The notes beneath the pieces are model-generated. The model saw nothing but the letters and a program-made list of their open reading frames with translations. It was not told where the DNA came from and did not search any database. Of a stretch of DNA of 64,000 nucleotides, positions 1-64,000 are shown piece after piece. Both the position numbers and the translations under genes were made by a program. The stretch comes from Leucothrix pacifica (GTDB lineage: Bacteria > Pseudomonadota > Gammaproteobacteria > Thiotrichales > Thiotrichaceae), in contig NZ_QGKM01000003.1 of NCBI RefSeq assembly GCF_003172875.1, positions 1 through 64,000 of the forward strand, written 5' to 3'. Positions within the stretch are counted from its first letter, which is position 1; each line of letters begins with the position of its first letter.

Positions 1-217
1 CTACTTTCAATCATAACTCATGCTCAATATGTAAACAATCAAGTTCTGAAAAATATGCAATGTATAACAAAGCTTCTAGAGGCACGGTAGTTGGATAAAG
101 GCATGGTTCAGAAGTTAAACATGCAGTAAGTGGCCAGACAAATATATTTTTATAGAATGAACCAAGTGATGAAGGTTAGATACATATAACGACACATAAG
201 CTAAAATTCATCACTAT
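1..217. other. AT-rich leader region, no gene seen
   Basis: No open reading frame with a believable start or family resemblance was seen here, and no tRNA-like fold or strong hairpin. The stretch is AT-rich like the two small genes that follow it and must hold their promoter if they are real, but no convincing -35/-10 pair stands out. Confidence 0.4.
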
Positions 218-526
218 ATGAACCATTATTCAGCAGCTAAACACTTTGGCATCAGCGAAGAAGATATCATTAACATTGATGGGAGAATAATCCATGAACA
301 AATGAATAAACATAGGACAAACAGTATTTTTGGCGTAAACGTTGTTACCGATGAAACACTGACCAGGAAAATCGCTAATATAATTATTAAAAGACACAAC
401 CTGAACGAAACAGATGCAATGGCTTTAGCTAATGACAGAATGAAATCTGTAAGAAATTCTAAGAGAATTAACAAAGCGATATTATTTATTGTAATTTGCG
501 CCATCACTTTTTGGATACAATCTTAA
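218..526 (+). CDS. hypothetical small protein with C-terminal membrane segment
   Basis: A 102-residue protein that I do not recognise. The first 80 or so residues are polar and look mostly helical (a segment around residues 60-75 reads HNLNETDAMALANDRM). The last 15-18 residues are hydrophobic (AILFIVICAITFWI), giving a tail-anchored layout with the N-terminus probably in the cytoplasm. The ATG at 218 has no clear ribosome binding site, so the start is uncertain. The gene ends 13 bases before the next small gene on the same strand, which suggests a two-gene unit. Base composition is AT-rich compared with the housekeeping genes further on, as expected of accessory DNA. A frame open on the opposite strand over the same bases looks like a shadow. 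Confidence 0.5.
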   Translation: MNHYSAAKHFGISEEDIINIDGRIIHEQMNKHRTNSIFGVNVVTDETLTRKIANIIIKRHNLNETDAMALANDRMKSVRNSKRINKAILFIVICAITFWIQS

Positions 527-539
527 TCAAGGAAGTATT

Positions 540-875
540 ATGGGACTTTTCGATATATTCAAAAAAAAACCTCTCCCACCAAAGGTTGAAAAGGCCGAAG
601 GTGATGTTTTTGCTGAAGCAGGCTACAAACCCATTGCTACAGTACAAGTAATTAAAGGCATAGATGCACAGTATATCTATACTGTAGGTAATACTTTTAC
701 CATGTACGAGATAGGTAAGTATAATACTAGTCATATCCATACATATGAAACTATAGAATTAGCCAGCCAAGGTGCTCTTGATTACCTTACTCATACTAAT
801 TCACAAGGCTTTACAAATTGCCTTCATATTGAAAATTCAGCACACAACGCTATGCTAAAAAGTGGGTTGATCTGA
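540..875 (+). CDS. hypothetical protein with amphipathic lysine-rich N-terminus
   Basis: A 111-residue protein of unknown family. It opens with MGLFDIFKKK, a short hydrophobic stretch followed by lysines of the kind that can lie on a membrane surface. The rest is a soluble-looking mixed alpha/beta sequence with several tyrosine and threonine residues and no cysteine pair or nucleotide-binding motif. An AAGGAAG ribosome binding site sits 4-6 bases before the ATG, which supports this start. It follows the tail-anchored small gene after 13 bases and is probably co-transcribed with it. Composition is AT-rich. Nothing in the sequence identifies a function. Its position next to a TIR-domain gene (on the other strand) leaves open a role in an accessory or defence island, but that is only inference. 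Confidence 0.55.
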   Translation: MGLFDIFKKKPLPPKVEKAEGDVFAEAGYKPIATVQVIKGIDAQYIYTVGNTFTMYEIGKYNTSHIHTYETIELASQGALDYLTHTNSQGFTNCLHIENSAHNAMLKSGLI

Positions 876-1020
876 ATTCTGGGCATTTTAGCCCCAAGGC
901 ACAGATCGGACTAATCGAGGTTTAATTGCCTGGGTTGTTCTAGTTTGAGGGGTATGCTTATGCTGCGCGGCGTTGTCCTTAGGGGTTGGAGGCTAGATAC
1001 CTCCGGCTACTTGATTTAGC

Positions 1021-1782
1021 CTATTCTAGTGTAGCCGCATCAAAATGCGAGGCTTCTATGTCGTACCCAAATTCCTTACAAAGTTTTAGCAATCTTTTCC
1101 ACTGCTCACTATCTACACTATCCTTGTCATGCGACTTGTAGAACATTACTTTGGTTAAAGATATTATTATGTCTTTCCTTGAGTAACACGTTCCATATAT
1201 ATAAATCGGGAAATGATTATCTGGAAATTCTGCAGCTTCAAATATATTGAAAGCGAGGCCGTCAGTAGAATTTACAAGTAGCTCTCCTCTACCTTGGAGG
1301 AATCGCCACTGCGGATTTTCATAACATGGTGTTACACCGACAATAGGTGAATTGTGTGAGATTACCTTGGAAATTTTCGTCGCTATTTCTGAGATACTAG
1401 CAATACTGTTCAGTGCGATAATCCCAGATAGTCCCGGATTCCATTTGTCTACTTCTTCTTTAGTTGTGCCATGGTAAAGCGGTAGAAGCCTTTTCCCCTC
1501 TTCAATATGTTGCCGGTGAAGAAGATCCATTTCATAGCCAGTCCACTTCTTGCTAAGGTACGCTGGGGACAATAATAACACCCCACACATTGACGAATTT
1601 ATTCCAACATTAATAGAATCGAGCAATCTATCCCCGATTTCTAGAGACAAAGGCGCAAACCAAACACTGAAACCTCGATATTGCAAAGCCTCGGCTAGTT
1701 TTTTTGCATACTCTTCATCTTCAGTTGCATAGCTAATGAAAGCGTCGTATGGATATTTATTCATATAGGTATTTTGATTCAT
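1021..1782 (-). CDS. TIR-domain protein
   Basis: A 253-residue protein with an N-terminal TIR domain, roughly residues 10-140. It starts with the box-1 signature YDAFISYATEDE and contains GFSVWFAP and the SKKWTGYE segment, in which E84 aligns with the catalytic glutamate of NAD-cleaving bacterial TIR domains. The last 100 residues (about 150-253) match no family I recognise and may sense a ligand or partner. Bacterial TIR proteins commonly degrade NAD+ or make cyclic ADP-ribose signals in phage defence or toxin systems. No Thoeris ThsA, Argonaute or other known partner lies next to it, so it appears to stand alone. The start at 1782 lacks a good ribosome binding site, and a second ATG at 1764 is possible. 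The gene is AT-rich. Confidence 0.85.
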   Translation of the reverse strand: MNQNTYMNKYPYDAFISYATEDEEYAKKLAEALQYRGFSVWFAPLSLEIGDRLLDSINVGINSSMCGVLLLSPAYLSKKWTGYEMDLLHRQHIEEGKRLLPLYHGTTKEEVDKWNPGLSGIIALNSIASISEIATKISKVISHNSPIVGVTPCYENPQWRFLQGRGELLVNSTDGLAFNIFEAAEFPDNHFPIYIYGTCYSRKDIIISLTKVMFYKSHDKDSVDSEQWKRLLKLCKEFGYDIEASHFDAATLE

Positions 1783-2082
1783 TTTTACATCTAGAGTACA
1801 CCCTATTTAGAGGACTCAATTCACAGTTTTTAGATGGATTCACAAAACATCTAAACCCCACTTAAACTATCTCCGGAGATAATCACAAAGAAAACAAATT
1901 TTTAGACTCGATTTTGACGGCAGTGCTTCACTAACCACAGAAAGCACTACCTAACTTACACAAACTCAGCGATTCATGATTCGGGTAGTTTACTTAGCTT
2001 ATCAACACCCATTGATTAAGTGACCATTGGCTCAACACTAGCTACTTTGAGAAGACAGACATTAAATGCGCTCTTGTTTGAT
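1783..2082. other. intergenic, nothing identified
   Basis: About 300 AT-rich bases between the TIR gene and the ATPase-type gene. The right part is the downstream flank of the gene ending at 2083. No open frame, tRNA-like fold or terminator with a T-run was seen. The promoter of the TIR gene should lie in the left half. Confidence 0.4.
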
Positions 2083-2952
2083 TTACGCCTGATCACCCAA
2101 ATACAGCGTTAAACGGAATAACTCACCAATATTTTCAAAAGCGATTCTATCTTGCATCGCCTCCAGCATCATGGGGATGCCTCTACCTAGGCCATCAAAG
2201 TAACGTAGGTTATCGAGAAACTTCACCAAAAAAACATTGCGAGGGGCTGAGTTTCCGTAACGGATTTTCTCTAGCGTCAGCGTATTGGGTAGGCCACCAG
2301 GTGATGTGATTTCAACGCGGTCACTGTAGATATAGACTTGAGTTTTACGGTGGCTGATTGAGTAATCACGGTGCATCACCGCATTCACTATCGACTCCCG
2401 TAATACTTTGGGTGAGGCCGCTAGACTCTCTTTTCGCTTCGCACCTTCTATGGTTGAAGGTGTCGGCAGGTAGAGCTGTAGTAAACCAAGGGTTTTATCA
2501 ATGAGTTCTGGCAAGGTGCCTGTAATTTCTTTTTTATCAGCCAGATCATCCGTAATGCTTGTGCCTTTAAAAACCGCAAACACGATACTGCTCTGTGGCA
2601 AGCGTCGTTGTGGTTGCTTACCAAACATGAGTAACCCACCAACACTGACTACCCACTCACCCTCATGTTGAATCAGAATGTCAGTATTGACCAATAAACG
2701 CTGCTGTTCATCATCGCTTAAATCAATGAAAGCAGTGCTGTAATAACTGCGGTAATAAGCATCCACCGCTTCCTTATCGATGTAACTCATATCAGTATTC
2801 GCCACGGGGGAAATATCGAAATGAATCAGGCCCGCTTGTTGGAATAGTCGTGAGAGCTCTTCTTTATCGGATTTGAACTCAATATGAGCATTTTCACCTT
2901 GCTCTAATAAAGCTTGAATGGTGGTAGTTGGGTCAGTGCTCACGTTCTTCAT
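2083..2952 (-). CDS. Schlafen/AlbA_2-type ATP-binding protein lacking the AlbA_2 core
   Basis: A 289-residue member of the family annotated as RecG-like or AlbA_2 ATP-binding regulators. The C-terminal HATPase_c_4 part is clear: VLRESIVNAVMHRDYS, DRVEITSPGGLP and LGRGIPMM lie in the expected order in the last 110 residues. Full-length relatives have about 450-500 residues and begin with a Schlafen/AlbA_2 domain that starts EFK(S/G) and goes on to an ANTxGG glycine-rich segment. Here the opening HIEFKSD (residues 23-29) runs straight into KEELSRLFQQ, which normally follows that domain, so about 100 residues seem to have been lost in frame. The reading frame is otherwise intact. The ATG directly follows GGAG; a GTG at codon 4 has better spacing. 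It probably no longer has its nucleic-acid-binding or nuclease module. Confidence 0.75.
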   Translation of the reverse strand: MKNVSTDPTTTIQALLEQGENAHIEFKSDKEELSRLFQQAGLIHFDISPVANTDMSYIDKEAVDAYYRSYYSTAFIDLSDDEQQRLLVNTDILIQHEGEWVVSVGGLLMFGKQPQRRLPQSSIVFAVFKGTSITDDLADKKEITGTLPELIDKTLGLLQLYLPTPSTIEGAKRKESLAASPKVLRESIVNAVMHRDYSISHRKTQVYIYSDRVEITSPGGLPNTLTLEKIRYGNSAPRNVFLVKFLDNLRYFDGLGRGIPMMLEAMQDRIAFENIGELFRLTLYLGDQA

Positions 2953-3066
2953 CTCCGGTTACTGTTCCAGAAGCATTAGACGCTGAAATTCTTCTTCAAT
3001 CAAGCGGACTTTCCAATGCCCATTGAGAAAGGTAATTCTTAAAGTGTGAAGCATGGGAGAGCGGGA

Positions 3067-3465
3067 TTATGACTGCCAGTCTTCTAAACGCAACCCTATG
3101 ACACGAGAAAACTCACGGGTATTGTTAGTAACTAAAATAGCATCGTAGGTGCGGGCAAGCGCAGCAATCAACAGATCATTTGGCCCTATGAGTTGACCTT
3201 GTGATGCTAGAACCGCTTTTATTTGGCCGTATTCTTCGGCGCAGAAGTCATCAAAAGGAAGGCTTTCTAATGGGGCACAGAAGAACTTCACGCGTTCCAA
3301 GTTCGATTCGACTTTTTGGCTTTTACGTGCACCGTAAAACAGTTCTGATTTTACGATGCTGCAAACTTTAAGCTGGTGAGGTTGGTGTCTGTGAAATCGT
3401 TCAGCGACTGGCCCAGTAGGGCGGTTGATGATTTGAATGCAAGTATTCGTATCTAACAAATACAT
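3067..3465 (-). CDS. vapC: VapC-type PIN-domain toxin
   Basis: A 132-residue PIN-domain ribonuclease, full length for the VapC family. The acidic metal-binding residues are in place: D5 in the opening YLLDTN, E41 in SELFYGA and D97 in GPNDLLIAA, followed by the VTNNTREF segment near the C-terminus. VapC toxins cut RNA, often initiator tRNA, when their antitoxin is degraded. The start codon overlaps the antitoxin stop codon by one base (TAATG), so the two genes are translationally coupled with the antitoxin first. Nothing is damaged, so the module may be active. An antitoxin of RelB/DinJ type paired with a PIN toxin is a mixed but known arrangement. Confidence 0.9.
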   Translation of the reverse strand: MYLLDTNTCIQIINRPTGPVAERFHRHQPHQLKVCSIVKSELFYGARKSQKVESNLERVKFFCAPLESLPFDDFCAEEYGQIKAVLASQGQLIGPNDLLIAALARTYDAILVTNNTREFSRVIGLRLEDWQS

Positions 3466-3761
3466 TATTCAAACTCCAGTCGCGTTTCATAGTCGCCTTG
3501 TTCTGGTCGAACGATACCCTCACCTTCCCAAGCTGCTAAGCCTTCGAAATAGCCTTCAGGCCATTGGCTAACTTTGGGTGCAGTTTGTGGCGAAGAGGGG
3601 TCAATGAGTGTGACGGAAAAAGGCAAGCCACGCTTCATTTTGATTTGTTCGAAGTACATGGTAATGGCTTGCGTTGTTGTCATGCCTAAACGAGACAATA
3701 TTGATTCAACATCATCTTTTAATTCAGGCGCGATACGTGCATTAATGGCTGCAGTTTTCAT
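3465..3761 (-). CDS. RelB/DinJ-family antitoxin
   Basis: A 98-residue antitoxin. The first 50 residues form a ribbon-helix-helix domain of RelB/DinJ type (NARIAPELKDDVESILSRLG, then TTTQAITMYFEQI and GLPF), which binds DNA as a dimer. The acidic C-terminus (WEGEGIVRPEQGDYETRLEFE region) should wrap the toxin. The start at 3761 was chosen because an AGAGGTGAT ribosome binding site precedes it; the frame is open 15 codons further upstream, but no such signal is found there. It overlaps vapC by one base. An inverted repeat just upstream is the likely autoregulatory operator. The partner is a PIN toxin and not RelE or YafQ. Confidence 0.88.
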   Translation of the reverse strand: MKTAAINARIAPELKDDVESILSRLGMTTTQAITMYFEQIKMKRGLPFSVTLIDPSSPQTAPKVSQWPEGYFEGLAAWEGEGIVRPEQGDYETRLEFE

Positions 3762-3775
3762 GACTATCACCTCTT

Positions 3776-3805
3776 TGTATTGCGTTGAAATTACATTGCA
3801 ATACA
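3776..3805. promoter_or_regulatory. inverted repeat, likely toxin-antitoxin operator
   Basis: TGTATTGC at 3776-3783 and GCAATACA at 3798-3805 form a perfect 8-base inverted repeat with a 14-base spacer, 15-44 bases upstream of the antitoxin start. Ribbon-helix-helix antitoxins normally repress their own promoter at such sites. The link is by position only. Confidence 0.5.
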
Positions 3806-3860
3806 TATTGTAGCGTTAGTTTTCCTGAAAAACCAGCTCGATGCTTACTATCTCACACAA

Positions 3861-6680
3861 CTAGCTTAACCCTTCCAACCCCAAAGCCGCATCAACCAAA
3901 GTCTCCTGCTGCCTCTTATGAACCCCCAACGACCCAACCGCAGGAGCAGCAGACGCAGGCCGGCTAACACAAGAAACTGCCAACTTACTAAACACCTCAA
4001 AGCGATGTCGAATACCATCCCAGGCACCTTGGTTTACCGGCTCTTCCTGACACCAGATCAATGCTTCAAGGTTAGGATATTGCTCAAGCACTGCATTTAA
4101 ATGATCCTTAGGAAATGGGTAGAGTTGTTCCAGACGAAGCAATGCCACCGAGCCCAATTCCAGCTCCCGCCGTTTTTCCAGTAAGTCATAAAACACCTTG
4201 CCACTACTCACGATCAGACGAGTCACTTGCGCCTTGTCCGCCCTCTGCACATCCGGATCATCAATAACCGGTTTAAACTCACCCTCAGTAAAATCAACCA
4301 CCTCACTCACCGCCAACGGATGACGCAATAAGCTTTTCGGAGTAAATACAATCAGCGGCTTACGATATTGACGCAGGCGCTGGCGCCGCAGCATATGAAA
4401 CACTTGCGCGGGCGTTGTCGGGATACAAATCTGAATATTGTGCTGAGCGGCCAGTTGAACGAATCGCTCCAGACGCGCCGATGAATGCTCCGGCCCCTGC
4501 CCTTCAAAACCGTGCGGCAGGAACATTACCAAGCCACATAAACGCTGCCATTTTTGCTCACCGGAACTAATAAACTGGTCAATCACCACCTGAGCGCCAT
4601 TGGCAAAGTCGCCAAACTGCGCTTCCCAGATCACCAGATTATTGGGCACGGCGGTTGAATAACCATACTCATAAGCAAGCACCGCCTCCTCCGACAACAA
4701 GGAGTCAATCACGGTAAATTTACCTTGAGCGTGACCGGTATGTTCCAGCGGAATCCATTGTTGACGGCGTTTCTGATGATGAATTACCGCATGACGGTGC
4801 GAGAAAGTACCGCGTCCGCAGTCCTGTCCGGCCAGACGAATATTAATCCCGTCTTGCAACAGCGAAGCATAAGCCATGGTCTCCCCGAATCCCCAATCTG
4901 CCGCAATCTCACCACGCCCCATGGCGGCACGTGATTCATAAATTTTACGCACTCGCCGGTGAACTTCAAACGCCTCCGGAATCTTCGCCAGCCATTGCTC
5001 AGCCAACTGCGTGAATCTGTTTTTTGGGAACGTGGTATCGACATGATCCGTCCAGTGAGCGGCTTTATACACCTCCCAAAGGTTACGCACTTGTGCAGGC
5101 AAACCAGCATCGGCGACCGCCTCCCGATGAAAACGCCCCACCACCTGACCTTCCGATAAATGATCACGATAGTCAGCAACCATGGCTTTATCTTCAGCCG
5201 CAGTAATCACACCCTCTTGCTGCAACTTCGCGGCATATTTTTCACGGGTAGTCGGCAATTTGCGGATAATGTCGTACATCACCGGCTGCGTCATCGCAGG
5301 CTCATCGGCTTCATTGTGACCAAGCCGTCGATAACACACCAAGTCCAGCACCACATCCTTATGGAAGATTTCACGGTAGTCCAGCGCGACTTTGGCGGCA
5401 TAAATCACCGCTTCCGGATCATCCGCATTCACATGAATAATCGGTGCATTGATCATCTTGGCAACATCGGTCGGATAATAGGTGGAGCGACTATCCATCA
5501 CCGTGCTGGTGGTAAATCCAATTTGGTTATTCACCACGATATGAATCGTGCCATGTGTGCGATAGCCGCGCGTCTGCGCCATGCTAAAGGTCTCCATGAC
5601 CACACCTTGTCCGGCAAAGGCGGCATCCCCGTGGATCACCACGCCCATTACCTTTGTGCCATCGGTATCCTGTCGACGCTCTTGTCTGGCCCGCACGGAG
5701 CCTTCAACCACCGGACTTACAATTTCGAGATGGGAAGGATTGAATGCAAGCGCCAAATGCACACCACCACTTGGGGTACTGACATCCGCAGAATAGCCCT
5801 GATGGTATTTCACATCACCGGTGTAAGCACTGTTATGGTTCTTTCCGGCAAACTCATTAAACAACTCTGCCGGCGGTTTGCAGAAGACATTAATCAGCAC
5901 ATTCAGGCGGCCACGGTGTGCCATGCCCAAGACGATTTCCTGTAAACCTTTGGCCGCGCCTTCCTGCACCAGTGTTTGCAACAGAGGAATCAGGCTCTCA
6001 CCACCTTCCAGACCAAATCGCTTTTGCCCGACATAGCGTTTATGCAGGAACTGTTCAAAACCTTCAGCTTCAGTGAGTTGCTCCAATAGCTGTTTACGCG
6101 CCGCATTATCAAAATATTCAGACGCTTCCATCGGCTCAATCCGTGACTGAATCCAGCGTTTTTCCTGAACATCCATCATGTGCATATATTCAAAACCGAT
6201 GCTGCTCAGATAGGTCTTGCGCATGGCTTTGATAATGTTTTGGAGTGTCGGCTGTTGATCCATATTAAATGAGCCGGGATCAAATACCGTATTTGGATCG
6301 GTATCTTCTAATTCGTGATATTCCAGCAGTAATTCCGGTACCATGACTTTGTAAGCATAATCGCCTAATGGGTTGGTATCGGCCTGTAAGTGCCCGAGAT
6401 AACGGTATGCGCTAATCAGCTGTGACACTTTGGCCTGCAGGCTTCGCCGCTCCAAATCAACCAGACGGCTCTGTGCATCATCGCTGATATCATTGAGTGC
6501 CGAGTGTCTGTTGTGCTTTACGGACTGATTAGCAGATTGATCCGTCTGATTATCCAGCTGCTGAAAGTAGGATTGCCAAGTCTCATTTAGCGATGCCGGA
6601 TCATCTTGATATTGCTCATAAAGCTGTTCCAGATACACGGCGTTTTGCCCATCGAGAAAGTTTTCATTATTGTTATTCAT
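3861..6680 (-). CDS. sucA: 2-oxoglutarate dehydrogenase E1 component
   Basis: A 939-residue thiamine-diphosphate enzyme that decarboxylates 2-oxoglutarate and passes the succinyl group to the E2 lipoyl domain in the TCA cycle. Length and sequence match SucA: the N-terminal E2-binding region (FLDGQNAVYLEQLYEQY), the E1 signature HRGRLNVL, GDAAFAGQGVV, the diphosphate-binding part around VNNQIGFTTS, and the transketolase-like C-terminal part with FLPHGFEGQGPEHSSAR. The start at 6680 follows an AGGAGTGGCAGGA ribosome binding site; the frame extends 11 codons further but without a signal. sucB and lpd are not next to it: downstream lies the toxin-antitoxin pair, upstream puuD. In most relatives sucB follows directly, so this copy is out of its usual operon. 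Confidence 0.96.
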   Translation of the reverse strand: MNNNNENFLDGQNAVYLEQLYEQYQDDPASLNETWQSYFQQLDNQTDQSANQSVKHNRHSALNDISDDAQSRLVDLERRSLQAKVSQLISAYRYLGHLQADTNPLGDYAYKVMVPELLLEYHELEDTDPNTVFDPGSFNMDQQPTLQNIIKAMRKTYLSSIGFEYMHMMDVQEKRWIQSRIEPMEASEYFDNAARKQLLEQLTEAEGFEQFLHKRYVGQKRFGLEGGESLIPLLQTLVQEGAAKGLQEIVLGMAHRGRLNVLINVFCKPPAELFNEFAGKNHNSAYTGDVKYHQGYSADVSTPSGGVHLALAFNPSHLEIVSPVVEGSVRARQERRQDTDGTKVMGVVIHGDAAFAGQGVVMETFSMAQTRGYRTHGTIHIVVNNQIGFTTSTVMDSRSTYYPTDVAKMINAPIIHVNADDPEAVIYAAKVALDYREIFHKDVVLDLVCYRRLGHNEADEPAMTQPVMYDIIRKLPTTREKYAAKLQQEGVITAAEDKAMVADYRDHLSEGQVVGRFHREAVADAGLPAQVRNLWEVYKAAHWTDHVDTTFPKNRFTQLAEQWLAKIPEAFEVHRRVRKIYESRAAMGRGEIAADWGFGETMAYASLLQDGINIRLAGQDCGRGTFSHRHAVIHHQKRRQQWIPLEHTGHAQGKFTVIDSLLSEEAVLAYEYGYSTAVPNNLVIWEAQFGDFANGAQVVIDQFISSGEQKWQRLCGLVMFLPHGFEGQGPEHSSARLERFVQLAAQHNIQICIPTTPAQVFHMLRRQRLRQYRKPLIVFTPKSLLRHPLAVSEVVDFTEGEFKPVIDDPDVQRADKAQVTRLIVSSGKVFYDLLEKRRELELGSVALLRLEQLYPFPKDHLNAVLEQYPNLEALIWCQEEPVNQGAWDGIRHRFEVFSKLAVSCVSRPASAAPAVGSLGVHKRQQETLVDAALGLEGLS

Positions 6681-6790
6681 TCCTGCCACTCCTGTTTTTT
6701 GTATTATTATCATTACAGGTCAGGTGTGACTACCGGCAGAGCCTTGCCCTATCTCTATTTATCTCAAATATAGCCCCAATGAAATATCCG

Positions 6791-7564
6791 CTACATACGT
6801 TGGCGAATCGCATCACCAAAGGCTTTAAAGATCGCGGCATAAAACGGCGTCTGTGCAAACTGCCACTCAGGATGCCACTGAACCCCAAGCACAAAGCGAC
6901 TCTCATCATCCAGACGAAACGCTTCGATCAAACCATCCGGCGCGCGGGCTTCGACAAATAAACCATCTGCTAGTCGATCGATCCCCTGACCATGGATAGA
7001 GTTCACCTGAGTCACTTCCGCACCCGCTAGTTTGGCTAACAAGCCTCCCGGTGTTAAATGCATATCGTGCGCCATTTGGTATTGTCCGGCGGTGTCCAGC
7101 GTGGAATCTTCGCGATGATCAAAATAGCCCTCGACCTCCTGCACCTGCTGATGCAGCGTTCCACCAAAAGCCACATTCAACTCCTGAAAACCACGACACA
7201 CCGCAAGGATTGGAATATCCATTTCAATGGCCAGATGGATCAGTTGCAGCGTGGTTTCATCGCGTTGCAGATCACGTGGTAAGTCAGGTGTTTCCAGCTC
7301 AGCGCCATAACGGGCTGGGTCAACATTAGCGACACTACCCGGCAGGAAAAGGCCATCCAGCTTGCTTAGCACCTCACGCAAATCAACGGCTGAATCAACC
7401 GCTTGCAATTGTTCACCCTCAGCCAGCGCCGGAATGATGAAAGGAAAACCTTGTGAGCCGTGTGCGACAGCATTGATGTACTTCTCACCAACACAATGAA
7501 AAGGCATCCCTTTAACGTCTTTAACATCAGCCGGAATGCCGATCAGTGGAATTGAGTGAGTCAT
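6791..7564 (-). CDS. puuD: gamma-glutamyl-gamma-aminobutyrate hydrolase family protein (class I glutamine amidotransferase-like)
   Basis: A 257-residue peptidase C26 family amidase. The catalytic set is visible: C123 in AVCRGFQE, and H231 with E233 in QWHPEW. The N-terminal LIGIPADV and VDPARYGAE segments are typical of PuuD, which releases GABA from gamma-glutamyl-GABA in putrescine breakdown; related enzymes act on other gamma-glutamyl amides, so the substrate is not certain. The start at 7564 has an AGGAT signal upstream; an ATG six codons earlier has none. It reads away from a GntR gene across 220 bases that carry two copies of a palindrome, and sucA follows 110 bases downstream on the same strand. 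No other puu genes are present. Confidence 0.85.
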   Translation of the reverse strand: MTHSIPLIGIPADVKDVKGMPFHCVGEKYINAVAHGSQGFPFIIPALAEGEQLQAVDSAVDLREVLSKLDGLFLPGSVANVDPARYGAELETPDLPRDLQRDETTLQLIHLAIEMDIPILAVCRGFQELNVAFGGTLHQQVQEVEGYFDHREDSTLDTAGQYQMAHDMHLTPGGLLAKLAGAEVTQVNSIHGQGIDRLADGLFVEARAPDGLIEAFRLDDESRFVLGVQWHPEWQFAQTPFYAAIFKAFGDAIRQRM

Positions 7565-7598
7565 AGTGAGATATCCTGCCAATATAAAATCGCTAATA

Positions 7599-7608
7599 TG
7601 TGATCACA
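7599..7608. promoter_or_regulatory. TGTGATCACA palindrome (puuD-proximal copy)
   Basis: A perfect 10-base palindrome 35 bases upstream of the puuD start. The same core occurs a second time near the divergent GntR gene, which makes it a candidate operator for that regulator. GntR regulators of the FCD group bind short GT-n-AC palindromes of this sort. Confidence 0.5.
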
Positions 7609-7740
7609 AATATTAACAAGCTTATGATAATACCGCACCTTTCTTTGATAGCCATTTTTCAGTCATTTCTGTTCTTAAATGAAACAGCAGGTATGCACCA
7701 AGCAGAGACGATAATGCTATACTGCTTAGCACGCTACACC

Positions 7741-7752
7741 TTGTGATCACAA
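7741..7752. promoter_or_regulatory. TTGTGATCACAA palindrome (gntR-proximal copy)
   Basis: A perfect 12-base palindrome 37 bases upstream of the GntR start, sharing the core TGTGATCACA with the copy at 7599. The two copies are 143 bases apart centre to centre, so one dimer pair could control both divergent genes and the regulator itself. Assignment to this regulator is inference from position. Confidence 0.5.
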
Positions 7753-7788
7753 TAGCCGTGTCATTTAACTGAGAATCTTGCCCAAACA

Positions 7789-8490
7789 ATGCCAGCAAAA
7801 ACGACATACTCTCTCAGCCCAATCGAAAAATCAGACTCTCAAAACGTTAATGAGTGGGTCTATCAAACGCTTCGCAAAAACATTATGTCGGGCGAAATAT
7901 GCCCCGGTAGTGCGCTGACTATTCGTGGAGTTGCTGAAAAGCTGGATGTCAGCCCAATGCCGGTGCGTGAGGCATTGCGTAAATTGGCGTCAGAAGCTGC
8001 GGTGGAAATAAAAGATAATCGCCGCATCAGTGTGCCGCTAATTTCACCGGAGAAGTTTAAGGCATTGTTTTCGCTTCGCACCCTGCTGGAAACACATGCT
8101 GCAGAGAACGCACTGCCCTACTTTACTGATGAGAAAATTGCTGAACTGGAAGCCTTAGATAATGATGTCGATGATGCTTATGCTGCCGGGGATATTGCCG
8201 CTGGCAGTCTGGCGAATCAGGCGTTTCACCGCTTTATGTATGAGCAAGACCCAAACCAAGTCTGCCTGCCCATGATTGAAAGTGTCTGGCTGCAACTGGG
8301 GCCATTTGTACGCATTGGTCTCAGCAAACTGGAGTCTTATTACGACTATGACCGGCATCAGGAAGCGATTCAGGCGATTCGCGAGGTGGATGCATTTGCT
8401 CTACGCCGCGCGATTGAGTCGGATATTCTTGATGGTCTGTCGATGATTCGCAATGTTGATCAGATTTATGAGGATCTCAAGCCTAAATAG
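7789..8490 (+). CDS. GntR-family transcriptional regulator (FCD group)
   Basis: A 233-residue repressor-type regulator. Residues 20-90 form the winged helix (VYQTLRKNIMSGEICPG, LDVSPMPVREALRKL) and residues 95-225 the all-helical FCD ligand-binding domain with the usual metal-ligand histidines and aspartates (ETHAAENA, NQAFHRFMY). It is divergent from puuD, which itself lies ahead of sucA. Two copies of a TGTGATCACA palindrome lie between the two genes and are its most likely targets. The ligand may be a gamma-glutamyl or amino compound, judging only by the neighbour. It converges with the sulfatase gene, 70 bases away on the other strand. Confidence 0.9.
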   Translation: MPAKTTYSLSPIEKSDSQNVNEWVYQTLRKNIMSGEICPGSALTIRGVAEKLDVSPMPVREALRKLASEAAVEIKDNRRISVPLISPEKFKALFSLRTLLETHAAENALPYFTDEKIAELEALDNDVDDAYAAGDIAAGSLANQAFHRFMYEQDPNQVCLPMIESVWLQLGPFVRIGLSKLESYYDYDRHQEAIQAIREVDAFALRRAIESDILDGLSMIRNVDQIYEDLKPK

Positions 8491-8560
8491 CTCGAAACGT
8501 CGACTGAAGCAGATGCAGGCCCAGCTGATGTATAACCAGACGAGGAGGCCAATACAAAAA

Positions 8561-10252
8561 CTATTCCAGACTAAGCCGTTGCTCTGCAGCTCTGCCTTCA
8601 TATCTCACCATTAACTCTCGCTCAATCTCCGTCCCATCATAGACACCCAGCACCACACCTCTGCGCCGTGACGTACCCCGCATCGCTCTGACCTGTTGCT
8701 CAGATACCGTGGTTCTTTGGTTTAAGCGGCGATTCCACTCATTAAATCGCTGGTACATAAGGTCAATTACCGCCAAATGCTCCGGCAATGTGCTTTCCCC
8801 CAAATCATTTAACTCACGAGGATCAGCCTCACGGTCAAACAACATAGGCCGAATACCACCCTCTGCATGCATAAACTTCCAACGTTTATCAGCGACCATA
8901 AACAAACGCGCGTCACGTGGTGCAATATCTAATTTAACCGCTGCAGGCGTCATCGAATAATCGTATTCACTCACCACATACTCACGCCAGTCAGTTAGCG
9001 GTTGTCCCTGTAGAATCGGCATTAATGAGCGCCCTTCCAGAATATGATCAAGCTGATCTTTTAACACACCACCACTGGCTTCATAGAAAGTCGCAGCAAG
9101 ATCAATACTTTCGACTAATTCATCGCAGACCGTTCCCCGTGTACTATCTGCCTGCTCCGACGGGTCATAAATAATCATCGGTACTTTCACCGATGGCTCA
9201 TGGAATAAGTCCTTCTCACCTAGCCAGTGATCGCCCATATAATCACCATGATCCGCCGTGACCACAATCATGGTGTCATTCATGCGACCGGTTTCTTCGA
9301 GGTGCTGAAATAAACGACCCAGCTGATCATCAGCTTGTTTAATCAATCCCATATAAGCCGGAACCACGGATTCCAGTACTTCATCCCGTCGAAATGCCTG
9401 ACCAATGACATTATTCATAAACGCCTGATACACCGGATGCGCGTTGTTTTTCTCAGACTCTGCACGGTTCGGTGCAATCACATCCTCTTTGCCATACATA
9501 CCGTGATACGGCGCAGGCACGATATAAGGCCAGTGTGGTTTGATATAGGATAAGTGACACAACCAAGGCTTGCTGTCAGGGGTATTCATTTGGTCAATAA
9601 AATCAATACAGCGCGAGGTCATATAAGGCGTTTCTGAGTCCTCTTCCCGAATATTTGCAGGTTTATCTGCATGCATCATCATCCAGCCCGACGCGATATC
9701 ACCCTGATCATCTACCCCTGAGTTTGCGTAGTCATGCCAAGGATTATTGCCACCGTAACCTTTGGATTTGAGGTATTCGTTATAGGTGGATTTTTGCTGA
9801 TCATAGAAACCATCCGGTCCTTCTGCCCACAGGCCATCATCGCGATCAAACACATCAAAGCCGCACTCGGCCACTCTTGCGCCAATCGTACTGTCCGGTG
9901 AAATACCTAATCTCGCCATGCCTTCAACATCGGCACGCATATGTGTTTTACCAATGAGGTAGGAATCCATTCCCTGTGTGCGCAGATGATCACCAATAGT
10001 CATTTCGCCAACTTTTAGCGGAAAGCCGTTCCACTGTGCGCCATGACTCGATGGATAACGTCCTGTATAAAAACTCATTCGTGAAGAACCACACACCGGC
10101 GACTGCACATAACAATTCGTAAAGCGGACTCCATTTGACGCCAGCCTGTCCATATTAGGGGTTTTTAAATGCGGGTGCCCATAGCAGCTGAGATAATCAA
10201 ACCTCAGCTGATCAAACATGATAAAAAGAATATTCTTAGCATTAGATGTCAT
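8561..10252 (-). CDS. sulfatase family protein
   Basis: A 563-residue member of the alkaline-phosphatase-like sulfatases. The N-terminal metal site is clear (ILFIMFDQLRFDYLSCYG) and the second is TADHGDYMGDH near the middle. The position that becomes formylglycine is C54 in CGSSR. The usual signature is C-x-(P/A)-x-R, so the third residue being serine departs from the consensus; it may belong to a sulfatase subgroup with this variant or to a phosphonate-monoester-hydrolase-like branch. No signal peptide is seen, so it should act in the cytoplasm on an imported sulfated sugar or choline sulfate. It reads away from gloA across 351 bases. In this sugar-acid neighbourhood a sulfated uronate or oligosaccharide is a reasonable but unproven substrate. 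Confidence 0.88.
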   Translation of the reverse strand: MTSNAKNILFIMFDQLRFDYLSCYGHPHLKTPNMDRLASNGVRFTNCYVQSPVCGSSRMSFYTGRYPSSHGAQWNGFPLKVGEMTIGDHLRTQGMDSYLIGKTHMRADVEGMARLGISPDSTIGARVAECGFDVFDRDDGLWAEGPDGFYDQQKSTYNEYLKSKGYGGNNPWHDYANSGVDDQGDIASGWMMMHADKPANIREEDSETPYMTSRCIDFIDQMNTPDSKPWLCHLSYIKPHWPYIVPAPYHGMYGKEDVIAPNRAESEKNNAHPVYQAFMNNVIGQAFRRDEVLESVVPAYMGLIKQADDQLGRLFQHLEETGRMNDTMIVVTADHGDYMGDHWLGEKDLFHEPSVKVPMIIYDPSEQADSTRGTVCDELVESIDLAATFYEASGGVLKDQLDHILEGRSLMPILQGQPLTDWREYVVSEYDYSMTPAAVKLDIAPRDARLFMVADKRWKFMHAEGGIRPMLFDREADPRELNDLGESTLPEHLAVIDLMYQRFNEWNRRLNQRTTVSEQQVRAMRGTSRRRGVVLGVYDGTEIERELMVRYEGRAAEQRLSLE

Positions 10253-10603
10253 AGCATATAACCTAGCCCAAAAATTGCATTACCCAGAGTAAAATAGCAG
10301 TGAAGTGAATCATTTAAGCAAAAAAAAACATTTATATCAAACATTTAGTAATCATCACTCATTTTTATAGGGTAATCAGCCAAAATGCTCACGTTTATCA
10401 GCATTAATTATACCAAAGACATCAAGTCAAAAAACAACAATATTGAATACCCACAATGCATTAGAGATCCTGCAATGGATCCATGGCAATCACATCAAGA
10501 TCTGTCAGATCAGACAATTGTCCGACTGATCTCACAGAAACAATTACCACCAAAGCAGCTAGCCTTGTAAACTAATCGCCAAATCGATTTCAGGAGCAAG
10601 CGC
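10253..10603. other. divergent promoter region between sulfatase and gloA
   Basis: No believable gene lies in these 351 bases. An open frame at 10385-10570 lacks a ribosome binding site and any family resemblance. The left half is very AT-rich and must contain both divergent promoters. The right half holds a long inverted repeat at 10501-10538, listed separately. Confidence 0.5.
10501..10538. repeat. 13-base inverted repeat upstream of gloA
   Basis: The arms at 10501-10513 and 10526-10538 pair at 12 of 13 positions, with a 12-base spacer that contains ACAATTGT, itself palindromic. The right arm is followed by AAACAATT and not by a T-run, so this is not an intrinsic terminator for either strand. 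It lies 65-103 bases ahead of gloA and is more likely an operator or an RNA hairpin in the leader. Confidence 0.6.
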
Positions 10604-11044
10604 ATGCAATACCTTCACACAATGATTCGGATTAGTAACGTTGAAGAGTCCCTCGACTTTTTCTGCAATAAACTCGGCATGGTATTACTCAGACGTAACG
10701 ACTACGAGGAAGGCCGCTTCTCGTTGATTTTTCTATGTGCACCGGGTGATGAGGAGCGCGTGAGAGAAACACGTCAAGGAGAATTGGAACTCACCTATAA
10801 CTGGGACCCGGAAGAATATACCGGTGGCCGCAACTTTGGGCATCTGGCTTATCGGGTCGACAATATTTATGAAACTTGTCAAAAGCTGATGGACGCAGGC
10901 GTTACCATCAACGTCCCTCCCCGCGATGGTCACATGGCCTTCGTCAGATCACCGGACAATATTTCTATCGAGCTACTACAAGCGGGTGACTCATTAGCGC
11001 CGGCTGAGCCTTGGGTCTCTATGGAAAACAGTGGAACCTGGTAA
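10604..11044 (+). CDS. gloA: lactoylglutathione lyase (glyoxalase I)
   Basis: A 146-residue glyoxalase I, which turns the methylglyoxal-glutathione hemithioacetal into S-lactoylglutathione. The four metal ligands of the family align: H5, E62 in ELELTYNW, H80 in NFGHLAY and E123 in ISIELLQ. Length is a little over the usual 130-135 because of a C-terminal tail (SLAPAEPWVSMENSGTW). A CAGGAGC ribosome binding site precedes the ATG. The gloB gene starts 10 bases after the stop, so the two glyoxalase steps form one transcription unit. Methylglyoxal forms when triose phosphates build up, which fits the sugar-acid genes around it. The inverted repeat upstream suggests specific regulation. Confidence 0.95.
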   Translation: MQYLHTMIRISNVEESLDFFCNKLGMVLLRRNDYEEGRFSLIFLCAPGDEERVRETRQGELELTYNWDPEEYTGGRNFGHLAYRVDNIYETCQKLMDAGVTINVPPRDGHMAFVRSPDNISIELLQAGDSLAPAEPWVSMENSGTW

Positions 11045-11054
11045 GGACGAACAG

Positions 11055-11825
11055 ATGAGTAAGTTAGAATTTTTCCAATTCCCCTATAACTGGGATGATA
11101 ACTACGGTGTATTGATTCACTCTCCCGACACAGGTGAAACGGCTTGTATTGATGGTGGAATCGCTGAGACGTACCAGCAAGCACTGGATGAAAAAGACTG
11201 GAAGCTGACCCACATTTTTGTCACACATCACCATGCGGATCACACCACTGGTGTTGTCGAACTCAAAGAAACCAATAATGCCAAGGTCATCGGCCCTAGC
11301 TATGTTGGTGCTCGCCCAATTAAGGGGATTGATGAGTCGGTAAGTGACGGAGACCGCTTTGAATTTGCGGGCGTTGAAGTTCAGGTTATACACACACCGG
11401 GACATACGATGGATTTGATTTGTTATTACATTCCATCCGAGGGCGTCATTTTTGTGGGTGATACGTTGTTTGCCTTAGGTTGTGGTAAAGCTTTTGAAGG
11501 CACGCCGGAGATGATCTGGGAAAGCCTGAAGAAATTACACGCGCTGCCACCGGAAACACTGATTTACTGCTCCCATGAATACACGCAGGAAAATGCAGGT
11601 TTTGCGATTCAGATTGACCCAAACAATGAAGCACTAAAAGCACGTATCGAAGAGATTAACCGTTTACGTGCGGATGATATTCCAACAGTGCCGTTTACAT
11701 TAGCAACCGAGCTTGCAACAAATCCGTTCTTGCGTGCGGATGATGCGGGGATTCGTGAGCAACTGGGAATGAAAAACGCGCCTGAGGTGGAAGTCTTTAC
11801 AGAAATCCGCCGGAGGCGCGGCTAA
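11055..11825 (+). CDS. gloB: hydroxyacylglutathione hydrolase (glyoxalase II)
   Basis: A 256-residue metallo-beta-lactamase-fold hydrolase that releases D-lactate and glutathione from S-lactoylglutathione. The binuclear metal motif THHHADH is at residues 57-63, followed by the later ligands in HTPGHTMD and FVGDTLF and by YCSHEYT. The C-terminal HAGH substrate-binding part ends with NPFLRAD. The start at 11055 has AGGACG upstream; an ATG eight codons earlier overlaps gloA and is less likely. It is the second gene of gloAB. Its 3' end overlaps the stop codon of a truncated permease reading the other way, so a deletion end point probably lies right at the end of gloB. Confidence 0.94.
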   Translation: MSKLEFFQFPYNWDDNYGVLIHSPDTGETACIDGGIAETYQQALDEKDWKLTHIFVTHHHADHTTGVVELKETNNAKVIGPSYVGARPIKGIDESVSDGDRFEFAGVEVQVIHTPGHTMDLICYYIPSEGVIFVGDTLFALGCGKAFEGTPEMIWESLKKLHALPPETLIYCSHEYTQENAGFAIQIDPNNEALKARIEEINRLRADDIPTVPFTLATELATNPFLRADDAGIREQLGMKNAPEVEVFTEIRRRRG

Positions 11826-12064
11826 ATTGCCCGGATAAAGTCATCATTTTCAAACAACGTCTGAAAGTGTTCAAAACCAATCCATGGACTTCCGTCGATA
11901 CCTTTAAAGATACTGTAGTCTTTAAAAGCAATTTGTAATCCGTACATCGGTTTATACAAAAAGACGATAAACCAGATAATCGTCGGGGCCAGCATTAAAT
12001 ATAATTGCCATTCCCGCTTAAGGTGCTGAACTAACCATTGGGACTTGCTCAGTGAGTTAGACAT
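11822..12064 (-). pseudogene. truncated LplB-type ABC transporter permease, N-terminal fragment
   Basis: Eighty residues that match the beginning of an LplB/UgpA-type sugar ABC permease: a first membrane segment (YLMLAPTIIWFIVFLY), then KPMYGLQIAFKDYSIF and WIGFEHFQTLF, which is the conserved periplasmic part before the second membrane segment. Intact permeases of this group have about 300 residues; this one stops after FIRAI, just where NTL and the second helix would follow. A strong AGGAGGATAT ribosome binding site precedes the ATG, 11 bases after the chimeric gene upstream. The stop codon overlaps the 3' end of the convergent gloB. The fragment has no transmembrane domain for transport and cannot work. 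It is the remains of a deleted transporter operon. Confidence 0.82.
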
Positions 12065-12075
12065 ATATCCTCCTA

Positions 12076-12597
12076 CTAGAGTCCTTCGGGATGGTCAAAG
12101 ACGTTACCGGTGTCACCGTCAAATACTTTGATCATTTCAGGCTTGAAGTGAAATGCGTTGACCTCTTCGAGATGCTTGATATCACCACGGGTCTCTGCTT
12201 TCACAACAAAAGGCTTGTCCATTTGCAAACCAATATTCCAGTTACCCCGTTGCTGAGCTGCTCGTCTTACAGCGCCAAATTCCAGCTGCAAACGGATAAA
12301 GCAAGCTTCGACATAACGGTCGATTTGTATAGGGGTTACAAAAGTTCCTCGCTTAGGAACAATCGATACCAGCCCAACGCTTTGCAAACGAATCATGGCT
12401 TCACGAACAGGTGTCTTACTAGCCATCAATGCTTCTGCAACTTCCTTTTCAGAAAGCCTTTGTCCCGGATAGAGCTGAATGGTGATGATCAGCTCTTTGA
12501 GTATGGAAAATACCTGCGAGGTCAGCGACTTTTCCGGATCTAATATCTTACCTTCCAGCAAGTCAGAAATCGGCAATATGTGGCCTATAGACTTCAC
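12076..12597 (-). pseudogene. fusion of a GntR regulator N-terminus with the C-terminal tail of an ABC ATPase
   Basis: An open frame of 173 residues made of two unrelated parts. Residues 1 to about 115 are a GntR winged helix and the start of the FCD domain (KTPVREAMIRLQ, YVEACFIRLQLEFGAVRRAA), closely similar to the intact regulator at 13003-13767. From about residue 120 the sequence changes to the C-terminal TOBE-like end of a MalK/UgpC-type ABC ATPase, recognisable by KPEMIKVFDGDTGNVFD. The FCD domain and the whole nucleotide-binding domain are missing, which points to one in-frame deletion. Start is a GTG behind GAGGAGAG. The DNA-binding half may still fold, so it could act as a ligand-blind repressor. 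A truncated permease follows 11 bases downstream. Confidence 0.75.
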
Positions 12598-13002
12598 AAA
12601 CGTTTTCTCTCCTCAATGATGAGCCGTGAAATATCTCATAGCCCTATCTAATATCTCAGATGATGAGATTTTCAAAAAAGATAATTTACAAGTTATTTTA
12701 AAAATAAATATTTATTAACACAGACTGAAGAAGTTAAACAATCACAGACGACACTCAAATAAATTTTTTAAATTATTGTTTTTATTAAATAAATTTCAAT
12801 TTATATACTTTTCAACAGAACACTGGTTTATTTCGAAAATAGCCAGTCTTAAGATCGAAAAGAGCTCTTTACAAATCAGTAAAATTTGTAAAAAAATAGA
12901 TATCATGACTAGATTTAACTAAGATATTAGTTATTAAATGAAGTGAAATTTGAGAGTCGGACGAATGTCTGACTCAGCATAATGCCTTAAAAATAGGCAC
13001 GA
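12598..13002. other. AT-rich intergenic region upstream of the fusion gene
   Basis: About 405 bases with no open frame of interest. The middle (12680-12950) is extremely AT-rich. Close to the fusion gene there is an inverted repeat built from ATCTCA/TGAGAT (listed separately), with further ATCTCA and CTCAATGATGAG elements at 12611-12640. No terminator with a T-run was recognised for the regulator ending at 13003. Confidence 0.5.
12653..12669. promoter_or_regulatory. ATCTCA-n5-TGAGAT inverted repeat, candidate GntR operator
   Basis: Perfect 6-base arms at 12653-12658 and 12664-12669 around GATGA, about 56 bases upstream of the GTG start of the GntR fusion gene. A related arrangement (ATCT, GATG, ATGAGAT) lies ahead of the intact paralogue at 13866-13887, so both paralogues may recognise the same motif. 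Confidence 0.4.
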
Positions 13003-13767
13003 TCAACGGCTATTACGTGGCCGTTTTCCTGTCGCGTTTAGCGTCTCAATGAAATCGAGCAGCTCTGGATTTGCTGACAATGTATCAATCTCAGTTTCCA
13101 GTGAACCGATATGATTAATGATGGCCGCCTCAGCAGCATCCGGAGAGCCGGCACGAATTGCGGCAACAATCGCCTGATGCTCTTCGATGACCTGAGCACC
13201 ACGACGGATCTTATAAATTCGTTTGAGATGTCTGATGCGGTACACATCAGATTGAGACTTCTTCACAAGCTTCCAAACACCGGGGACACCTGCCATTTCG
13301 TAGAACGCTTTATGCAAGGCTTCATCATACTTAAAGAATAGTTCGTGCTCTTCGTTTTCAAGCGCCTTAATCTGCCGACTGACCATCGACTCCAGATTGA
13401 GCACGCCTTTTAAGTCGTTACTTCGTTCTGCGGCACGTCGTACTGCCCCTACTTCAAGCTGAAGACGCGTGAAACAAGCTTCAATATAGCGCTCCAGACT
13501 GATGGGAGAGACATATGAACCACTCTTGGGGACAACTTTGACAAGTCCGGTGTCTTCAAGCTTAATCAACGCCTCACGGACGGGTGTCTTACTGGCTTTT
13601 AAGGCTTCGGATATCTCTTTTTCAGACATGATCTGTCCGGGCTTGAGTTGGATGGTAACTATTAACTCCATCAAAATACTGTATATCTGTTGCACCAGAC
13701 TCTCTGAGGAGTCAAGTACGACACCCTCTAATAACTCTGAAACAGTATTGTCTTTCAACTTGGCCAT
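13003..13767 (-). CDS. GntR-family transcriptional regulator (FCD group)
   Basis: A 254-residue regulator with an N-terminal winged helix at about residues 20-95 (LVQQIYSILMELIVTIQLKPG, ALKASKTPVREALIKLE) and an FCD domain from about 105 to 235 (CFTRLQLEVGAVRRAAE, LHKAFYEMAG, EEHQAIVAAI). It is intact and a close paralogue of the GntR half of the fusion gene at 12076-12597; both carry LLEG near the N-terminus and the same helix-turn-helix core, so they probably arose by duplication. AGGATAATAAA before the ATG supports the start. It reads away from the MATE gene across 204 bases. The ABC transporter remnant downstream may have been its former target. Confidence 0.9.
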   Translation of the reverse strand: MAKLKDNTVSELLEGVVLDSSESLVQQIYSILMELIVTIQLKPGQIMSEKEISEALKASKTPVREALIKLEDTGLVKVVPKSGSYVSPISLERYIEACFTRLQLEVGAVRRAAERSNDLKGVLNLESMVSRQIKALENEEHELFFKYDEALHKAFYEMAGVPGVWKLVKKSQSDVYRIRHLKRIYKIRRGAQVIEEHQAIVAAIRAGSPDAAEAAIINHIGSLETEIDTLSANPELLDFIETLNATGKRPRNSR

Positions 13768-13865
13768 TTTATTATCCTACTAACTATTCTTACAATTCTA
13801 ACATACTAATTGGCAAATCTGACATATTAGATGTTATTATGAACCACTAACGTATTCGTTCACAG

Positions 13866-13887
13866 TATATCTGATGCATGAGATATA
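13866..13887. promoter_or_regulatory. TATATCT-n8-AGATATA inverted repeat, candidate operator
   Basis: Seven-base arms at 13866-13872 and 13881-13887, located between the divergent GntR and MATE genes. The inner bases GATGCATG give the same ATCT/GATG/ATGAGAT words as the site at 12653, which supports a shared GntR operator. The evidence is two sites only. Confidence 0.4.
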
Positions 13888-13971
13888 TCAGACTATATCA
13901 TTAAATACTTTAATAACTTAACTTCATTGCGATCATTACTAAACAAAGCTCCTCAAACCTGAGACAACTGA

Positions 13972-15159
13972 ATGACCCAGGACGTACCCGGCAGACAACA
14001 AGTATTCACTTTGGCATGGCCCATTGCGATGAATGCAGTTCTGTTACAGTTAATTTTGGTGATCGATACTGTGCTGGTAACACCGCTTGGTGAAGAGTCA
14101 CTAGCAGCCATGGGGCTTGCAGCGGGCTTGGGCATTGTGTTTATTTTGACTTATGCTGAGCCACTAATTTATTCAATCGCCGAAACAGAGCCAATGGCTG
14201 CCAAATCCTTCGGCTACCTGAAAGTATTTTCTGTGGTGTTGATTGGTGTCGCTCTGAGCCAAAACATCACCGTCTATTTCAATGCAACCGGCAATAGCAA
14301 ACTCCCGTTCTACGCGAATCTTTTTGAGCTGCCCGTTAATGTCGTTGTCAGCTACATTTTAATCCATGGCTTGCTTGGGCTACCGGCCCTGGGATTGATT
14401 GGTGCAGCACTCGGCTCTGCCGTGGCAGTCTTGTGCCGCACCCTATTTCTGCTAGCGTTTTACGCCAAACAATATATGCAGCCGAATGAAGCGATTCAAA
14501 GACTGACAGGGCATGACGTCAAGTACCACCTGAAATATGCGACTCCGATTGCCGGTACATTTGTCAGTGCCGTACTGGCTTCCAGCGTGTGTATGCTGAT
14601 CTATGCCAGGCTCGGTATCAATCAGTTTGCTGCACTCACCTTGATTACGCCGTGGATTAAAGTTGCCGGACACCTTTCTACTGCCTGGGCACAAGCCACC
14701 AGCATCATCGTTGGTCAACTACTGGGGAATAAACGTTGGGAGCTACTGGATAGTTTCATCAGTAAGGCCTGGCGAGCCTCATTCATCATTAGCATTGTCA
14801 TTTCGCTGGCTTATCTGAGTATGTTTTTCTTATTTGAATGGATATACCCGGAACTGCAACCCGAAACCCTCAGTACACTCTGGCAATTTATGCCGATTTT
14901 GGTATTGGTTCCCTTTATAAGAACGTCCAACACGATTTGTGGCAACGTAATGCGAGCTGGTGGTGATGCGAATCATATTTTCTGGATTCATGCGCTAACG
15001 CAATGGCTAATCATTGTGCCACTCTCCGCGCTACTGGTTTTGTATCAGGAAATGAGTGCAGTCTGGGTGTTCGCGCTCATCTTATTGGAAGAACTGATTA
15101 AGGGCGTCCCATTTCATGTACGGATGCATGGAGGGCAATGGAAGAAAAGTCTGGCCTGA
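13972..15159 (+). CDS. MATE-family efflux protein with an internal in-frame loss
   Basis: A 395-residue membrane protein of the MATE (DinF/NorM) group, which expels organic cations using sodium or proton gradients. Recognisable segments are FTLAWPIAMNAVLLQ (helix 1), FNATGNSKLPFYANLFELP and AALGSAVAVLCR in the middle and AGGDANHIFWIHA near the end. Family members normally have about 440-460 residues and 12 helices. Around residues 52-58 (about 14125-14150) AAGLG runs directly into IVFILTYAEPLI, where relatives have the second helix and part of the third; about 45 residues seem to be missing. The frame stays open. With one or two helices lost, transport is doubtful. No strong ribosome binding site is visible. 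Confidence 0.82.
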   Translation: MTQDVPGRQQVFTLAWPIAMNAVLLQLILVIDTVLVTPLGEESLAAMGLAAGLGIVFILTYAEPLIYSIAETEPMAAKSFGYLKVFSVVLIGVALSQNITVYFNATGNSKLPFYANLFELPVNVVVSYILIHGLLGLPALGLIGAALGSAVAVLCRTLFLLAFYAKQYMQPNEAIQRLTGHDVKYHLKYATPIAGTFVSAVLASSVCMLIYARLGINQFAALTLITPWIKVAGHLSTAWAQATSIIVGQLLGNKRWELLDSFISKAWRASFIISIVISLAYLSMFFLFEWIYPELQPETLSTLWQFMPILVLVPFIRTSNTICGNVMRAGGDANHIFWIHALTQWLIIVPLSALLVLYQEMSAVWVFALILLEELIKGVPFHVRMHGGQWKKSLA

Positions 15160-15212
15160 TACCTGAATCATTGTTTCATGATTTTTACAGGCCAAATCAC
15201 AAAATATATTTA

Positions 15213-15235
15213 TTTATGTAGTAAAACTACATAAA
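15213..15235. promoter_or_regulatory. HexR-type operator upstream of pyruvate kinase
   Basis: A perfect inverted repeat with 10-base arms (15213-15222 and 15226-15235) and a three-base centre AAA. Its core TGTAGTAAAACTACA fits the known HexR consensus TGTARTwwwAYTACA. HexR is an RpiR-type regulator that senses KDG-6-phosphate and commonly controls pyk, zwf, edd-eda and gapA in gammaproteobacteria. It is 140 bases ahead of the pyk start. It could also serve as a hairpin after the MATE gene, but no T-run follows. The hexR gene itself is not in this window. Confidence 0.7.
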
Positions 15236-15374
15236 ATCATACTTAGATCGCAGAGAAAGCATGAATGGCTGCTATAATGCCACCAAGATACATACTATTT
15301 GTACAAATTAACAAGAATCAAATGTACTTTCTCTACAAAAAAAGAGTATTTGATTAAAGGATATTAAAAGCACT

Positions 15375-16817
15375 ATGAGACGCACTAAAATTGTCGCCAC
15401 CCTTGGCCCAGCTACAGACACACCTGAAAGTATTGAAAAACTCATCGCTGCAGGCGCTAACGTCGTACGCTTAAACTTCTCTCACGGTTCACCTGAGGAG
15501 CACGCGCATCGCGCACAGATGGTACGCGACGCCGCAGCTAAGCTAGGCAAGGTCGTCGGCATTCTCGGTGACTTACAAGGCCCTAAAATCCGTATCGATC
15601 GTTTCCGCGACGGAAAAATCACACTCGCCACTGGTGATGCGTTCTATCTGGACAGTGATATGGGCGTTGAGGACGGTAATCAGGAAGGTGTTGGCCTTAC
15701 TTATAAGACCTTGCCTCAGGAAGTTCACGAAGGCGATGAACTACTACTGGATGACGGTCGTATTGTATTTGTCGTAAAGAGCGTTGTTGGTAACCGTATT
15801 CATTGCGAAGTGGTCAACGGTGGTATCTTGTCGAATAACAAGGGGATTAACCGCCGCAATGGTGGTTTGTCTGCAGACGCACTGACTGAGAAAGATATTC
15901 GTGATATCAAAACAGCGGCTGACATTAATGTTGATTTCCTGGCTGTGTCATTCCCACGCTCTGCTGAAGATATGCACTACGCACGACGCCTGATGAAAGA
16001 AGCTGGCGGTAAAGCGGCCATGGTTGCAAAACTGGAGCGTGCTGAAGTGGTTGACCAACCGGTGCTCGATGAAATTATCTGCGCGTCTGATGTGCTCATG
16101 GTTGCTCGTGGCGATCTGGGTGTTGAGATCGGCGATGCTAAGCTACCACTAACTCAGAAAAACATTATCAACCGTTGTCGCAGCTTGAACCGCATCATCA
16201 TTACCGCGACACAGATGATGGAAACCATGATCGACAACCCAATCCCGACACGTGCTGAGGTATTCGACGTGGCGAACGCGGTGATCGACGGAACTGACGC
16301 AGTCATGCTGTCTGGTGAAACAGCAGTGGGTAAGCACCCGGATAAAGTTATCTCAATCATGAATGAGATCTGCGAACAAGCTGAACTATCACGTGACGCG
16401 ACCGTTTCTGCTCACAGACTAGAGTCGCAGTTCCAACGCGTCGATGAAGGCATTGCGATGGCAACAATGTACGCCGCTAACCACATGAACATCAAAGCAA
16501 TCGGTGCACTGACAGAGTCAGGCTCAACAGCTCGCTGGATGTCTCGTATCAGTTCAGGTATTCCTATTTTCGCACTGACCAATCACGAAAAAACCTGTCG
16601 CTTGGTGAGCTTGTACCGTGGTGTTTACCCGGTGCTACTGACTGAAAAGCTGTCTAACCCATTGGTTGCCAATCAGGTCGTTATCAATCATCTGCTAGAA
16701 GCTGAAGTCGTTTCTAACGGTGATAATGTAATCGTCACTAAAGGTGACTTGATGGGTCACGATGGTGGTACTAACCAGATGAAAATCATCAATGTTGGAA
16801 ATCACAAAGCCGCATAA
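15375..16817 (+). CDS. pyk: pyruvate kinase
   Basis: A 480-residue pyruvate kinase (phosphoenolpyruvate + ADP to pyruvate + ATP), the usual length. It opens MRRTKIVATLGPATDT, with the substrate-binding NFSHG, GDLQGPKIR and the signature MVAKLERAEVV ... MVARGDLGVEIG, then TATQMMETMI and the VMLSGETAVGKHP segment. The C-terminal allosteric domain is complete. The sequence resembles PykA. A HexR-like operator lies upstream, which fits control by KDG-6-phosphate, the product of KdgK encoded 3.7 kb further on. A terminator follows the stop codon. No close ribosome binding site; AAAGGAT lies 14 bases upstream. Confidence 0.97.
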   Translation: MRRTKIVATLGPATDTPESIEKLIAAGANVVRLNFSHGSPEEHAHRAQMVRDAAAKLGKVVGILGDLQGPKIRIDRFRDGKITLATGDAFYLDSDMGVEDGNQEGVGLTYKTLPQEVHEGDELLLDDGRIVFVVKSVVGNRIHCEVVNGGILSNNKGINRRNGGLSADALTEKDIRDIKTAADINVDFLAVSFPRSAEDMHYARRLMKEAGGKAAMVAKLERAEVVDQPVLDEIICASDVLMVARGDLGVEIGDAKLPLTQKNIINRCRSLNRIIITATQMMETMIDNPIPTRAEVFDVANAVIDGTDAVMLSGETAVGKHPDKVISIMNEICEQAELSRDATVSAHRLESQFQRVDEGIAMATMYAANHMNIKAIGALTESGSTARWMSRISSGIPIFALTNHEKTCRLVSLYRGVYPVLLTEKLSNPLVANQVVINHLLEAEVVSNGDNVIVTKGDLMGHDGGTNQMKIINVGNHKAA

Positions 16818-16848
16818 GTCGTGAGCAACAAGCGCGACTAAGCAAGAC

Positions 16849-16895
16849 AATGCCGCAATCGTTGATGTAGCTATATCAATGCTTGTGGCATTTTT
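16849..16895 (+). terminator. intrinsic terminator after pyk
   Basis: AATGCC at 16849-16854 pairs with GGCATT at 16887-16892, with further pairing of CAA/TTG and TTGAT/ATCAA inside, followed by TTTTTC. It lies 32 bases after the pyk stop codon. Confidence 0.7.
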
Positions 16896-16957
16896 CGTTT
16901 TACCTCTGCGGTAAGAGTCTTCCGACAACTGCAACCAAACCCACCAATAAGGAATCT

Positions 16958-17731
16958 ATGAGCCAAATAGCCATCGACTGCGTGTTGGATATCAAAGCTG
17001 ACATTGGGGAGAGTGCCGTTTGGTGCACCGAAACACATTCACTTTTTTGGGTAGATATTCCGAAAGGAACTCTGAACAGCTTTGACCCGACAACCGGACA
17101 CAACCAAAGCTGGTCAATGGGTGAAAGCTTAGGCTGCTTTGCACTGACCAATCGCGCGACAATTGTGCTGGCGCTTGCTTCTGGTTCAGTGTATTGCTTG
17201 GATGTCATCACAGATCAGGATGAGCCTGAAGACAAGGAAGCAGCCGTAAACGTACGAAAGATCATGAGTGGATTTCATATTCCGAATGGCATGGCATTCT
17301 CTCCGGATGGAAAGACTGCCTATATTTCGGACTCCTTTCCTGAGATCCGTACGATATGGGCTTATGACTATGATCTGACGGATGGCGTTTGGTCAAATCA
17401 GCGAGTCTTTTTCGATACCAAAGGACGTCCGGGGCGACCTGACGGTGGCACTATTGATGCTGATGGTTGTTACTGGATGGCGGGCGTCAGTGGCTGGGAG
17501 CTAGTGCGTATCACACCAGCAGGAAAAGTTGATATGGTGATTGAGTTTCCGGTTGAAAAGCCAACCAAAATCGCATTTGGTGGTGACAACCTAGACACCC
17601 TATTTGTGACGTCTTTGGGTTGTGACATCACTGAAGGCACTCACCAACCTCATGCGGGCGGCTTGTTTGCTCTAACCGTACCAGGCGTAACCGGTTTGGC
17701 AACACCACGCTTGCCGCTTGGTCGTACATAG
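16958..17731 (+). CDS. SMP-30/gluconolactonase-family protein with an internal in-frame loss
   Basis: A 257-residue six-bladed propeller lactonase of the SMP-30/LRE group, which opens sugar lactones to aldonates. Three of the metal ligands of the family can be placed: the glutamate of GESAVW near residue 18, the asparagine of IPNG near 110 and the aspartate of GRPDGG near 163. The conserved NDG-x-D and GRFWxGTM segment that should follow residue 85, and that contributes the substrate-binding asparagine, is absent: VYCLDVITDQDEPED runs directly to the segment before IPNG. Relatives have about 290 residues, so 30-40 seem lost. The start at 16958 has AAGGAAT before it. It lies next to uxuA-kdgK (convergent). 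Activity is doubtful. Confidence 0.85.
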   Translation: MSQIAIDCVLDIKADIGESAVWCTETHSLFWVDIPKGTLNSFDPTTGHNQSWSMGESLGCFALTNRATIVLALASGSVYCLDVITDQDEPEDKEAAVNVRKIMSGFHIPNGMAFSPDGKTAYISDSFPEIRTIWAYDYDLTDGVWSNQRVFFDTKGRPGRPDGGTIDADGCYWMAGVSGWELVRITPAGKVDMVIEFPVEKPTKIAFGGDNLDTLFVTSLGCDITEGTHQPHAGGLFALTVPGVTGLATPRLPLGRT

Positions 17732-17750
17732 ACCGACATCAATAAACAAA

Positions 17751-17797
17751 AAATCCCCAGTAACAATGATTGCAGAGCAAGGTTTCACTGGAGATTT
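17751..17797. terminator. bidirectional terminator between SMP-30 and uxuA genes
   Basis: AAATCCCCAGT (from 17751) pairs with ACTGGAGATTT (17787-17797) with one mismatch across a 24-base loop. The plus strand ends in TTTATT and the minus strand in TTTTTTG. It lies between two convergent genes. Confidence 0.55.
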
Positions 17798-17829
17798 ATT
17801 GCTGATATTTGGAGAATTATCAGTCTTCG

Positions 17830-19011
17830 CTAAGCGGCCGTCAATCGCTCCACCGCCTGCACCACGCCTCTGAGCTCAGCCATCCCTTTTAAGCGCCCCA
17901 GATACGAATATCCCGGATTCACTTGTGACCCTTCCTCAAATACCAGCAAATGCCCATGATCCGGTCTCAGGAAAATGTCATTGCTACGACGCTCATTTGC
18001 TTTAGCGTCTTTCTCAGCGGCTAATAAGGCCTGAATAATCGCAATCATGTCCAGATCACCATTCAGGTGCTCCGCTTCATAGAATGAGCCATCACTATCA
18101 CGACGAACATTTCTGAGATGAGTAAAGTGAATACGGTCAGCATACTTGCCCGCCATTTTCACAAGATCATTATCTGCACGCGCGCCAAAAGACCCCACAC
18201 AGAAGGTCAGGCCATTGGCCGGACTTTCAACCGCACTAAACAAGAAATCTAAATCCGACTCTGTTGATACAATTCGGGGTAATCCAAACAATGGGAACGG
18301 AGGATCATCCGGGTGAATCGCCAGACTGATTCCCTGAGCCTCGGCTGTCGGTGTAACAGCCTCAAGGAATGAAACCAGATTATTTCGCATGTCGTCATCA
18401 CTAACGTCATCAAAACGAGCGATACGCTTAGCAAACTCACCAGCGCCATGACTTTCTGCGCCACCGGGTAAACCAGCAACGATATTTTTTTCCAATAAGG
18501 CGATAGCTTCATCAGACTTTGACTTCAAGCGTTCCTCTGCCAGTGCTAATGTCTCAGCACTATAGTCCTGAGCAGCCGACTCGCGTTTAAGCACGAATAC
18601 ATCATAAGCAACAAAGTCGATCATATCGAAACGTAAAGCAATGCCCTGTCCTTCCAATCGATGATTCAGGTCTGTGCGCGTCCAATCCACCACCGGCATG
18701 AAGTTATAGCAGACCGTCTTTACACCAGCCGCACCCAGATTTTCCAGCGTCTGTTTCCATGCCGCGACTTCTTCAGTCGCTCCGGCACCTTTGAGCTTAA
18801 TCTCATCTGACATCCAGATCGATTCACACACATCCCACGTCAGCCCCGCTGCCTCGATGCATTTTTTGTGCTCGAGAATATCTTCCATCGGCCAAACTTG
18901 TCCCGGTGAATAGCCATGCAGTGCCGATACAATCCCTTCACTACCAGCCTGCCGGATATTTTCCAGAGAGATCGGATCGTTCTTACCAAACCAACGCCAT
19001 GTCTGTCTCAT
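17830..19011 (-). CDS. uxuA: mannonate dehydratase
   Basis: A 393-residue enzyme that dehydrates D-mannonate to 2-keto-3-deoxygluconate in glucuronate breakdown. The length is the family norm. Typical stretches are MRQTWRWFGKNDPISL, the long TIM-barrel core, LAIHPDDPPFPLFGLPRI with the metal-binding histidine and aspartate, CVGSFGARADND, HFTHLRNVRR and FLRPDHGH near the end. It follows kdgK after 18 bases, with an AGGTAAACAGT ribosome binding site in the gap. Order on the minus strand is gntR, kdgK, uxuA. No uxaC or uxuB is nearby, so mannonate must be supplied by enzymes encoded elsewhere. Confidence 0.95.
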   Translation of the reverse strand: MRQTWRWFGKNDPISLENIRQAGSEGIVSALHGYSPGQVWPMEDILEHKKCIEAAGLTWDVCESIWMSDEIKLKGAGATEEVAAWKQTLENLGAAGVKTVCYNFMPVVDWTRTDLNHRLEGQGIALRFDMIDFVAYDVFVLKRESAAQDYSAETLALAEERLKSKSDEAIALLEKNIVAGLPGGAESHGAGEFAKRIARFDDVSDDDMRNNLVSFLEAVTPTAEAQGISLAIHPDDPPFPLFGLPRIVSTESDLDFLFSAVESPANGLTFCVGSFGARADNDLVKMAGKYADRIHFTHLRNVRRDSDGSFYEAEHLNGDLDMIAIIQALLAAEKDAKANERRSNDIFLRPDHGHLLVFEEGSQVNPGYSYLGRLKGMAELRGVVQAVERLTAA

Positions 19012-19030
19012 ACTGTTTACCTAAAACTGT

Positions 19031-19942
19031 TTATCCTGCCTGAACCAGCTCGAAGGCGACCAATGCGCCTTTGTTACATACCACGGCTGCCGCACAGCGC
19101 TGTGCTACTGCGATGGATTTATCGATATCGCCGGAAGCCATATACTCAGCCAAATAAGCACCGTTAAAAGAATCACCCGCTGCGGTGGTATCAACGACAC
19201 CCGTGGTTGCTGCAACTGGGTAATAACGATAGCTGTCACCCTCGGCAAATAGCGTATCCTCTTCACCATTCTTAACCACCACCTGACTAACGCCTAACGC
19301 TTGATAGCGCTGCGCGGTTGCCATCGGCGTTTCATCACCAAACGTAATTTGCTCATCTTCAAAGCTTGGCATTACCACATCAGAAATTGCCGCAGTGCGC
19401 GTGATGACGTCTTTCATTCTTTCTTCGGATATCCACAAACGTGGCCGGATATTAGGGTCAAACACTACGATAGCGTCTTTTTTCAGTGCACCACGCAAGC
19501 CCTTTATCAAAGTTTCAGCGGCATCATCCGGTAAAATAGCCATAGTGATACCAGACAAATAGACAACATCAGCTAAGGCAACAGCATCCCACAGTTTACT
19601 TGGGTCTTGCATCATCTGTCGTGCGGCAGACGAGTCACGCCAGTAACTAAAAGAACGCTCTGCACCATTAAGGTGTATCTTATACAGTCCGGGCACGCCT
19701 CCTTTAATGTGAGGCACATGTGTGGTGGCAATACCTGCACTCTCGACAAATGACAGCAACTCTTTTGAGTTTTCATCATCACCGACTGCCGTGAAAAAAG
19801 CAGCTCTTGAATCATTGTTCATTAAGGCACGGGCGTACCATAAGGTATTAAATACATCGCCTGCAAAGCCTTGCTTCCAAAGCTGGTCTCCCATTGATGA
19901 AAGTTCCATCATGCATTCGCCAATACCAAGTAATGACTTCAT
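19031..19942 (-). CDS. kdgK: 2-keto-3-deoxygluconate kinase (PfkB family)
   Basis: A 303-residue PfkB/ribokinase-type sugar kinase that phosphorylates KDG to KDG-6-phosphate. The start GIGECMMELS, the substrate-binding FAGDVFNTLWYARAL, FDPNIRPRLW and the catalytic DTTAAGDSFNGAYLAEYM signature near residue 250 are all in place, with the aspartate of AAGDSF as the base. It is full length. A GAGGACGT ribosome binding site supports the start. It is followed by uxuA, so the two steps mannonate to KDG to KDG-6-P are encoded together. The product is the effector of HexR, whose likely operator lies ahead of pyk in this window. An aldolase (eda) is not in the window. Confidence 0.93.
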   Translation of the reverse strand: MKSLLGIGECMMELSSMGDQLWKQGFAGDVFNTLWYARALMNNDSRAAFFTAVGDDENSKELLSFVESAGIATTHVPHIKGGVPGLYKIHLNGAERSFSYWRDSSAARQMMQDPSKLWDAVALADVVYLSGITMAILPDDAAETLIKGLRGALKKDAIVVFDPNIRPRLWISEERMKDVITRTAAISDVVMPSFEDEQITFGDETPMATAQRYQALGVSQVVVKNGEEDTLFAEGDSYRYYPVAATTGVVDTTAAGDSFNGAYLAEYMASGDIDKSIAVAQRCAAAVVCNKGALVAFELVQAG

Positions 19943-19996
19943 TTATACGTCCTCAGACTATCTTGAATAAGTTGTTAGGAATTATGCTGTGCTCGT

Positions 19997-20746
19997 TTAC
20001 GAGCTTGACACTTCACCATCAAACACGCGCTGTCTTGCATTATCAATATGGCGACGCATGGCATCACGCGCAGCAGGTGCATCACCTTCAATGATTGCCT
20101 CGATGATCTCACGATGCTCTTGCTGCACCAGCTCCAAACGTGTCTTCGGTTTCATCAGTGATAAGTTTCGCGTCAAGTTCATTCCCGTCAGAATGTTCGC
20201 ATTCATCGAGGTTCTGGCTGATGCAAAATACTGGTTATCTGAAGCCCGACAGATTGCAAAATGGAACGCTTCATCAGCATCCACACCCAGCTCATTATTT
20301 TCAACACAACGGTCCAGCTCTTTAAGCGCCGCTGTCATCAAATCAATATCAGCCTGTGAACGTCGCTTTGCTGCCAAATAGGCCGCCTCGCCTTCAACCG
20401 CTGCACGAAACTCAAAGGTTCTCTGAATGTCAGCGATAGACCCCACCGGAGCAAAATCGAGTATTGCCTCATCAGGCCTGCGCTTTACAAAGGAGCCGGA
20501 ACCTTGGCGTGATACAATCACATCATCTTCACGCAATTGCTTGAGTGCCTGACGCAAAATTGGTCGCGATACTTGCATTTGTTCACTCAGTACGTGCTCG
20601 GTGGGAAGCTTATCTCCGACAGCTATTTCCCCCTGAACAATCATAGAAAGCAATCGTTCATAGACACGATCCGACAGGCTACTATCCTTAAATGCCTGCT
20701 TCTCTGAGCGATGTGATTTTTCTTGTGATGATTTCATTGGCTCCAT
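19997..20746 (-). CDS. GntR-family regulator of the uronate genes (FCD group, UxuR-like)
   Basis: A 249-residue regulator with a winged helix at about residues 22-90 (LSDRVYERLLSMIVQGEIAVG, EQMQVSRPILRQALKQL) and an FCD domain (FEFRAAVEGEAAYLAA, DADEAFHFAICRAS, EHREIIEAIIEGDAPAARDAM). FadR-type regulators of this sort (UxuR, ExuR, KdgR-like) normally sense a uronate or KDG and repress the pathway. It lies directly upstream of kdgK-uxuA on the same strand, 54 bases away, so it is probably part of the same unit. AGAGGAAA lies 7-8 bases before the ATG. An AT-rich inverted repeat upstream may be its own operator. Confidence 0.88.
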   Translation of the reverse strand: MEPMKSSQEKSHRSEKQAFKDSSLSDRVYERLLSMIVQGEIAVGDKLPTEHVLSEQMQVSRPILRQALKQLREDDVIVSRQGSGSFVKRRPDEAILDFAPVGSIADIQRTFEFRAAVEGEAAYLAAKRRSQADIDLMTAALKELDRCVENNELGVDADEAFHFAICRASDNQYFASARTSMNANILTGMNLTRNLSLMKPKTRLELVQQEHREIIEAIIEGDAPAARDAMRRHIDNARQRVFDGEVSSS

Positions 20747-20787
20747 CTGGCTTTCCTCTGTCCATGCAGTCAGTATAGTAATTTGTT

Positions 20788-20811
20788 AATAATTTGTAAA
20801 TTTAAATTATT
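20788..20811. promoter_or_regulatory. AATAATTT-n8-AAATTATT inverted repeat, candidate operator
   Basis: A perfect 8-base inverted repeat 42-65 bases upstream of the GntR gene for the kdgK-uxuA unit. Being entirely A/T apart from one G it could arise by chance; the position is what makes it worth listing. Confidence 0.3.
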
Positions 20812-20856
20812 GACAATTGCCTGCCATAAAGAGAGATGACTGGTCTTACTAAAAAA

Positions 20857-21669
20857 CTATTTCTGACAGTTACTACAATAAAACGTTGAACGTTGACCTT
20901 GCTTGATTTGTTTGATGGGGGCAGCACATAAGCGGCAAGGCTCATTAGTTCGTCCATATACATTCAATTGTTGCTGGAAATAACCTGGCTTACCTTCAGC
21001 CTGGACAAAATCCCTCAAAGTAGTCCCACCTTGTGCAATGGCACGAGCAAGCACCTGCTTAATACTCTCCGTTAACTGCACATACCGTGCTTTCGACACC
21101 TTGTTCGCAGCACGCTTGGGCGAAATACCAGCCATAAACAGTGACTCACTCGCGTAAATATTACCGACACCTACCACAACCTGCGCATCCATAATGAACT
21201 GCTTGACCGCGACCGAACGCTTTTGCGCTGATGCATGCAAATACTCTGCATTAAAAGCATCCGTTAGTGGCTCAGGCCCAAGGTGTTGTATCAACTTGTG
21301 TTGTGCGATCGGTTGTTGCGTCCAAAGCACTGCTCCAAATCGTCGCGGGTCATGCAAGCGAATTGACTTACCGGACGCTAATACCAAATCAACGTGATCA
21401 TGTTTCTCAGGTGCAAGGCCTGCCTCCACAATCCGTAGACTCCCTGACATGCCCAGATGGAGCATTACGGTTCCCGTGTCTGCCTCCAGCAACACATACT
21501 TGGCACGCCTCGACACTGTGTTAACCGTTTGCCCAACCAAGTCCTGCAGATCATCCGGAACGGGCCAGCGCAATTGCGCCTGCCTGACTACTACATCACG
21601 CACTACCTGCCCTTCTGTATGAGGTGCTATTCCACGGCACGTTGTTTCGACTTCGGGCAATTCAGGCAT
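20857..21669 (-). CDS. mutM: formamidopyrimidine-DNA glycosylase
   Basis: A 270-residue base-excision repair enzyme that removes 8-oxoguanine and formamidopyrimidines and then cuts the abasic site. The mature N-terminus PELPEVETT carries the catalytic proline and glutamates; [10 protein letters not shown] is the family loop with the DNA-binding asparagine, and the C-terminal zinc finger has its four cysteines (CRLC ... CSNC). The length is normal. A GAGGAAT ribosome binding site precedes the ATG, two bases after the stop of the upstream membrane-anchored gene, so the two are coupled. The gene is chromosomal core. Confidence 0.97.
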
Positions 21670-21671
21670 TG

Positions 21672-22181
21672 CTATTCCTCAATAAAACCATTAATTCCGC
21701 GGCCAAGTAATTCATAGACCACTTCATTCACTAACAAGATGCGCTCATCCACCAAAACATATCGATAATGATTCACAGGGTTTAATTTTCCAAGTGCATA
21801 TTCTACCTCATTAAAGCGCACCCGTATCGCAGAATCCCCCAAGCCAAAGTCTTCAAGTTGTTTACCAGCTGAGGAATATTCTGCCTGTATCGGTTCGGCT
21901 AACAAGGTCGTCAGTTGCTGAAGTGCCTTGGTACTGGCTTTTGCTTTGACTGGCTGCGTAATTAACCAATCCGCACCGTCGGCTTGCATACTAATGATGG
22001 GTTGGTCCGGAAGTTTGATACTAATGGAACGCATTAGGTCGCCAACCTTGTCACTATAAAGCGTATCCGGACCACGCTGGTCTTTTTGCAACTGAAGGTA
22101 GACCAGCCAAGATAATAAAAGTACGACAATAAACAATAGCAAATTAATGTATCTGCGTTTATTGGTACCAGATTGCTGCAT
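21672..22181 (-). CDS. membrane-anchored protein of unknown function (DUF4340-like)
   Basis: A 169-residue protein with a single N-terminal membrane helix at about residues 11-30 ([20 protein letters not shown]) and a periplasmic part with repeated beta-strand segments ([36 protein letters not shown]). This resembles the DUF4340 type found beside mutM or in gliding/ABC-2 gene sets, although the match is by impression only. It ends two bases ahead of mutM, so the pair is probably co-transcribed. No catalytic motif is visible. The sequence is well behaved and of the same composition as its neighbours. Confidence 0.65.
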
Positions 22182-22407
22182 TCTTCTGCCTTTTTTAATA
22201 ATGATAATTTATCGATCATATCATGACCAAGCCGCTTTTTTGGTGTCTCAGGATAATATTCATAGATTAAACAACCAATTACAGCCGTATTCTATTATTC
22301 CGCAGTGCAGCATATAAGTCACTGATTTTTAGACAAATATTCATATATGACCTATAATTAAGGGGCAGATCAAATGCAAATTCTATTAATTCGAAAAGGA
22401 GATTCTT

Positions 22408-23130
22408 ATGGGTCGAGTCGCAGTTGTAACAGGTGGCACACGCGGTATCGGTGAAGCCATTTGCTTAAGATTGAAAGATGCAGGCTATACGGTAGCTGCA
22501 ACCTACGCAGGCAATGACGAGTCTGCAAATGCATTTTCTGAAAAGAACGGTATTGCCGTTTATAAATTTGATGTCAGTGACTTTAGCGCCTGTGAAGCTG
22601 GTATCGCGAAAATCGAGGGCGACCTTGGTCCTGTTGAAGTACTTGTCAACAATGCCGGTATCACGCGTGACGGTACAATGCACAAGATGAACTTCGAGCG
22701 CTGGAATGAAGTTATCCAAACCAACCTGTCATCTTGCTTCAATATGTGTCGTACAGTTATCGATGGCATGCGTGAGCGTAACTTCGGGCGTATCGTCAAT
22801 ATTGGCTCGGTAAATGGCCGTGCGGGACAATATGGTCAGGTTAACTATGCTGCTGCAAAGTCTGGTATTCATGGTTTTACTAAAGCTTTGGCACTGGAAG
22901 GCGCAAGCAAGAACATTACAGTCAACGCAATTGCACCGGGTTATGTGTTAACGGACATGGTGCGCAAGGTTCCACAGGAAATTCTGGACAAGATTATTGC
23001 CACAATTCCGGTAGGACGTCTGGGTGATCCTGATGATATTGCGCGTAGTGTGATGTTCCTGATTGAAGATGAAGCGGGCTTCATCACTGGTGCTACTTTA
23101 GACATCAATGGCGGGCAACAAATGTACTAA
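22408..23130 (+). CDS. phaB: acetoacetyl-CoA reductase
   Basis: A 240-residue short-chain dehydrogenase. The cofactor loop TGGTRGIG, the NNAG motif, and the catalytic serine, tyrosine and lysine (NIGSVNG, QVNYAAAKSG) are all present. Several stretches are diagnostic of PhaB more than of FabG: NNAGITRDGTMHKM, GMRERNFGRIVNIGSVNG and the C-terminal GATLDINGGQQMY. PhaB makes (R)-3-hydroxybutyryl-CoA with NADPH for polyhydroxybutyrate. An AAAAGGAG ribosome binding site is placed ideally. phaA and phaC are not next to it, so the polymer genes are scattered. It ends in a clear terminator, so it forms its own unit. Confidence 0.92.
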   Translation: MGRVAVVTGGTRGIGEAICLRLKDAGYTVAATYAGNDESANAFSEKNGIAVYKFDVSDFSACEAGIAKIEGDLGPVEVLVNNAGITRDGTMHKMNFERWNEVIQTNLSSCFNMCRTVIDGMRERNFGRIVNIGSVNGRAGQYGQVNYAAAKSGIHGFTKALALEGASKNITVNAIAPGYVLTDMVRKVPQEILDKIIATIPVGRLGDPDDIARSVMFLIEDEAGFITGATLDINGGQQMY

Positions 23131-23169
23131 ATGATTGTCCGGCCCTTCCGGATAAATCGCAATATAAAT

Positions 23170-23203
23170 ACATCGGTAGTTTTCTGGCTGCCGATGTGTT
23201 TTA
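23170..23203 (+). terminator. intrinsic terminator after phaB
   Basis: ACATCGG at 23170-23176 pairs with CCGATGT at 23191-23197, extended by AG/CT across a T/G mismatch, and is followed by GTTTTAG. It lies 40 bases after the phaB stop. Confidence 0.65.
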
Positions 23204-23354
23204 GCTCACACCTCGCACCAACGACCACATTACCGACACCCCTCCCCTGCAGCCTGTAAAGACTTCGTAAAATCCCCCACCCTGTTATCTGATTGCGTTA
23301 TTATTTTAATCATAACTACTAATCGCGATGCGATTCACACAGGACATGAAGGCT

Positions 23355-24059
23355 ATGACTCAACATAATATTTTACTTGCCGATGACGACATTGTTCTTG
23401 CAGAGATGTTGACAGAATACCTGCAAGGAGAAGGCTTTGACGTCACCTTGGTTCACAACGGCGAAGATGCTTTAGAAGCCAGTAAATCCCCTAAGGACAT
23501 GATCATTCTCGATATCATGATGCCTAAAATGGATGGTCTGGAAGTGCTCAAGGCAGTTCGTCAAACTGACACAGATACACCAGTCATCATGCTAACCGCG
23601 CGTGGTGATGATATTGACCGCATACTTGGGCTTGAGCTTGGGGCAGACGACTACATGCCGAAACCGTGCAATCCACGTGAGTTGTTAGCACGGGTAAAGG
23701 CTATTTTACGTCGCGCAAGTACTAGTGGCAAAGCATCGTCATCACAGAGTGATTTGCTCAATGTTGGTGATTTGGAAATGAACGTACATAACCGTCAGGC
23801 TAAGCTACAGGATGAAGTGTTGATTTTGACACAAACGGAGTTCGACATCCTGCAGCTACTGATGCAATCAGCGGATGAACTGATTACCAAACAGAAAATA
23901 TCCGAAGATATTCTGGGCAGAAAGCTAGGGGCTTATGATCGTAGCATCGATGTGCACATTAGTAACCTGCGTCGTAAATTATCACAATCAACAATGCTGA
24001 ATATCCAAACAGTCCGTGGCAGCGGCTACTTATTGAATGTTAAGCGAGACGCTGCATGA
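23355..24059 (+). CDS. cpxR: two-component response regulator (CpxR-like)
   Basis: A 234-residue OmpR-family regulator. The receiver domain has the acidic pair in LLADDD, the phospho-acceptor aspartate in IILDIMMPKMDG, and TAR and the lysine of MPKP. A winged-helix effector domain follows from about residue 135 (ILTQTEFDILQLL, DRSIDVHISNLRRKL, VRGSGYLL). The wording LTQTEFDIL and GRKLGAYDRSIDVHISNLRRKL is close to CpxR. The start at 23355 was chosen to give the standard length; ATGs at 23328 and 23346 are in frame and AAGG or AGGA lie near both later ones. The stop overlaps cpxA by four bases. Confidence 0.9.
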   Translation: MTQHNILLADDDIVLAEMLTEYLQGEGFDVTLVHNGEDALEASKSPKDMIILDIMMPKMDGLEVLKAVRQTDTDTPVIMLTARGDDIDRILGLELGADDYMPKPCNPRELLARVKAILRRASTSGKASSSQSDLLNVGDLEMNVHNRQAKLQDEVLILTQTEFDILQLLMQSADELITKQKISEDILGRKLGAYDRSIDVHISNLRRKLSQSTMLNIQTVRGSGYLLNVKRDAA

Positions 24060-25417
24060 CACGCTTATTCTTTAAAATTCTAGCGCTGATATTGGTCACC
24101 AGCGTGGTTGTCGGTGCCAGTGGTTACGGTCTGATCAAATGGCTGGAACATGAGCGTATCCTGATCTCCCCACAGAATGCACCAAAGGTGCTGGCTGAGC
24201 ATGTGGTGGAAGCATGGCAACAAGGTCGTATCAATAACTACGCTGAGGAGTTAGAAAAACACGGTACATATTTTGCTTTGTTAGGCGCTGACCGTGAAGT
24301 CATATACACCATGCCCGAGTTGCGTCGGTTTGTACAAAACCGCTCACGTTTATTGCAAAGGCGTGATGAGTTTCGACCCTCAAACAATCGCGGCTCACAC
24401 AGATTTAAACGCCCGGGCGTCCAATTCACCCAGGAAGTAAATACCAGTGATGGTGATACATTCTATGTAATCTCACGCAGTCGTAACCCGCTACATAACT
24501 ACTTTCCTCAACGTCCCTGGAAACGCTACGCGCAATGGATCGCACTGGGTATAGGTATTTTGTTAGCAAGCTCATTATTGAGCTTCTACATTACCCGCCC
24601 CATTCGCAGCTTGCGCAAAACGACACAGTCTCTGGGTCAGCGTGATCTGTCTGCACGCGTTGAGGCCACGGTATCAGAACGTAAGGACGCGATAGGTGAA
24701 CTCGGTCGTGATTTTGACCGCATGGCACAGCGACTGGATGATACCTTGCGCAACCAGCATCAATTGCTTCGGGATATTTCACATGAGCTGCGCTCGCCAC
24801 TGGCAAGAATTCAGGTGGCTGGCACACTGGCTGAACAAAAAACCGGAAATAGCGCGGAACTGGAACGCATTGATCGGGAGACCCAAAGGCTGGATGGTTT
24901 GATTGAAACGATTCTCCGCCTAACTCGGTTGAATGATATGCCGGAGCTAACGTTTGAACCACTCGACTTATCCGTGCTGATTAACGAAGTAGCCAGAAAC
25001 GCGCAATATGAGTACCAAAATACGGATAAAACCATTGTCACTAAGCTCTCGGTATTACCAGAGATCAAAGCCGATTATGAGAACCTGAGTAGCGCAATCG
25101 AAAACATTGTGCGCAATGCGATGTATTACACCAAGGATGCTAGCGCGGTTACTATTTCAGCCAAGGTGGTTGAGCAAGCGTTGGAAATATGTGTGACGGA
25201 TCAAGGTCATGGAGTTCCTGAGGAAGATCTCAGTCGCTTGTTTGAGCCGTTCTTCAGAAGTGATGTATCACGTAATGAGAAAACGGGGAGCAATGGAGTG
25301 GGGTTGGCGATAACACACCGTATTATCGAGCTTCACAATGGCACTGTGTGGGCTAAAAATATTACGGGCGGAGGTTTAGCGGTAACAATACGCTTGCCAT
25401 TATCGACGATCAATTGA
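24056..25417 (+). CDS. cpxA: sensor histidine kinase (CpxA-like)
   Basis: A 453-residue inner-membrane kinase. There are two membrane helices (about residues 5-25 and 160-185) around a periplasmic sensor of about 130 residues, then HAMP (ITRPIRSLRKTTQ), the dimerisation domain with the phospho-acceptor histidine in RDISHELRSPLARIQ, and the ATPase domain (NIVRNAMYYT, DQGHGVPEEDL, GVGLAITHRII). It overlaps cpxR by four bases (ATGA), so the pair is translated together. CpxA normally senses envelope stress through CpxP; no cpxP is adjacent, but a secreted acidic protein gene converges right after. A strong terminator follows. Confidence 0.9.
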   Translation: MTRLFFKILALILVTSVVVGASGYGLIKWLEHERILISPQNAPKVLAEHVVEAWQQGRINNYAEELEKHGTYFALLGADREVIYTMPELRRFVQNRSRLLQRRDEFRPSNNRGSHRFKRPGVQFTQEVNTSDGDTFYVISRSRNPLHNYFPQRPWKRYAQWIALGIGILLASSLLSFYITRPIRSLRKTTQSLGQRDLSARVEATVSERKDAIGELGRDFDRMAQRLDDTLRNQHQLLRDISHELRSPLARIQVAGTLAEQKTGNSAELERIDRETQRLDGLIETILRLTRLNDMPELTFEPLDLSVLINEVARNAQYEYQNTDKTIVTKLSVLPEIKADYENLSSAIENIVRNAMYYTKDASAVTISAKVVEQALEICVTDQGHGVPEEDLSRLFEPFFRSDVSRNEKTGSNGVGLAITHRIIELHNGTVWAKNITGGGLAVTIRLPLSTIN

Positions 25418-25425
25418 TACCTAGA

Positions 25426-25457
25426 GCAGCGTTTGTTTTGCACAAACGCTGCCTTTT
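25426..25457. terminator. intrinsic terminator between cpxA and the acidic protein gene
   Basis: GCAGCGTTTGT at 25426-25436 and ACAAACGCTGC at 25442-25452 form a perfect 11-base stem with a five-base loop, followed by CTTTT on the plus strand. The minus strand is followed by TCTAGG, so it mainly ends cpxA transcription. Confidence 0.85.
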
Positions 25458-25469
25458 AAGAGGAACGTC

Positions 25470-25877
25470 TTATTCTGTTTTAGCGGGTTCCTCAGTCGCT
25501 TCTGCAGTCTCCTCAGTGGCTTCGGCTTCTACTGCAGGTGGATTACCATCCTCATCGCAGATTGGCAGTGCAGCCTCTGCCTCAGCAGTTTCTTCTTTTG
25601 CTTCATCACCGCCTTCGGCAGGTGCAACTTCTTCGGCTTCCGGTTTATCAGCCTCTTCGGGCTTCGCTTCCACTTCCGCATTACCGTCGGAAGGTACTGT
25701 CGCTGCTTCAGCTTCTTCACGAGGAATACACAAACGCGGTGCTTCCATTGACTCAGTCGCTTCGGCGGCCTCCTCTGGTGCTTTGACTTCAGCTGAACTG
25801 TGGCTATCAGCCCAGGCGTGAGATCCGAGTACGAAGAGAGCGATGACTGACGTTAGCGCGACTATTTTGTTTTTCAT
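25470..25877 (-). CDS. secreted acidic low-complexity protein
   Basis: A 135-residue protein with a clear signal peptide (MKNKIVALTSVIALFVLGSHAWA, cut before DSHS). The mature part is almost all glutamate, alanine, proline and aspartate, with three separated cysteine or proline spots (LCIPREE, LPICDEDG). It should be soluble, disordered and strongly negative in the periplasm. I know no family for it. The start at ATG 25877 is preceded by AAGGATGG, better placed than for the ATG three codons upstream. It converges with cpxRA, so a link to envelope stress is possible but unproved. The two cysteines could form a disulfide or bind a metal. Confidence 0.75.
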   Translation of the reverse strand: MKNKIVALTSVIALFVLGSHAWADSHSSAEVKAPEEAAEATESMEAPRLCIPREEAEAATVPSDGNAEVEAKPEEADKPEAEEVAPAEGGDEAKEETAEAEAALPICDEDGNPPAVEAEATEETAEATEEPAKTE

Positions 25878-26138
25878 AATATCCATCCTTGGTTATTAGT
25901 GATAAGAGTGCCGGAATTATCAACCCGGCAATAGTAGTGACCGGCTGTTTACCAGTTAGTTTTAAGCGATATCGACAGATTGCACTGATAGTTTTTATAG
26001 CTATAAATCATGAAGTTCTATTTTACTTTTTACACATCGAAGACTAATGAAAATGTAATCCATACAATACTTTGTTGATTCCTGACTAAGCTTTATAATC
26101 TCGCCTTATCCAACAAACCATGTATTCAGGTAAACAGC

Positions 26139-26747
26139 ATGAAACAAATTATTTTTATCCTTTCGGTATTAGCCTTTATCGGTGGTCTTGTTGTTGCTCA
26201 GCAATTTCTGTCGAATAAGCAAACGGCAGGAGAAAGTAAGATGACTCCGATTGCGGGGAAAAGCTTTGGAGGAGACTTTACTTTAACGCCAAAGGACGGA
26301 AAGCCTGTTTCCCTGAGTGATTATCGTGGAAAGATTGTGGTGCTCTATTTTGGCTACGCCTCATGCCCGGATGTCTGCCCGACTTCTCTGGCGGTGATAG
26401 GCTCAGCGATGAGAAGCCTGTCTGATACAGAGCTTGAAGACGTTCAGGGGCTCTTTGTGAGTGTTGATCCTGAGCGGGATAATGGCGAAAAACTTCAGCA
26501 GTATGCGGCCTATTTCCATGAAAAATTTGATGGCATTACCGGCACACCGGAAGAGATTCAGAAAGTCGCCCGCCAATACGGCAGCTATTTCGCGAAAGTA
26601 GATACTGAATCAGCGATGAGCTACCTGATGGATCACACCTCTACAACCTTCATTATCGGAAGAGATGGTAAATTCGTCAGCTCTCAACCACACGGAGCAA
26701 ATGCCGCGGCAATTGCTGAAGCGATCCGCGAAGCCCTGAAAGGCTAA
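26139..26747 (+). CDS. SCO1/SenC-family copper chaperone
   Basis: A 202-residue membrane-anchored thioredoxin-fold protein that delivers copper to the CuA or CuB site of haem-copper oxidases or acts as a thiol reductase. An N-terminal helix (residues 3-22) anchors it. The copper ligands are C76 and C80 in SCPDVCP and H166 in MDHTS, all in place. Length is normal for the family. It stands alone on the plus strand, 130 bases before the haem-bearing hybrid kinase; the cbb3 oxidase operon is 24 kb further on. Its gene partner cannot be told from context. Confidence 0.92.
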   Translation: MKQIIFILSVLAFIGGLVVAQQFLSNKQTAGESKMTPIAGKSFGGDFTLTPKDGKPVSLSDYRGKIVVLYFGYASCPDVCPTSLAVIGSAMRSLSDTELEDVQGLFVSVDPERDNGEKLQQYAAYFHEKFDGITGTPEEIQKVARQYGSYFAKVDTESAMSYLMDHTSTTFIIGRDGKFVSSQPHGANAAAIAEAIREALKG

Positions 26748-26876
26748 GCGAGTAATGATTGGGGTGCATCACTAATCTCTTGGCTCATAACACTTGCCAT
26801 GATTGTGAAGCTCGTCGATAATTGTTGTAATATTGGGCATAAAAATAACTAAAACCTCCTCACGAGACAACAACAC

Positions 26877-29729
26877 ATGCAGCTGCAGCAGAATGAACAA
26901 AGTCCGGCCGATGATATATTTACTCGCTACATCGTTTTTATACTGGCCTTATTTTTGATTCTTGGATCTGGCTTTGTACTCTGGCGTAGCTATAACGAAG
27001 CCACCAAGCTCAATCAAGCGAGTGCTATTGAAGATACCACTCGCTTCGCTCAATCCGTGGCACAGTTTCGTAACTTCTATTCCAAAACGATCGTTCCCAA
27101 GGCGAATGAAGCAGGCCTTGCTGTTACACATGACTATTTAGACCGGGAAAATGCCCTACCACTACCCGCGACATTCGCTAAAGATTTTGGTAGCTTTCTG
27201 GAAAGTGAAAATACCGAATATCAAGTACGCCTATACAGTGACAAACCATTTCCCTGGCGGACTAAGACTGACCTTGATGACTTTGAGGTTGCAGCACTTA
27301 AAAGCTTGTCAGCTAATCCTGACAGGACTTTTTCAAGAATCGAAACACTCAATGGCACTCAAGTGCTTCGGTTTGCTCAGGCTGATGTGTTGGGTGAAAG
27401 CTGCGTTGGTTGTCATAATAATTACACAGGAACACCTAAAAACGATTGGAAAGTCGGGGATGTTCGAGGCGTCTTAGAAATAACCCGTCCGTTAGCTAGC
27501 TTTGAATCAGCGGCACAGAAGTCATTACAGCAGTCATTTTTGATTATGCTTGGTGTCGTGCTAGGAATGGTGGCCTTGCTGTTTACCGTGCTAAAACGAC
27601 TACGAAATTCACTCAAAGCCACGCACTTAGCGCTGACCGATACTAACCTCAGCAATCAGAAAAAGTCACAGGAAATTGAGCGCCGTAAAACCGTTACCAA
27701 AACACTGAAAGTCACTGAAGCCAAAATGCGCGCCGTCGTTAACTCAGTCCAGGACGTGATTGTTGCGATCGATCAATACGGTGTTATTACTGATGTGAAT
27801 TCCGCCGTCGAAAAAGTCTTTGGTTACACTGTAGGTGAACTGGTCGGGCAGAACGTCAACATACTGATGGGCGATGATCACAAACACGCTCATGATGGTT
27901 ACCTGAAAGCTTACATAAAAACCGGCGAAGAACACATCATTGGGATGCGTCGAGAGCTGTGTGCAGTCCGTAAAGATGGATCACAGTTCCCGATTGAGCT
28001 GTCTGTGAATGATGCACGCGTTGATGATGAAATCCTGTTTACGGGAATCATTCGTGACATCACTCACCGTAAAGAAAATGAAAAGAACATTGCAGAAGCC
28101 CACCGGGCCGCGGTTGAGTCAGCTAATTTGAAGTCTGAATTTTTAGCTAATATGAGCCATGAAATCCGTACACCCATGAATGGTGTTATCGGGATGACTG
28201 AAATGTTGCTTGACTCTAAGCTAAGTCTCGAGCAACGCAACCTGACACGTACGGTGCATGAAAGTGCAGAATCACTACTGGTTATTATCAATGACATTCT
28301 GGACTTTTCAAAAATTGAAGCCGGAAAATTAACGATAAAACCGCATGACTTCCAGTTAATTCACATGTTGGAAGCTGTGATTGATTTATTAGCTGAAGAA
28401 GCGTCGCGTAAACAAATCAATCTGGCACTATTTGTCGATAAGGATGTGCCGCAAGTCATGGTGAGTGATTCGGGACGCTTACGTCAAATCCTGATTAACC
28501 TTTTGGGTAATGCCTTAAAGTTCACCGAACAAGGCTATGTCATCCTCCATTTATCTTCACAAGACGGGCTTATCCGTTTTGATGTCAAAGACAGTGGTAG
28601 TGGCATTCCCGAAGAAGCTCAGAAAACCTTGTTCGACGCTTTCTCGCAAGTGGATGGCTCGAGCACTCGTGAACACGGAGGAACAGGCTTAGGTTTGGCG
28701 ATCTGTCATCAATTGGTTGACCTGCTTGGTGGCGATTTAGCCGTTGAAAGCCAGCAAGGCGAAGGCTCCAACTTCTACTTCAGTCTGCCATCCGGAATCA
28801 CTGCAAAGGCAGCTGACTCGGCCCACCCCTATATTCAGGCGAATGGCTTGAGCGTATTGATGTATAGCACCGATGCTGTGCTCAACCGTTACCATGAACG
28901 GCAAATGCTCGATTGGGACATGAAACCTAAAATGGTGTCCACACTTAATCAGTGCTTTAGTCAGGTTGAAGCGCAACCCTATGACTTGATTGCTATTGAT
29001 GCTGATAACCTTTATTACGACCCTGAACATCCTCTCGGTGCGCTTAGCCTGATTAAATCAATCAGAGAGGTTAGCACTGCGCAAATCGTTCTGTTTGGCA
29101 GCATGCAAAGCTTTATGAGTCTTGAAGCGGTTTCACTGGGTGACAATATTCACTTGATGCAAAAACCACTCAAACACACTGAAATAAAGTTGATTACGGG
29201 ACAAGAGCCGGAACAGGTCAGTACAGAACCATCGGGGTCATCTGACACCTTAGACACAGAAGTAGCCATCATACCAAGTAGCCCTACTCCGGTCGTCGCT
29301 CCAATTTTGTTTGAGCTATTGTTAGCCGAAGACAACAAGGTTAACCAAATGGTTGCTACAACCATGTTGAAAAAGCTGGGCTATCAGGTCGATGTGGTTA
29401 ACAACGGGCGAGAAGCATTGGAAGCACTCAATGAAAAACCCTATGACCTGATCTTTATGGATTGCCAAATGCCAGTGCTTGATGGCTATGAAGCCACTAA
29501 GGAAATACGAAAATTCAGCAGTAGCAACTTACTCAACACGACGCCGGTGATTGCACTCACCGCTCATGCGATGCTGAATAATGATCAGAAATGTTTTGAC
29601 GCTGGCATGGATGACTTTTTATCTAAGCCTGTACGCGTTAAAGAGATGAAAGAGATTCTTAACAAGTGGCTACCTGTTATGACAGAGCGACGCAGTCAAC
29701 GACAAGGGATGGCAAACTCTGAATCCTAA
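26877..29729 (+). CDS. hybrid sensor histidine kinase with c-type haem and FixL-like PAS domains
   Basis: A 950-residue kinase. Helix 1 is at about 17-38. A periplasmic Tll0287-like (DUF3365) domain follows, residues 40-215, with a haem-c motif C176-V-G-C179-H180. Helix 2 is at 220-240. A PAS domain at 283-398 reads FGYTVGELVGQNVNILM ... HDGYL ... HIIGMRRE, so H339 matches the proximal haem histidine of FixL and R359 its distal arginine. A HisKA domain has H428 in MSHEIRTPMNG, followed by the ATPase domain (LGNALKFTEQG, GTGLGLAICHQLV). A worn receiver-like stretch lies at about 660-760, and the final receiver has phospho-acceptor D862 in FMDCQMPVLDGYEA. It probably reports oxygen, NO or redox state. 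No response-regulator gene is adjacent. Confidence 0.9.
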   Translation: MQLQQNEQSPADDIFTRYIVFILALFLILGSGFVLWRSYNEATKLNQASAIEDTTRFAQSVAQFRNFYSKTIVPKANEAGLAVTHDYLDRENALPLPATFAKDFGSFLESENTEYQVRLYSDKPFPWRTKTDLDDFEVAALKSLSANPDRTFSRIETLNGTQVLRFAQADVLGESCVGCHNNYTGTPKNDWKVGDVRGVLEITRPLASFESAAQKSLQQSFLIMLGVVLGMVALLFTVLKRLRNSLKATHLALTDTNLSNQKKSQEIERRKTVTKTLKVTEAKMRAVVNSVQDVIVAIDQYGVITDVNSAVEKVFGYTVGELVGQNVNILMGDDHKHAHDGYLKAYIKTGEEHIIGMRRELCAVRKDGSQFPIELSVNDARVDDEILFTGIIRDITHRKENEKNIAEAHRAAVESANLKSEFLANMSHEIRTPMNGVIGMTEMLLDSKLSLEQRNLTRTVHESAESLLVIINDILDFSKIEAGKLTIKPHDFQLIHMLEAVIDLLAEEASRKQINLALFVDKDVPQVMVSDSGRLRQILINLLGNALKFTEQGYVILHLSSQDGLIRFDVKDSGSGIPEEAQKTLFDAFSQVDGSSTREHGGTGLGLAICHQLVDLLGGDLAVESQQGEGSNFYFSLPSGITAKAADSAHPYIQANGLSVLMYSTDAVLNRYHERQMLDWDMKPKMVSTLNQCFSQVEAQPYDLIAIDADNLYYDPEHPLGALSLIKSIREVSTAQIVLFGSMQSFMSLEAVSLGDNIHLMQKPLKHTEIKLITGQEPEQVSTEPSGSSDTLDTEVAIIPSSPTPVVAPILFELLLAEDNKVNQMVATTMLKKLGYQVDVVNNGREALEALNEKPYDLIFMDCQMPVLDGYEATKEIRKFSSSNLLNTTPVIALTAHAMLNNDQKCFDAGMDDFLSKPVRVKEMKEILNKWLPVMTERRSQRQGMANSES

Positions 29730-29743
29730 GCAGCGTGTGTTTT

Positions 29744-31137
29744 CTACTGACTTGTCACAATCGCCAGTGCCGGGTCAGTTTGCTTGCCAGATTGCGCGTT
29801 AGACAAGGCGTTTGATTTATCGTACAGGACAACCACTTTAGCAGGATCAGATTTGGAAATACCGTCATTGTTATCCAGATAATCAGGTATCCCATCGTTA
29901 TCATTATCCGCTGATGACCCTTCAAGCTTGGTTAAGCGGCTGTCACCGTCATCATTTGCATCCTGGTAATTAAACACACCATCATTGTCTGTATCCAGCT
30001 TATGCTTCAAGGTTTTAGATAGCTGAATTTCTTTGCGTGTCAGAATACCATCATTATCATCGTCAGGATCAAGTGCATCTATCGCACCATCGCGGTCGCT
30101 ATCTTGTGGTGATTTTAGATCAATGCCGACCTCAAGTGCATCATTCAATCCATCACCATCAGAATCTGCCTTAGATGGATTTAGCCCAAGCGCTAGCTCA
30201 ATTGCATTACTAAGACCATCACCATCTGAGTCATCGTGCATTTGTACTTTTTTTGCAATGGTTTTGGAGTGAACTACTTCTTTGATTGGCTTCCTCGCTT
30301 CAGAATGATTACTGATGCTGATAGCTGGTGCGACTTTATTCTGTACTTTCTGAGCGGGACTCTTTTTTGCGGGCTTTGCTGCGGCAATGTTTCTGTGACT
30401 TGTCAGGCCACGAACCGCCTTATCTAAAAAGTCTGCAATTTGATTACGATTGGAGTCTGCAAACGTGAATTGATCGAGAATGCCATCACCGTTTGCATCG
30501 ACTCCGGAGTGTATATCTGCATCAAAGCGATCATCTACTCGGTCAGAATCTACGTCTTTGAGACTCAATACAACTTCATCACGATCCGGAACACCATCTC
30601 CGTCTGAATCTGTATCAAGGTAATTTGCTAAACCGTCACTGTCGGCATCACTGGTTCCTTCATAAACGCTGGGAATACCATCGCCATCATCATCCATATC
30701 CAAAATATCAGGACGGCCATCGTTGTCATGATCATAGAGGGACTTTGTTTGCAGGTTAACTTCAGCACCATCAGGAATGCCATCCCCGTCAGTGTCAGTC
30801 AGCAGTGACTCTGAACCGATTTTAGTCTCCCAGATATCTGACAAGCCATCGCCATCACTGTCCGGTGTACCAGTTTTTACCGTAAGGTTTTTTTTTCTGC
30901 TGAAACAGCACCATTAGAAATGACTGAACTGACTTCTTGATTAAACACAATCTGATTGTTCGTATTGTCCTCTGAAAAAATCTGAGGCGCTTTGTCAGCA
31001 AACACTGGAATGACATGAAAACCAATTAGAAATAAAGCGCCACTGGCAACGGCTATGGTTGTAATCGACTTGATTGTGTCTACGAATATATTGAAGTTTT
31101 GCTTCTGATTTGAAGCCTTTAGATCTGAGTTTTTCAC
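29744..31137 (-). CDS. thrombospondin type 3 repeat (Ca-binding) surface protein, split by a frame change
   Basis: Two frames that make sense only together. The first (31137 to 30877, GTG start behind AGGGG) encodes 86 residues with a membrane or signal segment (ITTIAVASGALFLIGFHVIPVFA) and stops just after GAVSAEKKTLR. The second runs on from the same spot to 29744 and encodes about ten DxDxDGxxD calcium-binding repeats in two blocks, separated by a basic linker rich in lysine and alanine. A run of nine A (minus strand, 30888-30896) marks the switch: one extra A gives SAEKKNLTVKTGTPDSDGDG with no stop. The whole protein would have about 460 residues and sit outside the inner membrane. It is either slip-regulated, a true frameshift, or a base-calling error. 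Confidence 0.7.
30888..30896. repeat. homopolymer of nine A (minus strand) at the frame switch
   Basis: Nine consecutive T on the plus strand (A on the coding strand) at the point where the reading frame of the repeat protein changes. Ten A would restore one continuous frame. Runs of this length slip during replication and transcription. Confidence 0.9.
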
Positions 31138-31276
31138 GGCGTGCCCCTGTGTGAAACTAGGTCAGAACCTGCTTCACTTAATTTTAATTATTCTTGTGTA
31201 TTAATTTTACACACTTAAAACAAAAAGGCAAGAAAAGACTCACATCCATGTAATACAGGATGGATTTAGAGGTTCT

Positions 31277-32425
31277 TTAAAGTAGGTTTCCACTCATCGA
31301 AAACAAGCGATCATATTCCTTAATCGCAAAACGGTCAGTCATGCCAGCGATATAGTCTGCAACTACTCTGGCATAATCCGCCTCACCACCGGACAGCTTA
31401 GCTTCTTTAGCGTAGGCCTGATGTTCAGGAGGTAACAAACGCACATCATTGATGAACGCTTCGAATAAGGATTCGATAATCCGGTGCGCTTTGCGAGTCA
31501 TGCGATAGACTTTGTGATGAAAATAAAGGTTCTCTCGCAAGAATTTTTTCATCAAGCGACTTTGTGTAAACATCTCATCACTAAATCGGATCAAGGCTTC
31601 AGAATGCGATCTGACGTCTTCTATCGTTTCAATATTTGCATTACTGATCAGTTCACGACTGGTTTCAACCAAATCCACGACCTGCTCTCCGATCATACGG
31701 CGAATGGTTTCATGCACACTACGGTTTTCATCTAAGTCAGGGTATTTCCATTTGACCTGATCGTAATGCACGGCAAACAAGTCCGTTTCGCGAAGTTGCT
31801 CAACCGTTATTAAGCCTGAGCGGATACCATCATCGATGTCATGATTATTGTATGCGATCTGATCTGAAATATTGGTTAGTTGAGCTTCCAGACTCGGTTG
31901 AGTCTTATCTAAAAAGCGCTTAGCAACTGACCCAAGCTCTTTGGCATTTTTTAATGCACAGTGTTTTAGGAGCCCCTCGCGTGTTTCAAATGTGAGGTTC
32001 AAGCCGGGAAACTCTGCGTACTTTGTTTCTAAGTGATCCACTACACGCAGCGACTGCAGATTGTGCTCAAAGCCACCAAACGGTTTCATACAGGCATTAA
32101 GCGCATCCTGCCCTGCGTGACCAAACGGGGTATGACCCAAATCATGCGCTAACGCAATGGCTTCCGTGAGATCCTCATTGAGCTGAAGTGTACGGGCAAT
32201 GGATCGGGCAATCTGTGCCACTTCCATCGAGTGCGTCAAGCGCGTTCGGTATAAATCACCCTCGTGATTGACAAATACCTGCGTTTTGTATTCCAGTCGG
32301 CGAAAGCCTGTGGAGTGAATGATTCGGTCGCGGTCACGCTGATATTCCGTGCGGAAAGTGGGTGTAGGCTCAGGATATTGCCTGCCCTGACTCGTCTCAA
32401 CCTTTGCCGCGTAACTCGCTATCAT
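31277..32425 (-). CDS. dgt: deoxyguanosinetriphosphate triphosphohydrolase-like protein (HD domain)
   Basis: A 382-residue HD-domain nucleotidase that splits dGTP or other dNTPs to the nucleoside and triphosphate. Residues around 55-115 carry the metal site: [14 protein letters not shown] and [14 protein letters not shown]. The N-terminal SRQRDRIIH-type region ([21 protein letters not shown] here broken at 20 residues) and the long helical C-terminus are as in type 2 dGTPase-like proteins. The start overlaps the aroB stop by four bases (ATGA) with GGAG upstream, so it is the last gene of the aroK-aroB-dgt unit. In many gammaproteobacteria damX or dam occupies this place. Confidence 0.92.
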
Positions 32426-33495
32426 TGTCGCTCCAACACCGCTCTGAGTGCCTGTGGGTCATAATCACTCGTCAATACACCTTCACCTAACTGACGCAGT
32501 AGCACCAAGCTAAGCACACCATCCTGCACTTTCTTGTCCCTGGACATATGCTGCATAAACTCATCCGCTGATAATGAAGCAGGTGGCTCGACCGGTAAAT
32601 TAGCTTTTAAGAATATGTTTTTTACAAACTCAAGGTCGTCTGCACTCAACCAACCCATGTTATGAGACAACTCTGCAGCCATGACGGTACCGGTTGCTAC
32701 CGCCTCGCCATGTAACCAATTACCGTATCCCATCCCTGTTTCAATGGCGTGACCAAAAGTATGACCCAAATTAAGCAAGGCTCGTTGTCCAGCTTCGCGT
32801 TCGTCTGCAGCCACTACCCGGGCTTTATTTTGACAGGATCTGTAGATTGCATAACTCAGCGCATCAGTCTCTCTCGCCATCAGTGCTGACATGTTCTTAG
32901 TCAACCAGTCTAGAAATTCTGGGTCACCTATCAATCCGTACTTAATGACCTCTGCTAGACCTGCACTCAACTCACGGTCATCCAGTGTCGATAAGGTATC
33001 GGTATCAATCAACACACATTGTGGCTGATAAAAAGCACCGATCATGTTCTTACCCATCGGATGATTGACGCCCGTCTTTCCGCCGACTGATGAATCAACC
33101 ATCGACAATAATGTCGTCGGGATCTGAATAAAATTCACTCCACGTTGATAGCAAGCCGCAGCAAAACCACCCATGTCCCCTACAACACCGCCTCCCAGTG
33201 CCAATAATGTGGTTCTGCGATCACATTGGTTTTCCAGCATGCTACTGAAGATTTGATCCAATACTTCCAGTGTCTTAAATTTTTCACCATCCGGTAAGGT
33301 GACCTGACAGTTCTTAAGCCCTTGTAAATTCTGCTGCACTTTATCCATATACAAAGGCGCGACCGTTTCATTACTCACTGTAACCGTGCTTTTACCTTTG
33401 ATAAAAGGAGTGATTAATTCAGGCTTACTCAGCAAGCCAGGACCTATGTAGATTGGATAACTTCGGTCGCCTAAATCAACGGTTAGCGTTTGCAT
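32422..33495 (-). CDS. aroB: 3-dehydroquinate synthase
   Basis: A 357-residue NAD- and metal-dependent enzyme that closes the ring in the second step of the shikimate pathway. Key stretches are [45 protein letters not shown] and the metal-binding [12 protein letters not shown]. The start at 33495 follows GGAGCGACGC and gives the normal length; it lies 20 bases inside the 3' end of aroK, so translation is coupled. A frame open ten codons upstream has no signal. Order aroK-aroB downstream of pilQ is the standard gammaproteobacterial layout. Confidence 0.96.
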
Positions 33496-34012
33496 TGCGT
33501 CGCTCCTTTTTAATTGCCTGCTCAATACGGTGAATCACGATGCCTACTTTCTGATTGCCAGTGCGAATGACGATATCCGCTGCTTCTAAATAAGCAGGTT
33601 CGCGCTCAGCTAACAGGTCTCTTAGAGTCTGTAGGGGATTATCGGTTTGCATGAGTGGTCGCGCCTGGTCATGCTTGATGCGGGAGTAGAGACGCTCCGC
33701 GGAGGTTCTGAGATAGATAACGCAGCCTGTTTTGGCAATGACTTCACGATTCTCGGGACGAATCAAACTTCCACCGCCCGTTGCGATTACGCATCCATCG
33801 TAGTGACTTAATTCGCGCAGGGTATCCGTTTCTCTGTCACGAAAGCCTTGTTCGCCTTCAATATCGAAAATCGTTGAGATTGGCACGCCAGTCTTCTCAA
33901 CAATCACACGATCAGAATCATAAAAGTCTAATTTTAAACGACGTGCTAGTTGACGGCCTACTGTTGACTTTCCAGCCCCCATCAGACCAACCAGATAAAT
34001 ATTTCGCTTCAC
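33476..34012 (-). CDS. aroK: shikimate kinase
   Basis: A 178-residue kinase that phosphorylates shikimate at O3. The P-loop [11 protein letters not shown] is at residues 9-19, the shikimate-binding DSD at about 32-34, and [12 protein letters not shown] and ATGGGSLI follow, then the lid with R residues (DQARPLM). Length is normal. The start is a GTG with no strong ribosome binding site. It lies 126 bases after pilQ with a hairpin in the gap, and overlaps aroB by 20 bases. Confidence 0.96.
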
Positions 34013-34088
34013 AGGCTTCGAGCCACTCTATGCTACTTTAACGTTGTCTATTCTAAACGCTACAGCAATTGATTGCATGAAATGATTA

Positions 34089-34120
34089 CGCGGAATTCAA
34101 GGATGCAAGTGAATTCCGCG
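34089..34120. terminator. hairpin between pilQ and aroK
   Basis: CGCGGAATTC at 34089-34098 and GAATTCCGCG at 34111-34120 form a perfect 10-base stem with a 12-base loop, 19 bases after the pilQ stop. No T-run follows on the minus strand, so it may end the pil message weakly or protect its 3' end from nucleases. Confidence 0.5.
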
Positions 34121-34138
34121 CAAATACCTGTGTACAGC

Positions 34139-36295
34139 TTAGTTCATGATTTTCGGCGTAACAAAGATCAACAGCTCTCGCTTGTCATTACTCTTCACAT
34201 TCTTCTGGAACAACTTCCCAAGGTACGGCAGATCACTAAGTACTGGTACTTTAGTCGTGTCATTCTGATTTGTTTCTTCGTGAACACCACCTAGTACCAC
34301 CGTTTGCCCGTTATCAACCAATACCTGCGTTGTAATCTCACGAGTGTTAATGCTTGGTACACCTGAGTACACTTCACCAACTGTGTCTTGGTTCACTTTA
34401 AGATCCATGATGACATGCTCATCGGGTGTAACTTGCGGAGTTACTTCAAGACTTAGTACAGCCTTTTTAAATGATACACTGGTTGCACCACTTGAGCTGG
34501 CTTGTAGGTAAGGAATATCAACACCCTGCTCAATGACAGCCTTTTTCTTATCCGCTGTCACTACACGAGGTGTTGAAACAACATCACCTTTACTCTCAGC
34601 CTGAAGCGCAGAAAGCTCAAGATCCAGTAGATAATCTTTAGCTAATAACGAGAAGCCCAGTGAACCAGCCGCTCCAACAACCGGAAGATTAACATTCAGA
34701 CGGTCATCAAGCCCTGGTACTTCAATACTCGTACCTGAAGCCATGTTGTCTGCAATGCTACTTGTTGATCCCAGGGAGCCTGAGGTAATTCCGCCACTGC
34801 TACCAATCTTTGTGACACCAAAGCGTGTACCCAGCTCCTTACCGAAGTTATCGCTAGCTATAACAATACGTGCCTCAACAGAGACTTGGCGAACCGGCAC
34901 ATCAAGGCTCTTCACCATGTTACGCACTTGGTCTACTCGTGATACTGTATCTTGTACTAACAAAGTATTGGTTCGGGTATCGACCGAAACGTTACCTCGG
35001 TCAGACAACATTGATGAATTTTTACCGTTGGTTTGGGAGTTAATCAGTGCCAACATTTCATCCGCTTTTGCGAAGTTCACAGAAATGTATTCCGTCACCA
35101 ATGGCTCTAGTGCTTTCTTGCGCTCTAGTGCCTGAAGCTCTTGCTGCTCTTTAGCTTGCAACTCCACCGCTGGTGCAACCCAGATAACATTACCGTTACT
35201 ACGCATGGCCAGTGCTTTTGATTCTAATACGATATCCAGCGCCTGATCCCATGGAACCGACTTCAGACGTAACGTGATGTTACCTTTTACGCTGTCGCTC
35301 ACCACTATATTTTTATCGGTGAAATCAGCCAATAACTGCAATACCGAACGCACTTCAATATCTTGAAAGTTTAATGATAATGGCTTGCCTTTGTATTTCT
35401 TTTGCACAGGTTTTAGTGGATCAACAGGTTGTTCCTTACGCTGTACTTTTCCCATCGTAATGACGTATTGATTACCCTCACGACTAATTTTGTGCTCAAA
35501 CGCAGTATTAGCAATAAGCTTAACCAGTGCATCCGCACCTTTGCGTTCAATATCGATGTACGACACAGGTGTAGCAAAATCCAGAACATTCAGACGCTTG
35601 CGTGGCTCTTTCGTTGCGGCATCACTGATTTTAACCATCAGAATGTTGCCATTTTTAGTAGCCGTCACTTTTGTTGCAGGATGTGGTAATTTAATAATTG
35701 CTTTACCACTGCCATCAGAATGACGGCGAAAATCAATTGGTGCCAACTGGCGAACAGTAACAGGACGCTGAACAGGTCTGATAGGTGCTTGAGAAGCAGG
35801 TCTCGGAATATAGTTACTTGCTTGTGCCTGTTGCGAGACAGCACGTTGCACGACCGCAGGTCCCTGGCGGTTTTGCTGTGCGACCTGAGCATCACCCGAG
35901 GCCGCGCCATGTCGACTAAAAGTAACGACAACTTGTGAGCCCTGAACCGATGTTTTATAGCGCGCTTGCTGAGTCAACGAGACCATGACTCTGAGCTTAC
36001 CGCTACCCTTAGCCATTCGGACGCTCTTTACATACGGAGATTTTATCAGTTGCTTACGGACACCCATCGCAGAGTCAGCGTCAGCAAAGTCCAAAACAAC
36101 CATGCTAGGCTGAGGCATGGCAAAACTCGCGGGCGCTCTTACTGCAGAGTCAAAAAAGAATCTTAGCTGAGTACTGGCATTCCCCTGACTCACTGCATCA
36201 ACCTTCTGTAGTCGCGCAGCAGCATAGCTATCTGCGGACATTAATAATCCCAGCGGAAGCGCTATTGTGGTCATTAGACGCGTTATTGTTTTCAT
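34139..36295 (-). CDS. pilQ: type IV pilus secretin PilQ
   Basis: A 718-residue outer-membrane secretin that forms the pore for type IV pili. It has a signal peptide (LMTTIALPLGLLMSADSYAAA), two AMIN domains that bind peptidoglycan (about 30-120 and 185-290), a linker rich in Q, A and P, an STN/N0 domain (LSLNFQDIEVRSVLQLLADFT), a secretin N1 domain (RTNTLLVQDT), and the C-terminal secretin barrel ending in VLGGVHEET and DLPYLGKLFQKN. Full length. It is the last gene of pilMNOPQ, 66 bases after pilP, with AGGTCCGAAC before the ATG. Confidence 0.96.
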   Translation of the reverse strand: MKTITRLMTTIALPLGLLMSADSYAAARLQKVDAVSQGNASTQLRFFFDSAVRAPASFAMPQPSMVVLDFADADSAMGVRKQLIKSPYVKSVRMAKGSGKLRVMVSLTQQARYKTSVQGSQVVVTFSRHGAASGDAQVAQQNRQGPAVVQRAVSQQAQASNYIPRPASQAPIRPVQRPVTVRQLAPIDFRRHSDGSGKAIIKLPHPATKVTATKNGNILMVKISDAATKEPRKRLNVLDFATPVSYIDIERKGADALVKLIANTAFEHKISREGNQYVITMGKVQRKEQPVDPLKPVQKKYKGKPLSLNFQDIEVRSVLQLLADFTDKNIVVSDSVKGNITLRLKSVPWDQALDIVLESKALAMRSNGNVIWVAPAVELQAKEQQELQALERKKALEPLVTEYISVNFAKADEMLALINSQTNGKNSSMLSDRGNVSVDTRTNTLLVQDTVSRVDQVRNMVKSLDVPVRQVSVEARIVIASDNFGKELGTRFGVTKIGSSGGITSGSLGSTSSIADNMASGTSIEVPGLDDRLNVNLPVVGAAGSLGFSLLAKDYLLDLELSALQAESKGDVVSTPRVVTADKKKAVIEQGVDIPYLQASSSGATSVSFKKAVLSLEVTPQVTPDEHVIMDLKVNQDTVGEVYSGVPSINTREITTQVLVDNGQTVVLGGVHEETNQNDTTKVPVLSDLPYLGKLFQKNVKSNDKRELLIFVTPKIMN

Positions 36296-36361
36296 GTTCG
36301 GACCTATTTATTTTTATTCGTTTTTTAGTCAGTCGTTTATTGCTCTGATGTCTTGCTATGT

Positions 36362-36898
36362 TTACTGGGCGAGAAGGAGTTTATTTTCTCTTTCTTTATA
36401 GCTTCCAAGTCCATTCGAAACTGTTTCAGACAACTGAATTTCCCCTTCCAGAACAGCCCGGATCTTTCCATAATTCTGTCCCAGGTAGTTGCCTTTTTTG
36501 ACACTTTGCACACCACCATCAGGGATCTTGATTAACGCCCACAAGTGATTATCTTTCTGTACCGTTCCTACCATTCTCAGGCTGTCCAAAGGAAAACCTT
36601 CAAGAAACTCTTTAACTCGTGTCGTATCAACACTAATCCCTGTATCAACAACCGGAACCTCATTCGGTGCCAACATCGACACATCAAAAGGATCCTTATC
36701 ATTCTCAGGATACACATACCGAAGATAAGGTTTAACCTCTGGTATCGGCTCAATCTCACGAGCTTGTTTGGCCCGGTGATGTTCAAAGTACACGTCCAAA
36801 TCTGACGTATCCTTAATACAACCTACTAAAACGACAGGACTCATGAGTGCTACGACGGATAGCCGCAGTACACGTTGAAATCGATTAATATTACACAT
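36362..36898 (-). CDS. pilP: type IV pilus assembly lipoprotein PilP
   Basis: A 178-residue inner-membrane lipoprotein with the lipobox VVLVGC near residue 26 (MSPVVLVGCIKD). The C-terminal part has the PilP beta domain (SLRMVGTVQKDNHLWALIKIPDGGVQSVKKGNYLGQNYGKI; given here by its end segments) that bridges PilO/PilN to the secretin. Its ATG overlaps the pilO stop by one base. Length and layout are normal. Confidence 0.94.
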   Translation of the reverse strand: MCNINRFQRVLRLSVVALMSPVVLVGCIKDTSDLDVYFEHHRAKQAREIEPIPEVKPYLRYVYPENDKDPFDVSMLAPNEVPVVDTGISVDTTRVKEFLEGFPLDSLRMVGTVQKDNHLWALIKIPDGGVQSVKKGNYLGQNYGKIRAVLEGEIQLSETVSNGLGSYKERENKLLLAQ

Positions 36899-37524
36899 TA
36901 GCTGCCTGCCTCCTCATTCTCATCAAGATATCGGTACGTGGTGATGGTTGCTTCCATAGTTAAACGGAATGCCACCTGCTTTTTCTTTTCTTCTTTAGCC
37001 ACCTTTTCTGGCGCCAGACGAATATCCGAAATCGTTACGATACGAGGCAAACCTGAAATATCACTTACAAACGCAGCGAGCTGGTTATAAGTACCATTCG
37101 CTTTTAACATGATCGGCTTTTCAGCATAGAACTCTTTTTGCTGCTCAGGCTTCGGCTGAAATAATTCAATTTCTAAACCATTCGACAAACCTTTCTCCGA
37201 AATATCCAGAATCAAACCAGGGATTTCTGTTCCACTTGGTAATTGCTTCATTAACGAACCAAAGGAGTGTTGCATTTCCTTTAACTGTGTGCGGTAAGCG
37301 GGCAACTGGTTAGCTCGTGCCTGCTTGCTTTCAAAGGTCGTCCTCAATGTTGATTCTTTCGATACATGTCCATCTAACTCAGCCATCTTATCGACAATGA
37401 CAAGCTTATAACCCATGAACAGAACCAATCCGCATACTGCAACAATCGCAATAATTTTTACTGGTAGTGACACATTAGCCGGATCATCGATTAGGCTATT
37501 TAATTCTTGTAGATCAATTGCCAT
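36898..37524 (-). CDS. pilO: type IV pilus assembly protein PilO
   Basis: A 208-residue bitopic inner-membrane protein. A single helix (about residues 21-42, IIAIVAVCGLVLFMGYKLVIV) is followed by a coiled coil and a ferredoxin-like periplasmic domain (LILDISEKGLSNGLEIELFQP). It pairs with PilN and joins PilP to the secretin. The start at 37524 follows GGAGATTCTGACA and lies 11 bases inside pilN, so the two are translated together. The stop overlaps pilP by one base. Confidence 0.94.
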   Translation of the reverse strand: MAIDLQELNSLIDDPANVSLPVKIIAIVAVCGLVLFMGYKLVIVDKMAELDGHVSKESTLRTTFESKQARANQLPAYRTQLKEMQHSFGSLMKQLPSGTEIPGLILDISEKGLSNGLEIELFQPKPEQQKEFYAEKPIMLKANGTYNQLAAFVSDISGLPRIVTISDIRLAPEKVAKEEKKKQVAFRLTMEATITTYRYLDENEEAGS

Positions 37525-38092
37525 TGTCAGAATCTCCTTCACCACCTGGCTTCAATAACTGAGTTACGCTCAAACTGAAGTTTCTTAAGCGATCCGTCTT
37601 TTCACGAGTATCAATCGAAATAATGTTTAGTGCCGATGAACTCAGCCAGGGTGACATATCCAAACGATTCATATAACTGGATACCCGAGCATTAGATTCG
37701 GCTTTACCTTCTAATTTGATTTTGGTTTTCTTCTGCTCAAGGCTCGTTAAGTACATACCTTTTGGTAGGGACTTCACCATCTCATCAAATAAGTGCACGA
37801 TCCCAGGACGGGTAGACTGTAATCCTTCGATAATCGTAATACGATCCAGTAGTGCTTTACGGGTCACATCCAGCTTCTTGATCTCCGCGATGGTCTTATC
37901 CAGTGTTTTGATTTCAGCCTGAAGGTACTTGTTTCGATTGTCTTGCTTATTGATTTGGTCTTGATAGAAGCTAAAGACGCCAAATACAGTACTTGCTGCG
38001 ACCACAATCGCACCAACAACCATGACGACAAATTTCTTCTGACTCTCTTTTCTGGCGGCTTCACGCCATGGTAATAAATTTAATCCTGCCAT
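37514..38092 (-). CDS. pilN: type IV pilus assembly protein PilN
   Basis: A 192-residue inner-membrane protein. It opens with the PilM-binding motif INLLPWRE in the form LNLLPWREAAR, followed by a helix (FVVMVVGAIVVAASTVFGVF), a coiled coil and the periplasmic domain. The start overlaps the pilM stop by one base (TAATG). Its short cytoplasmic tail docks to PilM. Confidence 0.95.
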   Translation of the reverse strand: MAGLNLLPWREAARKESQKKFVVMVVGAIVVAASTVFGVFSFYQDQINKQDNRNKYLQAEIKTLDKTIAEIKKLDVTRKALLDRITIIEGLQSTRPGIVHLFDEMVKSLPKGMYLTSLEQKKTKIKLEGKAESNARVSSYMNRLDMSPWLSSSALNIISIDTREKTDRLRNFSLSVTQLLKPGGEGDSDNGN

Positions 38093-39141
38093 TAGAGAAG
38101 CCCTCGCAATGCTAGACCGGTTGATACCAACATCGCCGGTATATCACTGGTGAATCGCGCCGGATTTACCCGTGAGTTAAGGACAATGTTGGAGAATGGG
38201 TTAGCAAGTGTCGTTGCAATACCGGTCGCATCCTGAATTTGCTCATCAATACCCGGAATACTGGCACAACCACCTGATAGCAAAACCTTATCGACACTCC
38301 CCTGCTGCGTAGACGCATGATAGAACTGGAGGAATCGCTGTACCTGCCGAACCATGTTGTCCCGGAAAGGATCGAGCACCTCAGGAATATAGCCTTCCGG
38401 CAAATTACCGTTTTTCTTGGCAAGACCTGCCTCAGAATATGGCAGACCGTAGCGTTGCATGATTTCTTCGGTCAGCTGTTTACCTCCGAATGCCTGCTCA
38501 CGTGAGAATACCACCCGGCCATTTTCAAACACGTTTACACCCGTCATCGACGAACCAAAGTCGACCAGGGCAACCGTGCTGTGTTTGACAACATCATCAA
38601 CCAGCGTACTAAACAGCAGCTCAATCGCATGAGACTCTAAATCAACAATGTCGACATTCAGCCCCGCCATTTCCGCAGCTGCCAAACGAATTTCAACATT
38701 TTCTGTACGGGTAGCCGCTAATAATACATCGATCATTTCAGGTGCCTGAGATGAAGGCCCTAACACTTCGAAGTCAAAATTGACCTCTTCCATCGGATAA
38801 GGGATGTATTGCTCAGCCTCCAGAGTAACCTGTGCTTCCATCTCAGATGCAGGTATGGAGGCAGGCATCGCGATGACCTTATTAACAGCCATAGATGATG
38901 GTATACCCAGTGCACAACGACGAGTTTTTGTTCGACTTTGCTTGAGCACACGCTTTATTGCTTCACCGACCGGATCTGCTTCGACGATATCACGTTCGTA
39001 TGCCGCACCTTCTGGTAGCGATGCAACGCCGTAACTGTCTACACGATAGGTACCACCTTTTTGAGAGAGCTCAATGAGCTTGACTGCCGAGGAACTAATA
39101 TCAATCCCAAGGAGACCACCTTTTTTGTTGAAAGAAAACAC
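38092..39141 (-). CDS. pilM: type IV pilus assembly ATPase-fold protein PilM
   Basis: A 349-residue actin-like cytoplasmic protein. The phosphate-binding loops are seen in LLGIDISSSAVKLIEL and VDFGSSMTGVNVFENGRVVFSREQ, with the adenosine motif LLSGGCASIPG. It binds the PilN tail under the membrane. The start is a GTG with GGTGG upstream, unlike the ATG of most of its neighbours. It heads the operon and reads away from the PBP1A gene; the 189-base gap must hold both promoters. Confidence 0.95.
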   Translation of the reverse strand: MFSFNKKGGLLGIDISSSAVKLIELSQKGGTYRVDSYGVASLPEGAAYERDIVEADPVGEAIKRVLKQSRTKTRRCALGIPSSMAVNKVIAMPASIPASEMEAQVTLEAEQYIPYPMEEVNFDFEVLGPSSQAPEMIDVLLAATRTENVEIRLAAAEMAGLNVDIVDLESHAIELLFSTLVDDVVKHSTVALVDFGSSMTGVNVFENGRVVFSREQAFGGKQLTEEIMQRYGLPYSEAGLAKKNGNLPEGYIPEVLDPFRDNMVRQVQRFLQFYHASTQQGSVDKVLLSGGCASIPGIDEQIQDATGIATTLANPFSNIVLNSRVNPARFTSDIPAMLVSTGLALRGLL

Positions 39142-39330
39142 CGAATGAATACCACCGTATTATTTTTATTGTTATATACTCACAGCTGAGCCGGAGTTTA
39201 GATTTATAGCTCAATGGTAGCGACAAGCAAAAAAATAGTCTACCCTCAACCATCTGATTGAGCGACTCTCTAGACAGACGGTTAGAGCTTACTCATTATC
39301 ACTAAGCCGCTGTTAATACACGATTAAGAC

Positions 39331-42105
39331 ATGTCTACTATTATAAAATTTTTCTTTAAAAACGTCTTCTCACCCGCTGTAGTACTGTTTTCTATAGGCG
39401 CCATTTTCTTTACCGCACTGTACTTTTATTACGAGCCCAACCTCCCCAGAACTGAACAACTGAGGTCGACACAATTACAACTACCCATTCAGGTTTATAG
39501 TAAAGAAAATCAATTGATCGCTGAGTTTGGGCAGTTCCGTCGTCGTCCTGTGACGATTGAAGAAGTGCCTGACAATATGGTCAATGCCTTCATCGCCATT
39601 GAGGATGCACGCTTCAGAGATCACAAAGGTGTAGATGTTCGTGGTATCGCGCGTGCCGCATTTACAGCCATTAAGAATCGTTCTGTGTCACAGGGCGCTA
39701 GTACTATTACCATGCAGCTGGCGCGAAACCTCTTCCTGACATCAGAAAGAACAGCGGACCGTAAACTCAAAGAGATGTTCCTGGCGTTCAAAATCGAAAA
39801 AGAGTTCACCAAAGAAGAAATACTGGAACTGTATCTCAACAAAATTTTCTTAGGTAATCGCGCCTATGGTGTAGGCTCCGCAGCCGAGATTTATTACGGT
39901 AAAAAGCTGTCAGACCTAACGCTGGCGCAAAATGCCATGATTGCTGGTCTCCCAAAAGCACCTTCTCGCTACAATCCGATTAAACGTCCTAAGCGCGCCA
40001 AAATACGTCGTGACTACATACTTCTGCGGATGCAAGAACAAGGCTACATTACAGAAGCACAGTATAAAGAAGCATTGGCTGAGGATATCTCAGCGAAGGT
40101 TTATCAGGTTGAGGCAGAGACCTACGCTCCCTACATCGCTGAAATGGCACGCGCGCAGGCAGAAGAGCGTTATGGCGTTGAAAACATGTACACACTGGGC
40201 CTCAAGATCTACACAACACTCGATAGCCGGCAACAAGATGTTGCCCTGAAAACGGTCCGCAAACACTTAATCGACTACAGCCGTCGACATGGCTATCGTG
40301 GCCCCATTGAAAATCTTGATCTTCGTAAATTCAGCGACGAAACCAGTCGCCAAAAGCAATTAAAGTCTTATAAAAACTATCAAGATATCACGCCTGCTAT
40401 CGTACTGGAGAGTAACTCAGAGACTGCTATCTTACAGCACCGTGATAGCCTGACACCGGTTGAACTGGAATTGAAACAAGTCAGCTGGGCGAGGGCCTAC
40501 AAATCTGAAAACAGACGTGGGCCGGCCATAAAAAAGGTTAACGAAGTCCTGAAGAAAGGCGATGTAGTTTGGCTAGGCCAGAATGATGAAAAGGTCTGGG
40601 AGCTCAGTCAACTCCCCAAAGTCACCGGAGCACTAACCGTAGTAAATCCAAGAGACGGTGCAATAGAGGCAATGGTCGGTGGTTTCGACTTCACCTATAG
40701 TAAGTTTAACCGTGCAGTACAAGCAAAGCGCCAACCCGGCTCTAGCTTCAAACCATTTGTGTATAGCTCTGCACTCGCCACTGGTGAATATTCGCCTGCC
40801 AGCGTGATTGTGGATGAAGAAATCGTCATCCCCGGCAGTACATGGGCTCCTCAAAACTACGATGAGAAATACCATGGCCCCACTCCGCTTCGGGAAGCAC
40901 TAAAAAAGTCACGCAACATCGTGTCGATAAAGCTGCTTCAGGCAGTTGGTATTGAACAAGCAACAACCTATGCCCGTCGTTTTGGTTTTACAGACCCCGC
41001 CTTACCTCAGGACTTAACCTTATCGCTTGGTACTGGCTCAGTTACACCTCTGGAAATGGCAACGGCCTATGCCACGTTTGCAAATGGTGGTTTCAAGGTC
41101 AATAACTACTACATTCGTGAAATACTGGATAAAGATGACCGTGTTCTTTTCAAACACAAACCTGACACGGTTTGTACACAGTGTCCTAATCCAAAACTCA
41201 CAGAGCTTGATGCACCCAACATGCCAACAAGCATCAATGGCAACCCCGTCGCCAAGCGTATTATGGAGCCATATGTTCATTATCAGATTACCAGCATGTT
41301 ACGCGATGTTGCGAGATCCGGAACAGCATCCAGAGCAAGCCGCATTCTGAAACGTAATGACTTAGCAGGTAAAACAGGAACAACAAATGACCAGCGTGAT
41401 GCATGGTTCTTAGGATTCACACCCAGAAAAGTCACTGCGGTTTGGGTTGGTTTTGATAATTTAGCCAAACTTGGACGTGGTGAGACCTCTACCAGAGCGG
41501 CCGTTCCTTTATGGATCGATTTTATGCAAGAGGCTTTAAAAGGCACTTCTGACGCCAAGTGGCAGCCTGCTCCTAAGGGTATGACGCAAGCTGTTTTTGA
41601 TATCAGAAATGGATTACCTCCTTCTGAGTTGACAACCGATACGGTATCTGAACTTGTCATTGGCTCACAGATTCCAACCGAGGAAGAAATCTTAGCGTAC
41701 CGTGAATTACATCCTGAAGAGTTTTTGGTAACTGCAGAAGATCAGGCACGAGAACGACAGAATCAACGATTGAGAGCTGAGTACCAACAACAAGTCGATA
41801 ATTACAACCGTCGGGTGGCCGCAAGACAAAAAGAGATTGCCCGTCTGGCATCAATCGGCAGTAGCTATGTACCGCCAGAGCTTGGCCCACCACCCGATGT
41901 ACCAGAAGAATTAGCAAAACTGATGGAACGTGATCGCATTCTGGCACTCAAGCGTTCCGAAGCGGGTGTGACACTACCTGAAGGAGCTGCAGCAGCTGAC
42001 CCAACAACGGTAAATGCTCAACCTGCGGAAAACCAAGCACTGACAGAAGATGAAAAGTTAATGGAGATGATTCGCCAATTTAACAATTCATTGCAAAGCA
42101 ATTAG
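39331..42105 (+). CDS. mrcA: penicillin-binding protein 1A
   Basis: A 924-residue bifunctional peptidoglycan synthase. An N-terminal helix (FFKNVFSPAVVLFSIGAIFF) anchors it. The glycosyltransferase domain (about residues 55-230) has EDARFRDHKGVD with the catalytic glutamate and GASTITMQLARNLFL. An OB-like insert follows, then the transpeptidase domain with the serine of PGSSFKPF, the SRN of KKSRNIVS and KTGTTN. The C-terminal 130 residues are a low-complexity charged tail with Q, R and P. Divergent from pilM, a common pairing in gammaproteobacteria, and ends in a terminator. Full length. Confidence 0.96.
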   Translation: MSTIIKFFFKNVFSPAVVLFSIGAIFFTALYFYYEPNLPRTEQLRSTQLQLPIQVYSKENQLIAEFGQFRRRPVTIEEVPDNMVNAFIAIEDARFRDHKGVDVRGIARAAFTAIKNRSVSQGASTITMQLARNLFLTSERTADRKLKEMFLAFKIEKEFTKEEILELYLNKIFLGNRAYGVGSAAEIYYGKKLSDLTLAQNAMIAGLPKAPSRYNPIKRPKRAKIRRDYILLRMQEQGYITEAQYKEALAEDISAKVYQVEAETYAPYIAEMARAQAEERYGVENMYTLGLKIYTTLDSRQQDVALKTVRKHLIDYSRRHGYRGPIENLDLRKFSDETSRQKQLKSYKNYQDITPAIVLESNSETAILQHRDSLTPVELELKQVSWARAYKSENRRGPAIKKVNEVLKKGDVVWLGQNDEKVWELSQLPKVTGALTVVNPRDGAIEAMVGGFDFTYSKFNRAVQAKRQPGSSFKPFVYSSALATGEYSPASVIVDEEIVIPGSTWAPQNYDEKYHGPTPLREALKKSRNIVSIKLLQAVGIEQATTYARRFGFTDPALPQDLTLSLGTGSVTPLEMATAYATFANGGFKVNNYYIREILDKDDRVLFKHKPDTVCTQCPNPKLTELDAPNMPTSINGNPVAKRIMEPYVHYQITSMLRDVARSGTASRASRILKRNDLAGKTGTTNDQRDAWFLGFTPRKVTAVWVGFDNLAKLGRGETSTRAAVPLWIDFMQEALKGTSDAKWQPAPKGMTQAVFDIRNGLPPSELTTDTVSELVIGSQIPTEEEILAYRELHPEEFLVTAEDQARERQNQRLRAEYQQQVDNYNRRVAARQKEIARLASIGSSYVPPELGPPPDVPEELAKLMERDRILALKRSEAGVTLPEGAAAADPTTVNAQPAENQALTEDEKLMEMIRQFNNSLQSN

Positions 42106-42143
42106 TCAACGATCCCGATCGCACATACTTTTTCAGATACAAA

Positions 42144-42169
42144 AAAGCCTGAGTATTATCTCAGGCTTT
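42144..42169. terminator. bidirectional terminator between mrcA and hemE
   Basis: AAAGCCTGAG at 42144-42153 and CTCAGGCTTT at 42160-42169 form a perfect 10-base stem with a six-base loop. T/A-rich flanks on both sides suit either strand. Confidence 0.85.
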
Positions 42170-42195
42170 CTCACAGTTATGATTTTATTTGGGCT

Positions 42196-43263
42196 TTAAG
42201 CCTTACGCCCGAATTCATGCACACTGTCTACTAAAACTTTTAGGTGATCGGGATTAACGTGTTGATGTATTCCGTGTCCTAAATTGAACACATGCCCCGT
42301 CTGTTTATCACCAAAGTCTGACAACACACGCTTTACTTCAGTTTGTATTGTCTGCGCATCGGCATACAAAACGGAAGGATCCATATTACCCTGAAGCGCG
42401 ACTTTATCACCTACCTCAGTAACGACTTCTTTCAAATCAATTGTCCAATCAACACCCATCGCGTCGCAACCCGTTGCCGCAATGTGTTGCGCCCAACGAC
42501 CACCATTTTTGGTAAACAACGTTACCGGGACGGTTCGGCCGTCTGCTTCACGTTGCAGCCCATCGACAATTTTAGCCATGTAATTCAAAGAGAATTCACG
42601 ATAAACATGAGGGCTGAGTACGCCACCCCATGTATCAAATACCATGACTGATTGCGCACCAGCTGCAATTTGTGCGTTTAAATAAAGGATTACACTGTCT
42701 GCGATTTTATCCAACATCGCATGCAGTGTTTTCGGGTCACTGTAGAGCATCCCTTTCACTTTAGAGAAGTCTTTACTACTGCCACCCTCAACCATATAAG
42801 TAGCCAATGTCCAGGGACTACCAGAAAAGCCAATCAGTGGCACTCTGCCGTCGAGCGCTTTCCGTATGGTTCTAACCGCGTCGGTGACGTAAGAAAGTTC
42901 AAGCTCAGGATCCGGAACAGGCAGCGCTTCAACATCTGCTGCAGTGCGAATCGTCTTCTCGAACTTCGGGCCTTCACCCTCTGCAAAATACAACCCTAAG
43001 CCCATTGCATCAGGAATGGTTAAAATATCCGAAAACAGGATTGCCGCATCAAGATCAAATCGCTCCAGAGGCTGCAATGTTACTTCACATGCCAACTCCG
43101 GGTTTGTACATAAATTCATAAAGCTACCGGCTTGCTTCCGCAATGCACGATACTCTGGTAAGTAACGTCCCGCCTGACGCATGATCCATACGGGTGTTGT
43201 ATCCACTGGCTGCTGTAATAAAGCACGTAAATAACGGTCGTTTTTTAGCTCAGAAGTTGGCAT
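42196..43263 (-). CDS. hemE: uroporphyrinogen decarboxylase
   Basis: A 355-residue enzyme that removes four carboxylates from uroporphyrinogen III in haem synthesis. The signatures [13 protein letters not shown] near the N-terminus and [16 protein letters not shown] are present, and the C-terminal [16 protein letters not shown] is typical. The start at 43263 ([11 protein letters not shown]) gives the usual length; the frame is open 13 codons further upstream from another ATG. Haem supply fits the cytochrome-rich window. Monocistronic between two terminator-like hairpins. Confidence 0.96.
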
Positions 43264-43434
43264 ACAAAATGATCCCAAATAAAGGTTGATGGAGGTCGGC
43301 AACTAGTAGCAGGAAGATACACGGTAATGATAGCAACGCAGCTCAACAATATGTCAGCTATACGAGCGCGATACCCACAAACTAACAAACGCCAATAAAG
43401 GCGCTTTGTCGTATAACATTATTTATAGATTGCC

Positions 43435-43467
43435 GCCGCGCTGTGCAAGGAACAACACAGCTGCGGC
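43435..43467 (-). terminator. hairpin after rpsU
   Basis: GCCGC-GCTGTG (43435-43445) pairs with CACAGC-T-GCGGC (43456-43467), with one bulged base and a 10-base loop. It begins 15 bases after the rpsU stop. The minus strand is followed by AATCTATAAAT with no real T-run, so termination may be partial. Confidence 0.5.
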
Positions 43468-43482
43468 AGAGAAATCTACCGA

Positions 43483-43698
43483 TCAATAAAGACGTGTACG
43501 GCGATTCAATTCACGCTTTAGATTTTTAATATTACGCTTTACAGCAGCCGCTTTTTCACGCTTACGAACTGAAGTTGGCTTTTCATAGAACTCACGACTT
43601 CTGACTTCTGCAACAACACCTGCTTTCTCACAAGTACGCTTAAAACGACGCAGCGCAACTTCAAACGGCTCGTTTTCTCTGATCTTTACGTTTGGCAT
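43483..43698 (-). CDS. rpsU: ribosomal protein S21
   Basis: A 71-residue basic protein of the small subunit ([20 protein letters not shown], then RREF-type helices with many lysines and arginines). The length is exactly that of other gammaproteobacterial S21 proteins. In many relatives rpsU precedes dnaG and rpoD; here hemE follows and dnaG is elsewhere. Confidence 0.97.
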
Positions 43699-43927
43699 AA
43701 AATTCGATTTCTCAATACAAAAAATTCACTAAGTAGCCGAGCATTATACCCCGAGTCTTAGCAATTGCAAAAGTTGAAATGCTATTTATTTACCGATTCA
43801 CATTAAAATTCGTCGGATTATCATAAAATAACCTTGATGCAGCAGTTGGCTACGCTAGAATAACACTCGGCGGACTCTCATGCTGTACACTCAGCAGCAC
43901 CGATCGACTAAAGTTTTAATGGACATT

Positions 43928-44218
43928 ATGAAACAACTTATACTCATTGCTATTCTTACTACACTCATTACTGCTTGTAGTCGCTACCAGCCAACCATTC
44001 TTCAAGGCAACGCGCTAGACTCCGCAACGATTGCTCAAATTAAAGTTGGTATGAGTAAAGCTGATGTTATTCAAATCCTAGGCTCCCCGCTCATGCAAGA
44101 TGACTTCCAAACTAAACGCTGGGACTACTTGTACTATAGTATTGAGCAAGGAAGAAAATCGGAGCAAAAAAACCTGACTCTCGAATTCAACGGTGACATT
44201 GTAAGCAAGATAAATTAA
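43928..44218 (+). CDS. bamE: outer membrane assembly lipoprotein BamE
   Basis: A 96-residue lipoprotein of the BAM complex that inserts beta-barrel proteins. The signal ends in the lipobox LITAC. The mature SmpA/OmlA fold shows IKVGMSKADVIQILGSPL and RWDYLYY, the two hallmark stretches. The start at 43928 fits a short lipoprotein signal; ATGs at 43880 and 43919 are in frame but extend the signal. It is followed after 74 bases by a membrane coiled-coil gene on the same strand. Confidence 0.93.
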   Translation: MKQLILIAILTTLITACSRYQPTILQGNALDSATIAQIKVGMSKADVIQILGSPLMQDDFQTKRWDYLYYSIEQGRKSEQKNLTLEFNGDIVSKIN

Positions 44219-44292
44219 GGCATCTCTATTTATACACAGCGCGCATGGAAACCACCCCCAACTTCATTGTGCCTAAAGAAAGGTAAGTAACA

Positions 44293-45282
44293 GTGCGTAG
44301 AAACCCCCTACTCTATAGCGATCATGGTGAGATTGAAGAACCCATTGAAGTTCCGGAACCGCCAAAGCAAAAGCGCTCATTGTTTTTTTACTTCATCATA
44401 TTAGCCAACTCATTATTAGTTGTATTCGTGCTTGGAATTATTTGGTTTTTGTTTCTCAAGTCTCCTGACTTACACATTAAAGAGTTAACCGAACGCTTCT
44501 TTGGCACCACAAGTACTCAATCGACATCGGCTATAACTGCTGCCCCACCTGCTGTAAAGACACAGAACGACACGTCTGACACTGAAACGTCTACGCCAAG
44601 CAGACAAGAACAAGAAGAGATACAACAATTACGCCTCAAGCAAATGCGTGAACAAGAAGAGTTAGCCGCTGAAAGAGAACGACTGGAAAAAATCCGTGCT
44701 GAGCTAGAAGCTGAGCAGACTAAGGCTAAGTCAGAACAAACACCTACAACCGGAACAATGACTTCGTCTGAGGTGGCGAAACCGACTACTTCGGAAATAA
44801 CCGACATTATTACTAATCCAAGTGCCTCTGCAGTTACTCAAGCAGGTAATACTTCTGATACTAATACCGTTAGTGCAACGTCTAATTCAGATAACACTCA
44901 GGAAATGTCTACTGAGCAAGAAGATGTCGAGCCAGCAGTGGTACCTAATGCGGCGAGTGAGGCGTTAGTGCCTCCCAGTAATACCGTTGATACCCAGGTT
45001 GATCAAATCATGGAATTGATGAAGCAGCAAAAACAACAACAAGAAACTAATCAACCACTCAATGATTCTCGTGCGCCATCTGACGCAGATCAGGTCAAGA
45101 AAGTGATGAGCGAATCCACACCAGCCGTGAGCCCTGAATTAATCGAGCGACAATTGCAAGCAATCATCGAAACCGAAATATTGAAAAATGAAGCCGGGAA
45201 ATTACTAAGACAGGCGAATGATGAAGATAAAAAGCTGCAGATCAACCAGAAACTATCGATATTGCAAGCGAACGCAGTATAA
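44293..45282 (+). CDS. single-span membrane protein with coiled coil and low-complexity periplasmic region
   Basis: A 329-residue protein I cannot assign. The first 27 residues are cytoplasmic, acidic then basic (EEPIEVPEPPKQKR), a helix follows at about 29-53 (SLFFYFIILANSLLVVFVLG, then IIWFLFL), and the rest should be periplasmic: a coiled coil (EQEEIQQLRLKQMREQEELA, about 105-145), a T/S/N/Q-rich stretch (150-250) and a second helical part at the C-terminus. The layout recalls TolA or TonB in outline only, with no matching C-terminal domain. Start is GTG behind AAAGAAAGGTAAG. It lies between bamE and ssb on the same strand. Confidence 0.7.
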   Translation: MRRNPLLYSDHGEIEEPIEVPEPPKQKRSLFFYFIILANSLLVVFVLGIIWFLFLKSPDLHIKELTERFFGTTSTQSTSAITAAPPAVKTQNDTSDTETSTPSRQEQEEIQQLRLKQMREQEELAAERERLEKIRAELEAEQTKAKSEQTPTTGTMTSSEVAKPTTSEITDIITNPSASAVTQAGNTSDTNTVSATSNSDNTQEMSTEQEDVEPAVVPNAASEALVPPSNTVDTQVDQIMELMKQQKQQQETNQPLNDSRAPSDADQVKKVMSESTPAVSPELIERQLQAIIETEILKNEAGKLLRQANDEDKKLQINQKLSILQANAV

Positions 45283-45330
45283 TACACCGCTAAACAGACA
45301 ATAATGATAATTGAACATAAGGAATAAAGC

Positions 45331-45822
45331 ATGGCCAAGGGCATAAATAAAGTCATTCTGGTAGGCAATCTGGGGAATGACCCAGAGGTTAAGTACATGC
45401 CTAGCGGTGGCGCAGTAACAAATTTCAGCTTGGCGACTGCTGACAGCTGGAAAGATAAAACCTCCGGTGAACGTGTTGACAAAACTGAGTGGCATCGTGT
45501 GGTTTTCTTTAATCGCTTAGCCGAAATCGCGGGCGAGTATCTAAAGAAAGGCTCTCAGGTATATATTGAAGGCTCACTTCGCACACGAAAGTGGCAAGGT
45601 CAGGACGGACAAGATCGTTACACGACAGAAATTGTCGGATCTGAAATGCAAATGCTGGGTGGTCGTAGCGATGGTGGCTCTCGCGGTACTGCACCGATGG
45701 GTAACTCAGGCGGTCAATCAGCACCTCAACCGCAAGGTGGACGCCCAGCTCCACAAAACCAACCGCGTCAGGCTCCTGCCTCACAGAATTTCGATGATTT
45801 TGACGATGACATCCCATTCTAG
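45331..45822 (+). CDS. ssb: single-stranded DNA-binding protein
   Basis: A 163-residue SSB. The OB fold ([53 protein letters not shown]) is followed by a G/Q/P-rich linker and the acidic tip DFDDDIPF that recruits partner proteins. An AAGGAATAAAGC signal precedes the ATG. uvrA, its frequent neighbour, is absent; it follows a membrane coiled-coil gene by 48 bases. Confidence 0.97.
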
Positions 45823-45851
45823 GATAAACCGATAGCTCGTCACTACTGAGC

Positions 45852-45874
45852 CGCACCTCCTTTGCTGAGGTGCG
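45852..45874. terminator. hairpin after ssb
   Basis: CGCACCTC at 45852-45859 and GAGGTGCG at 45867-45874 form a perfect 8-base stem with a seven-base loop, 30 bases after the ssb stop. No T-run follows (ACATACTAAA), so it is a weak terminator at best. Confidence 0.45.
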
Positions 45875-45906
45875 ACATACTAAATACAACAACTGGTGGA
45901 ATTGTA

Positions 45907-46158
45907 ATGTCTCACAAAACTCAGCCTGTAATTGCGAAGAAAGGCCCGTTTGTCGTTGAACTGGAAGCAGATAAAACTTATATGTGGTGCACCTGTGGCC
46001 GCTCTGAGAAGCAACCGTTTTGTGATGGCTCTCATGCTGGTACCGAGTTTACACCCATGAAATTTACCGCAAGTGAAACTAAGAAGTATGGGCTTTGTGG
46101 TTGTAAATATACAAAGAATGCTCCCTTCTGCGACAGAGAGCACGGTAAGCTGGACTAA
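45907..46158 (+). CDS. CDGSH-type iron-sulfur protein
   Basis: An 83-residue protein with two CDGSH-like sites. The first is CTCGRSEKQPFCDGSH (three cysteines and a histidine for a 2Fe-2S cluster) and the second CGCKYTKNAPFCDREH. Tandem small CDGSH proteins of this type are common in bacteria, and their exact role (electron transfer or cluster storage) is not known. The start at 45907 follows GGTGGAATTGTA; the frame is open 15 codons further but without a signal. It ends right where the convergent yhbY ends. Confidence 0.92.
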   Translation: MSHKTQPVIAKKGPFVVELEADKTYMWCTCGRSEKQPFCDGSHAGTEFTPMKFTASETKKYGLCGCKYTKNAPFCDREHGKLD

Positions 46159-46455
46159 TTAAACCATCTCAAATACAGACGGTTTGTCCTTGTTTTTACG
46201 GTACAGTAATGCAACATTACCAACCCGCTGGATCAACTGTGCAGAATGTGTTGAAGCGAGCGTGTTGATTAGCTCGTCACGAGCCTCTCTATCGCCAACG
46301 CTAACTTTGATCTTCACCAGTTGATGGTAATCAAGTGCAATTTCAAGTTCGTTATTAATACTCTCTTTCATACCATGCTGCCCCACTGTAACAATAGGGT
46401 TTAGTTTATGGCCGAGAGACTTGAGGTGTTTAATTTGTTTAGTATTCATTTCCAT
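46159..46455 (-). CDS. yhbY: ribosome assembly RNA-binding protein YhbY
   Basis: A 98-residue CRM-domain protein that binds pre-50S particles. The family pattern is clear: [20 protein letters not shown], then [21 protein letters not shown] (split here), with GQHG corresponding to the GxxG RNA-binding loop. Two ATGs two codons apart (46455 and 46449) could start it; neither has a strong signal. It reads away from rlmE with only 19 bases between start codons, so both promoters must lie within or overlap the coding regions. Confidence 0.92.
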
Positions 46456-46474
46456 TTGTGGATTGTATGACGTT

Positions 46475-47101
46475 ATGGCCCGAAGCAAAAGCAGTACACG
46501 CTGGTTAAAAGAACATTTTGATGATGAGTATGTAAAACTCTCTCAAAAAGAAGGTTATCGCTCCAGAGCTATCTATAAACTGAAGGAGATTCAGGAAAAA
46601 GATCGTCTCATCACTCAAGGTATGACGGTGGTAGACCTTGGGGCTGCTCCGGGCGGTTGGAGTCAATACGCAACCGAATTGGTGGGCACTAAAGGACGGG
46701 TTATTGCCAGTGATATCCTGCCCATTGATCCGCTACCATTTGTCGAATTTATTCAAGGTGACTTCACAGAAGACAGTATTCTGAATGAACTGCTGGAATT
46801 GATCGGAAATGACAAGGCAAATGTTGTAATTTCAGATATGGCCCCCAATTTAAGTGGTAACGATGCAATTGATCAGCCCGGATCAGTTTATTTGTGTGAA
46901 CTGGCACTGGACATGTCACAACGTATACTTGCACCAGGTGGTGCAATGGTTGTGAAATTATTTCAGGGTGTGGGCTCTGATCAGTATATCGAAGAAGTGA
47001 AACGTAGTTTCCGACAAGTTAAAATACGAAAACCAAAGGCATCACGGGCACGTAGTCGCGAAGTGTATGTCGTGGCAACACAGTATTTTTCGACCAATTA
47101 G
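46475..47101 (+). CDS. rlmE: 23S rRNA 2'-O-ribose U2552 methyltransferase
   Basis: A 208-residue RrmJ/FtsJ enzyme. The substrate-binding start [16 protein letters not shown] is followed by [11 protein letters not shown], the SAM motif [15 protein letters not shown], the catalytic D in [10 protein letters not shown] and the K in VVKLFQG. The start at 46475 matches the usual N-terminus. ftsH follows after 82 bases, the standard order. Divergent from yhbY. Confidence 0.96.
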
Positions 47102-47183
47102 CAGGGCCGAGGGTAATCAGATTAATTCATGATAGAATGGATTATATTGAGACTCGAAATTTAGCTTAATAGAGGATTTATTC

Positions 47184-49124
47184 TTGAGCGAATTAAACAA
47201 AAATATTTTGATGTGGGTAGTTATTGCCCTGGTTCTCATTGGAGTTTTCAGTAAATTTCAAGAACCTACATCATCTTCAGGCAGTCTGTCTTACTCTGCA
47301 TTTCTTGAGCGCGTGAAGGGCAAAGAGATTACACGGGTTGAAATTCAAGATCAGACAATCACTGGTTATACTAGCAGTAATCAGGTCTTCAAGACCTATG
47401 CACCATACAATGACCCTAAAATGTATGATGAATTACTGACTAATAACGTTGAAGTGGTTGTTGACCCACCTGAGGGCCGGAATATTCTGGTCGACATTCT
47501 GATTAATACCATTCCGTTCCTGATCATTGTTGGTCTTTGGATCTATATCATGCGCCAAATGCAAGGCGGCGGCGGTAAAGGCGGCCCAATGTCATTTGGT
47601 AAGAGCAAAGCTCGTATGATGACTGAAGATCAGGTCAAGGTAACATTTGCTGATGTTGCGGGCTGTGAAGAAGCTAAAGACGAAGTGTTCGAGCTCGTAG
47701 AGTTCTTGCGTGACCCAAGTAAATTCCAAAAGCTGGGTGGTAAAATTCCACGTGGTGTTCTTTTGGCCGGCTCACCGGGTACAGGTAAGACGTTGTTAGC
47801 AAAAGCTATCGCGGGTGAGGCAAAAGTACCATTTTTCAGCATTTCAGGTTCTGATTTCGTTGAGATGTTTGTCGGTGTTGGTGCATCTCGCGTGCGTGAC
47901 ATGTTTGAGCAAGCTAAAAAGCATGCGCCTTGCATTATCTTCATTGACGAGATTGATGCGGTCGGCCGTAAGCGTGGTGCAGGCGTTGGCGGCGGTCATG
48001 ATGAGCGTGAGCAGACACTGAACCAGTTACTGGTTGAGATGGATGGATTTGAAGGCACAGAGGGCGTTATCGTCATTGCAGCAACAAACCGTCCTGATGT
48101 ACTGGATCCTGCTCTACTTCGTCCGGGCCGTTTTGACCGTCAGGTTGTTGTTCCTTTACCAGATGTACGGGGTCGTGAGCAAATCCTTAAGGTACATATG
48201 AGAAAAGTACCATTAGGTAACGATGTAAAACCATCATTGCTGGCACGAGGTACACCAGGCTTCTCAGGTGCTGATTTGGCAAACCTTGTGAATGAGGCCG
48301 CATTGTTCGCTGCACGCGCTGATAAGCGCACGGTTAACATGGAAGAGTTCGAAAAAGCCAAAGATAAAATCATGATGGGTGCAGAGCGCAAGTCCATGGT
48401 GATGAATGAAAAGGAAAAGCGTAATACTGCTTACCATGAAGCCGGGCATGCGATCATTGGTCTAAAAGTTCCTGATCATGACCCTGTATATAAGGTAACG
48501 ATTATCCCTCGTGGACGTGCCTTAGGTGTGACCATGTTCCTTCCTGAGGAAGAGCGTTTCAGTCATAGCAAGCAGTCTCTTGAGAGTCAGATATCTACTC
48601 TGTTCGGTGGTCGTATCGCTGAAGAGATGATCTTTGGTAAAGACAGCGTTACTACGGGTGCATCAAACGACATCGAGCGTGCAACTGATATTGCGCACAA
48701 TATGGTGACTAAGTGGGGCTTATCAGAAAAGCTAGGCCCACTTACCTACAGTGAAGAACAAGGCGAAGTTTTCCTTGGTCAAGGTACGAGTTCACACAAG
48801 CAAATGTCTGATGAGACAGCTAAATCTATCGATCAGGAAGTACGTACGTTTATTGATCGTAACTATGAGCGTGCTGAAACAATTCTACGTGAGAACATAG
48901 ATACACTGCACCTGATGGCAGAAGCACTGATCAAGTACGAAACGATCGACACTGATCAGATCGAAGAGATCATGCAGGGTAAAAAACCAACGCCTCCTGA
49001 AGGCTGGTCAGATGATGACCATCCTGAGCAAGGACAAGGCGGCGGCGGTGAGCCTTCTGTTACAGACATCAACAAAGACCCGGAGGTTGTTGTTGACGGT
49101 GCTGATCCGGCGAGTTCACACTAA
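47184..49124 (+). CDS. ftsH: ATP-dependent zinc metalloprotease FtsH
   Basis: A 646-residue membrane AAA+ protease. Two helices (about residues 6-22 and 105-125) flank a periplasmic domain. The AAA module has Walker A GSPGTGKT (a serine where GPPGTGKT is usual), Walker [13 protein letters not shown], the pore FVEMFVG and the SRH arginines ([10 protein letters not shown]). The zinc site is HEAGH with a distal D/E. The start is TTG, supported by AGAGGAT nine bases upstream and by the family N-terminus [18 protein letters not shown]. It follows rlmE. It should be downstream of folP's usual partner set, but folP is missing before glmM. Confidence 0.97.
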
Positions 49125-49163
49125 TGTAATGCACTTATCTGATGTTACATAATCAGATTTATT

Positions 49164-49196
49164 AAAGCGGCTGAGGTAACTCATGCCGCTTTTTTC
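49164..49196 (+). terminator. intrinsic terminator after ftsH
   Basis: AAAGCGGC at 49164-49171 pairs with GCCGCTTT at 49185-49192, with TGAG/CTCA extending the stem, and is followed by TTTTCG. It lies 40 bases after the ftsH stop and separates ftsH from glmM. Confidence 0.85.
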
Positions 49197-49352
49197 GTTT
49201 TAGCCAAACCACTTAATCAGTTTTTTAAAACCTCTAGTATCAATATTTCGTTACATTAACAAATAAATGTTAAAATACGATCATCATCAAACAGCATGTA
49301 CAGTGTTTGTACATTATGAAATCAATAAAATAAAGAAACGGCAGTAAAAACT

Positions 49353-50690
49353 ATGGATAGAAAATACTTCGGTACAGATGGTATTCGCGGAGAAATTGGT
49401 CAATATCCAATGACACCTGATTTTGTACTCAAACTTGGCTGGGCTGCAGGCATGGTCTTAGCGGCACAAAAGAAATCATTGGTAGTCATCGGTAAGGACA
49501 CACGCATCTCCGGCTATATGTTGGAGTCTGCACTCGAAGCTGGTTTAGTGGCAGCTGGTGTAGATATTCGCCTACTCGGACCTATGCCTACGCCAGGTGT
49601 TGCTTACCTCACAAAAACATTCCGTGCTTCAGCGGGAATCGTGGTTAGTGCTTCTCATAACCCATACCAAGATAATGGGGTTAAGTTCTTCTCTGAAAAC
49701 GGTACAAAATTAGCGGATGAAACAGAATTAGAAATTGAACATTACCTTGAGCAAGACTTAGTGACAGTAAAGTCAGACAAGTTAGGTAAAGTAGTTCGTG
49801 TTGATGATGCTTCTGGTCGGTACATCGAATTTTGTAAGCGCGCTCTACCCCAAGAGGTCAGTCTTGAGGGGCTTAAAATTGTGGTGGATTGCGCAAACGG
49901 TGCGACATACCACGTTACCCCACATGTTCTGTCTGAGCTTGGTGCAGAAATCATTACCGTAGCTGACTCCCCCAATGGCTTTAATATCAATGACGAGTGC
50001 GGTGCAACCTCGCTATCAATGCTGTCGAAGCAAGTACTTCTGCATGAAGCTGACTTAGGTGTTGCTTTAGATGGTGATGGCGACCGCCTTATGATGGTGG
50101 ATCATACTGGTGCAACAGTCGATGGCGATGAAATACTGGCGATTATTGCAAAACACAGACTAGATAGAGATAACACACGCCAAGACATCGTTGGTACCTT
50201 GATGAGTAATCTTGGCCTTGAACAAGCTGTAGAAAAGATGGGGCTTAATTTCCATCGCGCCAATGTTGGTGATCGTTATGTGATGGAACAAATGATTAAA
50301 AATAACGGCTTACTTGGTGGTGAATCTTCTGGCCATATCATTATCCGTGACCGTATTGAAACTGGAGATGGCACCATTGCCGCGCTCCAAGTGCTCCAAG
50401 CCGTTATAGAATCCGGAAAGTCACTACATGACCTGAAACAGGTAATGGACAAATTCCCGCAGACACTCGTGAACGTGTCTTTGAGCGGCAATGTTGATTT
50501 AGGCACTAATGAAATGATCAAGCAATCTGTCGCTGATGCTGAAAGCCAGCTGTCACACAGAGGGCGAGTCCTACTGAGAGCCTCCGGTACACAGCCACTG
50601 ATTCGAGTAATGGTTGAGGGTCAGGATTCCACAGAAACTAAGCTATTGGCAAATCAGATTGCTGATGTGGTGAGACAGCAAGCAGACTAA
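49353..50690 (+). CDS. glmM: phosphoglucosamine mutase
   Basis: A 445-residue enzyme that interconverts glucosamine-6- and -1-phosphate for cell-wall precursors. Key parts are FGTDGIRGE at the start, the phosphoserine loop [15 protein letters not shown], the metal loop [18 protein letters not shown] in the form GGESSGHII and the C-terminal [12 protein letters not shown]. It has its own promoter region (230 bases) after the ftsH terminator; two TGTACA words 11 bases apart (49297 and 49308) lie ahead of it. folP, normally between ftsH and glmM, is absent. Confidence 0.96.
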
Positions 50691-50711
50691 AATTCTCCAA
50701 GTCACACACCT

Positions 50712-50748
50712 TTGGGTTTGGTCACATTCGTGAAATGACCAAACCCAA
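50712..50748 (+). terminator. intrinsic terminator after glmM
   Basis: TTGGGTTTGGTCA at 50712-50724 and TGACCAAACCCAA at 50736-50748 form a perfect 13-base stem with an 11-base loop, 22 bases after the glmM stop. The tail (TAAAACC) has no T-run, so it may rely on stem strength or work with other factors. Confidence 0.6.
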
Positions 50749-50908
50749 TAAAACCTAATAGCAGCATGAAGCTATTTATTCTGCCTGTACTCTAGTCTGT
50801 GAAGCTCGTAGACCGAGCATACTTAGGGATGTTTAAGATTGAGTTCAAGGTTTAGTACACGCTGTGAATAAAACAGCCCTCTGACAAAAAGGTACGTCTT
50901 GTTTGCCT

Positions 50909-53419
50909 TTACACTTCACGCTTCAGTCTTAGTGCATTCAGTACGACCAACAAAGAGCTAAATGACATTCCAATAGCGGCCATCCAGGGAGCAAGCACCC
51001 CAAAGGCAGCCAAAGGCAGTGCCAATAGGTTATACCCTAGCGCCCAAGACAAATTCTGCCGGATGATATTACGGGTTTTACCAGCCATTGCAGTGACTTG
51101 TGGCAGGACAGTAAGGTTATTGGACATTAGGACCATGTCGGCAGTTACTTGCGCTAACTGGCTACCTTCACCCATAGCCACTGACACCTCAGCTCCCGCC
51201 AGCACAGGTGCATCATTTACCCCATCTCCAACCATCAACACGACAGAACCTTGTGATTGTAACTGCTTTAGGAATGCCAACTTTTCATTCGGTAGTCTCT
51301 CAGCCGCGAAATTATCGACATGTAACTGATTAGCCAACCCTTCTACAACGTCATGACGGTCGCCACTTAATATTGTGGTTTGATAGCCTTGTTCCCGCAA
51401 ATAATGAATACAGCCTTCTGCGCCAGCTCTTAACTGATCTTGCAGCTCATAAACTGCCAGAATTTGTTTTTTTGAAGCAAGATAAACAACATTCGGAATC
51501 GCCAAATCAGAACTATCAGAACTATCAGAACTATCAGAAAGTGAGTGCTGAAGTGTCTTGGAGTTCAAGCCCCCCCATTGCTTATCAATTAACTCATCAC
51601 CTAACCATTCCGTAATAAATTTGGAGGTACCAATTCTAAAATCACTTCCCTGATACCGTCCCTCTACGCCGTAACCCGGAACACTTCGGGAGTTCTCAAC
51701 CCGCAAAGGAGAATCACTAGCATTGAATATTGCCCGACCAACCGGATGCTCGGAAGACGCCTCTAAACCAGCTGCTAAGTCTAATAATTGCTGAGGGCTA
51801 GTAATTCCTGCACCGTCCAAAAAGGCTTTCTGACGCTTAAGCACTAATTGCCCTGTCGTCAGCGTACCTGTCTTGTCAAAAACAATATCTGTGACTTTAG
51901 ACAGGCTCTCTAAGGTATGTCCGCGCGTCGTTAGCATGCCCATTCTGGTTAAACTACTGGTTGAAGTGGTGAGGGCAACCGGCGTAGCCAATGACAGAGC
52001 ACAAGGGCAAGTAACAACCAGCACTGAAATTGTTATCCAGAAAGCTTTCTCCGGATCATAAAGAGACCACACAGAATACACGAGGGTAGCCAGAACCAAG
52101 ATACCCAACACAAACCAAGCTGCTACAGAATCTGCCAGTTTAGCAATCGCCGGTTTTTCCAATTGTGCGCGATCCAGCAATCGGATGATCGATGAAAGCA
52201 CTGTACTTTCACCCACCGCATTGACCTGCATTTGTAACGGGCTATCGATATTGACCGTACCACCACTTAACACATCATCCCGAGCCTTAAGCACTGGCAT
52301 GCTTTCTCCCGTTAACATGGCTTCATTAACGCTACTTTCGCCCTGCAAAACAAGCCCATCCGCAGGCACTGTTTCACCCGGCTTTATCAATACAATATCT
52401 TCAGTTTGTAACTCTGAGACACTCACCACACTTCTGCTGTTATCAGGATTAATTCTGGTCGTCGTCGCAGGTAAAAGGCGAACTAATTCATCCGCTACCT
52501 TACCTGCACGGTGACGCGCAGCCATTTCTAAATACCTGCCCAACAACAAAAAGAAGGTGAACATCGTCACAGAGTCAAAATAAACTTCGCCTGTGTCAGT
52601 GATGGTAGCCCATACACTTGCTGAGAACGTAGCAATAATGGCTAAGCTCACTGGTACGTCCATGCCTAATCGTTTTCGTTTTAACTCACGCCATGCTGAT
52701 TTGAAAAAAACGCTAGATGCGAAGATGACCACCGGTGTCGTGATAATAAGCCCAGCCCAGCGCAGCATTTGGCGAGCAGCATCCCCCATTTCATCAGCGC
52801 CAATGTAGAGTGCAAGCGCTGACATCATCACCTGCATCATTCCAATACCTGCGATGGCTATGCGGCGGAGCGAGCGCTTACGTTCCTCGTCATGGAGATT
52901 TTGAAGACGCCCTGAATCAAAAGGATAAGCCTGATAACCAATCCCATTGATCGTGGCAAGAATGTGACTAAGTGGAACTAATTGTTTATCCCACTTCACC
53001 GTCGCACGATGCGTGGTTAGATTCACTTGTATTGAAAAGACACCGGGTATTTGCTGACATTGGTGCTCTATCAGCCAGACACAGGCCGCACACACAATAC
53101 CTTCAATAATCAGTGATGCTTCAGACACATTATCACTGCCATCACGAACAAACGATTGCTGAATGCTCTCATTGTCATAGGCGGTGAATTGTTGGAGCTG
53201 ATCGGGAACAACAGCATCACCCTTTGGTGACAACTCTGTCCGGTATCGATAGAAATCATCCAGACCATTGTCTACGATTGCCTGTGCTACTGCCTTGCAC
53301 CCCAAGCAACACATGGGACGCGCGGCATCATCAATAATGACACTAAACGCTGCACCATCGAGCGGTAATCCACAGTGATAACATTGGTCAGGCCCAACCA
53401 ATGCTGTTGGTTCAGCCAT
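50909..53419 (-). CDS. ccoI: copper-transporting P-type ATPase for cbb3 oxidase assembly (CcoI/FixI)
   Basis: An 836-residue P1B ATPase that moves copper into the periplasm for CcoN. The N-terminus has an unusual metal-binding block (CYHCG, CCLGCK) and a heavy-metal domain with CAAC. Then come eight membrane helices, TGES, the metal motif CPC in TCPCALSLATP, the phosphorylation site DKTGTLT, HP in SSEHPVG, and GDGVNDAP. The N-domain carries a serine/aspartate insert (SDSSDSSDSSD) encoded by a tandem 9-base repeat, listed separately. It overlaps ccoH by one base. Last gene of the ccoGHI group. Confidence 0.95.
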   Translation of the reverse strand: MAEPTALVGPDQCYHCGLPLDGAAFSVIIDDAARPMCCLGCKAVAQAIVDNGLDDFYRYRTELSPKGDAVVPDQLQQFTAYDNESIQQSFVRDGSDNVSEASLIIEGIVCAACVWLIEHQCQQIPGVFSIQVNLTTHRATVKWDKQLVPLSHILATINGIGYQAYPFDSGRLQNLHDEERKRSLRRIAIAGIGMMQVMMSALALYIGADEMGDAARQMLRWAGLIITTPVVIFASSVFFKSAWRELKRKRLGMDVPVSLAIIATFSASVWATITDTGEVYFDSVTMFTFFLLLGRYLEMAARHRAGKVADELVRLLPATTTRINPDNSRSVVSVSELQTEDIVLIKPGETVPADGLVLQGESSVNEAMLTGESMPVLKARDDVLSGGTVNIDSPLQMQVNAVGESTVLSSIIRLLDRAQLEKPAIAKLADSVAAWFVLGILVLATLVYSVWSLYDPEKAFWITISVLVVTCPCALSLATPVALTTSTSSLTRMGMLTTRGHTLESLSKVTDIVFDKTGTLTTGQLVLKRQKAFLDGAGITSPQQLLDLAAGLEASSEHPVGRAIFNASDSPLRVENSRSVPGYGVEGRYQGSDFRIGTSKFITEWLGDELIDKQWGGLNSKTLQHSLSDSSDSSDSSDLAIPNVVYLASKKQILAVYELQDQLRAGAEGCIHYLREQGYQTTILSGDRHDVVEGLANQLHVDNFAAERLPNEKLAFLKQLQSQGSVVLMVGDGVNDAPVLAGAEVSVAMGEGSQLAQVTADMVLMSNNLTVLPQVTAMAGKTRNIIRQNLSWALGYNLLALPLAAFGVLAPWMAAIGMSFSSLLVVLNALRLKREV
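51506..51539. repeat. 9-base tandem repeat inside ccoI
   Basis: The unit ATCAGAACT occurs three times in full from 51506 and continues for seven more bases. In the ccoI frame it encodes repeated Ser-Asp-Ser in the nucleotide-binding domain. Changes in copy number would keep the frame. Confidence 0.85.
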
Positions 53420-54192
53420 TAGCTATCCGCTGATGTGAGTGCAATATCGATATTGCCTTTAATCTCGTGCACATCATTACCCCGTTTAATGGTGACAACA
53501 ATCGTCCACTGACCTGGTACATTAAGTGTGGCCTCAGTCGCATAAACACCAGGCGACTTTTCAAGTAAAGTCACTTGTTTCTTATCCTGACGCGGATCTG
53601 CAGTGCTGAGATAACTTGCTTCAACATCGGCATCAGCAAGCAACACACCATCTTTATCCGTTACGGTGATCTCAAACGGCTCCGCTTTGTTTAATTCAGG
53701 TGTTTTATCCCAGCCACCATCAACAACCCAGCCACGTTGCTTTTGCACCTCTAAACGCTGCAAGTATTCGTTAAACTGATTCTCTTTTTGCCGAAAGTCA
53801 TGCGCTACCACACCCGGGGCATATTTCATTGCAATTGCAATGATATTGGAATCTACGATGGTTAATACCAAAAAGAAACAAACAATCGATGCAGGCACCC
53901 AGTGGAACCAACCACCCTTTTTCTGTGCTTCGTCGCGACGAACCTCACGTGAATAGGTCACAATTCCCAAGCCATAAGCCGTCATGCTGAAGAAAGCAAA
54001 GTGAATGGCAAATACATCGATGCCAGGCCAATATAGGTAGGACAGCGGGATATATACCAACCATACGATCAGCACTGTAAGCGTTGCTGACTTACGCCCA
54101 CTCCACTTAAGCCCTAAGTGAAAAAAGAAGAACAACAAAAACGCCGCTGCGATACCACAGCCCATCGTTATCAGAATATGAATATTAGCCAT
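53419..54192 (-). CDS. ccoH: cbb3 oxidase maturation protein CcoH (FixH-like)
   Basis: A 257-residue inner-membrane protein. Several hydrophobic stretches lie in the first 60 residues, a further helix at about 95-115, then a periplasmic FixH/CcoH-type beta domain in the last 110 residues (FEITVTDKDGVLLADADVEA, PGVYATEATLNVPGQWTIVV). Most CcoH proteins have about 160-170 residues and one helix, so this one has an extra multi-span N-terminal part (LTVLIVWLVYIPLSYLYWPG). It is translationally coupled to ccoI. GGCGGAAA precedes the ATG. Confidence 0.8.
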   Translation of the reverse strand: MANIHILITMGCGIAAAFLLFFFFHLGLKWSGRKSATLTVLIVWLVYIPLSYLYWPGIDVFAIHFAFFSMTAYGLGIVTYSREVRRDEAQKKGGWFHWVPASIVCFFLVLTIVDSNIIAIAMKYAPGVVAHDFRQKENQFNEYLQRLEVQKQRGWVVDGGWDKTPELNKAEPFEITVTDKDGVLLADADVEASYLSTADPRQDKKQVTLLEKSPGVYATEATLNVPGQWTIVVTIKRGNDVHEIKGNIDIALTSADS

Positions 54193-54207
54193 TTTCCGCC
54201 AACCTAA

Positions 54208-55620
54208 TCAGGGAATAATAAACTGAGAATCCACGTACACAGGACTCTCAAACTCACCCGATATGGGTGTTAATTTAAAACGTATTGCACGATTTTTTTC
54301 TGCACCGTTAACACTAGGCGCTTGTCGCACGCGAATGAACATTCTCAAGCCTCTTCCGGCTTCAAGATGGACATTCTCCAGTTTACCGATATCTACGGTT
54401 GCTTCAGGGATTCCTTCAACAGTTAGATTAAAATCAGCCGGCTTCATCGTTTTGTTATAAAACTTAAAACGATAGCTGTTTTGCACGGAGCCGTCAGATA
54501 ACACCACAAACAGTGGGTTTCTCACCTGTGATACATCAACAGTGAGATTTTGAGTAGCCACGACACTCCAAATCAGTACTGCAGCTGCCGCCAGTGTTGC
54601 TAAACCATATCCGACAGTCCGTACGCCAAATCGACTGGTCTTTTTGCCTTCCAAAGCATTTTCAGAAGTGTAGCGAATCAGTCCACGTGGCCAACCCTGC
54701 TTATCCATAATGGTGTCACAAGCATCCACACATAAGCCGCAATGAATGCAGGCAATCTGCAAGCCATCACGAATGTCGATCCCCATCGGGCACACTTGCA
54801 CACAGTAATTACAATCAACGCAATCACCAATCCCAGCCTCATGACGCTGCTGCAGTGACTTCATTGCTTTGACAGGCTTGGCTCTTCCAGCTTCTGCTTC
54901 ACCGCGGCGCTCATCATAAGAAACAATCGCTGTATTCTCATCAAACATCGCACTCTGAAAACGTGAGTAAGGACAGATATGAACACACACGGCATCTTTG
55001 ATCACACCCGCTGCAAGATAGGTGGTCACAGTGATAATCAGTGTTGTCAGATAGGCTGCAAAAGGAGCTTGCCCTGTAAAGAACTCAACAATTAGCGTAC
55101 GTGCTTCGGCCCAGTACAGCGTGAACGTCAGACCACTCCAAAAAGCCAACAGTAACCACAAGGCATGTGTGGAACCAACTTTCAATAATTTTTCTTTACT
55201 CGACCACGGCTGCTTTTTGAGGCGCAAACGAGTCACTCTTGTGCCCTGAATTTTCTGTTCAATTAGACGAAATGCATCTGTCCAAAGCGTTTGAAAGCAA
55301 AAGAATCCACAAAAAATCCGACCAGCAATGGTAGTAATAAAAAATAAAAATACAGCGGCTAAGAATAGCAACGCTGCCAGCGTCAATATATCTTGCGGAT
55401 GGAAGACCAGATTAAACAGATAATATTTATGCGTGGCCAAATCAAACACTATCGTCTGATTAGGACCAACTTCACGAGACCACGGCAGCCAAGGCAACAG
55501 GAAGTAAACCAGATATGCCAAGACTAGAATGATGGTTTTAATATTACGGAAGCGCCCTTTGACAGAGCGTGGTTCAATGATTTTCTGATATTCAACGAAT
55601 TGCAAAGGTGCTTCGTTCAT
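54208..55620 (-). CDS. ccoG: cbb3 oxidase accessory ferredoxin-type protein CcoG (FixG/RdxA)
   Basis: A 470-residue membrane iron-sulfur protein that reduces copper during cbb3 oxidase assembly. It has about five helices, two 4Fe-4S motifs (CVDCNYCVQVCP and CIHCGLCVDACD) and a C-terminal immunoglobulin-like periplasmic domain (FKFYNKTMKPADFNLTVEG). The start at 55620 has GGTGA a few bases upstream; an ATG four codons earlier lacks it. It lies 60 bases after ccoP on the same strand and 16 before ccoH, so the structural and assembly genes may be one unit. Confidence 0.94.
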   Translation of the reverse strand: MNEAPLQFVEYQKIIEPRSVKGRFRNIKTIILVLAYLVYFLLPWLPWSREVGPNQTIVFDLATHKYYLFNLVFHPQDILTLAALLFLAAVFLFFITTIAGRIFCGFFCFQTLWTDAFRLIEQKIQGTRVTRLRLKKQPWSSKEKLLKVGSTHALWLLLAFWSGLTFTLYWAEARTLIVEFFTGQAPFAAYLTTLIITVTTYLAAGVIKDAVCVHICPYSRFQSAMFDENTAIVSYDERRGEAEAGRAKPVKAMKSLQQRHEAGIGDCVDCNYCVQVCPMGIDIRDGLQIACIHCGLCVDACDTIMDKQGWPRGLIRYTSENALEGKKTSRFGVRTVGYGLATLAAAAVLIWSVVATQNLTVDVSQVRNPLFVVLSDGSVQNSYRFKFYNKTMKPADFNLTVEGIPEATVDIGKLENVHLEAGRGLRMFIRVRQAPSVNGAEKNRAIRFKLTPISGEFESPVYVDSQFIIP

Positions 55621-55679
55621 CTCAATCACCATTGTGCGCTGTCACTGGCAGGATACCAGTGACAGACTAGTTGTATGAC

Positions 55680-56603
55680 TTACTGGCCGCCAGCTCGCTT
55701 ATTTAATAAGTAAGCGGTCAGAACCTTTATTTCTGTATCACTCAAACGAGAGCTCCACGCCGGCATAACCCGGTTAACACCGTTGTGAATCACCGACTTG
55801 ACACGTTCCAGACGTTGTTCATCTGTTTCAGCACCACGTACATCAGCAATGGTCCAAATCTTGTCTGTCAAATTCGCAGCACCCTGAGACTTAAGTCCAG
55901 TACCTTCATTAGTATGGCAGTAGTGACAACCACCGGTTTGACCGTGGAAAATCTCTTCACCAGCCGCTGCCAGTGCCGGATCGCTTTTCTCACCAGACAT
56001 ACTCAATACATAGTTGGCAACCTGTGTTAGCTGCGCGTCATTGAATGTTTCTTCGTAAGCTGGCATAAAACCAATACGACCAATTTTCAATGTCGTCTCG
56101 ATTTCGTGCGGAGCGCCACCCCACAACCAATCGTCATCAATCAGGTTGGGGTACTCACCAACAACACCGCCGGCACCACTTTGGTGACAAGCCGCACAAT
56201 ACTCACCAAACACACCATTACCGTAAGACTCAACAAACGCTAATTTGTCTGCATCCTTCGCGATATCGTCATAGCTGGTCGCAGCGATTTCGTTGAGGTA
56301 GGCTTTTTGTGCCATCGCACTTTTACCCGTCTGCATATCACGCGCCAGCAAAGCACGCGTATTCCAGTGTGATGTGACTTCTTCACCCGCATCCGTTTGA
56401 TACGTAATGGTGTTGATACCCTTAATGAAGGTGCTACCCACCGGCCAGGACGGATAAATCACCCAATAAATTATTGCGAAGACGACCGTTGCATAAAAGG
56501 TCCATAGCCACCAACGCGGTAGCGGATTATGGAACTCCTGAATATTGTCGTCCCAAACGTGACCTGTCGTTTCAACACCGGTAATAGGGTCTTTCTCTAT
56601 CAT
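55680..56603 (-). CDS. ccoP: cbb3 oxidase dihaem cytochrome c subunit CcoP
   Basis: A 307-residue dihaem subunit that feeds electrons to CcoN. The N-terminus is IEKDPITGVETTGHVWDDNI, followed by the helix WWLWTFYATVVFAIIYWVIY and two cytochrome c domains with CAACH and CHYCH. The methionine ligands lie in GFMPAYEE and RVMPAWSS. The start at 56603 is preceded by GGTGG, one base after the ccoQ stop; a frame open 40 codons upstream overlaps ccoQ and is not used. Confidence 0.96.
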   Translation of the reverse strand: MIEKDPITGVETTGHVWDDNIQEFHNPLPRWWLWTFYATVVFAIIYWVIYPSWPVGSTFIKGINTITYQTDAGEEVTSHWNTRALLARDMQTGKSAMAQKAYLNEIAATSYDDIAKDADKLAFVESYGNGVFGEYCAACHQSGAGGVVGEYPNLIDDDWLWGGAPHEIETTLKIGRIGFMPAYEETFNDAQLTQVANYVLSMSGEKSDPALAAAGEEIFHGQTGGCHYCHTNEGTGLKSQGAANLTDKIWTIADVRGAETDEQRLERVKSVIHNGVNRVMPAWSSRLSDTEIKVLTAYLLNKRAGGQ

Positions 56604-56604
56604 C

Positions 56605-56799
56605 TTATTTACCACCTTTTTGGGCAATATCGTTTGGTTCGTCATCAAGTGGAATATTCTTATACGATTCCAGTCTTTCGCTACGTTGTTTGCCGGTATA
56701 AACGTATAGGAGCATGCCGACAAACAATGGGAAGAAAATCAGCAAGGCTAAAATTTTGCTGTTTCCCAAATCGGTTAACCACATCCAAATTTCAGTCAT
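56605..56799 (-). CDS. ccoQ: cbb3 oxidase small subunit CcoQ
   Basis: A 64-residue membrane protein with one helix (ILALLIFFPLFVGMLLYVY) and a polar tail (PLDDEPNDIAQKGGK), the usual CcoQ form. It stabilises the oxidase complex. It lies between ccoO (33 bases away) and ccoP (one base away). Confidence 0.92.
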   Translation of the reverse strand: MTEIWMWLTDLGNSKILALLIFFPLFVGMLLYVYTGKQRSERLESYKNIPLDDEPNDIAQKGGK

Positions 56800-56832
56800 C
56801 TCAAAAACTCCACAAGCACATTGCTAATGCTG

Positions 56833-57591
56833 CTATCGCGCCTTAATAAACTCATGCTCATCGTGAGCCTTGAAGTCAATGAGCGTGCCCAACATTTGCA
56901 GATAAGCGACTAGTGCATCCATCTCAGTAATGCGTGAAGGAATACCATCACGGTTATTATCCTGAGCTTCAGAAACCAGATTTTCATCGGCACGAGTAAT
57001 GTCCAACTTGTCAGCAACTGCTTTACCAAATTGCTTTACATTAGAATCATATTCTTCCTGAGTCAGCGAGTAAGGAACCCCTACTTTCTTGAGTGCTTCC
57101 ATACGTGCCTGAATGTCTGAGTAATCCAGATCGTTTTCGAGCAACCAAGGGTAGTTCGGCATAATTGACTCAGGTACCACAGACTTTGGCCTAACCAGAT
57201 GCTTCACGTGCCATGTGTCCGAGTACTTACCACCAACACGCGCCAAGTCGGGTCCGGTTCGCTTAGAACCCCACTGGAACGGATGGTCATACTGAGACTC
57301 CGCTGCTAATGAATAGTGACCATAGCGCAATGCTTCATCACGGAACGGACGAATCATCTGTGAGTGACAGTTGTAACAACCTTCACGGGTGTAAATGTCG
57401 CGTCCACGCTGTTCCAGCGGCGTGTAAGGTCTGACCGCTTGAGTGCCATCAGCACGACGGACATCTTCAACTGTGTCGTTGATATAGAACAGCGGTGTGA
57501 TTTCAACCAAACCACCAATACTAATCGCGATCATAGTAAAGATGATCAGCAAGCCAATATTTGTTTCAAAAATTTCGTGTTTCAATTTCAT
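56833..57591 (-). CDS. ccoO: cbb3 oxidase monohaem cytochrome c subunit CcoO
   Basis: A 252-residue membrane-anchored cytochrome c. The N-terminal helix ([20 protein letters not shown]) is followed by the haem motif CYNCH in [15 protein letters not shown], with the methionine ligand in IMPNYPWL. It is somewhat longer than many CcoO proteins (about 200-240), mostly in the C-terminal half. GGAAATTATTC before the ATG supports the start. It passes electrons from CcoP to CcoN. Confidence 0.96.
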
Positions 57592-57618
57592 GAATAATTT
57601 CCAGCTTTCCCTGATCTT

Positions 57619-59067
57619 TTATGCATTAACCGTTTGCGCAACTGAACCAACCGCAGGCTCCCGCTTCGCATTACGAATCGTCATATAGATGTTGAAGGCC
57701 ATCAGCAACATTCCACTTACGAAGAACATGCCACCAATTGCACGTGCGACCAATGGTGCGTGCATGAAAGTTACTGTCGAAATAAAGGTATTCGCCAGGT
57801 TTCCATACTCATCAAACTCACGCAACATCATGCCTTGACCGATACCTGACGACCACATCGCAGTGATGTACAAGATGATACCCAGTGTCGCTACGAAGAA
57901 ATGCAGTTTAACCAGACGCATACTGTACAGCTCGGTATTCCATAGTTTTGGAATCATGTGATAGAACGAGCCAATAGTAATCAACGCGACCCAGCCCAAT
58001 GCACCGGAGTGTACGTGTCCAACCGTCCAGTCAGTGTAATGTGATAAGGCGTTTACTTCCTTCAATGCCATCATCGGACCTTCGAAGGTTGACATACCAT
58101 AGAACGATAATGCGGTAATCATGAACATCATAATCGGATCAGTACGTAACTTATCCCACGCACCGGACAGCGTCATAATACCGTTGATCATTCCACCCCA
58201 TGATGGCATCAACAACAGAATCGAGAACACGGCTGCCAGTGATGATGTCCAGTCAGGAATGGCTGTCCAGTGAAGGTGATGCGTTCCCACCCACATGTAC
58301 ATAAAGCCTAGCGCCCAAAAGTGAACAATCGACAAGCGATAAGAATAAACCGGACGCCCTGCTTGCTTAGGAACAAAGTAGTACATCATTCCAAGGAAAG
58401 CCGCTGTCAGGAAAAAACCCACCGCGTTGTGGCCATACCACCACTGCGTCATTGCATCTTGCGCACCAGCAAACAAGCTGTATGACTTAGCACCGGTAAA
58501 GCTGACTGGCACGGCAAGGTTATTAAAGATATGCAGGATGGCTGTCGCGAGGATAAACGCCATGTAGAACCAGTTTGCTACATAGATATGTGGCTGATTA
58601 CGACGTGTGATAGTTGTCACGAATACCCAGAAGTAAACGAGCCACACCAAGGTAATCATGATGTCAACGTACCACTCAGGTTCTGCGTATTCACGTGCCT
58701 GGGTAATACCCATCATGTAACCGATACCGGCAATGATCAAGGCACCGTTCCACCCGTAGAACATAAAGTAGTGTGCGTTTCTACTACCCGCCAGACGCGC
58801 CTGACAGGTGCGTTGTACAACATAGAAAGACGTTGCAAAAAGTGCGTTACCACCAAAGCCAAAGATGACGCCACTGGTATGAACCGGACGTAAGCGACCA
58901 AAAGTGATTTGTGCGATATCAAAATTCAAAAACGGCCACGCGAGCTCAGATGCAAGCCAGACCCCAGTGAACATTCCTGCAATACCCCAGATCAGGGATG
59001 CAATCGCGAACTTTTTTACAATGTCATAGTTATATTGCTCAACAGAGCCAGCACTACTATGAGCCAT
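57619..59067 (-). CDS. ccoN: cbb3 oxidase catalytic subunit CcoN
   Basis: A 482-residue haem-copper oxidase subunit with about 12 helices, the O2-reducing, proton-pumping core of the high-affinity cbb3 oxidase. Haem and copper ligand histidines are in [34 protein letters not shown] and [11 protein letters not shown]. The active-site tyrosine of C-type oxidases is in the seventh-helix stretch. A GAGGTAATGGC signal precedes the ATG. It heads ccoNOQP-ccoGHI on the minus strand. No clear FNR box was found in the 212 bases upstream. Confidence 0.97.
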
Positions 59068-59233
59068 GCCATTACCTCAATTTAAATTTAATCCAATCCA
59101 CATACATCACCCTATCTTTTCACTCAACGGGTGAGTATTTTAGGGTCGCTAGAATACAACAGAACGTTTAGGGGCGTCTCTACTATCTCGCGACATGCGC
59201 CACATATATAACGTTTTTGGGCAGGAATTATAT

Positions 59234-59282
59234 TGAGCATTTAATTCCTAAATGAAGAAGCCTTAAGACCGGTAAATGCTCA
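59234..59282. repeat. 10-base inverted repeat at the dgkA stop codon
   Basis: TGAGCATTTA at 59234-59243 and TAAATGCTCA at 59273-59282 are perfect inverted copies, 29 bases apart; the right arm overlaps the dgkA stop codon. On the minus strand the fold would lie right after dgkA and could end the gcv-dgkA message, but no T-run follows. Confidence 0.5.
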
Positions 59283-59642
59283 GCTGAACAATATCAGTAA
59301 CCAGACCATCGCTGCATTGATCGAAATCAATAATACTGCAGCAGACCCCATATCTTTTGCACGCCCTGATAACTCATGAATCTCACCACCAAAGCGATCG
59401 ACGACAGCCTCCACCGCTGAGTTTAGCAATTCAACGACCAGTACCAATAGTACACTGCCAATCAATAAGCTTATTTCGACCGCAGTCTCACCTAACCAAA
59501 GCGCTAACGGAACAGCCAACAACAAAACAGCGACTTCCTGACGAAATGCTTCTTCGCCACGGTAAGTCGCCTTAAGGCCTTGCATTGAAAACTTAAATGC
59601 ATTGACCAGTCGTTTCCATCCCAGGTTTTCAGTACCTGCCAT
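59280..59642 (-). CDS. dgkA: diacylglycerol kinase
   Basis: A 120-residue integral membrane kinase that recycles diacylglycerol to phosphatidate. Three helices and the signature VVELLNSAVEAVVDR, with the catalytic glutamate and the metal-binding residues, and AKDMGSAAV are all present. It starts 31 bases after gcvP on the same strand, so it may be read through from the gcv operon, an unusual partner. Confidence 0.95.
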   Translation of the reverse strand: MAGTENLGWKRLVNAFKFSMQGLKATYRGEEAFRQEVAVLLLAVPLALWLGETAVEISLLIGSVLLVLVVELLNSAVEAVVDRFGGEIHELSGRAKDMGSAAVLLISINAAMVWLLILFS

Positions 59643-59673
59643 CAGTAACCTATTTCATATGGTTTGTATCTTA

Positions 59674-62568
59674 TCAGCGATAGGAATCAATGCTTGGACA
59701 CGCACACACCAAATTTCTGTCACCGAATACATTATCTACCCGGCTAACAGTAGGCCAGTATTTGCTGCCATGCAATATACCTTTTGGAAATACCGCCTGA
59801 ACTTGTGTGTAAGGATGGTCCCATTGACTCGTTAAATCCTTTAAGGTATGCGGTGCATTAACCAGAGGATTATCATCAGCCGGCCACTCTCCGGACTCGA
59901 CTTTTAAGATCTCTTGTTTAATCTCAATCATCGCATCACAGAAGCGATCCAGCTCCGCAAGAGACTCTGACTCTGTGGGCTCAATCATTAGTGTTCCTGC
60001 AACCGGGAACGACATCGTTGGTGCGTGGAAACCATAATCCATCAGGCGCTTAGCAATGTCTTCCTCGCTAATGCCCGATGATGCTTTCAAAGGACGAATA
60101 TCAATAATACATTCATGAGCAACACAGCCGTTTGCACCTTGGAAAAGCACTGGGTAATGGTCAGATAATCGCTGCTTCATATAATTAGCATTCAAAATCG
60201 CTAATTCAGTCGCCCGCTTCATACCCTCAGCACCCATTTGTTTAATATAAACCCAGGAGATTGGCAGTATGGCAGCACTGCCATAAGGAGCAGCAGACAC
60301 CGCACTATTTCCTTCAACCTTGTCATCAACCGGACTCACAACATGGCTTGATAAGAAAGGTGCGAGGTGCGATTTGACCCCAATCGGCCCCATACCAGGA
60401 CCACCGCCACCATGCGGAATACAGAAAGTTTTGTGCAGATTCAAGTGTGACACATCAGAACCAAACTTACCTGGCTTGCACAGCCCAACCTGCGCGTTCA
60501 TATTGGCGCCATCCATGTAAACCTGGCCACCATATTGATGCGTGATTTCACATAGCTCAACCACCGCTTCCTCAAAAACGCCGTGGGTCGATGGATAAGT
60601 AATCATAACGCTTGATAAATTATCTGCGTGTAGTTCAGCCTTTGCGCGGAAGTCTTCAATATCAACATTACCGTTCTCATCGCACTCGACGATAACCACT
60701 TTCAGACTAACCATCGCTGCTGACGCAGGATTCGTACCATGTGCAGAACTGGGAATCAGGCATACATTACGATGCCCTTCGCCCCGGCTTTCATGATAGC
60801 GGCTAATAGCGACCAAACCAGCATACTCACCCTGAGCACCAGAATTTGGCTGCATAGAGATTTCATCGTAACCGGTAACCTCCACCAAATACGCTTCCAA
60901 CTCAGCAATCATCCGGCGATAACCAACGGTTTGATCTTTCGGTGCAAAAGGATGGATGTCAGCGAACTCCGGCCATGTAACCGGCAACATTTCACTGGTT
61001 GCATTCAGCTTCATAGTGCAAGAGCCCAATGGAATCATGCCATGCGTCAATGAAAAGTCTTTATTCTCCAGACGTTTGAGATAGCGTAGCATTTCGGTTT
61101 CAGAGTGATAACTATTGAACACCTCATGCGTCAGGTAGTCAGTATCACGCACATAAGCTGCAGGAATACCAGTGATACCCTCAGCGACACACTCAGAATC
61201 CAGCGCTTCAATATCGACGCTATGATCTTCACCCAACAACACCTCCAAGAGTAGTATCAGATCCGCACGGGTCTTGCGCTCATCGAAACTCAAGCCTACT
61301 TTATCATCATCCAGCAAACGAAGATTGATGCCAGAAGCCAGGGCAGATTGGTAAATCTCATTGCGCTGCTCACCCAGCTTTAACGTCAAGGTATCAAACC
61401 AAGTATCATTGAGCAGCTCAACACCTTTCTGCTTAAGCGCGGTTGCGACCACACTCGTCATTCGGTTAATACGCTGTGCGATCTGCTTGAGTCGGACCGG
61501 CCCGTGATACACCGCATAAAAACTTGCCATATTCGCCAGTAATGCCTGAGCAGTACAGATATTTGATGTCGCTTTGTCACGGCGAATATGTTGTTCACGC
61601 GTCTGCAATGCCATGCGCAACGCGGTATCGCCTTTATTATCAACCGATACACCGATTAACCGACCCGGCATGGTGCGTTTAAACTTATCACGTACCGCGA
61701 AGAATGCGGCATGGGGTCCACCAAACCCCATGGGCACACCGAAGCGCTGAGCTGAACCTAGTACCACATCAGCTCCCATTTCTCCGGGCGCTTTCAGCAG
61801 CAATAAGCTCATCAAATCGGTCGCTACACAGACCAACGCTTTTTGCTCATGTGCCTGCTCAATCAGTGGTTCGATATCGCATACATCACCCGTTGTTCCC
61901 GGATACTGTACCAACACCCCGAACACTTCGTGGTTTTTCATCTCACTGGCAGCATCACCAATTATCAACTCGTAACCAAAGTAATGTGCGCGTGTTTTGA
62001 GTACATCCAGCGTTTGTGGATGCACCGCATTGTCCACAAAGAAGGCATTAGTCTTGAGACGATTTGAACGCTTACACAGTGCCATCGCTTCAGCAGCTGC
62101 GGTTGCCTCATCCAACAATGATGCATTAGCAATATCCATCCCCGTCAAATCTGTCACCATTTGCTGATAGTTCAGCAGTGCTTCCAGACGCCCCTGCGAT
62201 ATCTCAGGCTGATATGGGGTGTATGCGGTGTACCAACCCGGATTTTCCAGCACGTTTCGAAGAATAACAGGCGGCACAACGGTGTCGTAATAACCCATAC
62301 CGATGTAAGAAGTCGCGACTGTATTATCAGCCGCCATCTCTTTCAGGCGTGACAAAGCATCTTGTTCACTACAGGCACTTTCCAGCGCCAACGGCTCATC
62401 CAGCAAAATATTTTCAGGAACAGTTTTTTGAACTAATTCATCCAATGATTCCAGACCAATCGCAGATAACATAGTCTGCACATCTGCTTCTCCGGGGCCA
62501 TTGTGACGAACAATAAAGTCATCATGCTGTTCAAGTGTATGCAACGAGTGTGGCGCTGAGTTCTTCAT
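59674..62568 (-). CDS. gcvP: glycine dehydrogenase (decarboxylating), P protein
   Basis: A 964-residue single-chain pyridoxal-phosphate enzyme that decarboxylates glycine and loads the aminomethyl group onto GcvH. The N-terminal half has [17 protein letters not shown] (split form) and [10 protein letters not shown], the C-terminal half the cofactor lysine in [16 protein letters not shown]. Full length. An AAAGGTAAAC signal precedes the ATG. Third in gcvTHP, 25 bases after gcvH. Confidence 0.97.
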
Positions 62569-62593
62569 AGTTTACCTTTTATAACAGGGGGTA

Positions 62594-62980
62594 TTAGTCA
62601 TCCAGAGAGGCAAGGTATGCATCTGCATCGAACAATTTTTCAAGCTGACTTGCGTCAGAAGGTTGCATACGGAATAACCAACCTGCGTCAAATGGATCGC
62701 TATTCACCAACTCAGGCTCACCTTCAAGATCTGCGTTAATCGCAATAATTTCGCCATCAACCGGAACGTAAACATCTGATGCCGCTTTTACCGATTCAAC
62801 AACAGTACATTGCTCGCCTGCTGATAAGACTGCGCCTTCTTCTGGTAGCTCAACAAATACCAAATCGCCCAATAGCTCCTGAGCATGGTCAGTAATACCG
62901 ACGGTTAGTGTGCCATCGCTGTTTGTGCGAACCCATTCGTGAGATGAGGTGTACTTCAGGTCTGCTGGTAAATTACTCAT
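62594..62980 (-). CDS. gcvH: glycine cleavage system H protein
   Basis: A 128-residue lipoyl carrier. The lipoylated lysine is in [14 protein letters not shown] near residue 65, in the usual fold ([27 protein letters not shown]). TGGAGACACACA before the ATG supports the start. It carries the aminomethyl group from GcvP to GcvT. It lies 63 bases after gcvT and 25 before gcvP. Confidence 0.97.
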
Positions 62981-63043
62981 TGTGTGTCTCCATAAGGTAA
63001 AGTTAGGTAGCTGTGCACAGCCACCATAAGAGTTACTTTTGTA

Positions 63044-64000
63044 TTAATCTAACTGGGATTGCCCGTTTCGAACGAATACAGGTTTGACGACTTTTGCTGT
63101 CAAGCGCTTGCCACGAATTTCAACTTCACATTGCTCACCGATTGAAGCTGGCACTCGTGCTAAAGCGATTGATTTGGATAGCGTCGGTGAGAAGGTTCCA
63201 CTGGTGATTTCGCCCTCACCCGCTTCACAATAGACTTTTTGATGTCCGCGCAGTACGCCTTTGTCCAGTAGTACTAAGCCCACTAATTTTTGAGAGACAC
63301 CTCGGGACTTTTCTGTTTGAATTGCTTTACGACCAATAAAGTCGCGATCCTCAGGCTCCCAGGCAATCGTCCAACCCATCCCTGAAACCAATGGTGAGGT
63401 GGACTCATCCATATCAGAACCATAAAGGTTCATCCCCGCCTCTAAACGCAATGTATCGCGGGCACCCAGACCAATCGGCGCAACATCAACCGCGAGCAGC
63501 TGATTCCAAAAATCACCGATACGCTCGTTTGGTAGCATTATTTCATAGCCAGCTTCACCGGTATAACCGGTACGCGCAACAAACAGCTCACTGACTTGTA
63601 CTCCATAAAACACTCCCAAGTCAGCAACTTTAGTCCGGTCTTCATCTGATAGCACACTTTGTACAGCCTGCATGGCAGTCGGTCCCTGAACTGCAATCAT
63701 TGATAAATCATCACGCACTGTCATTACGATGTCGAAGTCCGTCATCTGTTTTTCCAGCCACGCCAGATCTTTATCCCGCGTACCGGCATTCACAACCAGA
63801 CGGTAGAAGTCATCATTGAGATAGTAAGCAATCAGGTCATCAATCACGCCGCCATCTTCTGCCAACATGGCACTGTAGAGTGCCTTACCGGTCTTTTGAA
63901 GTTTTGCGACATCATTCGCCAGCAGTTTTTGCAAGAAGGCTTTGGTTTGAGTGCCATGCAGGTCAACCACCACCATGTGTGACACATCAAACATGCCTGC
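63044..64000 (-). CDS. gcvT: aminomethyltransferase GcvT (5' end outside window)
   Basis: The C-terminal 318 residues or so of the T protein, which moves the methylene group to tetrahydrofolate and frees ammonia. Visible parts are AGMFDVSHM at the window edge, [13 protein letters not shown] with the folate-binding residues, [18 protein letters not shown] and the C-terminal barrel ([19 protein letters not shown]). The frame runs off the right edge, so the start codon and any glycine riboswitch upstream lie outside the window. First gene of gcvTHP. Confidence 0.96.

Follow-up and report, generated by a model that had tools for sequence, protein, structure and literature searches.

The open reading frame on the minus strand at positions 12597 to 12076 of the 64-kb window (the whole stretch of DNA analyzed here) is very probably a scar left in this marine bacterium by a recent deletion within an operon for an ABC importer of seaweed alginate. 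The frame encodes 173 amino acids and joins the winged helix and linker of a GntR regulator to the last residues of an ABC ATPase. The original prediction, which named no strand, had described this fusion, attributed it to a single deletion, and proposed that the product may be a ligand-blind repressor. The deletion is an ordinary and well-resolved one in a lost operon, and a new repressor is possible but unlikely. The features of the locus are collected in Table 1.

Table 1. Features of the hybrid reading frame and its surroundings in the window
Feature	Positions	Strand	Evidence
Second break; algM1 homology ends where gloB ends	11820..11828		gloA-gloB located elsewhere in G003 and G006
algM1 stub with initial 80 codons of permease; stop overlaps gloB stop codon	11822..12064	-	Intact relatives; L048 gene matches PDB AlgM1
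ATPase tail; C-terminal 48 residues of AlgS-type ABC ATPase, in-frame fusion	12079..12222	-	Homology to intact ATPases
Junction ATGGAC (Met-Asp); short homology common to gntR2 and algS of relatives	12217..12222	-	Nucleotide comparison
GntR half of hybrid; winged helix and linker helix, residues 1-127, from alginate-operon regulator gntR2	12217..12597	-	Pfam, homology, AF2
Ribosome-binding site of hybrid, GAGGAGAG	12607..12614	-	Sequence; 9 nt upstream of GTG
Operator-like palindrome TCTAATATCTCAGA upstream of hybrid	12647..12660		One of two pattern matches in 5.02-Mb genome
Weaker distal operator-like site, 11/14	12918..12931		Consensus scan
gntR1, intact paralogous GntR/FCD regulator	13003..13767	-	Pfam GntR and FCD; orthologues 75-77% identical in L027, L029, L046, L049
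Operator-like palindrome between gntR1 and MATE gene	13818..13831		Consensus scan, pattern match
MATE transporter gene; in-frame 48-codon internal loss after about residue 53	13972..15159	+	Alignment with five relatives

The reading frame is open across the join, as had been reported, from a GTG codon at 12597 to a TAG codon at 12078-12076, and it is preceded by a good ribosome-binding site. A match to the Pfam GntR domain (PF00392) covers residues 26-87 of the hybrid with an E value of 1.1e-16 and a score of 60.7 bits against a cut-off of 27. No Pfam match to the FCD domain is obtained in the hybrid; the paralogue at 13003-13767 contains both GntR and FCD, and the FCD domain is detected in the intact gntR2 orthologue of metagenome-assembled genome (MAG) locus L048 with an E value of 2.3e-20. 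Relative to the GntR/FCD (FadR) subfamily, the hybrid possesses the N-terminal winged helix and lacks the C-terminal FCD domain. The match to the paralogue, previously given as residues 1-115, is real, with 62% identity over residues 10-121, and the homology to regulators reaches further, to residue 127. The GntR half is 82% identical to intact gntR2 of L048 (residues 28-127) and 75% identical to the gntR2 of L046 (residues 4-127), the contig of which ends at gntR2.

Residues 126-173 of the hybrid are 81% identical to residues 320-367 of the 368-residue ATPase from L048. Identities of 77% (residues 127-170, E value of 2.2e-17) and 65% (residues 124-171, E value of 2.4e-16) are found with the intact ATPases from G003 and G006, two genomes of the same genus. 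By these alignments the ATPase match stands well above chance, and the concern that the C-terminal 55 residues might lack an ATPase counterpart is removed. The 50-residue tail alone gives no match in Pfam or NCBIfam. The two halves meet at Met126-Asp127, where the regulator homology ends at residue 127 and the ATPase homology begins at residue 126. The C-terminal end of an ATPase had therefore been recognized correctly, and the join, placed near residue 120, was set about 10 residues early. The nucleotide-binding domain of MalK/UgpC/AlgS-type ABC ATPases, which carries the Walker and signature motifs, is missing in the hybrid; the ABC_tran domain occupies residues 20-161 of the intact L048 protein. 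A plus-strand open frame of 150 amino acids at 12091-12543 lies antisense to the hybrid and is taken as a by-product of the coding strand.

Both halves were aligned with intact homologues, and the relatives show gntR followed by ATPase and permease genes. The genes gntR2-algS-algM1-algM2-algQ-oligoalginate lyase lie in this order on one strand in G003 (locus L027), in G006 (locus L028), and in locus L047 of a Thiotrichaceae MAG. In these three rows gntR2 is full length, the ATPase is of the MalK type, genes for two permeases and for one solute-binding protein follow, and the lyase comprises 777-782 residues. The contig of locus L048 lacks the start of gntR2, covers the genes for the ATPase and for the first permease, and breaks off early in the second permease gene. 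The same row appears in the isolate loci L050 (Tropicimonas) and L053 (Yoonia), and gntR2 adjoins the ATPase gene in the class-genome locus L147. The row is not universal among relatives of the regulator; a gntR2-like gene with only an AlgQ-like gene nearby is found in L051 and L052. The closest named relatives are MAGs designated 'uncultured Thiotrichaceae'.

The best PDB matches for the L048 queries are AlgS and AlgM1, with scores of 428 and 425.5 bits, respectively. For the L028 queries the best matches are AlgQ2 and the oligo alginate lyase 3a0o, with scores of 619.1 and 1074.4 bits, respectively. Because of these four matches, the intact operon appears to encode an importer of alginate together with an oligo-alginate lyase; 3a0o belongs to family PL15. 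For the SDR encoded downstream in G006, the PDB gave general SDR matches only. The relatives resemble the AlgM1M2SS-AlgQ1/Q2 importer of Sphingomonas sp. A1 in that their genes match AlgS, AlgM1, AlgQ2, and 3a0o in one row, whereas in the window only the AlgS tail and the AlgM1 stub remain and the local regulator is a GntR/FCD protein. Import of alginate by AlgQ and AlgM1M2SS is described in PMC8286568.

The sequence of the hybrid at the joint is ATGGACAAGCCTTTT. Both genes of L028, gntR2 and algS, carry ATGGACAG at the equivalent point, and the two genes of L048 have ATGGA in common. The repeat common to both ends in the relatives is 5-8 nt in length. The distances from the Met codon of gntR2 to the Met codon of algS are 1386, 1404, and 1389 bases in L048, L028, and L047, respectively, and all are multiples of three. 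Since ATGGA(C) stands at both ends in the relatives, the joint fits a deletion between short direct repeats. The single in-frame deletion that had been proposed to join the regulator to the transporter gene is strongly supported by the intact order in the relatives together with the short homology at the junction.

We infer the following course for the deletion, with alginate as the lost substrate and without a function for the hybrid. The ancestor would have carried gntR2-algS-algM1-algM2-algQ-oligoalginate lyase. About 1.4 kb would then have been lost between short identical stretches, ATGGA(C), that encode Met-Asp in both genes. From gntR2 this loss would have taken the FCD domain and from algS the first ~319 codons, with the remainder joined in frame. 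A separate break would have taken all of the operon after codon 80 of algM1 and placed a pair of glyoxalase genes next to the stub. If it is made at all, the product would consist of a winged helix, a linker helix, and a probably unfolded tail of 48 residues; it most likely does nothing important and is heading for decay, and at most it would occupy half-sites weakly. Deletion-fusion remnants at short direct repeats are a known kind of event, and the likeness here lies in two neighboring genes joined at a few common bases with their partner genes lost. The parent genes are intact and adjacent in the relatives, and the missing segments were not found elsewhere in the genome. The difference in the present case is that the frame happens to be open and that the event appears recent.

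The permease gene downstream of the hybrid, which the original prediction had not mentioned, is a stub of 80 codons only. The gloB gene is convergent with this stub, and algM1 is cut after codon 80 at the gloB end. The gloA-like and gloB-like genes at 10604-11825 adjoin the stub. This pair sits elsewhere in G003 and G006, so the break at about 11825 is read as a rearrangement. In the genome that contains the window, no match was found for AlgQ or for the oligoalginate lyase. Lyases with the Hepar_II_III_C domain number zero in this genome versus three in G003 and four in G006. An algS orthologue was not found in the genome either; its best ATPase is 51% identical to that of G006, versus 80% for the ATPase of G003. 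One PL7 lyase is kept. The deletion belongs to a wider loss in which an alginate operon was dismantled and only its remnants stayed at the locus; the join is most likely the trace of a vanished pathway and not a new functional protein.

The age of the event was gauged with the algM1 stub and the ATPase tail (130 codons), as neither can serve its old function and both can thus measure the time since the event. Excess nonsynonymous change was determined relative to the intact L048 lineage using three outgroups. The synonymous distances between species are mostly saturated, and the comparison was accordingly confined to nonsynonymous distances and to unique changes of amino acids, with no dN/dS. 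The dN excess is -0.006 (bootstrap 95% interval of -0.044 to 0.033) for the tail and stub together, -0.029 (-0.077 to 0.014) for the stub alone, and 0.033 for the ATPase tail alone, with a wide interval of -0.033 to 0.111. For the GntR half (96 codons) the value is 0.014 (-0.016 to 0.048). Because there is no nonsynonymous excess and the synonymous sites are mostly saturated, the time since the event would amount to no more than the final short portion of the branch. The deletion thus looks recent by substitution counts in 130 codons of one strain.

Selection on the hybrid leaves no distinct mark in these data. At those of the 96 columns of the GntR half where four relatives agree, the hybrid has no changes of its own versus one to four in the relatives, a result that purifying selection would also give. 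The parts without an old role show no decay either, so the open frame is no argument for selection; about one deletion in three is expected by chance to leave an open frame, so that its presence is weak evidence of selection in this case. Too little time has passed since the event for either decay or constraint to show, and the undecayed stub could also mean that the stub has a function.

The suggestion of operators common to the hybrid and its paralogue is supported at the level of candidate sites. Two 16-nt stretches at 12646-12661 and 13817-13832 are 94% alike and form a candidate operator pair. The better partner is thus the site at 13818 and not the 13866 repeat named previously, which has only a 13-nt arm in common (12627-12639 with 13878-13890). 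A palindrome near TCTAATATATTAGA, with 11 to 13 of 14 positions matched, is present in all nine of the regions before gntR1 or gntR2 in the relatives and in both regions of the window, a count that is partly circular since the consensus was taken by eye from the same regions, the window included. Single-base shuffling gives as high a number in 0 to 10.7% of trials, with values above 5% in three regions, including the gntR1 region of the window. Five sites of at least 11/14 are found in the window: three in the two promoter regions, one in the coding region of the hybrid, and one at 1238. Only the sites at 12647 and 13818 reach at least 12/14.

Stronger evidence comes from the whole genome of 5.02 Mb, where the pattern TCTARKATNTYAGA has exactly two matches, one at 12647 upstream of the hybrid and one at 13818 upstream of gntR1/MATE, and the backwards control appears once. 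In G003 there are four matches at three places and in G006 there are seven, with one match for the control in each genome. Among the matches inspected in these two genomes (the site before gntR2, the PL7 site, L163, and L164), one in G006 precedes gntR2 and a second is located 54 nt upstream of a PL7 alginate lyase gene. The two further G006 matches, L163 and L164, have no recognized alginate gene beside them. Weaker sites (11/14) are located 45 and 65 nt upstream of the PL7 gene retained in the genome under study (G000). A weaker site is also located 33 nt before the first possible start of the PL7 gene in G003, the start of which is uncertain. A site is therefore present upstream in three of the five PL7 loci examined (G000, G003, and one of G006), and the PL7 loci L161 and L162 of G006 have no site upstream. 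The operator-like palindromes before the PL7 genes of the three species are found at 3312-3345 of L158, 2906-2919 of L159, and 3133-3146 of L160. These sites suggest a GntR/FCD alginate regulon, and the intact gntR1 could serve the candidate operator sites. As a by-product, the analysis yields a candidate for the operator that GntR/FCD regulators would use at alginate genes of this genus.

The structure of the hybrid was predicted in one AlphaFold model, for which the input alignment also held intact GntR proteins and ATPase tails. The mean pLDDT is 64.6 and the pTM is 0.42. Helices appear at residues 25-39, 50-57, 61-73, and 92-116. The pLDDT values are 74-87 for residues 11-80, 44 for the wing (residues 81-90), 55-65 for the helix at 92-116, and 43-53 for residues 121-173. 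A single low-confidence helix appears in the tail at residues 137-145; the tail is not predicted to fold and is probably unfolded. In the FCD-type regulator NanR, the linker is formed by helix 4, and effector binding and dimerization are functions of helices 5-10 (PMC8012715). By our reading the hybrid would keep the equivalent of helix 4 of NanR and lose the rest.

The hybrid could alternatively be a working ligand-blind regulator that binds an alginate-type operator, competes with gntR1, and represses the remaining regulon (the hybrid gene, MATE, and perhaps the PL7 lyase gene) without release by sugar. The unchanged DNA-binding half at the columns where the relatives agree is in line with such a protein, as are the restriction of the operator pattern in this genome to the positions before the hybrid and before gntR1/MATE and the two weaker sites before the retained PL7 lyase gene. 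A short regulator is also not impossible, because in the YtrA subfamily of GntR proteins the C-terminal part is about 50 residues long and the genes are mostly located together with ABC transporter genes (PMC4494728). The likeness to YtrA proteins extends to the short C-terminal part and the ABC genes. The YtrA tail is formed by two helices of its own, whereas the tail of the hybrid is a piece of an ATPase, homologous to AlgS, with one low-confidence helix and no predicted fold. The event, moreover, is too recent for visible selection. The FCD part after the linker is missing, and a ligand-blind repressor is unlikely because this is the part that binds the effector and dimerizes in NanR. The proposal of a ligand-blind repressor is accordingly not supported, and a working regulator of this kind is judged quite improbable. 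The same evidence bears on a bolder version, in which one deletion has just made a constitutive ligand-blind competitor of gntR1 that silences the leftover PL7 lyase, MATE, and gntR1 genes, as a regulator born from operon decay; we regard this as very improbable. If the hybrid does work, a ligand-blind repressor would have been made in one step. A comparable regulator is AusR, the GntR-family repressor of alginate genes in Zobellia galactanivorans (PMC8286568), which is likewise tied to alginate use. AusR is from a different phylum, the likeness is at the level of the GntR family, and the hybrid has lost its sensor part.

An established family of GntR-ATPase fusion regulators would be expected to recur in other species, and no further genome or locus in the searches contained the fusion. 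Full-length matches to the hybrid (residues 1-173) are restricted to its own genome among 39 genomes of relatives, among 369 genomes of the class (E values up to 1e-15), and among seven genomes of the genus, with the genome itself included in each set. No segment joins both halves in the 21 named loci or in L147-L153, using the best two segments per locus. The longest match to the hybrid in those loci ends at residue 162 and follows the FCD part. Within the samples searched an established family is rejected, and this reading is almost certainly wrong.

An assembly error or amplification chimera, with an intact operon in the real genome, would also produce such a join. The assembly is a draft of 146 contigs with 2.28% contamination, and three in-frame internal losses within ~5.6 kb are odd. 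The joint is nevertheless 12 kb inside a contig of 131,863 bases, and the repeat of 5-8 nt in the relatives is shorter than the usual words of assemblers. As searches throughout the genome, which has a completeness rating of 100%, found neither algQ nor the lyase gene, this explanation is given low weight and is highly unlikely. The probability that three losses of three are in frame is 1 in 27, or 1 in 9 without the first, which was picked for its open frame; this is a mild oddity for which no explanation is offered.

The deletion scar is a clean example of the loss of a polysaccharide-uptake operon through a short-homology deletion that happens to leave an open frame, and automatic annotation may report a 'GntR regulator' for this probable remnant. 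Decay of the genome in general was assessed using 93 reciprocal-best pairs of at least 50% identity, from 464 kb of the genome (the window and 20 further stretches) and ~1.22 Mb of G003; the pairs listed for the window include neither the hybrid nor the SMP-30 gene. An internal gap of at least 20 amino acids is detected in the protein of the genome under study in one of 93 pairs (the MATE gene) and in the G003 protein in two of 93. Among shorter gaps, from 15 amino acids, there is one of 18 amino acids in a protein of this genome. General genome decay is thus rejected for this sample, and because such losses are rare elsewhere in the sample the locus looks dismantled as a whole. The 48-codon loss in the MATE gene, which was absent from the original prediction, probably leaves that gene inactive.

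Compared with its G006 orthologue, the SMP-30/gluconolactonase-like gene at 16958-17731 encodes a net 40 residues fewer, again in frame, and the loss lies inside the SGL domain. The genes for a UxuA-type dehydratase, a PfkB kinase, and a GntR protein at 17830-20746, in the same uronate locus, look full length relative to G003, with the PfkB kinase compared over two stretches only. Uronate use may have been kept while alginate import was lost.
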